Origin: a virus
Length of the DNA: 42,206 bases
Virus record (IMG/VR): IMGVR_UViG_3300006802_000184
Coordinates: 1-42,206 of that record
Strand: one strand, 5' to 3'
A program made the translations under genes and the position numbers. How positions within the stretch are numbered: the stretch's first letter is position 1; the number at the start of each line of letters is the position of its first letter. The notes under the pieces were generated by a model. It saw nothing but the letters and a program-made list of their open reading frames with translations. It did no database searches and had not been told where the DNA came from. Below, piece by piece: positions 1-42,206 of this stretch.

Positions 1-1
1 C

Positions 2-67
2 AAGTTCAATGCGGCCTCCAGCGGGTCCGCTTCTACGCATCAGTACCTCAACGCCACTGGTGCATAA
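2..67 (+). CDS. 3' end of an unidentified gene upstream of the capsid gene (partial)
   Basis: The first bases are an open frame ending in TAA, with the readable tail ending LNATGA and rich in Ser, Ala and Thr. The start lies outside the window. Its place directly before the major capsid gene fits a scaffold, protease or small head protein, but 21 residues are too few to choose. The AAGGAG ribosome-binding site of the capsid gene begins at this gene's stop codon, so the two are probably co-transcribed. Confidence 0.5.
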   Translation, partial: KFNAASSGSASTHQYLNATGA

Positions 68-81
68 GGAGATATTGACTA

Positions 82-987
82 ATGGCTATTTCACGCGCAC
101 AGCTTCTCAAGGAGCTTCTGCCGGGGCTTAACGCTCTGTTTGGCATGGAGTACGCTCGTTACGACGAAGAGCATACTCAGGTCTATGAGACAGAAAGCTC
201 TGACCGCTCCTTTGAGGAAGAGGTAAAGCTCTCTGGCTTTGGTGCCGCGCCCGTCAAGGGTGAAGGTGCTGCTATTTCGTATGACGCTGCTCAGGAATCG
301 TTCGTGGCGCGGTACAACCACGAGACGATTGCCATGGGCTTTTCGATTACGGAAGAGGCCATGGAGGACAACCTGTATGACTCGCTTTCCGCTCGGTACA
401 CCAAGGCGCTTGCACGGGCCATGGCGCACACCAAGCAGGTTAAGGCGATGGAGCCGCTTAACAACGGTTTCACAACGTATCAGTCTGGCGATAGCGTGAC
501 GCTGTTCAGCACGGCGCACCCGCTCGTCAGCGGTGGCACAAACTCCAACCGCCCTGCTGTTGCAGTGGACCTCAACGAGACATCTCTTGAGGCTGCTGTC
601 ATTCAGATCAGCAAGTGGACGGACGAGCGCGGTCTCCTGATCGCGTGCAAGCCCCGCAAGCTCATCATTCCGTCTGACCTCCAGTTCGTTGCTCATCGCA
701 TTCTGATGACTGAGCTTCGTCCCGGTACGGCTGACAACGACATCAACGCGCTCCGCGTGATTGGTGTTGTGCCGGAGGGTCACGCGGTGAACCACTATCT
801 GACAGACCCGGATGCGTGGTTCCTGATGACAGACGTTCCGAACGGCATGAAGCACTTCTCGCGAGTGGGCATGGAGACCAGCATGGACGGTGATTTCGAC
901 ACCGGAAATGTTCGGTACAAGGCCCGTGAGCGTTACAGCTTCGGCGTCTCGGACCCGCTTGGCATCTGGGGCTCCCCCGGAGCGTAA
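82..987 (+). CDS. Major capsid protein, Mu gpT-like
   Basis: A 301-residue protein that I read as the HK97-fold shell subunit. The N-terminus (about 1-60) is helical and acidic. The middle has a typical capsid pattern: a long helix around 100-125 (SARYTKALARAMAHTKQ), then FSTAHPLVSGG, which is common in Mu gpT-like major head subunits. The region 200-260 carries the P-domain-like pattern (KPRKLIIPSDL, VVPEGHAVNHYLTDPDAWF). The C-terminus RERYSFGVSDPLGIWGSPGA is characteristic of this family. Length is normal for the family. AAGGAG lies 10 bases before the ATG. A terminator-like hairpin follows, as is usual after capsid genes. The capsid assignment is confident; the Mu gpT relation is by recalled resemblance only. 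Confidence 0.88.
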   Translation: MAISRAQLLKELLPGLNALFGMEYARYDEEHTQVYETESSDRSFEEEVKLSGFGAAPVKGEGAAISYDAAQESFVARYNHETIAMGFSITEEAMEDNLYDSLSARYTKALARAMAHTKQVKAMEPLNNGFTTYQSGDSVTLFSTAHPLVSGGTNSNRPAVAVDLNETSLEAAVIQISKWTDERGLLIACKPRKLIIPSDLQFVAHRILMTELRPGTADNDINALRVIGVVPEGHAVNHYLTDPDAWFLMTDVPNGMKHFSRVGMETSMDGDFDTGNVRYKARERYSFGVSDPLGIWGSPGA

Positions 988-1001
988 GCGGTGTAGTACT
1001 G

Positions 1002-1044
1002 ATGGGGTGGGGGTGGCAGCGATGTCATCCTCACCCCATTTTTA
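1002..1044 (+). terminator. Rho-independent terminator after the capsid gene
   Basis: ATGGGGTG (1002-1009) pairs with CACCCCAT (1032-1039), followed by a T-rich run. The 22-base loop can itself fold weakly. It sits 15 bases after the capsid stop and would give extra capsid mRNA relative to downstream genes. Confidence 0.7.
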
Positions 1045-1086
1045 TTATCCGGGTATCACAAGCCTTGCAGACTGTCCCGGCAGACT

Positions 1087-1120
1087 TTTACGAAGACTGT
1101 AAGGCGAATCCTTTCGTAAA
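1087..1120 (+). other. Hairpin in the leader of the decoration-like gene
   Basis: TTTACGAA (1087-1094) and TTCGTAAA (1113-1120) form a perfect 8-bp stem with an 18-base loop. The right arm touches the AAGAGGT ribosome-binding site of the gene at 1130. No T-run follows, so it is more likely an mRNA processing or stability element than a terminator. Confidence 0.45.
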
Positions 1121-1129
1121 GAGGTACAA

Positions 1130-1642
1130 ATGGCTAAGACCACCTTCTCTGGTCCGGTGCGCTCCCTTGCAGGATTTATTACTGCTGGAGATGCAGTCTC
1201 TGTAAACCTTACAGCAGACACCACACTTACTGTTGATGCACACGCAGGAAAGATGATCCGCGTGAATGACGCGGATTGTAAGATTACTCTTCCTACGATT
1301 GTGGCTACGGCCCCGACAGATCCCACAGATCCGAATTCGACCAATAATATTGGTGCCCAGTTTTGGTTTTTCATTGAGACCCTTGCAACGGATCTCGACA
1401 TCAAGACCGATGGCACGGATAAGTTTGTTGGGTCGGTTCAGATGGTGGACACCGACACATCTGGTTCGATGTTTGGCTATGTCCCTTCGGCCACCAATGA
1501 TGTTATGACCCTGAACGGAACAACAACGGGTGGTATTGTTGGAAGCTGGGTTCGTGTTACAGCTCTCGCCTCTCTTAAGTATCTGGTAGAGGGCGTGCTT
1601 CTTGGTTCTAACGCCGTTGCAACGCCTTTTGCTGACTCTTAA
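1130..1642 (+). CDS. Head decoration-like structural protein
   Basis: A 170-residue protein with no catalytic motif. The N-terminus MAKTTFSGPVRSLAGF matches the start often seen in small phage virion proteins encoded just after the capsid gene. The rest is rich in Thr, Val, Ala and Gly with alternating beta pattern and no Cys, fitting a beta-sandwich placed on the capsid surface. It follows the capsid gene after a terminator and has a good AAGAGGT site 5 bases before ATG. Codon use is more AT-rich than the lectin block downstream. A head-fibre protein or the capsid cement protein are the main alternatives. Confidence 0.55.
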   Translation: MAKTTFSGPVRSLAGFITAGDAVSVNLTADTTLTVDAHAGKMIRVNDADCKITLPTIVATAPTDPTDPNSTNNIGAQFWFFIETLATDLDIKTDGTDKFVGSVQMVDTDTSGSMFGYVPSATNDVMTLNGTTTGGIVGSWVRVTALASLKYLVEGVLLGSNAVATPFADS

Positions 1643-1668
1643 TAGCAATAGGCATAATTAGTATGGTT

Positions 1669-1741
1669 GCTGGCGTAGCTCAATTGGCAGAGCAGTTGAT
1701 TTGTAATCAACAGGTTGGGGGTTCAATTCCCTCCGTCAGCT
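1669..1741 (+). tRNA. tRNA-Thr (anticodon UGU)
   Basis: A full cloverleaf can be drawn. The acceptor stem is GCTGGCG (1669-1675) with CGTCAGC (1734-1740), containing one G-T pair. The D-arm is GCTC..GAGC and the anticodon arm is GTTGA-TTTGTAA-TCAAC with anticodon TGT. The T-arm is GGGGG-TTCAATT-CCCTC-like with the conserved TTC. CCA is not encoded; the base after the acceptor stem is T. It reads Thr ACA codons. It lies alone between two virion genes, at the left edge of the GC-rich block, and has the same direction as the genes. Confidence 0.9.
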
Positions 1742-1742
1742 T

Positions 1743-1787
1743 ATGAAAATTACTATTGAAGCAGGCCGGGACATCAGAGCGATATAA
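1743..1787 (+). CDS. Very short open frame after the tRNA (14 residues)
   Basis: ATG two bases after the tRNA opens MKITIEAGRDIRAI and ends in TAA, whose last A begins the ATG of the next gene (TAATGA). The tight coupling is the only support. It could be a leader peptide or simply chance. Confidence 0.25.
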   Translation: MKITIEAGRDIRAI

Positions 1788-1924
1788 TGATTACTTCTAG
1801 TATTAGATTTGTAGCATCTACAGCAAAAGTGGCTATTGCTACAGCGGTCGCCCTGAAGGTTGCAGAGGCAAGCACCAAGGCTGTAAATAAAATTTGGGAA
1901 AAAGTTGATGCTCCCAGATCATAG
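1787..1924 (+). CDS. Small hydrophobic protein (45 residues)
   Basis: The frame reads MITSSIRFVASTAKVAIATA and continues through VALKVAEASTKAVNKIWEKV to the stop. It is an Ala/Val-rich stretch with Lys and Arg spaced every few residues, so an amphipathic or membrane-active helix is likely. It starts in TAATGA overlap with a tiny upstream frame and its last 17 bases overlap the start of the first cassette A gene. It is AT-rich, like the phage backbone and unlike the gene after it. I do not recognise a family. A minor virion or membrane peptide are possible. Confidence 0.4.
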   Translation: MITSSIRFVASTAKVAIATAVALKVAEASTKAVNKIWEKVDAPRS

Positions 1925-2786
1925 TCAGGACTATCATATCGGATGGCCCAGAGCCTTCCAGACCGGCGTGGCGATTCTGAGCGCATGTGCGTTTGGTGCG
2001 CTGGCCTACGGATATAGTGGCGGGCCGGGCGATGGGCGCAATACGGTCCCCACGCCAACGGCAACATCCGAAGCGTTCTATGAACAGGTCGGGCCGAACT
2101 ATGACGCCGGTTGGGGGATGACCAAGATCTTCACCCTTGACCCGACACAGAACGACCAGAGCGTGATCAATACGTTCATCAGCCAAAATCGCACGACCTC
2201 GTGGACCACTCCCGGCACATCCCCCGACTCCGGTGCGTTCTTCAATGTGATGGCGGGTGATACCACGACGGTGGCCTTTCGCTGGCCCAGCGGTGTCGGT
2301 CCCGGTCGCATCGCTGGAAACGAGATCAACGTGAGTGCTACCTCCACGGAGAGGTATTGCGAAACCTACGTGCGCTTAACGTTCAAGGCTTCGTCGTGGG
2401 AGTACAGCGACAACACTGTCAAGCACTTTTTCTTCCGTGACTCTGCTAACGTGGGCGCACAGAACAGCGCCCCGGGCGTACAGACGGCGGGCAACGAAGC
2501 ATCGTCTATCAACACTTCGCCTGAGTTCCGAGGGACTACCAGCACCACCGATGGTGTCTGGTACGACGATGAGTATTACTACTCGACGATGGGCGCGTCG
2601 GCTTCGATCAAGATTTGGCGGGATGGAGTACTGGAGGCCGACACCACGGGCATCGGAACGGGCTCGCAGCCGTGGAGCAGGCTGTGGCTCGGGCCGTACC
2701 ACGGCGGTTCAAGTGGCACGAAATCGACATCTGACGACCAGTGGATCTTCTCACGCATCGTCATCTACGCGGAGGAGTGCCCGTAA
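1908..2786 (+). CDS. Cassette protein A1: N-terminal hydrophobic tag plus lectin-like domain
   Basis: A protein of 292 residues from ATG at 1908. Residues about 14-40 form a hydrophobic stretch ending FGALAYGYSGGPG, followed by a Pro/Thr linker (NTVPTP). The tag matches those of the genes at 3485 and 5302. The rest is a Trp/Tyr-rich beta-sandwich of concanavalin or polysaccharide-lyase-like type (VKHFFFRD, IKIWRDGVLEADT, WLGPYHGGSSGT), so sugar or surface binding is probable. The last part, LWLGPYHGGSSGT, recurs as LFGPYRGGSSAGT in A3, showing that A1 and A3 share the whole fold. It abuts B1 (TAA then ATG). GC-rich codon use differs from its left neighbour. Virion location is inferred from position. 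Confidence 0.6.
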   Translation: MLPDHSQDYHIGWPRAFQTGVAILSACAFGALAYGYSGGPGDGRNTVPTPTATSEAFYEQVGPNYDAGWGMTKIFTLDPTQNDQSVINTFISQNRTTSWTTPGTSPDSGAFFNVMAGDTTTVAFRWPSGVGPGRIAGNEINVSATSTERYCETYVRLTFKASSWEYSDNTVKHFFFRDSANVGAQNSAPGVQTAGNEASSINTSPEFRGTTSTTDGVWYDDEYYYSTMGASASIKIWRDGVLEADTTGIGTGSQPWSRLWLGPYHGGSSGTKSTSDDQWIFSRIVIYAEECP

Positions 2787-3488
2787 ATGGCGATTTCTGA
2801 GAACATCACCCCACTCGTCAATGACGCGTCGACCACCGCGACATCCTTTACGGAAACCGTGACGCTGGCGGCGGGCACGAGCCGGAAGTGCGTGGTATTT
2901 GTCGGTATGGAGGACGCGGTAACCGACTTTACCGGCGTCACTTTCGACGGCAACGCGATGACCGCGCCCGGTGGTGCTGGGTCTCCCGCCCGTATCAATG
3001 ACGTGATCGGAAGGCTCTACTACTACGACATATCCGATGGCATAAGCACGGGCTCCAAGGACATCGTGATAAGTCTGGACGGTAGTGAGCAGACCGTCTC
3101 GTGGGCGATCTGGATTCTGAACGGTGCCGCGACCGGAGCTTTTGAGGATCTGGACTCCACCACGGATGGGGGTACTACGACCAATTTGTCCCTGACCTTG
3201 ACGAACGCATCTACATCCTATGTGGGTGCGGCTCTTATCAACGGAGCCGTCGGCACCGATGTCACGACATGGGGCTCAGACCTCACAGAGTTCGGGGACC
3301 TGACGGGCATTTCGCAGCGCATTTTCGCCGCTGACGGAACTGGCACAGCAAACGCGACAGCCTCCACCGTTAGCTCGTCAACCTCTAATGACAAGGTGTT
3401 CATCGCGTGGGCCGTCGCAGAAGCGGCAGCGGCCAGCGGCGGCGGAATCGGCCCCCTCGTGGGCTCCGGTAAGGGGTTAGTTGGATGA
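2787..3488 (+). CDS. Cassette protein B1: beta-sandwich with C-terminal PLVG tag
   Basis: A 233-residue protein, rich in Thr, Ser, Gly and Val with one Cys. The pattern of short hydrophobic strands (RKCVVFVGM, VTFDGNAM, IGRLYYYDI, VSWAIWILNGA, KVFIAWAVAEAA) fits a jelly-roll or immunoglobulin-like domain. Residues 217-233 are a Gly-rich tail, GGGIGPLVGSGKGLVG, nearly repeated at the ends of the proteins at 4571 and 6339. It abuts A1 on the left and overlaps A2 by four bases (ATGA), so translation of A2 is probably coupled to it. I do not recognise a named family. A virion surface or receptor role is inferred. Confidence 0.55.
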   Translation: MAISENITPLVNDASTTATSFTETVTLAAGTSRKCVVFVGMEDAVTDFTGVTFDGNAMTAPGGAGSPARINDVIGRLYYYDISDGISTGSKDIVISLDGSEQTVSWAIWILNGAATGAFEDLDSTTDGGTTTNLSLTLTNASTSYVGAALINGAVGTDVTTWGSDLTEFGDLTGISQRIFAADGTGTANATASTVSSSTSNDKVFIAWAVAEAAAASGGGIGPLVGSGKGLVG

Positions 3489-3650
3489 GTCCCATCGAAC
3501 GCTTCGACCCGGACACGGGGCGTCTGGTCTACCGGAGCAGCCACGCGCTCACCCCGTGGGTCAGTGCCTCATTCATGGTCGCGTTCGGTGCGCTGGCGTA
3601 CGGATATAGTGGCGGGCCGGGGGGTGGGCGCGATACGGCCCCCACGCCCT
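3431..3650 (+). repeat. Junction repeat, copy 1 (B1 tail plus A2 head)
   Basis: About 220 bp encoding the end of B1 and the first about 55 residues of A2. It matches the block at 5252-5460 with many single-base differences, mostly at third codon positions. A shorter match to the A part lies at about 1990-2058 in A1. Confidence 0.8.
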
Positions 3651-4570
3651 CCACGGCCACGGCCACGGCAGTTTACTTTTTTACCAACTGGTCTACGGGC
3701 GCAGGAACGACACCATACTATCAAGCAGATTCCGCATCTGCGACACCGTGGCCGGATATCAAGGGAACACTGGGCACAACCGCTCGCGACGGGTGGGTAG
3801 TGGTTGACACCGCCGCAGCCCTTGGATTCCCCACCGGGGTATCTCATGTGGGGATCGCAAAAAACATGGCAAGTGGATCTCCTGCTGTGGGTGTCAGGAG
3901 CGACACCACGGGCGCGGGTGCGGGTGCGCTCGACACAATGCTCGTCGGTGAGTCGAACTTCTATGGCGTGTTTTTCAAGAACACCACTCCCGACTCATAC
4001 ATTACTGGCGGCGGGGATGCCGAAACACACCCCCTGCAAGCTCGCGCCAGTACCACTGCCACGCTGCCGTGGGAGTGGATGGTATTATCGAACTCCGATG
4101 GTACATGGGAGTTCGACTTCTATCTGGTCGCCCATACCAACTATCCCGGCACATCGGGTACCAGCAGGCGCTTTGAACTGGCAACGAGCAGGACAAACAA
4201 TATCCAGTTGTCGAAGGACACGGTCTACTACTTCGGGTGGGAAGTCAGGCGTACCCACGTGGATTCAGTGGAGTACCACGTAGAGGTTGGGGTCGTCATC
4301 AACGCAGACAGCATAGACTGGCGATGGGATGATAACGATTTCATCTCACTAGGGACGGCATGGCCGTCGCCATTCCCTAACGCCAACTCGACTACACTGG
4401 CTGACAGTCCCCGGTGGGTCTACCAAGATGCCCCACCGGGGGCTTACCGTGGCGTCAATCTCGGGTCGAACGGGTGGAGCGTTGATCCGGCTACCGATCA
4501 AGACTCGTACATCTTCGGGGCGTTCTGTATCCGCAAGGACCAGCACTGCCATGGGTACACGGGCAACTAG
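3485..4570 (+). CDS. Cassette protein A2: N-terminal hydrophobic tag plus large beta domain
   Basis: A 361-residue protein. The first about 55 residues are the shared tag: SPIERFDPDTGRLVYR, then SHALTPWVSASFMVAFGALA with a hydrophobic segment at about 24-45, then YGYSGGPGGGRDTAPTP. From about residue 60 to the end is a Trp/Tyr-rich globular domain (WEWMVLSNSDGTWEFDFYLV, VYYFGWEVRRTHVDSVEYHV, CIRKDQHCHGYTGN) with only general similarity to A1 and A3. The ATG overlaps the B1 stop and the stop abuts B2. The conserved head with a divergent body suggests a virion-anchored receptor-binding protein. The hydrophobic segment might instead be a membrane or export segment. Confidence 0.6.
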   Translation: MSPIERFDPDTGRLVYRSSHALTPWVSASFMVAFGALAYGYSGGPGGGRDTAPTPSTATATAVYFFTNWSTGAGTTPYYQADSASATPWPDIKGTLGTTARDGWVVVDTAAALGFPTGVSHVGIAKNMASGSPAVGVRSDTTGAGAGALDTMLVGESNFYGVFFKNTTPDSYITGGGDAETHPLQARASTTATLPWEWMVLSNSDGTWEFDFYLVAHTNYPGTSGTSRRFELATSRTNNIQLSKDTVYYFGWEVRRTHVDSVEYHVEVGVVINADSIDWRWDDNDFISLGTAWPSPFPNANSTTLADSPRWVYQDAPPGAYRGVNLGSNGWSVDPATDQDSYIFGAFCIRKDQHCHGYTGN

Positions 4571-5305
4571 ATGGCGACTCCAGTATTCAACGGCACTGGT
4601 GGCTCGGACACCAACCAAGCGGTGGTCACCCTCCCCACCACGGTGGCGGCTGGCGACCTGCTTATGGTGTTCGTGGGCATCGACTCGAACGCGGGCATCG
4701 CGTCCAGCCCGACCGATTCGACTTCGGATGCATGGACCACAGAACTTATCGACAATGGGGCGAACGCCTCGGCAGCGGTGTTTTGCAAGACGGCAGACGG
4801 CGATGAGGGTGCTGGCTTGCTGACGATTGTGCATACGGGTGGCGTAGAGAGCTTCGGCGCGGTTTGCGTGAAGATCCCAGCCGCCGAGTGGGGCGGTACC
4901 ATCGGCACGGACGTTGACCTTCCAACCGCATGGACCTACGACAGCGCGGGCACGGCCAACCCTGACCCTCCGACATCGGATACGCACTCGTGGGGGACCG
5001 GCGCACCTACTGTGTACCTGACCGCTTTGGTGATGAACACCGCGCAGACAGCGGCACCCACGGCACCCAGCACCTACACGATCGACTCCACCAACGGTTA
5101 TGCACAGAACGGTGCGACCACGGGCGTGGGCTCATGCGCGGTCGCGTGGAAGGAAGCGACATCTACTGCTGACGATCCCGGCACATGGACCTGTGACACC
5201 AGCACGATTAACCGCACGATCACGGTCGCGGTGAAGGGCGTGGCAGCAGCCGCCAGCGGCGGAATCCGTCCCCTTGTCGGCTCTGGAAATGGGTTAGTCG
5301 GATGA
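4571..5305 (+). CDS. Cassette protein B2: beta-sandwich with C-terminal PLVG tag
   Basis: A 244-residue protein that starts TPVFNGTGGSDTNQAVVTLP and is predicted all-beta (GDLLMVFVGID, FGAVCVKIPAAEW, VYLTALVMNTAQ). It has four Cys, more than B1. The last 15 residues, GGIRPLVGSGNGLVG, are the B tag. The body resembles B1 and B3 in strand order (a start strand, a VFVGID/CVVFVGM/IVVLIAQ strand, a central Trp, a final ITVAVKGVAA/VFIAWAVAEA strand) but is otherwise divergent. It abuts A2 and overlaps A3 by four bases. The body may be a carbohydrate-binding-type fold; no catalytic residues are visible. Confidence 0.55.
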   Translation: MATPVFNGTGGSDTNQAVVTLPTTVAAGDLLMVFVGIDSNAGIASSPTDSTSDAWTTELIDNGANASAAVFCKTADGDEGAGLLTIVHTGGVESFGAVCVKIPAAEWGGTIGTDVDLPTAWTYDSAGTANPDPPTSDTHSWGTGAPTVYLTALVMNTAQTAAPTAPSTYTIDSTNGYAQNGATTGVGSCAVAWKEATSTADDPGTWTCDTSTINRTITVAVKGVAAAASGGIRPLVGSGNGLVG

Positions 5306-5460
5306 GTCCTATTGAGCGTTACGACCCCGACACCGGCAGGCTGGTGGAGCGGAGGAGCCACGCGCTCACTCCGTGGGTGAGCGCCAGCTTTATGGTGGCG
5401 TTCGGCGCTTTGGCGTACACCTATGGAGGCGTGGGAGGCGGCGCGCGGGATACAGCCCCG
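5252..5460 (+). repeat. Junction repeat, copy 2 (B2 tail plus A3 head)
   Basis: Second copy of the block at 3431-3650. It has a 3-base gap in the Gly run before the PLVG tag. Protein similarity is higher than DNA similarity, so the peptide tags are under selection. Confidence 0.8.
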
Positions 5461-6252
5461 GTGCCAGCCGTAGCTTCCGCAGCCATCCTTGTGACCGGCC
5501 CCGGCGCACACTTGCCGTCTGGATGGGTCAACTGGTTCAACGTGGATGTAACCCAGTCGGATCAGACTGGATTCAACGACTCCCTGATCGCTGGCGACCC
5601 CGTGTTTCAGGGAGCCACCTGCACGACACCGGACTCGACCGGTGGCGGGTACTGGAACGAGGTGCGCCACGGACTCTCGACGATGGTGTTCCGCTGGCTG
5701 CCGGGGGCACCAGACGATGCGCGGATCTGTCTGACTACGTGGCGCTACAACAGCAAGCGGTATCCGAACGTCTACTTCAAGTACATCATCGGCCTCGGTC
5801 AGACGAGTCAGGATTGGCCCGCCGCCACGCTCAAGACCTTCATTCGGAACGACGACAACATCTCGTTCAACATGAAGGGCGGGCAGGGCGATTCGATTAC
5901 GTGGCTGCTTGGGAACACGGTACAGCCGACCGGGACGAACTACGAAACCGTGGACTCGTTCCCTGCGCCCGTATCCAAGTTCGACACGGTGGAGTTGATC
6001 TTCCGGTCTGACACCACGATCACCTACGGTGGCCATCTCACGATGGTCCTAAACGGTGACACCGTTACGCCTTGGCAGCAGTTTGGTTTTGGGAGTGTCA
6101 CGACACCGGACTCAGGCTCTATCGGCAACTTCTACGATGTGCTGTTTGGCCCGTACCGAGGCGGATCGTCAGCGGGCACGGTGACGGACACCGCTGAAGT
6201 GTTCTTCGCTCAGTTCGGAGCATGGGTCGATACAGCAGGGATAGGTGGCTAA
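5302..6252 (+). CDS. Cassette protein A3: N-terminal hydrophobic tag plus lectin-like domain
   Basis: A 316-residue protein. Residues 1-55 repeat the tag SPIERYDPDTGRLVERRSHA followed by LTPWVSASFMVAFGALAYTYGG. The body is like that of A1: MVFRWLPGAPDDARICLTTW against TVAFRWPSGVGPGRIAGNEI, YFKYIIGL against YVRLTFKA, KTFIRNDDN against KHFFFRDSA, and VLFGPYRGGSSAG against LWLGPYHGGSSG near the end. A1 and A3 therefore share one fold, while A2 keeps the tag with a different body. A polysaccharide-lyase-like or concanavalin-like sandwich is my best guess. It overlaps B2 by four bases and abuts a 28-residue frame. Confidence 0.6.
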   Translation: MSPIERYDPDTGRLVERRSHALTPWVSASFMVAFGALAYTYGGVGGGARDTAPVPAVASAAILVTGPGAHLPSGWVNWFNVDVTQSDQTGFNDSLIAGDPVFQGATCTTPDSTGGGYWNEVRHGLSTMVFRWLPGAPDDARICLTTWRYNSKRYPNVYFKYIIGLGQTSQDWPAATLKTFIRNDDNISFNMKGGQGDSITWLLGNTVQPTGTNYETVDSFPAPVSKFDTVELIFRSDTTITYGGHLTMVLNGDTVTPWQQFGFGSVTTPDSGSIGNFYDVLFGPYRGGSSAGTVTDTAEVFFAQFGAWVDTAGIGG

Positions 6253-6339
6253 ATGGCAGACGGTGGCTCTTTTGGGATAGCAAATGGTCAGGTTGACACT
6301 TTGTTTTTCCGGGGGCTCTACATGAGCGGCAACGAGTAA
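6253..6339 (+). CDS. Very short frame between A3 and B3 (28 residues)
   Basis: ATG directly follows the A3 stop. The frame reads MADGGSFGIANGQVDTLFFR and ends LYMSGNE, with TAA overlapping the ATG of B3 (TAATG). Both ends are coupled like the other cassette genes, and it fills the gap exactly. It has no matching frame at the A1-B1 or A2-B2 junctions. No family is recognised. It may be a real small peptide or a remnant. Confidence 0.4.
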   Translation: MADGGSFGIANGQVDTLFFRGLYMSGNE

Positions 6340-7019
6340 TGGCTATTACCCTAGACACCCACACCTTCGCGACACCGGGCGCAAGTACGTCCCACACGAT
6401 TGGGCATACGCATGCGGCAAACGCCAAGATCGTGGTGTTGATTGCGCAGGAGGTATCCTCGGTTGCGATTCCGACCAGTGTGCAGTTCGGTGGTGTCGCG
6501 ATGTCCGCGATCACGGGTTCCGGCCAGACGGTCACGAATATGCGGATCGACGGGTTCTATCTGGATTCCGCACTTAGCGCTGGGCCGAACGACCTGACGT
6601 TTAGTCTAAGTCCGGGTGCAGCCCCACGGGTCTACATTGAGTCTATGGTGGGTGCCGCGACGGGGGAGCCCGAGAGCATCTATGCCACGGCAATGGCTGC
6701 GGCCACATCTACCGTGATCGGCGGCACTGTGACCAGTACGTCGGGTGCGTATGTTATGGCTCTTACGGCCAATGCGCTCACATCCAGAAATACTACCGGC
6801 TGGACAACGCTGACGGAGGAAGATAACTACAACGCGGCCCTCAACCGTAGTGTCACTGCTAACGCCTTTCCGTCGGCAGGTGCGAACACTGTTGACTCGA
6901 CATGGGACACCAACCAAGGCGACAAGGTGTTCCTCGCGGTCAGTATTGCAGAAGCAGGGGCTGCACCCAGTAGTGGAATCCGTCCCCTTGTGGGCGGCGT
7001 GGGGCTAGTAGGGGCATGA
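6339..7019 (+). CDS. Cassette protein B3: beta-sandwich with C-terminal PLVG tag
   Basis: A 226-residue protein whose start AITLDTHTFATPGASTSHTI is followed by beta strands (KIVVLIAQEVSSV, GVAMSAITGSG, KVFLAVSIAEAG). The pattern VQFGGVAMSAITGSGQ matches VTFDGNAMTAPGGAGS in B1, so B1 and B3 share the fold. The C-terminus SSGIRPLVGGVGLVGA is the B tag with one extra residue. It has no Cys. It overlaps the small frame before it by one base and a 13-residue frame after it by four bases, the same ATGA spacing seen at the other B-to-A junctions. Confidence 0.55.
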   Translation: MAITLDTHTFATPGASTSHTIGHTHAANAKIVVLIAQEVSSVAIPTSVQFGGVAMSAITGSGQTVTNMRIDGFYLDSALSAGPNDLTFSLSPGAAPRVYIESMVGAATGEPESIYATAMAAATSTVIGGTVTSTSGAYVMALTANALTSRNTTGWTTLTEEDNYNAALNRSVTANAFPSAGANTVDSTWDTNQGDKVFLAVSIAEAGAAPSSGIRPLVGGVGLVGA

Positions 7020-7057
7020 AGCGAATAATGGACAACAAAAACACACAGGAATATTAG
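7016..7057 (+). CDS. Very short frame at the position of a missing A gene (13 residues)
   Basis: ATGA overlap with the B3 stop opens MKRIMDNKNTQEY. Its place is the one where A2 and A3 begin after B1 and B2, but the peptide has no tag. It may be chance, a leader peptide, or the trace of a replaced A gene. AT-rich bases here contrast with the block on both sides. Confidence 0.2.
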   Translation: MKRIMDNKNTQEY

Positions 7058-7058
7058 G

Positions 7059-8012
7059 ATGCAAAATTTTGGGATAGTGCAACAGGGCTCCACCGTTCGC
7101 ATTATGTTCGTCACCCGCGATGGCTCGGGTGGCGCGGTCGCGCCCTCCTCGGCGTTTGGAAATGAGGACATCGAAATCTACAAGGACGGCGGGGCCACAC
7201 AGCGAGCGTCGGACGCAGGTATCACAATGACCTCGCCGTTTGATACGGTGACTGGCCTGCACCTCCTTGCTATCGACCTGTCCGACAACACCGACGCCGG
7301 ATTCTGGTCCGCGGGCTCCACCTACCATGTCACGATCCAGCCGAACGAGACGGTGGACTCGCAGACCGTGGTTGAGGTGCTGGCGATGTTCCACATTGAG
7401 TCCGACTCGCAGAAGGCCCAGCGTACCCTCGGTGAGAAGGCATACGTCACGGAGGTTCTTGCGACCCAGACCGGCGTGTCTGATGGCACGAAGCTCAACC
7501 TCTCGGCTCAGATCGACGCACAGGTCCCGAACGATGTGCTGATCGGCACCGTGTGGCTGGTGCGGGACGAGACGGATGGGCGCACGGAGGAGGTCGTGGT
7601 CACGGACTACGTGGCCACCGGCACACTGGCCACCGTCGCACGACTCGGTGACGGGGGTGCGCTCTCGTTCACTCCGGTCGCTGGCGATCAGGCGTGGCGC
7701 GTGGGTGTCGTGGATCGCACATATACAGCCTCTGCCGCAGACCTTGCGATTGTTGATGCTAATGTAGACACAATCGTAAGTCCGTACATCACCGGCACGG
7801 TCGGAGCCACGAGCCTTGGGACGGCTTCCTGTTCGTCTGACCTAACGGCTTATGCGAACAGTGAACTCGTCGGACGCACGATTGTGTTCACGGGTGGCAC
7901 GGCGGCAGGGCAAGCGGGGCGAATCGTGTCATACACCGCAACGGATGGGGTGGTCGGTTTCACCACGATCACGACCGCCCCGCTTGAAAACGACACCTTT
8001 GTTATCGTCTGA
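7059..8012 (+). CDS. Virion protein with paralogous end domains (paralog of the 11733 gene)
   Basis: A 317-residue protein. Residues 1-115 (IEIYKDGGATQRASDAGI, LHLLAIDLSDNTDAGFWSAG, YHVTIQPNETVDSQTVVEVL) match the first part of the protein at 11733. Residues about 245-317 (SELVGRTIVFTGGTAAGQAG, ENDTFVIV) match its end. Between them lie about 100 residues (VPNDVLIGTVWLVRDETDG, TPVAGDQAWRVGVVDRTYT) absent from the paralog, so this looks like a three-domain beta protein with an inserted middle. Such proteins occur among phage tail or fibre genes, but I cannot name a family. It overlaps the next gene by one base (TGATG). GC-rich, unlike its paralog. Confidence 0.5.
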   Translation: MQNFGIVQQGSTVRIMFVTRDGSGGAVAPSSAFGNEDIEIYKDGGATQRASDAGITMTSPFDTVTGLHLLAIDLSDNTDAGFWSAGSTYHVTIQPNETVDSQTVVEVLAMFHIESDSQKAQRTLGEKAYVTEVLATQTGVSDGTKLNLSAQIDAQVPNDVLIGTVWLVRDETDGRTEEVVVTDYVATGTLATVARLGDGGALSFTPVAGDQAWRVGVVDRTYTASAADLAIVDANVDTIVSPYITGTVGATSLGTASCSSDLTAYANSELVGRTIVFTGGTAAGQAGRIVSYTATDGVVGFTTITTAPLENDTFVIV

Positions 8013-9538
8013 TGGGACCACGTTTTCACGCATACCGAGGCGTTAGCCTACCGACTTCAGCCCCGGCAGGGGTGGTGGACCAAGAGCAGACTTCGGATGA
8101 CGGTAACGTATCCGAATCTTCCTATCCCAGTGGTATCGGGCAGAGCGTGACGTTCGGTAACAGCCCATCAGAAGTAAGCGGGCTGCGCGTAAGGATGCGG
8201 CACACCACCGCCAATAAGCAGGGGTTGTTGAGGTTCGCCGTTTATGCACAGTCATCTGACTTGCCAACGGGCTCACCACTGGCAACAAGTCCGTTTTATG
8301 CAACAGATATTTCAAACAGCGAAGCAGACTACTATCCGGTGCTGTCTGCGTGGACCCCAGCCGCAAACACAAAATACGTAATAGTTGCGGAGTTCTTTGA
8401 ACACTTTCAGGATGCCACTAATGGCATCGTGATACGGATTCAAAGTGGTGACGCATACGCTGGCGGCAAAACAATACGCAGGGCCTCACCTATCTATGGC
8501 TCTCAGGTGGACATTGGCACCGGATTCTCAGTCCTAAGTACAGGTACTTCTGACTGGAACTTTGCTGTTTATTCCGCAAGCGGCTCGACTGCGGGCGAAC
8601 CCCATATCCTCTGCGCTGGCAACGCCGTCGGCTCGCTATTGGTGAGTCAGGTAGCCGATCCGGCGACCGCTACAAACACTACCAACTGGAGCGGCGGTTA
8701 CTACCGCATTGGCTTTCTGTTTGATGTGGGAAATTACACGACGATCAATGGTTTTTGCATGGGTCTGTCGCGTGGTGGCACACCCACAGCGCTGTTCACT
8801 CCCAAGATCAATCAGATCATGGGCGCCGTAGAGGACGCGGAATTGACCGCCGCAGCTACGGCATCCGGTGCGGCCTACGATCTCAGTGGAATAGCGACAT
8901 CAATCACCACGTACTGGTTCCCCTTCAGCTCGCCGGTAGATGTCAGTTCTTGGGACAAGTTCTTTATCTATCTGGAGCGTCAGGACATAGCTTACGATGT
9001 CTCGAACAGAGTAAATCTGGGAGTCGACGACACATCCGGTTCTGGCTATCTGTTGAAACAGGTGGTCAACCTCAATGGGTTCGTCCCCACGCCGAGTGAC
9101 AGTCAAGAGGTCGTTTTCCGACTGTACGGCACGGAGACTTCTATTACAGAAGATCCCATTACGTCAATTGATTTTGGTTCACGGACGGTGATAACAATAT
9201 CAAACATTCTTAGTGCCGATGAGACTGAAGCACTCAAGGTCGATGTATCACAGCTTTTGCCAGAGGAGGGAACTGGCAGGCCAGTAAGAGAAGTCTCCAT
9301 TGAACAAATTAAAGCAATTACATCTGGTGTAGATGTAGATATTTTGTGGGATGCTACATCACCAGAGCACTGTTTGTCTATTAGTGGTGATTCTGGCACT
9401 AATTGGGACTTCCGGGCGGTTGGTCCACTTACAAACAATGCCGGTGCCGGAAAGACAGGCAACATTTTGTTCAGCACAAACGGAGCCACAGCAGGGTCGT
9501 CGTACTCCGTTACACTTGTAATGCGTAAAAAATATTAA
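8012..9538 (+). CDS. Chimeric fibre-like protein with a C-terminal copy of the next gene's domain
   Basis: A 508-residue protein. Residues about 20-195 and about 200-370 look like two jelly-roll, choice-of-anchor-type domains (VSGLRVRMRHTTANKQGLLR, TKYVIVAEF, YYRIGFLFDVG, WDKFFIYLERQ). Residues about 375-508 are homologous to the whole protein encoded at 9552: KVDVSQLLPEEGTGRPVREV, VDVDILWDA, VGPLTNNAGAGKTG and a VTLVMRKKY end. Base composition falls from GC-rich to AT-rich near 9.13-9.18 kb, at the domain border. A receptor-binding or fibre role is inferred. The sequence is intact. Confidence 0.55.
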   Translation: MGPRFHAYRGVSLPTSAPAGVVDQEQTSDDGNVSESSYPSGIGQSVTFGNSPSEVSGLRVRMRHTTANKQGLLRFAVYAQSSDLPTGSPLATSPFYATDISNSEADYYPVLSAWTPAANTKYVIVAEFFEHFQDATNGIVIRIQSGDAYAGGKTIRRASPIYGSQVDIGTGFSVLSTGTSDWNFAVYSASGSTAGEPHILCAGNAVGSLLVSQVADPATATNTTNWSGGYYRIGFLFDVGNYTTINGFCMGLSRGGTPTALFTPKINQIMGAVEDAELTAAATASGAAYDLSGIATSITTYWFPFSSPVDVSSWDKFFIYLERQDIAYDVSNRVNLGVDDTSGSGYLLKQVVNLNGFVPTPSDSQEVVFRLYGTETSITEDPITSIDFGSRTVITISNILSADETEALKVDVSQLLPEEGTGRPVREVSIEQIKAITSGVDVDILWDATSPEHCLSISGDSGTNWDFRAVGPLTNNAGAGKTGNILFSTNGATAGSSYSVTLVMRKKY

Positions 9539-9551
9539 CTGAAGGTGAAAA

Positions 9552-9953
9552 ATGGCTGACGCAGTAACAACACAGATCATTCACGATGGCGACCGGCAAG
9601 TCGTTATGAAGTTCACAAATATTTCTGACGGAACAGGTGAAGCTGCCGTACAGAAAGTAGATGTATCTACACTTCAGCCTGAAAGTCGCACAGGACGTGT
9701 ATGCACCGAGGTTGCGATTAGTCGTATTTATTACGACCTGTCTGGCATGTCTGTAGATATTTTGTGGGATGCCACGGTTGACGCTCTTTGCTTGAGCCTG
9801 AGTAGTCAGGGTGTGTTTGACTTCAGGGATACTGGGCCGCTTACAAACAATGCAGGTGCCGGTGTTACGGGTGATATTAACTTTACTACGACAGGTGCTG
9901 ACTTGAGTGACCGCTACTTTGTCATGCTTGTTATGGATAAGAAATACGTCTAA
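9552..9953 (+). CDS. Small conserved virion protein (133 residues)
   Basis: Recognisable as a small phage structural protein of the type starting with TTQIIHDGDRQVVMKFTNIS and containing ALCLSLSSQGVFDFRDTGPL and TNNAGAGVTGDI. I recall close relatives in marine phages, without a fixed function; head decoration or a fibre platform are candidates. The same domain is fused to the C-terminus of the previous protein. The ribosome-binding site is GAAGGTG, 6 bases before ATG. The stop overlaps the ATG of the lectin-like gene (TAATG). Confidence 0.6.
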   Translation: MADAVTTQIIHDGDRQVVMKFTNISDGTGEAAVQKVDVSTLQPESRTGRVCTEVAISRIYYDLSGMSVDILWDATVDALCLSLSSQGVFDFRDTGPLTNNAGAGVTGDINFTTTGADLSDRYFVMLVMDKKYV

Positions 9954-11731
9954 TGCCCGTAAAGCCTGTCAACCTTTGGGGGTCTCTTGTTGGGCCGACA
10001 CCCAGCTTCTATGACTACATACATAGAGGTTCGGCTGGGGCTACGTTGCGAACTGTTATTAATGGAATCCTGACGGGCGAAGGATTTGCTTTTTACTTCC
10101 AAGAAGCAACAGGCAGTAGCGTTGCAATAGATTCTGGCCCCAACTCATATCATGCAGACTACCAGAACGAAGGTCTGACTGTAGAAGGGCTTACTCAACT
10201 AGGCAGGGCACCGTTTAATAGCACGTTTACGTCCAGTGCCAATAGATCTGGTGCAGGAAATCTTTCTGTGGTGATACCTACTTCAGATTTAATTCCTGCT
10301 GCCAACGTCAAACCTCGTGGACCCGGAACATTTATTTCAGCCTACACCCATGACCAGATTGACGGCGGTGCAGAAATTCTTCGGTTCAGGGCTGGAGTTG
10401 AACAGGGTCTGAAGTTTGATGTTGATAACTCACAATTTGTTTCGAGTAACAATAACGGTCAGTCATTAGCTCTTTCTAACAGGTTTACTAGGCATAAGGG
10501 CAGTCTTGTTCGCTTGGTGGTCTTTACAGTCAACGGCAGTGGCGATGTTGTTGTTTACCTAGATGGAGAAGAGGCTGGCACTGCATCAGGTTGGTCAACT
10601 GCCGCATGGAGCGGAAGTGACCTTGGTGTCGAAATGTTTGGCACAGGCGGGGGCGACGGCAAGTTTCAAAATATTACTTGGATTACTGACTATATAGCAG
10701 ATCAAGCAAAGGTAACTGAGTTGTGGGAAGCCTTTTTGCAAAAAGAGGTAGACCCGCGAGCTACATTTAATGCTACAAAGCTTACCGAAATACCTATACT
10801 GGATTACCCTCAACAGGTTTTGTTTTACCATGCCTTCGAGGGTGATTCTCTTACAGTAAACGGTACAACAGTTGACTATTCATTTGACGGATCAAACCCG
10901 ACATTTGATGCAAGGGCTTTGTTTGGTACTGGCGCAAATGGACACATAGCAAGCAATGGAAACTTGGTGCTGCCTGAGCCAAGACTAGGCCCTCTTAGTA
11001 GTGTTTCTGGTGTGTACGTAGGAAATTTGGGGTCTAGTGAGCAACATCAATTTACTGTTGTGGGACATGGAGCAAATAATGGCGACAGGCTAACTCTTAC
11101 AAATGTTGTAACAGATCCCGGAGGTAGCCCTCTCCCAAGCTATGAAGGCAAAACATACAGTATTTCGGTAGTAAACTCGGACACTGTTCAGATTGGCGAG
11201 TTTTTTGGCACAGGGAGCAATATGCTCGCAACGCTAAACTTTAACGCTAGGTCTACCGATACATTTGCTGCCGTCATAGATACTGGTGAAACAGATGTCG
11301 TGATTGACATGGTCATAGACACCAACTATGACACAGGATCTGAGGCCAGTGGTGGTGCTGTTATTCGGTATGTGGACGAAAACAATTACTACAGGGTAAC
11401 TTGTAGTAGCACTAGGTATACGTTTTACGAATGTGTTGCTGGCACAGAATCTACGGTTTCATTTGCCAATGCTTCTGGCAGCACCGACACAAATCTTCTA
11501 AGGTTTCGTATTCGAGTCGTAGGTGACAAGATAACCTTAGATAATTGGAACTATAGATATGAAATTGGTACGAGTGTCAATGAATCATCAAAAGGATTTA
11601 ATTCGTACACAATGACAAATTTTTTGACGGCTACTAAATACGGGCCTGCACTCGAATCGAACGGCACTTATCCAGATATTATTACTAGCACTGTAAAATA
11701 CTTTACCGTGTTGAAGCCGATGGGGTTGTAA
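9953..11731 (+). CDS. LamG/concanavalin-like fibre protein
   Basis: A 592-residue protein with two probable concanavalin-type sandwiches. The first, at about 40-265, has the strand pair LRFRAGVEQGLKFDVDNSQF and the LamG hallmark LVVFTVNGSGDVVVYLDGEE. The second, at about 300-590, has FAAVIDTGETDVVIDMVIDT, VIRYVDENNYYRVTCSS and LRFRIRVVGDKITLDNW. Such pairs bind sugars in phage fibres and capsid appendages. The N-terminus (PVKPVNLWGSLVGPTPSFYD) is hydrophobic and may dock to the virion. AT-richer than the 1.9-9.1 kb block. No catalytic residues can be pointed to, so binding rather than hydrolysis is favoured. Confidence 0.6.
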   Translation: MPVKPVNLWGSLVGPTPSFYDYIHRGSAGATLRTVINGILTGEGFAFYFQEATGSSVAIDSGPNSYHADYQNEGLTVEGLTQLGRAPFNSTFTSSANRSGAGNLSVVIPTSDLIPAANVKPRGPGTFISAYTHDQIDGGAEILRFRAGVEQGLKFDVDNSQFVSSNNNGQSLALSNRFTRHKGSLVRLVVFTVNGSGDVVVYLDGEEAGTASGWSTAAWSGSDLGVEMFGTGGGDGKFQNITWITDYIADQAKVTELWEAFLQKEVDPRATFNATKLTEIPILDYPQQVLFYHAFEGDSLTVNGTTVDYSFDGSNPTFDARALFGTGANGHIASNGNLVLPEPRLGPLSSVSGVYVGNLGSSEQHQFTVVGHGANNGDRLTLTNVVTDPGGSPLPSYEGKTYSISVVNSDTVQIGEFFGTGSNMLATLNFNARSTDTFAAVIDTGETDVVIDMVIDTNYDTGSEASGGAVIRYVDENNYYRVTCSSTRYTFYECVAGTESTVSFANASGSTDTNLLRFRIRVVGDKITLDNWNYRYEIGTSVNESSKGFNSYTMTNFLTATKYGPALESNGTYPDIITSTVKYFTVLKPMGL

Positions 11732-11732
11732 C

Positions 11733-12335
11733 ATGATTCATCTTGGAACCGTTGACTTTGGTTCAACGCTTTATATTCCCATTAGTACCAACACTGGGTC
11801 TGGCGGCACTGTCGGGTTCAGTGCAACGCCCGTGGTTGGCGACTTTGAGGTTTACAAGGACGGCACAACCGCTAGGGCCGACACTACTGGATACGCTTTT
11901 AACGAAGCAATCAATGGTAGCACAGGACTGCATGTATTCACTATTGATATGACATCCAATCCTGCATCTTTTTGGGAGCTTGGTAAAAAGTATAATGTTG
12001 CATTTACGCCGACTGCTACCGTTGACGGCGAAACTGTAGAAGCGTGGGTTGCAGAGTTTACGATTGAGACATCGGAAGAGCAGAAGCTCAAGGCGTCTGC
12101 GGCTGGTATCATCACAGGTGCTGCAAGTGGGACGCCAACAACTACGTCAAATGAATCAGATCTTTCAGGATTTGAAAACAACGAGCTTATTGGTAGAACT
12201 ATTGTATTTACCGCTGGCACTGCTCAAGGATGCGCCGCTGTAATTACTGATTACACTAGCGTGAGCGGTGTAATTAGCTACAGTGGGGGTATTGCTACGG
12301 CGTCTGTATCCGGCGATACCTTTATTATTGTCTAG
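11733..12335 (+). CDS. Virion protein, shorter paralog of the 7059 gene
   Basis: A 200-residue protein. Residues 1-110 (VGDFEVYKDGTTARADTTGY, LHVFTIDMTSNPASFWELGK, YNVAFTPTATVDGETVEAWV) and 145-200 (ENNELIGRTIVFTAGTAQGC, GDTFIIV) match both ends of the 317-residue protein at 7059, which carries an extra middle domain. Here the two domains are joined by a short Thr/Ser linker. It lies between the lectin-like gene and the gp4-like adaptor, so a tail or fibre-attachment role is likely. Base composition is of the phage backbone, so this may be the native copy. Confidence 0.5.
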   Translation: MIHLGTVDFGSTLYIPISTNTGSGGTVGFSATPVVGDFEVYKDGTTARADTTGYAFNEAINGSTGLHVFTIDMTSNPASFWELGKKYNVAFTPTATVDGETVEAWVAEFTIETSEEQKLKASAAGIITGAASGTPTTTSNESDLSGFENNELIGRTIVFTAGTAQGCAAVITDYTSVSGVISYSGGIATASVSGDTFIIV

Positions 12336-12343
12336 GGGTATAC

Positions 12344-13024
12344 ATGGCCACTTCTGGAACATCAGTATTTGACCTAGATCTTTCTGAGATTGTAGAAGAA
12401 GCATTCGATCGTTGCGGCTTGAAGCTGCGCACTGGATACGACATGAAGACCGCTATCCGGTCTCTAAATCTTCTGACAATTGAATGGTCAAACAGGGGCA
12501 CAAACTTCTGGACTGTCGAGCAGGGGACCGCTACGGCTACAAATGGCGTAGCTACGGTAACGCTTCCTGCTGATACGGTAGATCTTATTGAGTATTGGAT
12601 TCGTACCGGATCTGGCCAGACTCAAAACGATCTAAGTCTGTCGCGTATCAGTGTTTCTCAGTACTCAAACCTGCCCAACAAAAACTCTACAGGACGCCCT
12701 GTAAATATTTTTGTAGACAAACAAAAGGATGCACCAGTGGCGTACCTGTGGCCGGTGCCCGATCAAAACTACACGTTTGTTTACCAGAGGCTGCGTAGAA
12801 TTGAAGATGCCGGGGAGTCGGGTGAGCTAACCGCAGACACGCCATTCCGCTTTCTGCCGTGTCTTGTGGCCGGTCTGGCGTACCAGATCAGCATGAAGTA
12901 CCCAGAGGCCCTACAGCGCGCTCCAATGCTCAAGGCGGAGTATGAGGCACAGTGGGACCTTGCGCAGTCTCAGGACCGCGACAGGTCTTCTATGCGCCTC
13001 GTACCGGGAGGCTACCGTGTCTAG
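12344..13024 (+). CDS. P22 gp4-like head completion / tail adaptor protein
   Basis: A 226-residue protein. The order IVEEAFDRCGL - MKTAIRSLNLLTIEWSNRG - FWTVEQGTATATNGVATVTL - IEYWIRTG - YLWPVPDQNYTFVYQRLRRI - PFRFLPCLVAGLAYQISMKY is the pattern of P22 gp4-type adaptors, which close the portal after packaging and hold the tail. The helical N-terminus, central beta part and C-terminal helix AEYEAQWDLAQSQDRDRSSM fit that family, and the length is typical. The 3' end overlaps the next gene by 8 bases. Confident by recalled family pattern. Confidence 0.75.
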   Translation: MATSGTSVFDLDLSEIVEEAFDRCGLKLRTGYDMKTAIRSLNLLTIEWSNRGTNFWTVEQGTATATNGVATVTLPADTVDLIEYWIRTGSGQTQNDLSLSRISVSQYSNLPNKNSTGRPVNIFVDKQKDAPVAYLWPVPDQNYTFVYQRLRRIEDAGESGELTADTPFRFLPCLVAGLAYQISMKYPEALQRAPMLKAEYEAQWDLAQSQDRDRSSMRLVPGGYRV

Positions 13025-13355
13025 GATTGCTTCTGGTGAATACGCATACGGGTTCTGCGACCGCACTGGGTTCCGCTACAAGCTGTCCGACCTGAAGCCA
13101 GAGTATGTGGCAGGAGTCAAAACAGGTCTTATGGTAGGGAAGGATGTGTGGGACTCAGATCATCCACAGAATTTTTTGGGCAAAATGGGAGATTACACAG
13201 ATCCACAGGCACTGGAAAACCCACGCCCCGACACGGCTCAAGATGAAAGCAGGAAGCTGTCTGCTTTTAATCCAGTGGGTAATGGCAACGCTGGGTCTTA
13301 TGGCAACATCGTAGCGTTTAGCGGCTCTGGCAGGGTTGGTGTGGTGATTACATGA
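13017..13355 (+). CDS. Small conserved phage structural protein (GTG start)
   Basis: A 112-residue protein beginning VSRIASGEYAYGFCDRTGFR. I chose GTG at 13017 because GGGAGG lies 6 bases upstream and the open frame before it runs inside the gp4-like gene. The motif YGFCDRTGFRYKLSDLKPEY is common in a small protein encoded between gp4-like and SU10-like adaptors in environmental phages. The second half is polar and probably unstructured (ALENPRPDTAQDESRKLSAF). Function unknown. It overlaps the next gene by four bases. Confidence 0.6.
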   Translation: MSRIASGEYAYGFCDRTGFRYKLSDLKPEYVAGVKTGLMVGKDVWDSDHPQNFLGKMGDYTDPQALENPRPDTAQDESRKLSAFNPVGNGNAGSYGNIVAFSGSGRVGVVIT

Positions 13356-13984
13356 ACTACTCAGAACTAAACCAGACAATTCAGGACTACTGCGAAAACG
13401 ATGAAACGTCGTTTGTCGGAAATGTCCCGAATTTCGTCAAGATTGCAGAGAACAGGATCTACCGAACGGTAAACCTTCCTGTGAATTACAGGTGTCAGAT
13501 GGGACAAATGACGCTTGGAAATAAATTTTTGACGCTACCCACAGATTTTCTCGTGCCGTCCCACATTCAGATCGACGTATCTGGATCATGGAAGAATCTT
13601 TTGGTGCGTGAGCCGGGGTTCATTCGACAGACGTACCCGAATGACGCCACTACGGGACAGCCAAAATACTTTGCAGTATATGACTCCGATACGATGCTGA
13701 TTGGACCGACACCGGACGCCAGTTATGACACGGAGATCTATTATTATTACTTGCCAGAAACGATTGTTACTGCTGGTACATCGTGGCTTGGCACATTTGC
13801 AGAAGAAGCACTTCTCTACGGCAGCTTGATTGAAGCGTACACCTACATGAAGGGTGACGCAGACATGATTACGCTGTACAGAGACAGGTACAATGAAGCT
13901 ATGGGACCACTTAAGGCGCAGTCCGAGGGCCGCACAACGACTGACGAGTATCGCAGCGACCGCATTCTTTCGCCGCGAGGCTAG
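13352..13984 (+). CDS. SU10-type head-tail adaptor protein
   Basis: A 210-residue protein with the pattern LNQTIQDYCENDETSFVGNV - FVKIAENRIYRTVNLPVNYR - LTLPTDFLVPSHIQIDVSGS - IYYYYLPETI - FAEEALLYGSLIEAYTYMKG - ADMITLYRDRYNEAMGPL. This matches phage adaptor proteins of the SU10 gateway type, which form the ring under the portal. Helices at both ends flank a beta sandwich. With the gp4-like gene nearby it completes a head-tail connector set. It overlaps the gene before it (ATGA) and is separated from the next by 8 bases. Confidence 0.7.
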   Translation: MNYSELNQTIQDYCENDETSFVGNVPNFVKIAENRIYRTVNLPVNYRCQMGQMTLGNKFLTLPTDFLVPSHIQIDVSGSWKNLLVREPGFIRQTYPNDATTGQPKYFAVYDSDTMLIGPTPDASYDTEIYYYYLPETIVTAGTSWLGTFAEEALLYGSLIEAYTYMKGDADMITLYRDRYNEAMGPLKAQSEGRTTTDEYRSDRILSPRG

Positions 13985-13992
13985 GAGTTTTT

Positions 13993-14424
13993 ATGGCAAT
14001 CACACAGGGGCTATGCAACTCATTCAAGAAGGAGCTTCTTGAGGGCTTGCACAACTTCACTACTTCTGGCGATACAATCAAAATTGCATTGTACACTGAT
14101 GTAGCAAATCTTGACTCTACAACAACAGCGTACACGACATCAGGTGAGGTGAGCGATGCGGGTACAAACTATACGGCGGGTGGAGAAACACTCACAAAAG
14201 TTGACCCATCGCTCAGTGGAACAACAGCCATTGCCGACTTTGCCGACGCAACGTGGGCTTCAGCAACTTTTACGGCTCGGGGTGCGCTTATCTACAACTC
14301 CACCCAAGCGAATAGAGCCATAATGGTTCTCGACTTTGGTGCAAATAAAACTGTGGTCACGGGAAATTTCACAATCACATTCCCTGACGCCAACGCAACC
14401 AATGCCATTATCAGGATTGCGTAA
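13993..14424 (+). CDS. Conserved tail/virion protein (143 residues)
   Basis: Starts AITQGLCNSFKKELLEGLHN and continues FTTSGDTIKIALYTDVANLD, a start shared by small virion proteins in many environmental phages. The middle holds VSDAGTNYTAGGETLTKVDP and ATWASATFTARGALIYNSTQ; the end is beta (VVTGNFTITFPDANATNAII). No catalytic residues. Its exact role is not established; a tail or decoration role is inferred from the neighbours. The stop overlaps the next ATG by one base. Confidence 0.55.
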   Translation: MAITQGLCNSFKKELLEGLHNFTTSGDTIKIALYTDVANLDSTTTAYTTSGEVSDAGTNYTAGGETLTKVDPSLSGTTAIADFADATWASATFTARGALIYNSTQANRAIMVLDFGANKTVVTGNFTITFPDANATNAIIRIA

Positions 14425-14648
14425 TGTCGAGAGTTACACGTTACGCACAAGTGTTGGTGCCATTTAACGCACTGCGTGACCACCAAACCTCAGACTCTGC
14501 CGCCGTCACATCTGCTGGCATGCTTGCACAGCAGGGTAACGTGGCACTAAAGGGTTGGTTTTTGTGCGATCAGTCACAGACCCCTGCTTGGGCACCTTGT
14601 AACACCAGCCAGACACCCGGATGGGTGGCTGTCGATGACTCTCAATAA
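14424..14648 (+). CDS. Small protein with a QTPxW repeat (74 residues)
   Basis: After a basic start (SRVTRYAQVLVPFNALRDHQ) the C-terminal 30 residues carry a short tandem repeat: SQTPAWAPCNT then SQTPGWVAVDD. Similar QTPxW ends are seen in small proteins of phage tail regions. Two Cys near the end could pair. It lies in a run of small virion genes and is separated from the next by two bases. Function unknown. Confidence 0.5.
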   Translation: MSRVTRYAQVLVPFNALRDHQTSDSAAVTSAGMLAQQGNVALKGWFLCDQSQTPAWAPCNTSQTPGWVAVDDSQ

Positions 14649-14650
14649 TT

Positions 14651-15442
14651 ATGGGCACCACATTTAATAACGACCTCCGACTCACTGAAATTGTAAGTGG
14701 CACGGAAGAAGGTAATTGGGGAAACCTAACTAACACCAACATGCAGTTGCTTGGTGAAGCGTTTGGGTACGGTGAAGAAGAGATTACTGATGGGGCAACA
14801 GCTACAATCACCCTGCAAGATGGGGCTGCTGACGCTGCGCGATCTTTCTATCTGAAGATTACTTCAGATGTCTCAATGACCCAGATTTGTACAATTACAA
14901 TCGGGCCAAACTCTTCTTCTCGTGTCATGTTTATTGAAAATGGCACGACCGCTGGTTTCGATATTGTTATTTCGCAGGGCTCTGGGTCGAATGTTACGAT
15001 CCCAAACGGCGAAGCCAAGATGGTTTACATGGACGGCGTGGGTGCAGGTGCCGCCGTCGTTGACGCCATGGCTGCGATCAAGGTTCTGTCTACCAGACAG
15101 CCAGACCATGTGTATGCCGCTACAGTCACGGGACTGACCGCATCCGGTGGCAATGTAGATATTGATTGGAGTCAGGGTAACATCGTCAGAATCACCAATG
15201 ATGCAGCGGCGACATTTAATGCTCCAACGAATCCTGCGGATGGTGGTAATTATTTGATTATCGTAGAGACAACGACCGGGGCTCAGGCGTCTTGGACTTG
15301 GCCCGCGAGCTTTAAGTGGCGCAACAACGCGGCACCCACCCTGACAACATCAACTGGCGGGGAAAAGGACGTAATTACGCTGATCTATGATGCTACTGAT
15401 AGTGTGTATCTGGCATCGTACACACTTAGTCACCCAGCGTAA
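14651..15442 (+). CDS. Phage tail/fibre-associated protein
   Basis: A 263-residue protein. The N-terminus FNNDLRLTEIVSGTEEGNWG and LTNTNMQLLGEAFGYGEEEI is a motif found at the start of tail-fibre or capsid-fibre proteins in marine phages; I recall it without a precise family name. The rest is all-beta, with two similar strand sets (SVTQICTITI-like at about 76, NIVRITNDAAATFNAPTNPA at about 180). The end WTWPASFKWRNNAAPTLTTS with DVITLIYDA is typical. A short N-terminal anchoring segment followed by beta domains suggests a small fibre. Codon use is of the phage backbone. Confidence 0.55.
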   Translation: MGTTFNNDLRLTEIVSGTEEGNWGNLTNTNMQLLGEAFGYGEEEITDGATATITLQDGAADAARSFYLKITSDVSMTQICTITIGPNSSSRVMFIENGTTAGFDIVISQGSGSNVTIPNGEAKMVYMDGVGAGAAVVDAMAAIKVLSTRQPDHVYAATVTGLTASGGNVDIDWSQGNIVRITNDAAATFNAPTNPADGGNYLIIVETTTGAQASWTWPASFKWRNNAAPTLTTSTGGEKDVITLIYDATDSVYLASYTLSHPA

Positions 15443-15443
15443 G

Positions 15444-16019
15444 ATGACCTTTTGCGGCTATCACGGGTCTACGGGCAACGGTCCGTTAACGGAAACGATT
15501 GTTCCGTCTTCTGACGACTCTACTACTGGGTGGTCGTCTAGTACTGTTAACCCAATTTGGCAAGAACTTGGCGTAGAAACGACAGCGGCATACGCACAGG
15601 CTGCAACAAGCGCAACAACGCAAACATGCCCAATAACAGGCGATGACGTTCTTAGTTTGAACATGGCAGACCCATCTGGGCCGGTCGATGTTGGTGCCGT
15701 TCAAGGAATGAGAGTCAGGTATCAAGTAAGGTTTCAGTGGGTAGGTGTTGAGCCAACCACGTTTAGCGTCCTTTGGACCGTAAGACTAAAGCAGGGCTCT
15801 ACAACAATTGCTTCTGGTACCGCAGGGCCGTTCACAGATCCGCTGGAAGAGCTTAATTGGCAGGCTGAATCAAGTTTTTCCTTGAGTCAGTCTGAGGTAG
15901 ACAGCATTACGGATCATGCACAACTAAAACTAGAAGCAACAGCAACAATGTGCGATGATGGAGCAAATGAAGTAGAAGCAAATCTTGCTTATAGTGTAAT
16001 AGATTACTTTGCCAGATGA
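15444..16019 (+). CDS. Unrecognised beta-rich virion protein (191 residues)
   Basis: I chose ATG at 15444, one base after the preceding stop; an earlier ATG in the same frame lies inside the previous gene. The protein is acidic and Ser/Thr-rich (PSSDDSTTGWSSSTVNPIWQ) with strands such as MRVRYQVRFQWVGVEPTTFS and FSVLWTVRLKQGSTTI. It has four Cys, including one near the N-terminus (MTFCGYHG). The strand pattern suggests a sandwich domain. Position among tail genes supports a virion role, not proved. Followed by a short membrane protein gene after 9 bases. Confidence 0.45.
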   Translation: MTFCGYHGSTGNGPLTETIVPSSDDSTTGWSSSTVNPIWQELGVETTAAYAQAATSATTQTCPITGDDVLSLNMADPSGPVDVGAVQGMRVRYQVRFQWVGVEPTTFSVLWTVRLKQGSTTIASGTAGPFTDPLEELNWQAESSFSLSQSEVDSITDHAQLKLEATATMCDDGANEVEANLAYSVIDYFAR

Positions 16020-16028
16020 TGAGAAGAA

Positions 16029-16196
16029 ATGAACACAGCAATTTTAGTATTTTTCGTACTGGCTACTGTTGTAGTGTTTGTTTACGGCTTGAAAAAGAGC
16101 AACGTAGGCAAAACAACGGTGATAATGACCGAAGGTCTGATGCGGATCTTGACCACCAAGCCTCCTTGTGATTGCGAAAAGGAAGACCCAAAGTGA
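16029..16196 (+). CDS. Small single-pass membrane protein (55 residues)
   Basis: Starts MNTAILVFFVLATVVVFVYG, a clear N-terminal membrane segment at about 3-20, then a basic patch (LKKSNVGK) and a CDC-containing tail (KPPCDCEKEDPK). A class of holin or spanin helper, or a virion-linked membrane protein, would fit. The GAGAAG site lies just before the ATG. Its stop codon TGA overlaps the GTG start of the next gene (GTGA), so the two are probably translated together. No named family recognised. Confidence 0.55.
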   Translation: MNTAILVFFVLATVVVFVYGLKKSNVGKTTVIMTEGLMRILTTKPPCDCEKEDPK

Positions 16197-16426
16197 CAGA
16201 GGAAGCTATCGTCAAGTTTCTTCCTGCCCTTGTTGCGGCTGGTGCTGCTTGGGGTGCAGTCAAGCAGGGGCTAAACGGCACACAAGAAACAATTAGACAT
16301 CTGAGCGGAGTGCTTGATCGTGTAGGTCAGAAGGTAGACCTACATGGCGAGAAACTGGCAGCAATTGAAGCCGACAAGGAGCATATTAAAGAAATGCTCC
16401 GTAAGGTAGAAAAAAGGAACAGGTAA
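16193..16426 (+). CDS. Small membrane/coiled-coil protein, holin-like (GTG start)
   Basis: I chose GTG at 16193 (VTEEAIVKFLPALVAAGAAW), overlapping the previous stop; a TTG at 16172 would add 7 residues. About 77 residues: a membrane segment at about 7-22 (VKFLPALVAAGAAWGAV) followed by a heptad-like region (IRHLSGVLDRVGQKVDLHGE and onward to KEHIKEMLRKVEKRNR). One N-terminal membrane helix plus a coiled coil resembles small phage membrane proteins of the XhlA/holin-like kind, though those usually have the reverse order. The stop overlaps the next ATG by one base. Confidence 0.5.
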   Translation: MTEEAIVKFLPALVAAGAAWGAVKQGLNGTQETIRHLSGVLDRVGQKVDLHGEKLAAIEADKEHIKEMLRKVEKRNR

Positions 16427-16710
16427 TGCCCGCTGATAAATATACTAGGGGTAAAGAAAAGTTTTCTGGCTACAACAAGCCCAAGAAAACACCTAGTCAT
16501 CCCAAAAAATCTCACGCTGTACTGGCCAAAGAAGGTGATACAGTAAAGCTGATCAGGTTCGGGCAGCAGGGTGTTAAGGGTAGTCCTAAAAAGCAGGGGG
16601 AGTCCGAAAGCTACGCCAATCGGCGTAAATCATTTAAGGCTCGTCATGCAAAAAACATCAAAAAGGGCAAGCTGTCTGCTGCGTATTGGGCAGATAAAGT
16701 GAAGTGGTGA
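16426..16710 (+). CDS. Small conserved basic phage protein (94 residues)
   Basis: A Lys-rich protein with the pattern PADKYTRGKEKFSGYNKPKK - HPKKSHAVLAKEGDTVKLIR - FGQQGVKGSPKKQGESESYA - RRKSFKARHAKNIKKGKLSA - AYWADKVKW. I recall a very well-conserved phage family with exactly this layout (DUF5872-like; the name is from memory). Function is not established; the high charge and the position before the tail nozzle suggest a virion-linked or DNA-binding role. The end KVKW* is followed one base later by the nozzle gene ATG. Confidence 0.6.
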   Translation: MPADKYTRGKEKFSGYNKPKKTPSHPKKSHAVLAKEGDTVKLIRFGQQGVKGSPKKQGESESYANRRKSFKARHAKNIKKGKLSAAYWADKVKW

Positions 16711-16711
16711 G

Positions 16712-19048
16712 ATGCAGTTTCTGAAACTCGTGTTCAGGCCCGGACAGTACACTGACGGGACCAACTACTCTAATGAGGGTAGCTGGTTTGACGTTGATAA
16801 AGTCCGTTTCCGCAAAGGGTTTGCAGAAAAATTTGGTGGCTGGAAAAAGTTTATTTCCGAAGGGTTTGTTGGTCAGTGCCGCAACATCCACAACTGGGCC
16901 ACGAACGGTGCTTCCTTGCACCTTGGTATTGGCACGACCTCTAAGGTTTACGTTGTGCAGGGTGCAGACACAGACCCCGCGCCATCTTTTCCGATTACAG
17001 ACATCACGCCAATTCGCAGAGCAGACCAAACTGTCACTGTGGATGTTACGGCAAACAGCAGTCTTGTCTTTGTAACAGACACCATTCATGGTGCCCAAGA
17101 GGGTGACTATGTAACTCTCTCTGGCACCGGAGATAGTAGTGTTGACCAAGAACACAGGATCTCTGCCCTAGGCGACTTAAACGGAGATGATGTAGCAAAC
17201 AAGTATGCCATTCAGATTGATGGCTATTATCCGTCGTCTACAACCTCATACTCAGCCGCCGTTGCTAACTACCAAACAAATGTTGGATCTGACGTATCCA
17301 CTCCCCCGCAGGGTTGGGGTCAGGAAAACTGGAACGAGGGACCGTGGGGAGGATCAGAGGCTTCAGAAGGATCTCTTGGTGCCCGTGTATGGAACATGGA
17401 CAACTACGGGGACGACCTCCTGATTAACCTGCGTTTCGACAAAATCTATTATTGGGACGAAAGTGTTGGTGGAAGAGCGGTTGCTCTCAACGACAGAATC
17501 CGATCCGAAGGTAACCCCGGACTAGCAAGCGCTTCGACCAGTTCTGCGGTCACCATTAAAGATGAGGGCCACGGGGTAGGCGTGGGTGACAACGTTGTCG
17601 TAACATCAGCTTCTACGGTGGACTTGCTGGGCACATGGCCTGTTACCGCAGTTAACACTAGGTCTGAATATGTTATTCAGATTGGCACCACCATTACAGT
17701 ATCTAACGAAGCTATCGTACTAAAATATTTTGCTGGAACAGCATTTTGCCCTACGCGAGCCCTTCAGGTTCTGACATCGGAGCAAGGAAGGCACGTTATC
17801 GCGTTCGGTGCCAACCCGATCGGCAGCAATCAAATTGACAAACTCTTGGTCCGATGGTCGTCGTCAGAAGATCCGACGACATGGGAGCCGCTTTCTACAA
17901 ATAGCGCAGGATTTCAGGATCTATCCTCTGGCTCTGAAATTATCGGCGCACTAAGCACCCGCCTTGAGACACTGATCTGGAGCGACACTGCGCTTACGAG
18001 CATGCGCTATGTAGGCTCACCGTTCTACTTCTCGTTTAACGATGTAGGTCGGGGTATGTCCATGGTTGGACCCAACGCCTGTGCTAATGCGAACGGCGCT
18101 GTGTTCTTCATGGACCGTGGCTCGTTCTATGTCTACTCTGGCTCTGTGCAGCGGCTGCGTTGTCCTGTACTCAGCACTGTATTTGATGACTTCAACTACG
18201 ACGAGGCAATTCAGGTAGCTTGCGGCACTAACCTAGACTTTTCGGAGGTGATCTGGTTCTACCCGTCGTCTGGCTCAACCATAAACGACAGGTATGTCGT
18301 ATATAACTACGACGAACAGATTTGGTATTGTGGCTCTATGAATCGCGGAGCATGGGACAACGCAGCCGTTCGGCCTTACCCAAAAGCAAGCAGCGTGAAT
18401 AGTGTGACACTTGGAGAAAACCCAATTCAAACACCAACAACAAGTACTGATTTGGTGGTTGTCACCTCTCCATCCCACAGCCTTAGTGTTGGCGATCAAG
18501 TTATTTTGAGTGGCCTTGAGGGCGGCAATGGTATTAGCAGCCTTGTGCTCAATACCCAGCACACTGTGACAAGTGCTACGTATGGTGGTAACGCCAATCT
18601 TTTTACAATCAATGTCGGTACGCAAGCTACAGGCACCGGCTCGTTCGGCGGCAGCGACGGTAGCTATGATGCACCTAATTACATATACAGCCACGAACTA
18701 GATTGGGATGACGATGGGTCTCCCATGACTGCCTACATCGAGAGCAGCGACTTTGATCTTGGTGACGGAGACAGGTATCTGTTTCTGAGCCGCATATTGC
18801 CTGACATCAAGTTTATTGATGCAGGCGAAGCAGATCAGGTCAAGGTGACGATGAACGGAAGGGACTTTCCAATGAGGTCGCAGGACAGCCCGCCGCTCTC
18901 AGAGAGCTTGTTTACCAGAACTTCTACACAAGACCACATCAGGGGTCGCGCCCGCCAAGCATCCATGAAAATAGAAAGCTCTGGCTCTGGATATGGGTGG
19001 AGGCTTGGTCAGGTTCGCGTTGATGTCAGGTCGGACGGAAAGCGATGA
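16712..19048 (+). CDS. P22 gp10-like tail nozzle / packaged-DNA stabilisation protein
   Basis: A 778-residue protein. The start FRPGQYTDGTNYSNEGSWFD - DKVRFRKGFAEKFGGWKKFI is the signature of P22 gp10-like stabilisation proteins, which close the tail tube and carry the spikes. Further family marks are FDKIYYWDE, ARALQVLTSEQGRHVIAFGA-like repeats, VRWSSSEDPTTWEPLSTNSA, GSGSEIIGALSTRLETLIWS-like, and FFMDRGSFYVYSGSVQRLRC. The C-terminus has DLGDGDRYLFLSRILPDIKF. Residues about 100-190 and 560-650 are small beta insertions (VTLSGTGD, VILSGLEGGNGI). Length is longer than P22 gp10, as in other environmental podoviruses. It overlaps the next gene by four bases. Confidence 0.75.
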   Translation: MQFLKLVFRPGQYTDGTNYSNEGSWFDVDKVRFRKGFAEKFGGWKKFISEGFVGQCRNIHNWATNGASLHLGIGTTSKVYVVQGADTDPAPSFPITDITPIRRADQTVTVDVTANSSLVFVTDTIHGAQEGDYVTLSGTGDSSVDQEHRISALGDLNGDDVANKYAIQIDGYYPSSTTSYSAAVANYQTNVGSDVSTPPQGWGQENWNEGPWGGSEASEGSLGARVWNMDNYGDDLLINLRFDKIYYWDESVGGRAVALNDRIRSEGNPGLASASTSSAVTIKDEGHGVGVGDNVVVTSASTVDLLGTWPVTAVNTRSEYVIQIGTTITVSNEAIVLKYFAGTAFCPTRALQVLTSEQGRHVIAFGANPIGSNQIDKLLVRWSSSEDPTTWEPLSTNSAGFQDLSSGSEIIGALSTRLETLIWSDTALTSMRYVGSPFYFSFNDVGRGMSMVGPNACANANGAVFFMDRGSFYVYSGSVQRLRCPVLSTVFDDFNYDEAIQVACGTNLDFSEVIWFYPSSGSTINDRYVVYNYDEQIWYCGSMNRGAWDNAAVRPYPKASSVNSVTLGENPIQTPTTSTDLVVVTSPSHSLSVGDQVILSGLEGGNGISSLVLNTQHTVTSATYGGNANLFTINVGTQATGTGSFGGSDGSYDAPNYIYSHELDWDDDGSPMTAYIESSDFDLGDGDRYLFLSRILPDIKFIDAGEADQVKVTMNGRDFPMRSQDSPPLSESLFTRTSTQDHIRGRARQASMKIESSGSGYGWRLGQVRVDVRSDGKR

Positions 19049-19248
19049 CCCAAAAAACTTATTTACCGTTGCCCGGAGCCCCGCAGCAATATGGCCCCCA
19101 AGAAGAACAGACATTCCGTCGCACCGTAGAGCAGAACTTCAAAGATGTAGCTACAGATGTGAACAATCTTGAGTCTGCTGAATCGTCAAGCATCTCTAAG
19201 ACGATGAGGAAGTACCAGTTCTTGTTTATGGGTGCATCTAATGTCTGA
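19045..19248 (+). CDS. Small tail-linked protein (67 residues)
   Basis: Reads TQKTYLPLPGAPQQYGPQEE - QTFRRTVEQNFKDVATDVNN, then a polar helix. The start LPGAPQQYxPQEEQTFRRxxE is common at the N-terminus of small virion proteins or tail-fibre anchors just after the nozzle gene in environmental phages. A helical middle fits trimer or anchor formation. The ATG overlaps the nozzle stop (ATGA), and the 3' end overlaps the start of the next gene by 8 bases. Confidence 0.55.
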   Translation: MTQKTYLPLPGAPQQYGPQEEQTFRRTVEQNFKDVATDVNNLESAESSSISKTMRKYQFLFMGASNV

Positions 19249-19600
19249 CACATTCAAGGTGCTTGGGCAGTTGCGGCCCGGATCTGCGTCAGTGAGCCCG
19301 ACACCAGAGGGGGCGACCTCAGAAAGCATTATCTACACGGTGCCAGATGGAGCCCAGACCACTGTAAGCAGCATCGTTGTTTGCCATGCTGGCAGCGGGA
19401 ATCACGCTTACTATATTGCGATTAGACCTAATCGGGCACCTAGAGAACTAAAACACTATATTGCTTACGGCAAATCTTTGTCATCAACAGGAAATGCAGT
19501 CATTGTAGCTGGCATCACCCTTAACGATGGTGATGCTATAGAAGTGCAGACCAATGGACCTGATGTCGTATTTAGCGTGTTCGGAGTGGAGACAGTATAA
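19241..19600 (+). CDS. Conserved small virion protein (119 residues)
   Basis: I chose ATG at 19241 (SDTFKVLGQLRPGSASVSPT). The pattern VLGQLxPxxxSxxxxYTVPD, then TTVSSIVVCHAGSGNHAYYI, AIRPNRAPRELKHYIAYGKS and SVFGVETV is a well-known small beta protein seen near tail genes of marine phages. It is one predicted sandwich without catalytic residues. Function is not established; a tail or capsid fibre role is likely. It overlaps both neighbours by a few bases. Confidence 0.6.
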   Translation: MSDTFKVLGQLRPGSASVSPTPEGATSESIIYTVPDGAQTTVSSIVVCHAGSGNHAYYIAIRPNRAPRELKHYIAYGKSLSSTGNAVIVAGITLNDGDAIEVQTNGPDVVFSVFGVETV

Positions 19601-20583
19601 TGGATGAAATTATTGAATTTTTGCGCCGTATTGCTGCTGGCCCTGAGCTTCCTGATGATGTTGTGCTATTGTCTGCACCTCCCATTGGTCTCTCGGGTTC
19701 GGGTATTGCATCTCTTCCAGCTACAGCGCGATCTATTGGATCTATTGCACGTAGAGCCCCTGATCTTGTCCGGTGGCTTGCCTCTGGCAAGGTGCTGAAG
19801 CAGGGGGGGTCGACTTGGAATCGTCTCACTCAGGGCCTTACTTCCGCACAGAAGAGGATGGTTGCGGAAAACCCCCAAATGTTTAGGAATTATTTTCGGA
19901 GCGTAAGACAGCCCAATGAAGCAGTCAGGGTTGGGCAGGGAACCGGCCCCGGCACTGCACTTGTTAGGCGTCCACCCGTAGAGGTTAGCAGGACGACAGG
20001 TACGTCGGTTGGCCCGAGGGCGCAGACCTCCATGTCTCCTACAACAGGAACGTCTGTCGTAGTGCGTAATCCAATGGCTGCCGCACAAATGGCGCCCAGA
20101 GGTATTGCAAGTATTCCGGCTGCTGCGGGCACAGGCGCTGCGTCTGGCTCAATGGGTAGAAATCTTCTTCCGTGGCTCATTGGCGGCGGCGCAGGCGCAC
20201 TTGCACTCGATCAGATTTTTGGTGGAGAAGAGGCCCCTGTTGCACCTGAAGCCTCACCAATTCGCGGTCAAGCCCAACCACCACTTCCTGTTGAGGTCTC
20301 GCCAAGCCCAAGCCCCATTCCACGCCCCAGACCCGTAGTCGAGCGGATGCGTGATCTTATGCCCACAACTCTTGTTGAGAATACCAGACGGGCGGACATG
20401 GGTGTTCCGGTTCAGGATATTGTCATGGCAGAACTGCGGCGTAAGCCTGAGATGCGCCGACAGTTTGTTAAGTCCCACACTCCCGGGGTCATGGGCACAT
20501 GGCAGGATCTGCCCTATGAGCTTCGGCCCGCTACCACACTGAGCGAACGTGAAATCAGGCGCATGATTGAAGCGAGCAGATGA
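19600..20583 (+). CDS. Putative internal (ejection) protein with a Gly-rich membrane segment
   Basis: A 327-residue protein. The N-terminus DEIIEFLRRIAAGPELPDDV is helical. A Gly/Ala-rich hydrophobic segment at about 183-203 (LLPWLIGGGAGALALDQIFG) is a glycine-zipper-like membrane helix, followed by a Pro-rich stretch (PPLPVEVSPSPSPIPRPRPV). The C-terminus is helical and basic (MAELRRKPEMRRQFVKSH). The layout fits proteins packed in the head and ejected into the cell envelope. It is encoded directly before three other such genes. The function is an inference from position and composition. Confidence 0.5.
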   Translation: MDEIIEFLRRIAAGPELPDDVVLLSAPPIGLSGSGIASLPATARSIGSIARRAPDLVRWLASGKVLKQGGSTWNRLTQGLTSAQKRMVAENPQMFRNYFRSVRQPNEAVRVGQGTGPGTALVRRPPVEVSRTTGTSVGPRAQTSMSPTTGTSVVVRNPMAAAQMAPRGIASIPAAAGTGAASGSMGRNLLPWLIGGGAGALALDQIFGGEEAPVAPEASPIRGQAQPPLPVEVSPSPSPIPRPRPVVERMRDLMPTTLVENTRRADMGVPVQDIVMAELRRKPEMRRQFVKSHTPGVMGTWQDLPYELRPATTLSEREIRRMIEASR

Positions 20584-21716
20584 TGTACGAAAATAATTAT
20601 GCTGGCGGTGGAATTACGACACTTCCGGGTTACTTCTGGGGCGGCTTCTTAAAGGGTCTTTCAAAAGTGGCTGGCGCAGCCTCTATGATTCCGGGGCCAC
20701 ACCAAGTATTCGCAGCGCCAATAGCGATGGCCTCAGGTTGGGGTGCCAGCAAGATTGATTCACGTGGACCTCAAGCAACTAGCGGCCAAGGTTCTGGCGG
20801 GTTTATGGGCGGCTTGCAGTCTACGGCCAATTTTCTTTCTAACCCACTGGTTAGCGCCATTGCAATTCCGACCGCCATGGCAGGGATACGAGCGCTAAGA
20901 GGCAACCGGCAACAGCCACCTCAGTTTATGCCGCAGTACGCGCCTACTGCATCCATGTTTAATCCGTATGGTGGTGGCTTTGGGATGGGCATGCCTGCTC
21001 CATACCAAAACTTTCTGGGGAACATGCAGTCCATGTACGGCTTCCCCGGTCAGTACACTCCCATGAGGCAGGGAACATACAGTCAGCCTATGCAGGGTGG
21101 CTCGCCCAGCCGTGGCTCATACGGCGACAGTGGGTCCGAAAGGTCTGGCCCCCAGCTTGGCCGCGAAAACGAAACACCCAGAATGAAGATGTACGCACAG
21201 GGTGGCATGGTGGACATTCCGTTTGAAGGGTTTATCCCGCCCACAGAAGACGGCATGCCCGAAAGCAGTGGTGCAGTTGATGACCGCGTAGGAGTTACAA
21301 AGCCAGATTCTTCCGAAATATCTGCTGACATTGTAGAAATGTTTCAGATGCTTAAGGAAGCCTTGATGAACATGGAAGAAAGCTGGGCTCAAGAAATTAT
21401 TTTACTGGCTGTGGAAAACTTTGGCGAAGACTTTGTGGTTCGTTTCGCTGAAGAACTGTCCACATCTGGTGGCGACCTTTCTGAAGAAGTTGAAACGGAC
21501 AGAATGGTCGAGATGCAGTTCAAGCAAAACCTTGCTAACGGTGGGCCTGTAAAGATTGGTGCCGCTATCGCCCCTAACGAATATGTACTCACCGCACGAC
21601 AGGTTCGTAAGGTTGGTGGCGGTGATGCAAAAGAAGGTGCCAAAAGACTTAAGGGTCTGGCTTCCATGCTAGACAATATGGACACACAGAAGCCTTTGGA
21701 ATTGTCTGCCCGATGA
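20580..21716 (+). CDS. Putative internal (ejection) protein with GG motifs
   Basis: A 378-residue protein. The N-terminus MMYENNYAGGGITTLPGYFW is followed by a Met/Gly/Pro/Gln-rich middle (about 115-180). Residues about 200-290 are acidic (VDDRVGVTKPDSSEISADIV). The C-terminus LANGGPVKIGAAIAPNEYVL - TARQVRKVGGGDAKEGAKRL is recognisable: GGP followed by IxxxANEYVxTAxxVRxxGGGxxxxGAKRL recurs in internal or tape-measure-like proteins of environmental podoviruses. GG motifs also occur at 7-11 and at YAQGGMVDIPFEGF. Probably ejected with the DNA. The ATG overlaps the previous stop. Confidence 0.6.
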   Translation: MMYENNYAGGGITTLPGYFWGGFLKGLSKVAGAASMIPGPHQVFAAPIAMASGWGASKIDSRGPQATSGQGSGGFMGGLQSTANFLSNPLVSAIAIPTAMAGIRALRGNRQQPPQFMPQYAPTASMFNPYGGGFGMGMPAPYQNFLGNMQSMYGFPGQYTPMRQGTYSQPMQGGSPSRGSYGDSGSERSGPQLGRENETPRMKMYAQGGMVDIPFEGFIPPTEDGMPESSGAVDDRVGVTKPDSSEISADIVEMFQMLKEALMNMEESWAQEIILLAVENFGEDFVVRFAEELSTSGGDLSEEVETDRMVEMQFKQNLANGGPVKIGAAIAPNEYVLTARQVRKVGGGDAKEGAKRLKGLASMLDNMDTQKPLELSAR

Positions 21717-22738
21717 ATGAAATGAAGTCATACCAAGAAGGCGGCATGATGACACCCCGCCAAGCCAGACAGGCTCGTGACATTGCTCATTATGTAATGA
21801 GTCAGGCTGCTGATGCAGGAAAGATTCGTCAGACAAACTATCCTGACGTTAACCCAGAAGGTCGTCGTGGTATCGCTGCACTGTTGCTCCGGGCACAGCG
21901 CATGGCCGATCAAGATGGTCGCGAGGCCAGAAGGCTTCCTATGGGTCCTCCGTCGTACCAAGAAGGAGGTATGACGTACAGCTACGGCGTTGCCCCAGAG
22001 ATTGCTCCATGGGCATCGGGTGTTGCGGGTCAGGCGCAGCAATATGGGCAGATGTTCCCATACGGAACCCCAATGCAACAGGCTGCACTTCAGGGAATGC
22101 AGATTTATGGGATGGGTCAGGGGCCACAGGCCACCCTTGATGCATACCAGACAATGACAGGTGGGGCGCAGGGCTTTATTGACCCACAGGTGTCGCTACA
22201 GGAGCGCATGATCCGGCAGCAAGAGGCCGGGCAGCTTCAGAACATTGGCTCTCAGGCCGCATTGGCGGGAGCGTTTGGCAGCGGTCGCCACGGCCTCGGT
22301 GAACAGGCGGTTAGGCAGGGTGCAAGGCAGCAGATCGAAGACCTTGGAGCCCGCGCATATGCCGATGCGTTTAATCGACAGATGCAGATGGCTGGTGGCC
22401 TTGCCTCTCTTGGTGGCCAGCAGCAGAGAGAGCAGATGGAGCGCCTTGGCATGCTTGGTCAGGCTGGGCAGCAGCAGTTTATGATGCCTTATCAGAATCT
22501 TCAGGCACAGCTAGGGGTCATGGGGGCGCTTCCGTACCGTGGAGATACGCAGGCTATGCCTACGCAGGGTCAGGGATTCTTTGGTTCCGTTGTCCCAACT
22601 CTACTTGGTGGTCTTGGTACATATCGGGAGTACCAACGAGGCGAGCGGGACAGAAATTTTTTTGAAGATTACATGAGAAGCAGAATGGGTGGAGACAATA
22701 GTGGGAACGCTTCCGTATCGTGGACGGAGGATATCTGA
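21713..22738 (+). CDS. Putative internal (ejection) protein, Gln/Met-rich
   Basis: A 341-residue protein with two SYQEGGM motifs (about residues 4-10 and 81-87). The middle (about 100-270) is Gln, Met, Gly and Ala-rich (AQQYGQMFPYGTPMQQAALQ), with a helical stretch LQERMIRQQEAGQLQNIGSQ - AALAGAFGSGRHGLGEQAVR that is common in podovirus internal virion proteins (FGSGRHG type motif). The end has a small hydrophobic piece (GFFGSVVPTLLGGLGTYREY). Coupled to the gene before (ATGA) and to the next (TGATG). Role inferred from neighbours and composition. Confidence 0.55.
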   Translation: MNEMKSYQEGGMMTPRQARQARDIAHYVMSQAADAGKIRQTNYPDVNPEGRRGIAALLLRAQRMADQDGREARRLPMGPPSYQEGGMTYSYGVAPEIAPWASGVAGQAQQYGQMFPYGTPMQQAALQGMQIYGMGQGPQATLDAYQTMTGGAQGFIDPQVSLQERMIRQQEAGQLQNIGSQAALAGAFGSGRHGLGEQAVRQGARQQIEDLGARAYADAFNRQMQMAGGLASLGGQQQREQMERLGMLGQAGQQQFMMPYQNLQAQLGVMGALPYRGDTQAMPTQGQGFFGSVVPTLLGGLGTYREYQRGERDRNFFEDYMRSRMGGDNSGNASVSWTEDI

Positions 22739-24384
22739 TGCCCCCTAATATCCTACAGTTGCAGCGCGAAGTAGAGTCGCTTTCTGACGAGCGGCTTCTA
22801 CAGGAAGCTCAGATGCCCAACATGTTTCCTGCATACCTCATCCAGCAGGAAATGGTTAGGCGTGAGCAGGAGCGTAATGCGTACCAGTCTCGCAAGGCAC
22901 AGCAGCCCACGAACACTGTCCACGACAGGTTGATCGAACGGGCACTCTCGGGCATTGGCTCTATCCCCCAGCAATTGTCTCCTGAACAGGAAATGTTTGC
23001 TCAACAGGCCATGATGGATATGAGCCCAGAGCAGATGATGCAGCAGCAGATGATGATGCAAAGCCCCATGCCGCAGCCCATGGCTGATGGTGGGCTTGTT
23101 GGGTATCACGAAGGCGGCGACATACCGTTTCATCCCCATGACTCGCGTGGTCGCCATTACGGAGTTGAAGGATATCGTTTGGTTGGCGAGCGACCAGAGT
23201 GGGTGCTGCCGGGGTCTCCGGCCGATAAGATGATGGGTTATCAGGATGCCTTTAACATAAAGAGCCGAGACCTTTTTAATAGCACCACAGATTTCGTCAA
23301 GGATCTTTTTACCCCATCGGAGCGAAGTTATGTCTACGGGGTTCCAACTTGGGGCATACCCGACATGGAACCTCAAGAAGAGTCGTTGCCGCAAAGATAT
23401 AGTTATGATCCTGCTATTAGTGGATCTGAAGCGTATTATGGCAAGCATGACGAACTAGGTCGTCATTCGTTGCCTAATACTACGCAAGAGATGTTGCAGC
23501 AATTTCTGGCGCAACCGGAACAGCGGCAGGAAGACCGGGGCATTCCTTCCCTCGTTGCTTCTATGCAGGCACCGGCAGTGCAGCGGCAGGAACTAGATCT
23601 CAGCCAGTACTTTCAGATGACCCCAGAAGAACGGGCTGTACTCGACCGTGCCCGTGCAGACGCTCAGTCTCTTGAGTCTCGTATTGATACAGAGTCTGAT
23701 AGACTTTCTGCTCAAGCAAATATTTTGAGCAACGTCGCTCGTGCCATGGCGCGTGGTCAGGTGCCGACTGCCGGTGAACCCCTGCGTGAACTTCAGACCG
23801 CACAGCGTGGGCGGCGTGAAGGTATCATGGATGAGTCAAGAGCCATGGAGATGGCTGCACTTGCTCAGGAAGCGGGACTTTCCCGTGCAGAGCAGGAAGC
23901 ACTCATGGAAAGGGCCATGGTTGAAGACGAGCGCGATTACCAAGAGGTTCAGAGGCAGCGTCTGACTGAAGAAAAACTTCGGTTTGCAGAGATGCTTAAC
24001 TCTGAAGATGAGTCGGAGCGTTTGATGGCGTCCGTGATGCTTGGCATTGCACCAAGACAAGCAACAGAAACCGCATCTATAGAAGGAAGAAACCGCCTAC
24101 TTAGTGCCATAGCAGAAAGCGTCAGCAATATCTCCTCAGAAAATCCGGACAATGTGATAGATATTAGAGACGGAATTGTAGATGTGTATTCCGAAGCGGC
24201 TGCGGCTCTTGGTTATACTCCCGAAAGGCTCAGGGATATTGTTACGCAGTACATACTGATCGAAAAACCAGATTTGGCACAAGAGTTTAGGGTTGAAGAA
24301 ACTCTTCAGAGGAAAGCAAATGGCGGCCTTCAGGGGGCAGCAAATGGCGGCTTATTGAAGAACACCTATCAAATAGAATTTTAG
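22738..24384 (+). CDS. Putative internal (ejection) protein with GG motifs (548 residues)
   Basis: I chose ATG at 22738 in TGATG overlap with the previous stop. The N-terminus PPNILQLQREVESLSDERLL - NMFPAYLIQQEMVRREQERN resembles the start of internal proteins that read DEQLxxxMxxPSxxxPxYLxxxEixRR in environmental phages. Met/Gln-rich to about residue 115, then MADGGLVGYHEGGDIPFHPH. The region 280-420 is a long charged helix (RARADAQSLESRIDTESDRL, then QEVQRQRLTEEKLRFAEMLN). The end has a double motif, KANGGLQGAANGGLLKN. It is probably a head-packed protein. No enzymatic motif visible. Confidence 0.55.
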   Translation: MPPNILQLQREVESLSDERLLQEAQMPNMFPAYLIQQEMVRREQERNAYQSRKAQQPTNTVHDRLIERALSGIGSIPQQLSPEQEMFAQQAMMDMSPEQMMQQQMMMQSPMPQPMADGGLVGYHEGGDIPFHPHDSRGRHYGVEGYRLVGERPEWVLPGSPADKMMGYQDAFNIKSRDLFNSTTDFVKDLFTPSERSYVYGVPTWGIPDMEPQEESLPQRYSYDPAISGSEAYYGKHDELGRHSLPNTTQEMLQQFLAQPEQRQEDRGIPSLVASMQAPAVQRQELDLSQYFQMTPEERAVLDRARADAQSLESRIDTESDRLSAQANILSNVARAMARGQVPTAGEPLRELQTAQRGRREGIMDESRAMEMAALAQEAGLSRAEQEALMERAMVEDERDYQEVQRQRLTEEKLRFAEMLNSEDESERLMASVMLGIAPRQATETASIEGRNRLLSAIAESVSNISSENPDNVIDIRDGIVDVYSEAAAALGYTPERLRDIVTQYILIEKPDLAQEFRVEETLQRKANGGLQGAANGGLLKNTYQIEF

Positions 24385-24387
24385 TCC

Positions 24388-27300
24388 ATGGATGAGCAAG
24401 AAATCAGGAGACGGTACGAAGAGCTTCGTTCGTCCGGGCTAACACACGGTCAGGCCGTATCACAGATTGCTGCCGGTATGCGCGGTGGATCTAATGAAGA
24501 CCGTGGCGTTCTTGGTGAGACCGCAGCCGGAGCAGCCTTTGGTTTGTCTCAGGCCGCAACAAGCCTTGGTGAAGGGTTGGGCCTTCTGGGTGAAGCAATC
24601 CTGCCAGAAGCCCTTGAGGCTCCAGCTACAGGACTCAAAGAATTTTCTCAAAATGTAGAATCTTCTCTTGAGGAAATATTGGCCCCATCTGGCACTGCGG
24701 GTACGGTCGGAAGGATTGGTGGCAGGGTTGTAGGGGAGGCGCTAACAACCATAGGCTCTCTGGGCTTGGGCAGACTCGCAATGATGAAGTATGCTCGCCC
24801 TCAACTTGAAGCTATCCAGAGAGCTGTCGGTGCCAGCAGGGCGCGTCAGGTAGGGGCAGCCTTGGCTGCGGAAGCGCCTGTGAATGTCCCCAGAGCGTTT
24901 GCATACGCCGAAGAAACCGGCAACCCCTTGTCGTCAGAGATTGCACTAGAGTTTGTTGGAACAGGTTTGGGAGCGTTGGCGTTTGGTGGGCGAGCAGCTT
25001 TACCCAAAACGGACGCAGCAGGGAGGCTGGGTGACTTTAATTTGAGTGGCGATGCGCCACCAAAAACAAATAGCCCGCAATTTCTTACTCTTTTACAGAG
25101 ATGGAGATCCAAGCTCACCAATCAAGATGAAGCCGCGTATCGTGCAATACTTACATCTGGTGACAAGAAAGCTGCATATAAATTTCGGGATGCAATCTCT
25201 GGGCTAGAGGGTGCGTCAAGTAAGGCAAGCCAGTACTTCTCTGCCAATATGGGGCCAATCCTTGCTCGTTATAAAAACAATCTTAAAGAGGTTGGTCAGG
25301 CTGCTCAAATTAGGGCGGATTGGGCAGCGAGGCAGCAAACCATAGCGGATCTGCCGAAAGAACAGCAGAAACTCGCAACGCTGAAAGCTAAAAAAAATCT
25401 GTCAAAAGCGGATAAAACCAGAATAAAACAGATAGAACAAAAAATTTCTGACTATGAAGAGTATGTAAAGTACGGATCTACAGGCCAATTGTTTGACGAG
25501 GCTGCTGAAAAAGTTCGGATTGTTGAGGCAGATCCGGTACTAATGAAAGGGTCCGACGAGCTACAGGAATATTTTAGCAAGCTAGTAAACCTAAACCCTG
25601 CCCTTAGCCTAAGCGACTTGAGAGGTACAAGGGATTTCTATAGCCCATTGCGCTTGCATCCCAGTGAATTTGTTTCTAAGGGCCCGCGTGCAGGGGACGC
25701 CACGAACAGATTTGCACCAAAGAAAATCGAACAACCCCTAAGCAGAAGAAACGCAAACACAACCGGCAAAAAACTAAACGACCCAATTTCCGTCGCCTTT
25801 CAGGACACACTGGACACGTTTGGCAACCAGCAAAAACAAAGTGTAAATGATATTTTCTATGGCTCCCTGATAGATCATGGGGGTCAGTGGGTAGACTCTG
25901 CGGGTCGCCCTATAATCAAACTCTTGGGCGACGAAGCGGCGGAAGAGTCACGGAAAGCTGGCGGCAGAGTTGTTTCAGCTAGAGTGATAGACGAGGCCAC
26001 GGGCGAGAGGGTAGTCAGGCACTTTGAGGTTTTCGACAACGATCTATTCGATGGCATTACTCAAGTAGACCAAGCTTCGGCTGGTCGAGTAATGAAGATC
26101 ATGCAGCAAGTTGCCAACCTAAAGCGTCAGTTCATTACGCTTCTGCCAGACTTTAGTGTTATGGCTCTTGGTCGCGACCTTCCGCTTTATGCGGCACAAA
26201 GGGCTGTGCAGCGCGGAGCCCCTGCCGCGCTTGAGGCCGGTGCCGGTGCCGGTGTAGGTGCTGTTGCCGGGGCAGTACTGGATGAGGAAGACCGACTTGG
26301 GGGTGCCCTGACCGGAGCCATGCTTGGCGTTTCTGGTGGAACTCTTGCCAGACCGACAATGGAGATCGCAGATGCGATGACGTCCATATTTAGGTGGCAA
26401 AACGCCGGGTTTGCACGAAACACTTCCGGCGCAGTTGCTGAAATTCAAGATGTCTTGCTCAAGGATCTTGGGTTTGGCGACCCAAGAGCGTTTGAATTAT
26501 TCCGGCAAATGGGTGGCGTGAAGGCTGGTCTAATAAACACCCAAGAAGAACTCACAAAAATTATCAACGCACGGATGTCCCCAGAGGAAAAAGCGTCGAT
26601 TATTTCTTTTCCAAAAAACTTTTTTGATGCACTAAAGTTTTTTGGTATGGCAGCAGAAAATGCTGCAAGATTGGCAATGGCGAAGCAGTTGATGAAAGAG
26701 GGTGCTACAAGCGAAAGATCAATTCTAGCGTCTGCCGATGTTACCCTTCCCTTTCAGAAAAAAGGAAACCTCAAGACGGTCAAGGACTATGGAAGCATCA
26801 CGCCGTTCCTCAATGCCTCATTGCAGAGTTGGGACAAGCTCACGAGGATAATGTCGGGCGATATCATTAAAGCAACCGACGACCTGACGGACCCAACAGT
26901 ACTACAGAAGGCGGCGCAGGCGTCACAAGCCATCCTTGCTCTTGGGGCCACCATTACTGCCCCAACAGTCGCCCTATGGAACATCAACAAAGATAACCCT
27001 GAGTACTGGGATCTAGACCTTTATAAAAGAAATCTTTTTTGGGTCGTACCCAAGGATGAAGGTGGGTTTTGGTTTATTCCTAAACCGTTTGAGCTTGGTT
27101 ATGCGTTTGGCTCTCTGTTTGAAAGAGGGCTTGATGCACTCGCTCAATCCGGGAGAATCGAGTCAGCCTCTCCTGTTAAAAATGCTTCAGACAAGAAGAT
27201 GCTTTTGCGCGATGTCCTTGACAGCGCAGAAGATTTTGCAAAGTCAGCGGCTACTGGTGCCCTGCCTATTCCTGCTGCGATACAACCACTTATTGAGCAA

Positions 27301-27945
27301 GTAATTAACAAGGACCTATTTCTTTACAGAGATATTGAGCCACAGTACTTAAAGACTAGAGATCCGTCGAGAAGGCAGACATCCAGAACATCTACACTAT
27401 CTAAGGATATTGCTAATGCGATACCCGGAGGCGTCATATCTCCGCTCAGGGTTCAGGCGCTTTTGAATAGCCTTGGTGGCACAACGGCAAGACGACCCAT
27501 GGACGCATACGATGCAATTGGAGCCGCCCAAGGTAGGGCTACGCCGCTTTCTCGGTACCCAAATGCAGAAAGAGTGCAGCGTGTTCTGGGCTCTGCAAGA
27601 TTCAATACACTAAGTCAGGATGTGGGGCAGATCGAATACCAAGCATACAACATCCTTAAAAGGGCATCCGATAGGGCAGCCGACTTTAGACGCATGCAGC
27701 AAGAGGGTTTGCCCAGACAGCGTATTGAGTACTACAGGGATAGGTTTCAAGACGAGCTTGCTATTTCCCGTAGCCTGAAAAGTTATTACGGCAGAATGAG
27801 AAGTCTTCGCGCAGAAAGAAATGAAGTGGCTGAAAGCGAAACACTTTCTGACGAACAAAAAAGAAGAAGGCTGGATGAACTTAATGAGCGCGGTAGGCGT
27901 TTAGGTTCCGAAGTACTCGTCCGTATTAATAACGTGGTCAGATAA
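24388..27945 (+). CDS. Large DNA-ejection protein with LPD38-like region (1185 residues)
   Basis: The largest protein in the window. Residues 1-30 are a short helical motif (EQEIRRRYEELRSSGLTHGQ). Residues 45-200 are Ala/Gly/Leu-rich amphipathic helices (AAFGLSQAATSLGEGLGLLG). A coiled coil lies at about 305-365. Residues 560-880 carry VANLKRQFITLLPDFSVMAL, a glycine-zipper membrane segment (GAGAGVGAVAGAVLDEEDRL) and ASADVTLPFQKKGNLKTVKD - YGSITPFLNASLQSWDKLTR. The PFxNASxQ pattern is the mark of the large polyvalent protein domain LPD38. The C-terminus is strongly charged and helical. Such proteins are packed in the head and ejected to make the DNA path into the cell. It is last of the ejection genes. 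Confidence 0.65.
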   Translation: MDEQEIRRRYEELRSSGLTHGQAVSQIAAGMRGGSNEDRGVLGETAAGAAFGLSQAATSLGEGLGLLGEAILPEALEAPATGLKEFSQNVESSLEEILAPSGTAGTVGRIGGRVVGEALTTIGSLGLGRLAMMKYARPQLEAIQRAVGASRARQVGAALAAEAPVNVPRAFAYAEETGNPLSSEIALEFVGTGLGALAFGGRAALPKTDAAGRLGDFNLSGDAPPKTNSPQFLTLLQRWRSKLTNQDEAAYRAILTSGDKKAAYKFRDAISGLEGASSKASQYFSANMGPILARYKNNLKEVGQAAQIRADWAARQQTIADLPKEQQKLATLKAKKNLSKADKTRIKQIEQKISDYEEYVKYGSTGQLFDEAAEKVRIVEADPVLMKGSDELQEYFSKLVNLNPALSLSDLRGTRDFYSPLRLHPSEFVSKGPRAGDATNRFAPKKIEQPLSRRNANTTGKKLNDPISVAFQDTLDTFGNQQKQSVNDIFYGSLIDHGGQWVDSAGRPIIKLLGDEAAEESRKAGGRVVSARVIDEATGERVVRHFEVFDNDLFDGITQVDQASAGRVMKIMQQVANLKRQFITLLPDFSVMALGRDLPLYAAQRAVQRGAPAALEAGAGAGVGAVAGAVLDEEDRLGGALTGAMLGVSGGTLARPTMEIADAMTSIFRWQNAGFARNTSGAVAEIQDVLLKDLGFGDPRAFELFRQMGGVKAGLINTQEELTKIINARMSPEEKASIISFPKNFFDALKFFGMAAENAARLAMAKQLMKEGATSERSILASADVTLPFQKKGNLKTVKDYGSITPFLNASLQSWDKLTRIMSGDIIKATDDLTDPTVLQKAAQASQAILALGATITAPTVALWNINKDNPEYWDLDLYKRNLFWVVPKDEGGFWFIPKPFELGYAFGSLFERGLDALAQSGRIESASPVKNASDKKMLLRDVLDSAEDFAKSAATGALPIPAAIQPLIEQVINKDLFLYRDIEPQYLKTRDPSRRQTSRTSTLSKDIANAIPGGVISPLRVQALLNSLGGTTARRPMDAYDAIGAAQGRATPLSRYPNAERVQRVLGSARFNTLSQDVGQIEYQAYNILKRASDRAADFRRMQQEGLPRQRIEYYRDRFQDELAISRSLKSYYGRMRSLRAERNEVAESETLSDEQKRRRLDELNERGRRLGSEVLVRINNVVR

Positions 27946-28331
27946 TGAAATGGTTTCTCGAACGAGAAAAGACCAAAGGCGATGCTGTCTGGGGCAAGAT
28001 GTACAACGAAGACGGCCTGACCATGTGGACAATAGAAAACGCAGAAAAAATTATTCCTGCCGGGGAGTACACTTGCAAGCGCGACTGGTACCACAGGGGT
28101 AACTACGAAACATTCGAGGTTATCGTGCCCAGTCGTAGTCGCATCCTTGTCCACGGTGCCAACTACGCTCGTCAGCTAGAGGGGTGCATCGCCCCCGGTG
28201 GCTCGCGTGGGGAAACCGAAGACGGCAAGCTCGCCGTGTGGGGTTCCAAAAAGGCTCATCGCAAGTACATGGACTCCCTGAAGGGCAAAGACTTTCACGC
28301 CCTTATTATCTCTGATCCTGCACACACATGA
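27945..28331 (+). CDS. DUF5675-like protein
   Basis: A 128-residue protein with the layout LEREKTKGDAVWGKMYNEDG, TMWTIENAEKIIPAGEYTCK, the central YHRGNYETFEVIVPSRSRIL and VHGANYARQLEGCIAPGGSR, the hallmarks I recall for DUF5675 (IPxGxY... RxxILxHxGNxxxxxxGCIxxG). This fold has a conserved His and a Cys near the GCI motif (H66 and C77 region), reminiscent of L,D-transpeptidase or peptidoglycan-acting enzymes, but no activity is established. It lies beside a holin-like gene, which supports a lysis or cell-wall role. Overlaps both neighbours. Confidence 0.7.
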   Translation: MKWFLEREKTKGDAVWGKMYNEDGLTMWTIENAEKIIPAGEYTCKRDWYHRGNYETFEVIVPSRSRILVHGANYARQLEGCIAPGGSRGETEDGKLAVWGSKKAHRKYMDSLKGKDFHALIISDPAHT

Positions 28332-28558
28332 AAGATATTTGGTCTATTTTCCGGGACGACAATAGCTGGAATGAAAAAACTATTATCGGATTTCTTTCTT
28401 TTGCGATGATGGTTATTACTGGTATTATAGACATTGGTTCGGGTATATTTGGCTATGAGTTGGAGATCAAAGAGTTTGTGTACAACTCATTCCTAATCAT
28501 CACACTAGGCTCGTTCGGCATTGCTGGACTAGAAAACGTTTTCAAGAACAGGCCATAA
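28328..28558 (+). CDS. Holin-like membrane protein
   Basis: A 76-residue protein with two hydrophobic segments, about 19-38 (TIIGFLSFAMMVITGIIDIG) and about 52-70 (NSFLIITLGSFGIAGLENV). The N-terminal DIWSIFRDDNSWNEKT and the C-terminal VFKNRP are polar, so both ends may face the cytoplasm. This layout is common for small two-helix phage holins or holin-like proteins encoded beside the endolysin. It overlaps the DUF5675-like gene by four bases. Function inferred. Confidence 0.6.
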   Translation: MKDIWSIFRDDNSWNEKTIIGFLSFAMMVITGIIDIGSGIFGYELEIKEFVYNSFLIITLGSFGIAGLENVFKNRP

Positions 28559-28738
28559 ATGTTGTGCCCTCGGTGTTGTTCCAATGCGGACAGTGCGCGC
28601 TTCTGTTGGATGTGCGGGTGGGACATGGACAGTTTCTACATGGACTGCGATAAGTGCGGTAGTGATGTAGGTGACGACGGTTACTGCCTTGTGTGTGGCG
28701 CTCTTGTTTTTATAGACGACGATGAAACAGAACCATGA
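28559..28738 (+). CDS. Double zinc-ribbon protein (59 residues)
   Basis: ATG follows the previous TAA directly. The protein carries four CxxC pairs, CPRC, CWMC, CDKC and CLVC, at about residues 3-6, 16-19, 30-33 and 43-46. That is two zinc ribbons in tandem (DZANK-like arrangement), followed by an acidic tail (FIDDDETEP). Such ribbons bind nucleic acid or proteins. It overlaps the start of the metallophosphoesterase gene by 17 bases, so they are co-translated. The target is unknown. Confidence 0.75.
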   Translation: MLCPRCCSNADSARFCWMCGWDMDSFYMDCDKCGSDVGDDGYCLVCGALVFIDDDETEP

Positions 28739-29570
28739 ACACCTCGTAGTATTTCTTGGTGACACCCACTGTGGATCTACGGTGGGGCTGTGCCCAGAAG
28801 AGGGGCTAGAGCTAGACGACGGTGGCTGGTACAAGCCCAACAAATCTCAAGTCTGGCTCTGGAATAACTGGCTCGACGCATGGAAGCGTGTCAAAGAAAT
28901 GCGGAGCCGAAAAACAAAACTACACATCGTAGTTAACGGCGATGCCATCGACGGTGATCATCACCGCACCTCTCAGATCGCAAGCCGACTCACGGGCATA
29001 CACATCACATGCTTCCTTGAGTCCATGCGTATCCCCCTCGCCCTGAAGCCTGACTCAATCCACATCATTCGCGGCACCGCCGCTCATGTAGGAGAGTCGG
29101 GAAACACTGAAGAAGGCATAGCTCGCGCTCTGAAGTCTCAGGGGTGGCCGGTGATGGGAGATCCTGACACTGGGCAGATGTCTTCGTATTGGCGCAAGGT
29201 GACAATCGGGGGCGTAGACTTCGATGTCAAACACCACGGACGCATGGGCCGTAGGGCTCACACGAAGGGTCCGTACATGCGATGGTACGCTCAGGACATT
29301 TGCTACAACTACATGATGGACGGCCTGACCCCACCTGACCTAGCCATTCGCAGTCACTTCCACCAGTTCGCTGACAGTGGAAATATCCACAAAATAAAAA
29401 CTCGCGCGGTAGCTTTGCCCGCTTGGCAGTTGGCTACCGAATATGTTCACCGTGTGGCAGAGAGCATGGCTGACATAGGGCTTGTCTGTGTCCCTGTCAG
29501 CGGTGGTAGATATTCAGTCGAACCTATTCTGTATTTACCAGAACGTCCCACCCAAATGGAAATCAAATGA
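28722..29570 (+). CDS. Calcineurin-like metallophosphoesterase
   Basis: A 282-residue protein with the full metal-binding motif set: GDTHCG (D14, H16), NGDAIDG (D74, D77), RGTAAH (H122, in place of GNHE), KHHG (H171, H172) and SHFHQF (H212, H214). The two-metal phosphoesterase fold is therefore clear. The substrate (phosphodiester, nucleotide or protein) cannot be read from sequence. Similar proteins occur in many tailed phages. It overlaps the zinc-ribbon gene and, by four bases, the next gene, so it is part of the late rightward operon. Confidence 0.85.
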   Translation: MKQNHEHLVVFLGDTHCGSTVGLCPEEGLELDDGGWYKPNKSQVWLWNNWLDAWKRVKEMRSRKTKLHIVVNGDAIDGDHHRTSQIASRLTGIHITCFLESMRIPLALKPDSIHIIRGTAAHVGESGNTEEGIARALKSQGWPVMGDPDTGQMSSYWRKVTIGGVDFDVKHHGRMGRRAHTKGPYMRWYAQDICYNYMMDGLTPPDLAIRSHFHQFADSGNIHKIKTRAVALPAWQLATEYVHRVAESMADIGLVCVPVSGGRYSVEPILYLPERPTQMEIK

Positions 29571-29821
29571 TTACTGAGGCAGAAATCCTTGAGCAAATCT
29601 CACAGTCCATTGAGAAGCGAAGGGAGGCCAAGCCAGACGAAGACCCGTACTCGTTCACCACAAGAGAGCTTGTCGAGGTAATCGGTATTTCAGATCGAAA
29701 GCTCAGGCTACTCCTTCGGGCCATGCTTGAGTCCGGTGACGTACAGAATAGCACGGTGTACAGAAAAACTATTACCGGCGTACTCTCACGGACCCCGGCG
29801 TACAGGTTCGTTGTGGAATAA
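29567..29821 (+). CDS. Small winged-helix-like DNA-binding protein
   Basis: An 84-residue protein. Residues about 27-63 (FTTRELVEVIGISDRKLRLL - LRAMLESGDVQNSTVYRKTI) look like a helix-turn-helix: a partner helix, the GISDRKLRLLL recognition helix and a wing (QNSTVYRKT...TPAYRFV). It is encoded next to the lysis-type genes and the metallophosphoesterase. It may be a late-gene regulator, but no target can be proposed. The ATG overlaps the previous stop (ATGA) and the next ATG follows after one base. Confidence 0.55.
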   Translation: MITEAEILEQISQSIEKRREAKPDEDPYSFTTRELVEVIGISDRKLRLLLRAMLESGDVQNSTVYRKTITGVLSRTPAYRFVVE

Positions 29822-29822
29822 T

Positions 29823-30446
29823 ATGTTGAAAAATATTTTTATGGCGCTGGCCTGTATTTTTATAACTTTGTTTGTTATAAAAAATATTTTCTTGAAACCG
29901 GAATTTGAGCTGGAAGCACTGAACAAAAGGACATCTAACGCTGAGTTAGAATTGGCTCAGGCCAAAGACAGGCTGGACGAGATCTCTGCGAGGTATGTCT
30001 TTGTGGTGGACAGCCTCAAGCAAGAAGGTGAGAGCTTGAGGGCTGTTGCTGTACAAGCCAGAGCTAGAGCTGATAACGCATCGCGCTCATACGGTGAGCG
30101 CACAACCCACCTTGTTGATAGCCTTCGCGCAGCGGGACAAGAAATTATTTCTGAGCAAATTATTTCTCTGCAACAAGCGCACGACTCGGTGGTCGTTGCC
30201 CTGAAAGATGAGATTGATGCACTGAGAGCCGACCGCGCCCTGCTTTGGCGAAGGATTGAGGTGTCCGATTCTGTGATCGGGGTACAGGCGGCTCAGGTAC
30301 AGGCGTCAGAGGCCGTTGCAGCCGCGCTGAGAGACGAAAGAGACGCTTGGAGAGTGAAGGCTAATCCCTCACTCCCCAAGCGCCTCTCACGGTCCCTGCC
30401 AGCCGTATTGGCTACGGCTGTGATTGTTTCTACTCTGGGTGGCTAG
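29823..30446 (+). CDS. Spanin-like membrane coiled-coil protein
   Basis: I chose ATG at 29823, directly after the previous stop. About 207 residues: an N-terminal membrane segment MLKNIFMALACIFITLFVIK (about 2-22), then a long heptad-rich coiled coil from about 30 to 180 (ELELAQAKDRLDEISARYVF), and a C-terminal hydrophobic piece (SLPAVLATAVIVSTLGG). An inner-membrane helix with a periplasmic coiled coil is the layout of an i-spanin, and position after the holin-like gene supports it; the second membrane piece could span the outer side. The stop overlaps the leftward gene at 30430, so it is the last rightward gene of the late arm. Confidence 0.5.
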   Translation: MLKNIFMALACIFITLFVIKNIFLKPEFELEALNKRTSNAELELAQAKDRLDEISARYVFVVDSLKQEGESLRAVAVQARARADNASRSYGERTTHLVDSLRAAGQEIISEQIISLQQAHDSVVVALKDEIDALRADRALLWRRIEVSDSVIGVQAAQVQASEAVAAALRDERDAWRVKANPSLPKRLSRSLPAVLATAVIVSTLGG

Positions 30447-30594
30447 GGTCCGAGTCGTCCGCTTGCGCCTTATTCATCTTAAGCAAGGTGTAGCCTTCTT
30501 CACTAGACTTGGCGATTACGGCCAGTGACATTGACAGCAACCCCATCAGTGAGCCAAGGGCTATGCCCACAAAAAATGCCATTGTCGCAGTCAT
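30430..30594 (-). CDS. Small membrane protein, DUF3789-like (54 residues)
   Basis: On the minus strand ATG at 30594 opens TATMAFFVGIALGSLMGLLS followed by MSLAVIAKSSEEGYTLLKMN, ending in HPE. A single membrane helix with a Gly-rich GxxLGxLMGxL core, followed by a charged tail, is the layout of the DUF3789 type small phage proteins. AGGAGAC lies directly before the ATG. Its last 17 bases overlap the 3' end of the spanin-like gene, so the two arms converge here. Confidence 0.6.
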   Translation of the reverse strand: MTATMAFFVGIALGSLMGLLSMSLAVIAKSSEEGYTLLKMNKAQADDSDPSHPE

Positions 30595-30602
30595 GCTGTC
30601 TC

Positions 30603-30899
30603 CTAGTGAATATTGTCTTTGGATACAGCACCATTTGGTGCATCTATAACGCCCAGTGCGACTAATACCAAGCAGATGTGGTTCAGGAATTCTGAGGCTT
30701 CCAATTCACTAAGCCCCGCTACACTGGCTTGAATGTAGAAGAGTTCCTTCCAGTTATTCCAACCGTCTTTCGGGGGTGGCTTGTGCCCACTCAAGAAGTG
30801 CATGAGGACGCTACCGACCATGGCTGCATAACCAGACTGACCCCTTACGTTGCCTTTGAAGCAGTCCAGACTGGGCAATAGTTTCTGCGTGTTTTTCAT
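30603..30899 (-). CDS. Unrecognised early protein (98 residues)
   Basis: The ATG follows the stop of the previous gene (TAA then ATG). The sequence KNTQKLLPSLDCFKGNVRGQ - SGYAAMVGSVLMHFLSGHKP has a polar helix, a hydrophobic region around 27-38 and another (LNHICLVLVALGVIDA) near the C-terminus; a Pro-rich turn (HKPPPKDGW) is between. No known family. It is next to last in the leftward operon. Confidence 0.4.
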   Translation of the reverse strand: MKNTQKLLPSLDCFKGNVRGQSGYAAMVGSVLMHFLSGHKPPPKDGWNNWKELFYIQASVAGLSELEASEFLNHICLVLVALGVIDAPNGAVSKDNIH

Positions 30900-31268
30900 T
30901 TACATGCGCCTCCATATCATTACGGGGCGAGCGTGGCACTCAGCCCTTCTGCTTTTTACGTAATTTCCTGTCGCACAAACCAACCCATCTTTCCTTGCCT
31001 TGGTCATAACGGCACCCATGGCGCGTGGCTCACGGGGCTCGCTATCAACCTGTTCCCACAAGTAGTCAGTGGTGAATGTTTGTTGATGTGGTATTGAAGA
31101 AATTATTTTCAATACAGAGCTTATCCAATTGTCGTATGCAACCTCTAGTTTTTCGATTGCTTGGTCTCGCAAGTCTTCTGCGCTACTAAACATTGAGGTT
31201 TGCAGCGGGTCATTAAGTGCATCCGCCAACCATGCCGGTACAGCGCTCATGTCTTCCTCCTTGCTCAT
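30900..31268 (-). CDS. Winged-helix-like DNA-binding protein
   Basis: I chose the ATG at 31268; an in-frame ATG at 31250 is equally supported (see the tandem ribosome-binding site). The C-terminal half TTDYLWEQVDSEPREPRAMG - AVMTKARKDGLVCATGNYVK - SRRAECHARPVMIWRRM matches a phage winged-helix type I recall (REPRAMGAVMxxAxxxGxI...KSxRPECHARPxxVW). Residues 10-40 form an acidic, Met-rich start. About 122 residues. A role in replication or transcription is possible; the protein partner is not known. Confidence 0.6.
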   Translation of the reverse strand: MSKEEDMSAVPAWLADALNDPLQTSMFSSAEDLRDQAIEKLEVAYDNWISSVLKIISSIPHQQTFTTDYLWEQVDSEPREPRAMGAVMTKARKDGLVCATGNYVKSRRAECHARPVMIWRRM

Positions 31269-31294
31269 ATCTTCCTCCAATTTCTTTTAGGGCT

Positions 31295-31393
31295 GGCTGC
31301 CCTCTTCGGGAGGAGTATTCAAAAACCGAAGAGGGCAGCCCGTAGTAGGGGCCACTACTACACCCGTTGTAAGTCGGTGCAACGACTCACAAC
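31295..31393. repeat. Three hairpins in the gap between the RHH and winged-helix genes
   Basis: Arm 31295-31309 pairs perfectly with 31326-31340 (15 bp, 16-base loop). Then 31342-31348 pairs with 31355-31361 (7 bp, 6-base loop). Then 31366-31376 pairs with 31383-31393 (11 positions, one mismatch, 6-base loop). The third overlaps the 3' end of the RHH gene. None is followed by a T-run on either strand. Confidence 0.8.
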
Positions 31394-31599
31394 CACCAAG
31401 CATTTTTCTTTCTTCGTGCTACTTCGGGAACGCTTGGCTCTGCATTTTCCCATGTGTACATATTTTTTCTGTCCAGTTTTTCTTGGATCGCCATGCGAAT
31501 CCACTGGCTCTGGTTACAACCTTCCTCCTCAGACTCACGCTGAATTTCTTTAAGAAGCTCCTCAGAGATTCTAAGAAGGAATTGCTTCTTGTTTACCAC
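31387..31599 (-). CDS. Ribbon-helix-helix (Arc/MetJ-type) DNA-binding protein
   Basis: A 70-residue protein. Residues 5-45 (KQFLLRISEELLKEIQRESE - EEGCNQSQWIRMAIQEKLDR) have the ribbon-helix-helix layout: a short strand with FLLRI, a helix, the turn GCNQSQ and a second helix WIRMAIQEKL. Such proteins repress their own operon. The C-terminal 25 residues are basic (RRKKNAWWL). It overlaps the SSB-like gene by seven bases and is followed by the three-hairpin region, whose third arm covers its last codons. Confidence 0.75.
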   Translation of the reverse strand: MVNKKQFLLRISEELLKEIQRESEEEGCNQSQWIRMAIQEKLDRKNMYTWENAEPSVPEVARRKKNAWWL

Positions 31600-31916
31600 G
31601 GCATGTCGTCCCCGTCGTCAACAGCTTGTGCCTCTGCCGCACCCGCCTTTTCGCCATAAGACCGTGTGTCCACCGGCTCCGGCTCCAGAAACTCAATGCG
31701 GATACTGCGATAAGCCAGACCCTTCTTGGAAACGTTCTCCCAAGACGCCGCCTTTAGCACCGGCATCGTCCCGGTCTTTGCTACCTCAACCATTGCCTTA
31801 AGAAACTCACGGGTGATCTCAATCTTCCCGGTTTCCTTGGGGTGTTTGTCGCTCTTCGCGTAGGTGTTCTTGAACATTGCGAAGTCGAGTCTGGGCTTGT
31901 TGTCTGGGTTGTTCAT
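31593..31916 (-). CDS. SSB-like protein with acidic aromatic C-terminus
   Basis: A 107-residue protein: residues 8-80 (RLDFAMFKNTYAKSDKHPKE - EITREFLKAMVEVAKTGTMP - VLKAASWENVSKKGLAYRSI) could form a small OB-like domain. The tail (VDDGDDMPW) is acidic and ends in a bulky hydrophobic residue, as in bacterial SSB (DDDIPF-type tip) and phage ssDNA-binding proteins. It is encoded between the annealase and the RHH regulator. I propose a single-strand DNA-binding protein; the OB assignment is inferred, the tail is directly seen. Confidence 0.55.
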   Translation of the reverse strand: MNNPDNKPRLDFAMFKNTYAKSDKHPKETGKIEITREFLKAMVEVAKTGTMPVLKAASWENVSKKGLAYRSIRIEFLEPEPVDTRSYGEKAGAAEAQAVDDGDDMPW

Positions 31917-31922
31917 GTTGGT

Positions 31923-32639
31923 TTAGAAAGGGGTTGAAAGTTGTTCTACGGGTGACTCAAATGCCTCAAGATCTGCCTTGACTGCGAGGAGCATGTCTAT
32001 CTCCCCACGAGACAGGGCTGCTTTGATGCGCTTCTTGAAGTCGTCGTCTGGCTCCCACCCAGCCTTGTTAAGACGGTTCGCTGTAGCCTTGATCGACTTG
32101 ATTAGCTCTTCCCCGTACACGAAGTCAGAATTCTCACGGGTGACTTCCTGCTTCTTTGGGCTACTCGCCTCAAGCTTCTTTGGGGCATGGCTCTTTGGTT
32201 TTACATCTTGGGAAGTATTTTTTCCCTGATCATCTCCGGGCGGAAGATCCTCACCGGAATAGATGTAATGGCCAAGGCCATAGAGGGCGAAGCACTTCAC
32301 CATGCACCGCATCTTCGCATCACTGATCGCACGGGCATCAGGGTTCGCAATCGCTTTGTGCCTATAGTCCATGACGGGTAGCCACATATGCTGACTGACC
32401 GACCCGATGGACACCGTACAGGCGACTGATGCCGTGCCTCCCGGATAGACGATGTGGTCAACGTGCGTACCATCGCCGTGCCATGTCACCCTCATGTCCG
32501 GGTAGTGATCCATCATGATCCCCCATGCCCAAGCCCACGACAGATACGAGAGTCCGTTACGGTCCTCCGTATGCTCGTCTACATTGAGCTTGGATAGGGT
32601 CTTCCAGATGTCAGCGGCAGTTGCTTGCTTCTCGCTCAT
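31923..32639 (-). CDS. Sak3-type single-strand annealing protein (DUF1071)
   Basis: A 238-residue protein. The core NGLSYLSWAWAWGIMMDHYP - RVTWHGDGTHVDHIVYPGGT and PVMDYRHKAIANPDARAISD - AKMRCMVKCFALYGLGHYIY is the DUF1071 (Sak3) signature, an ssDNA-annealing family of phage recombination. The remaining residues, about 130-238, are a charged linker (KPKSHAPKKLEASSPKKQEV) and a helical tail. It pairs with the Cas4-like nuclease encoded two genes upstream, like the beta/exonuclease pairs in other phages. ATG overlaps the stop of the zinc-binding gene. Confidence 0.85.
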   Translation of the reverse strand: MSEKQATAADIWKTLSKLNVDEHTEDRNGLSYLSWAWAWGIMMDHYPDMRVTWHGDGTHVDHIVYPGGTASVACTVSIGSVSQHMWLPVMDYRHKAIANPDARAISDAKMRCMVKCFALYGLGHYIYSGEDLPPGDDQGKNTSQDVKPKSHAPKKLEASSPKKQEVTRENSDFVYGEELIKSIKATANRLNKAGWEPDDDFKKRIKAALSRGEIDMLLAVKADLEAFESPVEQLSTPF

Positions 32640-32896
32640 TTGGTTTCATCCTGTAGGTCCATGACTTCACGAATGGCTCTAAACTCACCTGAATCCGTAA
32701 CGTCCCGAGTAGTCTTCAGAATGGCTCTCCACTCACCGCACCATTGCGTCTCGTGGACGGCGGGCCAGCCGGTGCAGTACTCATTCCATACCGGCGTGTT
32801 TCGCCTGCACTGCCCTGATCCGAGGGCATTTAGGTTCGGTTTCCCATCATCTCCAATACTGGGCCTGAAAAACCTACACTCCTTACAGGTGGTCAT
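32636..32896 (-). CDS. Small Cys-rich (putative zinc-binding) protein
   Basis: I chose ATG at 32896, where GGGGGAG lies 4 bases upstream and the start overlaps the nuclease stop. The 86 residues begin TTCKECRFFRPSIGDDGKPN, then GQCRRNTPVWNEYCTGWPAV - HETQWCGEW. The Cys set CxxC...C...C...C is the layout of a small phage protein (FFRP...GxCRR...WP.V...WCGE) I have seen often near recombination genes. The rest is a helical tail. Metal binding is inferred. Confidence 0.6.
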   Translation of the reverse strand: MTTCKECRFFRPSIGDDGKPNLNALGSGQCRRNTPVWNEYCTGWPAVHETQWCGEWRAILKTTRDVTDSGEFRAIREVMDLQDETK

Positions 32897-33600
32897 ATCT
32901 CCCCCTTGAATTGCGGACAAAAATCCGCGACCGAACAATAACTTTCACACCTGATGTACTGTCCGCCCTTCCTCGCCCACCTCTCATCGTCTGTACAGTC
33001 CCGTACATGGTCACCCGTGTGTAGGTCAACCCGCTCTGCCACAAACCGCTCTGCTGCATCTGGTAGCCAGACCGGGATGTCAATCGTCACGATGGGTGAA
33101 TCGGGATAGTTGCGCTGCCTGCCCACCTTTGTCTGTGACCAATCCCTACAGATCGCGCAGATCGTAAGAGACTTGACCGGCATATCGTTTTGCCTGAGCA
33201 GCCAAGCGTAGATGTTTAGCTGCTGCTCCCACTCTATCTTCCCTACCTGTGTGCTGTAGGTGCCCGTGACCTTGTAGTCCATCACATGCCCGTCGTTGTA
33301 CAGGTCGATTGCTCCAGAGATGGTGTAGCCATTCATCTCAGCGAACCAACGCTTCTCAACGAGAGAGCCCTCCGGCGCACACCCCTCAAGCAAGGAGTGT
33401 ACGCCAGTCCCCAGAAGAGCGAAGATCATGTCTGATACATCTGTAGACAATTTTTCTTCATTCAATTTTTCTAGGTGGGCAATCTGCGGTGGACGAAGCA
33501 GTCCGGTTGCGCTGAAGTCAGCCTCACCTTTCGAGTAACTGTCGTTTGTCAGCGCCGTCACGAACTGCTGTGGGGCACCGAACTGATTCGTGATTTTCAT
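32893..33600 (-). CDS. Cas4/RecB-like PD-(D/E)XK nuclease
   Basis: A 235-residue protein. Residues 31-47 (ATGLLRPPQIAHLEKLN) and the H68 region (LGTGVHSLLEGC) are the start of the PD-(D/E)XK fold; the active-site set is about E82, D99 (GAIDLYNDG), D108 and K110 (MDYKVT). The C-terminus YIRCESYCSVADFCPQFKGE holds a Cys triplet which, with C206-like upstream Cys, is the Fe-S cluster pattern of Cas4-type nucleases. In phages such proteins make 3' overhangs for annealases, and a Sak3 gene lies next. ATG overlaps the previous stop (TAATG). Confidence 0.8.
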   Translation of the reverse strand: MKITNQFGAPQQFVTALTNDSYSKGEADFSATGLLRPPQIAHLEKLNEEKLSTDVSDMIFALLGTGVHSLLEGCAPEGSLVEKRWFAEMNGYTISGAIDLYNDGHVMDYKVTGTYSTQVGKIEWEQQLNIYAWLLRQNDMPVKSLTICAICRDWSQTKVGRQRNYPDSPIVTIDIPVWLPDAAERFVAERVDLHTGDHVRDCTDDERWARKGGQYIRCESYCSVADFCPQFKGEI

Positions 33601-33941
33601 TACGACTTACGCCATACGCCAATGCGATTGTCGTCCTGACGGGCCACTACCCATCGGATGTTAGCTTGCTTGTTTCTGCGGTGGTACCTAGACACCGTCT
33701 GGCGAAGCGTCCGCTCCTCCCTCTTGCCATCTTCACTGCGGTCGGCATTAACAAAGAAGCACTGGCCGACCTGCATCTCCATCAGGGGGTACCGGGGGCT
33801 GCGCCCACGCCCATTGACTCCGGTGGCGGGCATCGGGATGCCATCGTGAATCTGGATGCTCCCGCTTGCTTCCTGCATGACGACCTCGTTTTGTGTAATG
33901 GTATCAGCAACCAACCGATCAATCTCTTCGACAAAGCTCAT
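33600..33941 (-). CDS. Small conserved phage protein, paralog of the next gene (113 residues)
   Basis: I chose ATG at 33941, because it lies in ATGA overlap with the upstream stop and has GGAG 8 bases before it. The C-terminal two thirds, SPRYPLMEMQVGQCFFVNAD - ERTLRQTVSRYHRRNKQANI - IGVWRKS, is a domain I recall from phages (Y-P-L-x-x-M-x-VG-x-x-F...IGVWR); a partner copy is encoded just upstream. The first 50 residues are helical. Possible nucleic-acid binding fold; no function known. Confidence 0.55.
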   Translation of the reverse strand: MSFVEEIDRLVADTITQNEVVMQEASGSIQIHDGIPMPATGVNGRGRSPRYPLMEMQVGQCFFVNADRSEDGKREERTLRQTVSRYHRRNKQANIRWVVARQDDNRIGVWRKS

Positions 33942-34198
33942 TGTGTTCTCCAGATTCCAATTCCAATTGTGATTCGTTTGACAGAAAACTTTTTTCCTAG
34001 CTTTTTTGATTCTCTCCACACATAACTACTAAGTGCAGGAATCACGGACGACGACTCCCCTGACCTCATGGGAAGTTCAATCATGTCTCCCACCTCTATC
34101 TCTGACAGAGGGAGATGCCCCCATCTACTTTTCCTTCCTGACGTAGACGGCGGTGGTCCTGCGTGTTGTCGGACATGATACCAAGGTTCATCCGACAT
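33938..34198 (-). CDS. Small conserved phage protein, paralog of the 33600 gene (86 residues)
   Basis: Residues 20-86 (SGRKSRWGHLPLSEIEVGDM - ESSSVIPALSSYVWRESKKL - GKKFSVKRITIGIGIWR) are a version of the domain in the protein at 33600: the PLxEIxVGD start, the middle SxxxxxSSYxWxxxKxxGKKFS helix and the IGIWR end. Two copies in a row suggest duplication. GGAGG lies before the ATG at 34198. It is first of the leftward recombination operon, opposite the resolvase gene. Confidence 0.55.
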   Translation of the reverse strand: MSDEPWYHVRQHAGPPPSTSGRKSRWGHLPLSEIEVGDMIELPMRSGESSSVIPALSSYVWRESKKLGKKFSVKRITIGIGIWRTQ

Positions 34199-34231
34199 TT
34201 GGCCTCCGCTGTTTGGGTGAAACGGATTTGG

Positions 34232-34696
34232 ATGAGAATGATAAAGAAAGAAACAAACTGGCGCAATGGCCTTGACGAAACTCCGTGTTACGTTACCGTT
34301 AGCGGCGAGCCCGCGTCTAAAGCCAATCAGCGTAGAGCAGTACTAATCCATGGTACACCTCGCTTTATCAAGAGTGAAAAAGCTCTCTCTTACAGTAATA
34401 ACTTAGTAAAGCAACTAAGTATTAGAGAGAATCTTTTAGAAGGTGATCTATGTATAGCTATAAAGATTTACTACAAAACCAGAAGACCAGACTTAGATGA
34501 GTCTTTAGTCTTAGACTTACTACAAAACATAATTTACACAAACGATAGACAGATAAAACGAAAATACATTGAACATGGATTAGATAAAAATAATCCTAGA
34601 ACAATTATTGTTTGTGGGCCTATCGAAATGTCAGACGATGTGATCGCAAAGCTTAGGGAGCTATGCGAGATTGAGGATCAAAAATCCCAATCGTAA
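34232..34696 (+). CDS. RusA-type Holliday junction resolvase (AT-rich, opposite strand)
   Basis: Of several possible starts I use ATG at 34232 (another at 34238). About 154 residues: CYVTVSGEPASKANQRRAVL is the RusA start (VxGxPxxKxRPR type). The catalytic set appears as RRPDLDESLVLDLLQNIIYT - NDRQIKR, with D87, D89 and D105, matching the Asp triad of RusA (D70, D72, D91 in the E. coli protein). It resolves recombination junctions. It is the only gene on this strand among leftward genes and is clearly AT-rich, with TTA/CTA leucines. Its 3' end overlaps the primase-helicase by 19 bases. Confidence 0.75.
   Translation: MRMIKKETNWRNGLDETPCYVTVSGEPASKANQRRAVLIHGTPRFIKSEKALSYSNNLVKQLSIRENLLEGDLCIAIKIYYKTRRPDLDESLVLDLLQNIIYTNDRQIKRKYIEHGLDKNNPRTIIVCGPIEMSDDVIAKLRELCEIEDQKSQS
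34238..34266 (-). promoter_or_regulatory. Possible leftward promoter before the 34198 gene
   Basis: On the minus strand TTGCGC (34261-34266) and TATCAT (34238-34243) are 17 bases apart. The -10 matches consensus at 5 of 6 positions and the -35 only at 3. It would start transcription about 20-25 bases before the ATG at 34198, and lies inside the start of the rightward resolvase gene. Confidence 0.3.
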
Positions 34697-36417
34697 TCGT
34701 CTTCAAACTTGTAGTCGCTCCAACGTCCGGTCGGCTTGTCGAACGTCAACGGGCATGACCCATTGCGACCAAGCCAAGACCAACGAACCTTCCAAACGTG
34801 AGCTTCGGGCGGCTCCTCGTCCCTCGGGTGACGCCATGCCGACAAGCCAATGTCGGCCTTCGCGAACCACGCCGCACTCCCTGCAATGTCATGCCCCGTC
34901 ACTATGACCTTGCGCTCAGATCTTCTGTCGGGACTGATCTTTGTTGGGTGTGCAATGAAGAACACATGGGCATCATGCTCCTTGGCCCATAGCTGAACCT
35001 GAGTGAGCATCTGACTGATGGCATCTGTCTCTCTCATGTTAGAGCCTACATCCAGATAGTTGTATGGATCAATCACCAAGATCCTGCAACCCATACGCAT
35101 AACAGCAGAGCTTGCAATCTCAAGAATCTTTGAGATCTCAGATGGCCCGTCCCTCCGGTAATCCATAAACAGGAAGTGTTCGTTAATCCACTTGGATGCG
35201 TAGTCACGCTCTTCGGGACTCATCTTTGCCGATGGACCGTCGAAAAATGGCTTTCCAATAAATTTTTGGGCCAACTGGGCCATGTGCAGTTCGGGCGGTT
35301 TCTCGAAAGAGCAGTAGACAGTCTTCCAGTTGTGGCTTCGGGCTAGGTTCAGGCAGATCTGGTCTATCAAGTCCGACTTACCGGAGCTTGGGAAGCCTGT
35401 AACGACCGTCAACATGCCAGTGGGTATCTGGATCAGGTTATCCAGTGACGCGATACCTGTGCTTGCTCCAGTTACCTGACCGTTCTCGTACAGGTCCACA
35501 TACTGTGGATCGAACACCTCCGCATTGTGAAGCCCCACCTCTGGAACTGGAGCAGCCATTTCAAGGCAGTCCAATAAAAATTCTGAACCGGAATTATTGA
35601 GGGCCTCCGCCGCATCTTTGTGTTCTCCTAGTGAGACAATCCAGACTTTCGAGCGACCGATCCTCCGCAAGATCTCCGTCTTTAGAGCGTCACCGGGACC
35701 ATCGTTGTCGGTATTGATAATGATGCGGGGTGCGCTATCCAGCACGCTCTTGGATCTATAGATGTATCGGAACTTCTTGTCGTCAGCGGGATCAATCTTG
35801 CCGTCCTTGACCTTGGGTGGCGCACCGTTCGGGATAGATACCACCGTCACGTTGTCGGGCAGACCCGCAGTCATCCACGACAGAGCATCCATCTCACCCT
35901 CGCAGATCAACAGGTCGTTGCCCTCAGAATAATTTTCTACGTTGAAAAAGTCCTCACACACACCCTGCTGGCTGAACTCTTTGGTGCCATTGGCTGAACG
36001 CCACTTTACGGAAACAACACGACCTTGGTTGTCCTTGTATGGAAAACCTACAGCGGGTTTCTTTTTACCAGAGAACGACCACTCACTAAGTATTGCGTAG
36101 TTGTCCATGACATCGCGAGAGATCCCACGGCTCTCCAAGTAGGATACTGCATGCTCATTTTGATTCGTGTCCTCTAACACGACCGCCTCCCGGTACTGTA
36201 CAGGTTCATAGTATTGCTGCTTGGGTTTCTCGTTGTACCACCCACCGTTTTCCCCGCAGTGGTGGCAGTGATACTGGACGCCATCTGCTGCAACCCGAAC
36301 AGACAGCGGCCTGTCCTTCTTGTTTGTGCCCCGCGAGCCCTGACAAATGGGACACAAAAGCTTGTGCTGGCCTGCTCTCAAATTTTTTATTTGAGACTTA
36401 ATTAAATCATTGCCCAT
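34678..36417 (-). CDS. T7 gp4-type primase-helicase
   Basis: A 579-residue protein. A zinc-binding start has C22, C25, C51 and C54 (CPIC...CHHC). A Toprim primase domain follows, with EGEMDALSW (E173) and NTDNDGPG (D236, D238). The helicase domain carries Walker A GFPSSGKS (340-347), a Walker B ILVIDPYN near 445, and later AHPTK. The C-terminus (YKFEDDYDWDF) is acidic and ends in Phe, as in T7 gp4, which uses such a tail to bind its polymerase. It primes and unwinds at the phage fork. The DNA polymerase partner is not in this window. Confidence 0.9.
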   Translation of the reverse strand: MGNDLIKSQIKNLRAGQHKLLCPICQGSRGTNKKDRPLSVRVAADGVQYHCHHCGENGGWYNEKPKQQYYEPVQYREAVVLEDTNQNEHAVSYLESRGISRDVMDNYAILSEWSFSGKKKPAVGFPYKDNQGRVVSVKWRSANGTKEFSQQGVCEDFFNVENYSEGNDLLICEGEMDALSWMTAGLPDNVTVVSIPNGAPPKVKDGKIDPADDKKFRYIYRSKSVLDSAPRIIINTDNDGPGDALKTEILRRIGRSKVWIVSLGEHKDAAEALNNSGSEFLLDCLEMAAPVPEVGLHNAEVFDPQYVDLYENGQVTGASTGIASLDNLIQIPTGMLTVVTGFPSSGKSDLIDQICLNLARSHNWKTVYCSFEKPPELHMAQLAQKFIGKPFFDGPSAKMSPEERDYASKWINEHFLFMDYRRDGPSEISKILEIASSAVMRMGCRILVIDPYNYLDVGSNMRETDAISQMLTQVQLWAKEHDAHVFFIAHPTKISPDRRSERKVIVTGHDIAGSAAWFAKADIGLSAWRHPRDEEPPEAHVWKVRWSWLGRNGSCPLTFDKPTGRWSDYKFEDDYDWDF

Positions 36418-36445
36418 TTCCGTTTCCGACTTTAGATTTTAGCAT

Positions 36446-36470
36446 CAGTCAACCATCGCGATGGTGACTG
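36446..36470. promoter_or_regulatory. Near-palindrome between primase and the upstream gene
   Basis: ACCATCGCGATGGT (36452-36465) is a perfect 14-bp palindrome. CAGTC (36446-36450) and GACTG (36466-36470) extend it with one unpaired A (36451). On the minus strand an extended -10-like TGCTAAAAT lies just downstream (36436-36444), so it could be an operator for the leftward primase operon. It is also the first arm of the candidate RNA on the plus strand. Confidence 0.6.
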
Positions 36471-36497
36471 TACGGCACTGCTCATGCCGTCTCCGCG

Positions 36498-36534
36498 ACC
36501 CCCGGTCTAGCTAAGTGTTAGGCCGGGGGTTTTT
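36498..36534 (+). terminator. Rho-independent terminator on the plus strand
   Basis: ACCCCCGG (36498-36505) and CCGGGGGT (36523-36530) form an 8-bp GC-rich stem, 17-base loop, followed by TTTT. The T-run is on the plus strand only. There is no rightward protein gene ending here; the leftward gene at 36511 ends inside the loop. Confidence 0.7.
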
Positions 36535-36729
36535 GCATTGAACGTGAGCCATGCTTCCGTTAACGATGGCGGGGTTGTCCCACGCATCAATAACGCAGTT
36601 ACATCCGTTCTCGCAAACCCATAGCTCCATGGCACCAGAACGGGTGAGCATCTTGGGTGAGTGCCCAAGCTCCATGGCGTCGGAGATTGCCTTGTCCCGA
36701 ATATCACGGGCTTGCTGCGTTCTCATCAC
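36511..36729 (-). CDS. Small Cys-containing phage protein (72 residues)
   Basis: The ATG at 36729 overlaps the previous stop (TGATG). The sequence RTQQARDIRDKAISDAMELG and HSPKMLTRSGAMELWVCENG - CNCVIDAWDNPAIVNGSMAH - VQCKNPRPNT has a helical start and a C-x3-C-x-C...C set in the second half, the layout of a small phage zinc-binding protein I have seen (GHxLxxF...xCxxCGxxxxV...GxAxxxxC). An overlapping frame (36507-36707) is rejected as its shadow. Function unknown. Confidence 0.6.
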   Translation of the reverse strand: MMRTQQARDIRDKAISDAMELGHSPKMLTRSGAMELWVCENGCNCVIDAWDNPAIVNGSMAHVQCKNPRPNT

Positions 36730-37040
36730 TTTTCTCCGTGGAAAAAGAAATCATACATATATCGCATCTCGCTCATCACTTCCTGAGCCCTTCGTCTTTC
36801 CGCAGGGGACATGTGGACCCACGCATCTGAAGCTTTCATGTCAACGAAGAATTCAAAGTGCTTCTTCATTGTCGCGTTGAAATCCGCGACCACATCGTCC
36901 AAGAAGTTTACCGCATCAATTGCTTGTCCAGAAAATTTTTCTAGGTCGGTCCAGCTCACCTCTCCGGTCCCGTACTCGACCATCGTGCCCACCTCCTGAC
37001 CAAGAGCCTGAAGCACGTTTCGTATTGTCATGATACGCAT
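36726..37040 (-). CDS. Unrecognised protein after the VWA gene (104 residues)
   Basis: I chose ATG at 37040, in TGATG overlap with the stop of the VWA gene; a longer frame to 37109 would run inside that gene. The sequence RIMTIRNVLQALGQEVGTMV - AIDAVNFLDDVVADFNATMK - KHFEFFVDMKASDAWVHMSP is helical and acidic. It is translated with the VWA protein and could be a fourth member of the MoxR/VWA set. It ends four bases into the next gene. I recognise no family. Confidence 0.5.
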   Translation of the reverse strand: MRIMTIRNVLQALGQEVGTMVEYGTGEVSWTDLEKFSGQAIDAVNFLDDVVADFNATMKKHFEFFVDMKASDAWVHMSPAERRRAQEVMSEMRYMYDFFFHGEK

Positions 37041-38368
37041 CAGATGTACACCACCTCCCCCCATGGCCTCTGGTTTACGAATGTCGGGGCTACATGCGTC
37101 GTCACCCATAGCACCGGAAATGGGGGCTTCGGTGCAGAGACTCGGCCATAGCCGTCTGTGAAATAAATCAATCCGGGGATCTGCTCTTTGTTTTCTGCAA
37201 TGTGATTAAAGATGGGATCGAACGTTGTCCCGCCCCCACCGTAAAGCTCAAGCACCATATCCTTGGCATTGCGCCCACTGGCAGTGGTGATCTCAAACCA
37301 TGGCGTGCCTGTGTCTTCGTTCTTGTGAATACGACTATCGACATATGACATCATAAGCTTGTCTATGCCACCAACCGACGACCAAGATACCAAGTTGTCC
37401 CTGAACTGCTGTGTCTCAATCATGCCAACGGACCCACTCGTATCCATGCAGCAGTAAAGTTTGTTGGGGTTTATGTTGCGTGCAGGCATATAAATTTTTT
37501 GAGAAATAAATCTACGGTTCGGGCGCTTCCATGTGCGACCAGACTTTACATGATCTCGGATAAACTTCTTGATGGTCTGAAGCGGTACAGTCTTTGACAC
37601 CAAGTCGGAGTTGTCGACAACAGTTGTGCCCACACCACTACCCATGCCCGTGGCCTTCTCTGCGATCTGGGCGCGGGTGAGACGGTCCTGAATGTCGTTG
37701 ACTGCTTCCTGAACCTGTCGTGGATCATCCGCGTCGATGTCGGGCATCGGGATGATGTCACCGGGGCCTGTCCCGGCAGAGACGGGTGGAGCGTTCTTGT
37801 CTTCCTGTCCCTGTCCTTGTCCCTCTTGGGGCTCCGAAGGGCCTGTGCCGTCTTCCTGACCGCTCTCGCCACCGTTCTGTGGTTGGGGTTGGCCCTGTGG
37901 TTGCGGGGGCGGGTTCTTGCGTAGCTCCTCGCACACATACTCCAGACTGTACTCGTCGGAAGCAGAAAAAACATCGTGAAACAGCGCACCATCTGGCAAC
38001 AAGAACGAGGAACCATACCCCCTCATCCTTCTCATCTTGCCATTGACAATGTAGTCAGCGGCAACATTGATCTCATGTGGAGTAAAGCCACGCTCGACCA
38101 ACATGGTCATGCGTAGCGAGTGCATGAGTTGGATGTGCAGGGATTCGTGGATGATCGTACCGTTAATCTCTAGCGGGTTGAGTGTCTCGGCAAAAACAGA
38201 GCTGAAATAAATTTTCTTGCCATCGGTACACGCAGTCGGTTGCCTGTCGTCAATCAAGATTGGGATAGGTCCCAAGATTGCGGCACTTGCCATGGACAAT
38301 CTGTAGCATTCGGACTTGGCTACGGACAGACGGTGCGCCTGTGTCTCCTGCTGGGCGGTAAGGCTCAT
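37040..38368 (-). CDS. Metallopeptidase-like plus VWA domain protein (DUF2201-like)
   Basis: A 442-residue protein. The N-terminal part has a zincin-like motif, IIHESLHIQLMH (H74, E75, H78). The linker at 154-200 is Pro/Gln/Gly-rich. Residues about 300-442 are a VWA fold, with MIDAS DTSGS (309-313), GGGGTTFDP for the second loop and IYFTDGYG for the third. Such metallopeptidase-VWA proteins pair with MoxR AAA+ ATPases in metal insertion or complex remodelling. An ATPase gene and a DUF3150-like gene are upstream in the same operon. The ribosome-binding site is in a small hairpin. Confidence 0.8.
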   Translation of the reverse strand: MSLTAQQETQAHRLSVAKSECYRLSMASAAILGPIPILIDDRQPTACTDGKKIYFSSVFAETLNPLEINGTIIHESLHIQLMHSLRMTMLVERGFTPHEINVAADYIVNGKMRRMRGYGSSFLLPDGALFHDVFSASDEYSLEYVCEELRKNPPPQPQGQPQPQNGGESGQEDGTGPSEPQEGQGQGQEDKNAPPVSAGTGPGDIIPMPDIDADDPRQVQEAVNDIQDRLTRAQIAEKATGMGSGVGTTVVDNSDLVSKTVPLQTIKKFIRDHVKSGRTWKRPNRRFISQKIYMPARNINPNKLYCCMDTSGSVGMIETQQFRDNLVSWSSVGGIDKLMMSYVDSRIHKNEDTGTPWFEITTASGRNAKDMVLELYGGGGTTFDPIFNHIAENKEQIPGLIYFTDGYGRVSAPKPPFPVLWVTTHVAPTFVNQRPWGEVVYI

Positions 38369-38371
38369 TTT

Positions 38372-38388
38372 ATTCTCCGATTGAGAAT
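38372..38388 (-). promoter_or_regulatory. Hairpin over the VWA gene ribosome-binding site
   Basis: ATTCTC and GAGAAT (38372-38377 and 38383-38388) form a 6-bp stem, 5-base loop. On the minus strand GGAGA, the likely ribosome-binding site, lies partly in the right arm, with the ATG at 38368 four bases on. This could lower initiation of the third gene of the operon. Confidence 0.4.
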
Positions 38389-38391
38389 GGG

Positions 38392-39402
38392 TTAAGAAAG
38401 CAAGTCTTCCAGTGCAGAAGACGCAGAACGCTCAATGTCCTTCAGTTGCGACCCGACCTTGTCTCGGATCGGTGAATGTTCATGGGACATCATGCCACGG
38501 AGATCGGAAATATTCCCCGCAGTTGCAGCGTTGATACCGCTCATCATGTTGTAAATGTCCGCAGCAAGTCCACGCATCCTACCGTTATCGTTTTGAACCC
38601 TGCCGCTCCACTTGCTCAGTTCGTCTGCAAGGTCTTGCATAGCGGACCATGTGTTCGCATAAGGCAAGCTGCCGTTTGGGCCATCATCAGAATTTTTGTA
38701 TTGAGAAATATTTTCTGCCTGCTTGCGGGCCACCTCCAGAACTCGTCCGACAAGATTCTCCATGCCGCTCTGGACTCTACGGCTTTGATCTTCGATTGCA
38801 GCCTGTTGCACACGCTCGAACAGGTCCCGCTTCTCGTTGCTCCACGATGGGTGCCATCTGCTTGGTGAATCCGTATCGCTCTGGACCCCGTACAATGGCA
38901 AGGGCTTGAACCGAAAGTCGAAGGACTTTTTTACCTCAGAAACATGTGGGTAGAACCGTTCCATTTGGGATTCTGACATCTCATTACCAGTGGCCTCCCT
39001 GTAGGCATAGATGCCCTGCCGACGATGCCAATCGTACATGCGGATAATATTTTCTTCGACAGCAGACCAGAAAGCATTCCTAGCTGCGGTCATGCGCTTG
39101 TCTAGTTCGTAGAAGTCTTCGTGATGAACGAGATACCCATCCAGCGACGACGATCTCCCGGACTCTCCGGGCTGCTTGGATGTCCATAGCCAGTTGCCGT
39201 CAGCCAAGGCTTCCCGTCCCATCGCCTCGGCCTTGCGGATGGCCGTGAAGTACTTGGTGGGGATGCGGTGGAAGGTAGCGCCCACACGCTTGTTATCGTA
39301 ATCAACAAGCTGGGACTTCATCTCCTTGTCGCCCTTGGTGCCGGTGAATTTGTTCACCTCAAGGCTGCAAACGAAATACTGCTCTGCTTCGATAGTCCTC
39401 AT
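38392..39402 (-). CDS. DUF3150-like protein, middle gene of the MoxR/VWA set
   Basis: A 336-residue protein with no catalytic motif. The pattern fits DUF3150 as I recall it: CSLEVNKFTGTKGDKEMKSQ at the start, a middle ATFHRIPTKYFTAIRKAEAM - GREALADGNWLW, the region FYELDKRMTAARNAFWSAVE and PHVSEVKKSFDFRFKPLPLY. Residues 175-336 are long helices (RVQQAAIEDQSRRVQSGMEN), likely coiled coil. The neighbours, a MoxR ATPase and a VWA protein, are the usual partners of DUF3150. AGGAG lies 8 bases before the ATG. Role: probably a scaffold or substrate adaptor. Confidence 0.6.
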   Translation of the reverse strand: MRTIEAEQYFVCSLEVNKFTGTKGDKEMKSQLVDYDNKRVGATFHRIPTKYFTAIRKAEAMGREALADGNWLWTSKQPGESGRSSSLDGYLVHHEDFYELDKRMTAARNAFWSAVEENIIRMYDWHRRQGIYAYREATGNEMSESQMERFYPHVSEVKKSFDFRFKPLPLYGVQSDTDSPSRWHPSWSNEKRDLFERVQQAAIEDQSRRVQSGMENLVGRVLEVARKQAENISQYKNSDDGPNGSLPYANTWSAMQDLADELSKWSGRVQNDNGRMRGLAADIYNMMSGINAATAGNISDLRGMMSHEHSPIRDKVGSQLKDIERSASSALEDLLS

Positions 39403-39421
39403 GTCGAGGCTCCTGTGGATG

Positions 39422-39451
39422 TGAGAAATTTTTTCTCAAAAAATATTTTTT
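39422..39451. repeat. Two abutting palindromes at the end of the ATPase gene
   Basis: TGAGAAATTTTTTCTCA (39422-39438) has 7-bp arms and a 3-base centre. AAAAAATATTTTTT (39438-39451) is a perfect 14-bp palindrome. The first lies mainly between genes, the second in the last codons (KNIF and stop) of the ATPase gene. First is a copy of the dispersed AGAAA-N3-TTTCT motif. Confidence 0.6.
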
Positions 39452-40632
39452 ATGATTTTATTTCTGGTCGCAGTGTGGCGGATGTCAGCCGCACGACTGT
39501 TCGCATACCGACTCGTCTTAGCGAACGACTCGTTCATCTGTCTCGCGCACTCAAGGAACGAGCGGTAGAGGTCGGTGTCGCCAATGATGTCGAGGTACTT
39601 ACATGCCGTCTCGAAATTGCTCGCGTCCTTTTTTATCCTGTTCAGGAAGCTCACCATCAGCGCATACCTGAAGTCCCCCATGGCGTCCACACCAAGGCTG
39701 TTGTTCACGAACACATCCACGATCTCGGACTTGTTTGCCTCGGGGTCATCGAAGTATGAGTTGACCGCAACCAGTTGGGTGCCAAAGTCCTGACATGCCG
39801 CAATCGAAGTGAATGCAGAGGAGCCGATCAGTCCTGCACCTGCGTGTCTATGGTGCGGCTTATTCCAATCCCAAGAATCCAATTTGATAACATCGCTAAA
39901 GCACGACATGCTACGGAACGTGCATTTCTGTGCATCTGAGGATGCCTTCACTTTATCCCCATAGCTGATGGCCAACCGGCTGTCTCGTGTCCCGGCCAGA
40001 AGCCTGAGCGCAGCGACAAGTGTAGGGTCGAGCCTACTCCCCTCATGGTCGATGAAGCTTTCAACAGTTGACTCAACGTCGAGGATCATTGCACGATTGC
40101 GAAGATCCTCCGGTAGCTCGAATGAGCTTGCGTTGTCCGTTGCTCGGTTGCCCGTACCCACAACCATGATGTTGTCTGGCAGTCTGAACGTGGTGCCAAA
40201 TCTCCGCTCTCTGGCAATCTCCGCAAAAATCGGTGCCAACTCAGGATTTTTGGCGATCTCGTCAAGCACGATCATGCCATGTGCGTTCGGGTTTTCTGCA
40301 AGAAGTCGGAACGTCTGCAACACCATGAGATCGTAGGACCCGTCCTCAATCCACGGGATCTGAAAGTCGCTTCGATCAGAAGTAGCGCAGTTGATCTCCC
40401 AGTAAACGAACTCCTCGTCGTTCGGTGCGCGGTCGAGGTCACGCATGTTCACCAGTGTGCGACCCAGATTCTCAGAAATTTTTTCTGAAGCCAGTCTTGC
40501 ACCTACGGTTTTGCCCTGACCAACGAACCCCAGCATGATGGTCAGGAGCTTGGACCTCATCGGCCATGACAAGTCTGCCATGATCTCTACTGCGTCCTGC
40601 GGCGTAATCGTCTTGCTCGTATAGCTGCTCAT
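39436..40632 (-). CDS. MoxR-type AAA+ ATPase
   Basis: A 398-residue protein. Walker A is GFVGQGKT (35-42), Walker B MIVLDEI (120-126), sensor 1 GTGN (159-162) and a probable arginine finger in LPEDLRNRA (R178 or R180). Order and spacing are of the MoxR class, whose members act with VWA proteins. The rest (200-398) is helical, ending KNIF. It is the first gene of an operon behind a near-consensus promoter and a good GGAGG site. ATP-dependent remodelling of a phage or host complex is the likely role; the substrate is not known. Confidence 0.85.
   Translation of the reverse strand: MSSYTSKTITPQDAVEIMADLSWPMRSKLLTIMLGFVGQGKTVGARLASEKISENLGRTLVNMRDLDRAPNDEEFVYWEINCATSDRSDFQIPWIEDGSYDLMVLQTFRLLAENPNAHGMIVLDEIAKNPELAPIFAEIARERRFGTTFRLPDNIMVVGTGNRATDNASSFELPEDLRNRAMILDVESTVESFIDHEGSRLDPTLVAALRLLAGTRDSRLAISYGDKVKASSDAQKCTFRSMSCFSDVIKLDSWDWNKPHHRHAGAGLIGSSAFTSIAACQDFGTQLVAVNSYFDDPEANKSEIVDVFVNNSLGVDAMGDFRYALMVSFLNRIKKDASNFETACKYLDIIGDTDLYRSFLECARQMNESFAKTSRYANSRAADIRHTATRNKIIKNIF
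40472..40488. repeat. Dispersed palindrome, copy in the ATPase gene
   Basis: TCAGAAATTTTTTCTGA: 7-bp arms, 3-base centre, inside the coding region for KISEN (residues 51-55 of the ATPase). Confidence 0.5.
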
Positions 40633-40667
40633 TACTGCCTCCGGCTTGGGCGCTGCGGCCCGTGATT

Positions 40668-40686
40668 GGTTAGTAGATTTCTAACC
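40668..40686. promoter_or_regulatory. Inverted repeat at the start of the MoxR operon transcript
   Basis: GGTTAG (40668-40673) and CTAACC (40681-40686), 7-base spacer. It lies at or just after the predicted start of transcription for the promoter at 40694-40722. It could be an operator or a 5' hairpin. Confidence 0.45.
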
Positions 40687-40693
40687 TGTAATA

Positions 40694-40722
40694 AATTTAA
40701 TACAAAATGGTATTGTTGTCAA
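40694..40722 (-). promoter_or_regulatory. Leftward sigma70-type promoter for the MoxR/VWA operon
   Basis: On the minus strand TTGACA (40717-40722), a perfect -35, is followed after 17 bases by TAAATT (40694-40699, 4 of 6). The gap between the genes at 40632 and 40731 holds it. The predicted start near 40687 gives a leader of about 55 bases with a GGAGG site before the ATG. Confidence 0.75.
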
Positions 40723-40730
40723 CCACCGCC

Positions 40731-41003
40731 CTATCTGCTCAACAATTCATCAATGTCCTCTAGGTCTTGTATCATCATTTTCCTAACCTTTTCGACCTGT
40801 TTTACGGCTGACATCAGGCTTCTATGAATCCTAGATTCCGGCTCATCTTTCCAGAGACCAAACCCGCAACACTCGCACTCGTTTCTTTCTGTGTTCAGGT
40901 TGTTGGACGCATCAAGAAGTGCATGCCTCGCCTTGTTGAGATTGGTGATCTGCCTCTTCCTGATTTTTTCCTTCCGTGGAAGGTCCTTCATTTCGTCACT
41001 CAT
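40731..41003 (-). CDS. Small charged protein with a CxCC motif (90 residues)
   Basis: Starts SDEMKDLPRKEKIRKRQITN and continues LNKARHALLDASNNLNTERN, with a CECC group in the middle (ECECCGFGLWKDEPES), then a helix with RSLMSAVKQVEKVRKMMIQD. The two helices may form a hairpin with the Cys cluster as a metal-holding knob. No family recognised. It is the last gene of the operon before the MoxR promoter and starts 12 bases after the transglycosylase gene. Confidence 0.5.
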   Translation of the reverse strand: MSDEMKDLPRKEKIRKRQITNLNKARHALLDASNNLNTERNECECCGFGLWKDEPESRIHRSLMSAVKQVEKVRKMMIQDLEDIDELLSR

Positions 41004-41015
41004 AACTATCCTCTT

Positions 41016-41576
41016 TTACCATGTCTCCGGGAGAAATTGTTCTGAATATCCAGAAACTTTTTCTGGGTACACCTCGCACGGCCCTCCCTTGCATCCGTTG
41101 TATGCAAGCAAGGCCATGTCCCTGCTATCTCTCCTCTGTAGAAAATCGTGAATGATTACGGAACCGTGGCATACAGATCCCGCCACTGTCTCTATTGCAT
41201 CCTCGCATTCCGGCCACGCCTCCCTGTGCATGGGCATGACTTGATACAACCCCACCGCACCCGCACTTGATACTGCCAGAGAATCAAGCCAAGGATTCTC
41301 GACCATGAGTATGCCGACTAACAAAGCAACATCCAGATCTAGACTGTCTGCCTGAGAAAAAATTTCTCCAGCGAGGCGATCTATGTCACTCTCACTCAGG
41401 CACCCCTCGCCCGGACAGGACCACCGGACATTCTTCAGATGTGCCGCCAAAGGCCCAGAATCGCTCTCTAACGGCTCTGGGACCACCAGCCGACCCTCGG
41501 GCATCTCCAGAGACATGAAGTGGCTCGGCCACACTGCGACCAGAAATAAAAGCACAAGAAATATTTTTGTATTCAT
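41016..41576 (-). CDS. Exported SLT-type lytic transglycosylase
   Basis: A 186-residue protein. A signal-peptide-like start, KIFLVLLFLVAVWPSHFMS, lies at 4-22, followed by an acidic linker to about residue 50 with two Cys. The SLT core is GILMVENPWLDSLAVSSAGA - VGLYQVMP, with the catalytic Glu at 93 (ExP.....A.SxxGAxGLxQVMP), and LLAYNGC close to the end (AYNxG motif). It cleaves peptidoglycan in the periplasm. It lies in the leftward early-type arm, far from the lysis cluster at 28-30 kb, so it may act in an early or superinfection role. A membrane-anchored (SAR-type) endolysin is possible. Confidence 0.75.
   Translation of the reverse strand: MNTKIFLVLLFLVAVWPSHFMSLEMPEGRLVVPEPLESDSGPLAAHLKNVRWSCPGEGCLSESDIDRLAGEIFSQADSLDLDVALLVGILMVENPWLDSLAVSSAGAVGLYQVMPMHREAWPECEDAIETVAGSVCHGSVIIHDFLQRRDSRDMALLAYNGCKGGPCEVYPEKVSGYSEQFLPETW
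41050..41066. repeat. Dispersed palindrome, copy in the transglycosylase gene 3' end
   Basis: CCAGAAACTTTTTCTGG: 7-bp arms, 3-base centre CTT. Confidence 0.5.
41354..41368. repeat. Dispersed palindrome, copy in the transglycosylase gene middle
   Basis: GAGAAAAAATTTCTC: 6-bp arms, 3-base centre AAA, encoding EIFSQ on the minus strand. Confidence 0.5.
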
Positions 41577-41597
41577 GCTGAAGATCTCTTGGGGGAA

Positions 41598-41849
41598 TCA
41601 AAACAGATCCATCTGGGATGGGTCGTGATGCGATGGATTGTTGCAAAACGCATCACCCTGAAAGCGTGCCGAAGCGAGACGGATCAAGTCTGCAATTTGT
41701 TGGGAGATGATTTCTCTCGTCCTGTCAACATCGCGCCAGTCTTGTGAATCCAGAGATCGCTCCAGTCTATCAATCTCCATCTCAAGCTCCCATGCGATCT
41801 GGTCTGCGGCGTAAGGGGTTGCGGACGCCAGAAGTTCTTCGATGCTCAT
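41598..41849 (-). CDS. Small protein with a C-terminal sliding-clamp-binding motif
   Basis: An 83-residue protein. It is helical (SIEELLASATPYAADQIAWE - LEMEIDRLERSLDSQDWRDV - DRTREIISQQIADLIRL), with a Cys-His piece (FCNNPSHHDP) and ends SQMDLF. QMDLF fits the consensus QL(S/D)LF of proteins that bind the bacterial beta sliding clamp, and it is at the very C-terminus, where it would be exposed. A role in recruiting or blocking the host clamp is inferred. Motif length is short and could be chance. Confidence 0.5.
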   Translation of the reverse strand: MSIEELLASATPYAADQIAWELEMEIDRLERSLDSQDWRDVDRTREIISQQIADLIRLASARFQGDAFCNNPSHHDPSQMDLF

Positions 41850-41905
41850 TGTGCTATCTCCTTGTTTGCGGCAAATGCCGCTGTGATAGGTAGGCGATTG
41901 CCTGC

Positions 41906-41933
41906 GGAAATTTTTCCCAGAAATATTTTCTGG
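41906..41933. repeat. Two palindromes in the gap before the 41849 gene
   Basis: GGAAATTTTTCC (41906-41917) and CCAGAAATATTTTCTGG (41917-41933, 7-bp arms, 3-base centre) abut in a noncoding gap of about 90 bases. The second is the best copy of the dispersed motif. Confidence 0.6.
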
Positions 41934-41939
41934 CCTGCG

Positions 41940-42152
41940 TTACCTGCTCCTCTTTGGCTTGCGCCAGTTCTCTCCCTGCTGTGTGGTCAGAAATTGCATA
42001 GCTACCATCGGGTGTGCGTCCCCCGATGTCTTTAGTAGATCATGGATTGCATCCATGTAGACATCGGCCCGCTTGCGGCTCGTGAACATGCGCTCCCCCC
42101 ATCGACCAGATACTTGGTCGTAGTACTCGACAAGAAAGTGTGTGTACTTCAT
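41940..42152 (-). CDS. Small unrecognised protein (70 residues)
   Basis: Sequence KYTHFLVEYYDQVSGRWGER - MFTSRKRADVYMDAIHDLLK, then TSGDAHPMVAMQFLTTQQGE - NWRKPKRSR. One small alpha-beta domain with a strand start, helix RADVYMDAIHDLLK and a basic end. The GGGAGG site lies 6 bases before the ATG at 42152. It is the first leftward gene visible and its promoter would lie beyond the window. No family recognised. Confidence 0.5.
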   Translation of the reverse strand: MKYTHFLVEYYDQVSGRWGERMFTSRKRADVYMDAIHDLLKTSGDAHPMVAMQFLTTQQGENWRKPKRSR

Positions 42153-42206
42153 GCGTCACCTCCCAACCTCACTCCTTCGAGGAGGGTTCCCCTGAGATTC
42201 GCTCCC

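Follow-up and report, generated by a model that had tools for sequence, protein, structure and literature searches.

Why would a phage carry, close to its capsid gene, three alternating pairs of genes that share their ends while differing in the bodies in between? The window, by which we mean the whole stretch of 42,206 nucleotides analyzed here, is a virus record with relatives in IMG/VR, described as a marine-type phage, and contains such an array of genes, denoted A1 to A3 and B1 to B3. On balance, we lean toward the view that this array is a mobile accessory module for binding the host surface; its ends would serve for attachment and stay fixed, its bodies would be exchangeable, and the module, tripled in this phage, would encode components of the virion.

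Organization of the A-B array

The six A and B genes lie where the earlier note had placed them (1908-7019; Table 1), encode proteins of 226-361 aa, and all have retained open reading frames. Adjacent genes abut or overlap by 1-4 bases, as had been claimed, with the exception of A3 and B3, which are 86 nt apart and separated by a 28-aa ORF. The start of the module, however, had been missed: it is opened by the 45-aa gene that follows the tRNA-Thr. An assembly artefact at this point was dropped from consideration, given that the small ORF and the A1 start are also present in strain L081, with identity over 221 nt. All genes of the module are on one strand, with overlapping starts, inside the virion gene block.

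The body types of the three A-B pairs come in the order I, II, I. Compared with shuffled sequences, the bodies of A1 and A3 are related (z ~11), as are those of B1 and B3 (z ~12-13), in both cases at about 27-35% identity, whereas the similarity of A1 to A2 and of B2 to either B1 or B3 is at background and that of A2 to A3 is borderline (z 2.5-2.8), so that the proposed separation of A2 and B2 from the rest stands. The A and B types switch together across the pairs which, for n = 3 pairs, fits cognate partnership.

Table 1. Features of the capsid-proximal region of the window
Feature	Coordinates	Strand	Evidence or comment
Major capsid protein	82..987	+	phrog_371, E 3e-21; Pfam Phage_capsid_4 and Mu-like_gpT above cut-off
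Small conserved gene 3' of capsid gene	1130..1642	+	12 blastp matches to homologues at the corresponding position in relatives
tRNA-Thr(tgt)	1669..1741	+	ARAGORN; upstream border of variable site
Small ORF (45 aa) that opens the module as its constant first gene	1787..1924	+	Homologous ORFs in A-bearing lineages; overlaps A1 start
A1: partial head (AFGALAYGYSGGPGDGR) and type-I body	1908..2786	+	ORF and sequence comparison
B1: type-I beta-sandwich body and C-terminal tag GIGPLVGSGKGLVG	2787..3488	+	ORF; L093 homologue; AF2
Junction block 1 (B1 tail and A2 head)	3425..3642	+	Directly repeated (D1), with 77% identity to junction block 2
A2: full head (SPIERFDPDTGRLV...FGALAYGY) and type-II body	3485..4570	+	ORF and sequence comparison
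B2: type-II body and C-terminal tag GIRPLVGSGNGLVG	4571..5305	+	ORF; in profile comparison with the B family, tag alone aligns
Junction block 2 (B2 tail and A3 head)	5242..5459	+	Direct repeat of junction block 1
A3: full head (SPIERYDPDTGRLV...FGALAYTY) and type-I body	5302..6252	+	ORF and sequence comparison
28-aa ORF between A3 and B3	6253..6339	+	Sequence
B3: type-I body and C-terminal tag GIRPLVGGVGLVGA	6339..7019	+	ORF and sequence comparison
g7059, constant gene closing the module	7059..8012	+	Alignment with the MSFYKKVQHG.. gene; GC3 0.72, cassette-like
g8012, 508-aa protein	8012..9538	+	g9552 domain present as a second copy in the C-terminal ~105 aa

A probable accessory insertion in the structural gene block

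The capsid gene, which was the anchor used to find relatives, is followed by a small gene (the 1130 gene) that is decoration-like by position and then by the tRNA-Thr, which recurs at the corresponding position in L001 and L081 and, by an exact pattern, in L083-L087. Among the isolated phages nearest by capsid protein, which include Planktothrix phage Pag-Yong1, phage DSL-LC04, pelagiphage HTVC023P and Roseobacter phage CRP-902, the capsid gene and the tail adaptor are separated by just two small genes in CRP-902 and by four genes in Pag-Yong1. In the uncultivated relatives with contigs spanning both genes (n = 45), this gap is mostly 1.2-3 kb long, and none of the 45 has A or B in it; in the window, the gap is about 11.4 kb, and a large part of the additional sequence is located between the 1130 gene and g9552, directly 3' of the tRNA-Thr. 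The lack of A/B pairing in relatives, on which the earlier note had been ready to give up its interpretation, accordingly holds in 45 of 45 but marks the module as accessory instead of refuting it.

At its downstream end, the module is closed by g7059, a relative of the MSFYKKVQHG.. gene that comes after the second gene of the module in L099, L101 and L107. The next gene, g8012, encodes a protein in which residues 404-508 show 43-47% identity to g9552-type proteins of relatives; a relative of g8012 is also located 3' of the module in L099. GC3 is 0.64-0.75 from A1 to g7059, whereas the small ORF, g8012 and the 1130 gene have values of 0.30, 0.52 and 0.46, respectively; in the capsid gene, it is also high, 0.69. 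We envisage an accessory module that would have entered the block of virion genes at a site flanked by the capsid gene and the head-tail adaptor, with the putative layout of a constant gene of ~40 aa, A, a second gene (B), and a constant gene of the g7059 kind.

Constant ends and exchanged bodies

The PLVGxGxGLVG tag reported at the C-termini of the B proteins is indeed common to all three; in B3, it carries a one-residue deletion and is kept although no A gene comes next. The common N-terminal tag attributed to the A proteins is a full head in A2 and A3, where the charged N-terminus is succeeded by the segment and then by a Gly/Pro-rich linker, but A1 has only its second half: it lacks SPIERxDPDTGRLV, and the head part common to A1 and A2 is confined to AFGALAYGYSGGPxxGR... 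The B tail and A head form one block at each B-to-A junction, in agreement with the earlier description, and outside these blocks identity drops to background (0.2-0.4) on either side. Chance repetition of the blocks was dismissed because the tail DNA pattern, expected 0.00 times in the window, occurs twice.

The differences between the A2 and A3 heads are distributed 11/8/32 over codon positions 1/2/3, bearing out the third-position excess that had been noticed, with dN/dS of ~0.13 overall and 0.08 within the first 41 codons; in the final 14 codons of B1 and B2, pS is 0.47 and pN is 0.07. Because the silent sites have diverged while the protein has been kept, these comparisons support the conclusion that the tags of the window are subject to selection at the protein level. 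A 68-nt patch shared by A1 and A2 is 91% identical, with pS of 0.20 over 23 codons compared with 0.63 for the A2/A3 head, as would be expected from a recent local exchange. The arrangement as a whole supports a scenario in which bodies change by recombination within the conserved junction blocks.

In IMG/VR, the B-tail DNA pattern with the ATGA junction has no match, and the pattern without this junction has five, none of which (0/5) is at the C-terminus of a B-like protein, so that the PLVG tag does not appear to be widespread there. The search for tail next to head that had been suggested thus came up empty for the combination, but the A head itself turned up in four other lineages.

Recurrence of the module in other phages

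Scans with two patterns, that of the tRNA and AFGALAYG, detected the small ORF together with the A head in L099/L111, L001/L083/L084, L101/L117 and L107/L100. A small ORF of 39-46 aa is located directly 5' of every long-head A gene (pairwise z 10-17), and among the loci examined, an HMM of this ORF has matches in A-bearing contigs only. The first of these lineages is found on contigs of L085/L086, the capsid protein of which is identical to that of the window in 293 of 301 positions; there, large genes (534, 825 and 745 aa) come after the tRNA and are followed by the module, which has one A and one B there, the latter of type I. In L001/L083/L084, the order is tRNA, small ORF, A, and then a protein that by eye appears to be beta-helical. 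The remaining two lineages have other capsid types, namely, an SU10-type capsid gene (SU10_MCP) in L101/L117 and a T4-type prohead protease (Peptidase_S77) in L107/L100. A scan of genome contigs for the long head produced one match, which was rejected as a brief out-of-frame similarity within an unrelated bacterial gene.

The second gene of the module is swapped between these phages: it encodes a type-I B of 223 aa in L099, a 338-aa protein in L101 and a 70-aa protein in L107. Despite the differing bodies, all three proteins end in GTS(T/K)(I/T)LQQHG, and the MSFYKK gene comes next in each case. Constant C-termini combined with exchanged bodies are therefore not peculiar to the window; the tag sequence is. 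The fixed-head, fixed-tail design described in the earlier note is thereby found again outside the window. The DNA of the LQQHG tag is nearly identical in L099, L101 and L107 and continuous with the start of the next gene; hence, the case for protein-level selection applies to the window tags and the A heads only. For the heads, comparison between lineages gives pS of 0.64-0.82 and pN of 0.12-0.21 in 5 of 6 pairs (the more distant pairs). Conservation is 0.70-0.95 in the head against 0.47-0.87 in other A domains, and in most pairs of relatives the head is conserved at least as well as the rest of A. In the independent hhalign comparisons of head alignments, the head alone aligns (E 3e-4); one comparison was left out as circular, with L001 in both alignments.

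In L107, GC3 of the module is 0.58-0.68 (A, second gene and MSFYKK gene) against 0.21-0.34 in the phage's own upstream genes, and a GC-rich module in an AT-rich T4-type genome implies transfer; the module accordingly moves from phage to phage across capsid types. Such an occurrence alongside at least three types of capsid speaks against the idea that the tags dock on a capsid protein specific to one phage. The count of cassettes in relatives that the earlier note had called for gave one A each in L099, L101 and L107, and more than one tagged A-B pair in the window only.

Protein families of the bodies

No convincing match to Pfam, NCBIfam or PHROG was found for A, B or g7059 of the window, and sequence searches of the PDB yielded no match. 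B1 is 38% identical to a gene of L093 (L093 B), and relatives of the type-I B match the 'minor tail protein' families phrog_553, phrog_2106 and phrog_382, with phrog_553 profile matches of 2.6e-6 for L099 B, 2.8e-6 for L093 B and 1.1e-19 for L095; B1 and B3 have no direct match to phrog_553 and are linked to it only via these homologues. The A proteins of relatives match Ig_Rha78A_N, that is, immunoglobulin-like domains, above the Pfam cut-off. The C-terminal part of the L107 A matches Polysacc_lyase (0.031) and Laminin_G_2 (0.14), both below cut-off, and lectin and lyase profiles gave nothing for A1-A3; a lectin-like A body is, then, an impression carried over from sub-threshold matches of relatives. 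The AF2 model of B1 is all-beta (pLDDT 61), with moderate confidence in the core and none in the tag, and a Foldseek search with it was set aside (best E 1.6e-3, TM ~0.26); the model of A3 (pLDDT 29) is uninformative.

A2, B1, the A and B proteins of relatives, and the head and tail peptides found no real match in 50,697 isolated-phage records. With none of the A/B queries tried matching these records, the module is invisible in current annotation. L093 represents a more distant phage whose capsid is of the same family. There, two genes of each kind, A-like and B-like, alternate and abut one another, directly 3' of a phrog_2941 gene and 5' of a 1362-aa gene. These genes have neither tag, which indicates that such proteins can be paired in the absence of the tags of the window.

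Comparison with described attachment systems

The statement that no described system has this layout was too strong, considering that comparable attachment peptides and modules are on record (PMC6872550, PMC10579305). In Klebsiella phages, K1E/K1-5/SP6 and G7C, receptor-binding proteins attach via short conserved peptides, which are not the same from one phage group to the next, and in such anchor-branched systems the attachment peptide can be as short as seven residues (PMC6872550). The window resembles these systems in having several body-variable proteins with short conserved terminal peptides and in the break of synteny at the variable genes; at least two body-variable proteins share such a peptide in the case of the B1/B2/B3 tails, the A heads and the LQQHG tails. 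However, the anchor-branched peptides are N-terminal and attach large tail spikes or fibers to a T4gp10-like domain of the tail (PMC6872550), whereas in the window a hydrophobic N-terminal head on one partner is combined with a C-terminal tag on the other, in small proteins encoded near the capsid gene. Because the conserved peptide of the secondary protein B is C-terminal rather than N-terminal, we do not place the window in the anchor-branched system. Searches of A, B and g7059 with Pfam, NCBIfam and PHROG profiles brought up no T4gp10-like domain and no depolymerase.

The distantly related Alteromonas phages A5 and V22 have a host-recognition module in common, which, like the one described here, is a multigene module present in morphologically distinct phages, but consists of a tail fiber and a chaperone and has been demonstrated experimentally (PMC10579305), whereas ours consists of small proteins with putative attachment tags at their ends. 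The type-I B body family matches the central or C-terminal domain of phrog_553, phrog_2106 and phrog_382, where it stands behind other domains in longer proteins, unlike the stand-alone B of the window with its C-terminal tag. The metaviromic islands of marine phages are likewise variable stretches in conserved genomes, some with host-recognition genes, but are a statistical description, without the layout seen here (PMC3909814). The module is set apart from the described systems by the positions of its tags, by proteins that are small, stand-alone and encoded close to the capsid gene, by the small constant gene and by its repetition in tandem.

Alternative explanations

The most serious competitor, although in our assessment an unlikely one, is that A is anchored in the host membrane, with the head as a signal-anchor, formed by one hydrophobic segment in the window and by a hydrophobic hairpin in relatives, accompanied by the hydrophobic small ORF. 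The body would then be exposed on the periplasmic side or on the surface of the cell, where it would serve, for example, to exclude other phages, in lysis or to bind surfaces, and would not be part of the virion. The heads of relatives do have two hydrophobic segments, with Kyte-Doolittle means of 1.8-2.1 and 1.57-1.75; the small ORF is hydrophobic or amphipathic, the A2/A3 segment leads from a charged N-terminus into the Gly/Pro-rich stretch, and a universal partner such as the membrane would fit a module that serves different capsids. The usual Kyte-Doolittle cut for a transmembrane segment is 1.6, however, and the heads in the window fall below it over 19 residues (1.48 in A1, 1.37 in A2/A3). 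Furthermore, the module sits within the virion gene block, on its strand and with overlapping starts; B is devoid of a hydrophobic anchor at its N-terminus and belongs to a family that goes with minor tail proteins; and the neighboring g8012 carries, as a fusion, the domain of a gene that is conserved in the structural block of this phage group.

We consider it quite improbable that the shared ends are mere flanks of recombination points, with no role in docking, and the array a by-product of unequal crossing-over. The contiguity of tail and head at each junction, the LQQHG tag DNA that runs almost unchanged into the start of the next gene, and the short A1/A2 patch, as after gene conversion, are all compatible with this explanation, but the far-diverged silent sites beneath a conserved protein, in the window tags as well as in heads between lineages, the B3 tag kept without an A junction 3' of it, and head conservation that equals or exceeds that of the rest of A in most pairs of relatives speak against it. 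That a pair of minor structural genes was simply duplicated in tandem and then drifted, with no special multi-specificity, has a similarly slim chance: the A1-A3 and B1-B3 identities fit an old duplication of a whole pair, and the other lineages have one A each, but all six frames are still open and, with the middle-pair bodies bearing no detectable relation to the others, simple duplication fails to explain the array.

Implications

Under the exchangeable-module reading that we favor, the N-terminal A head and the C-terminal B tail would most likely be attachment or assembly parts, through which A and B may dock in the virion, and the bodies exchangeable domains that most likely bind the host surface, conceivably receptors. 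The interpretation given in the earlier note, of a virion receptor or fiber set with docking tags, is in this way supported in part. Where anything is known of them, the bodies are apparently beta-rich, with immunoglobulin-like and possibly lectin-like domains in the A proteins of relatives and the 'minor tail protein' beta-sandwich in type-I B. Body swaps would proceed by recombination within the junction blocks, and the threefold repetition of the A-B unit could produce a multivalent or multi-specific set. Tentatively, and with some doubt on our part, this idea might be extended to a self-contained mobile 'adhesin cartridge' that plugs into unrelated virions, with the docking partner traveling along, body swaps altering specificity and A-B repeats altering valency. 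The virion types involved are the Phage_capsid_4/gpT type, the SU10-type capsid and the T4 type.

If the tags are attachment parts, they would represent a natural standard interface through which surface-binding proteins could be shared, and multiplied, among phages that differ in capsid type. If so, host-range cassettes would become recognizable by their constant ends in unclassified marine phage genomes, and the gain of several specificities at once by phages would become testable.

Cargo of the variable site

The start of the variable site, which lies between the capsid and head-tail adaptor genes, is marked by tRNA-Thr(tgt) in several lineages, among them the window and two related loci, L085 and L001, and the cargo behind it differs; among the 53 loci scanned for tRNAs, one was present only in L001 and L081. 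In L085, from a phage whose capsid protein is nearly the same as that of the window, genes for proteins of 534 and 825 aa, neither with a known PHROG family, are inserted with the tRNA on one side and the cassette module on the other.

Positions of features at the variable site
Feature	Locus	Position	Strand	Sequence
tRNA-Thr(tgt)	window	1669-1741		
28-aa ORF between A3 and B3, touching the B3 start	window	6253-6339		MADGGSFGIANGQVDTLFFRGLYMSGNE
g7059, closing the module	window	7059-8012		
g8012, 508-aa protein	window	8012-9538		
g9552, small domain	window	9552-9953		
Relative of g7059	window	11733-12335		
Inserted genes	L085	309-4398	reverse	
Two A-like/B-like pairs	L093	9159-12051		
Second gene with the ILQQHG tag, and the gene after it	L099	3709-5340	reverse	

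In L093, two A-like/B-like pairs alternate without the tags of the window: both A proteins start with MT(F/Y)I..P, and each B protein has a short W-(I/L)-R tail at its C-terminus, PWIRA in one and SWLRL in the other. In L099, ILQQHG, the C-terminal tag of the module's second gene, resembles KKVQHG at the start of the protein encoded just after it, a likeness that might stem from strand mimicry or from a duplicated junction. The short ORF between A3 and B3 is possibly a remnant.

Duplication and fusion from the module's closing gene onward

Where they align, the proteins of g7059 and its relative are 44% identical. This pair, between which g8012, g9552 and g9953 lie, is a further duplication within the same region. 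The small domain of g9552, which in relatives is encoded by a gene of its own located between those for the capsid and the adaptor, has a second copy in the last ~105 aa of the g8012 product, which is a natural fusion of a body with a conserved structural-block domain.
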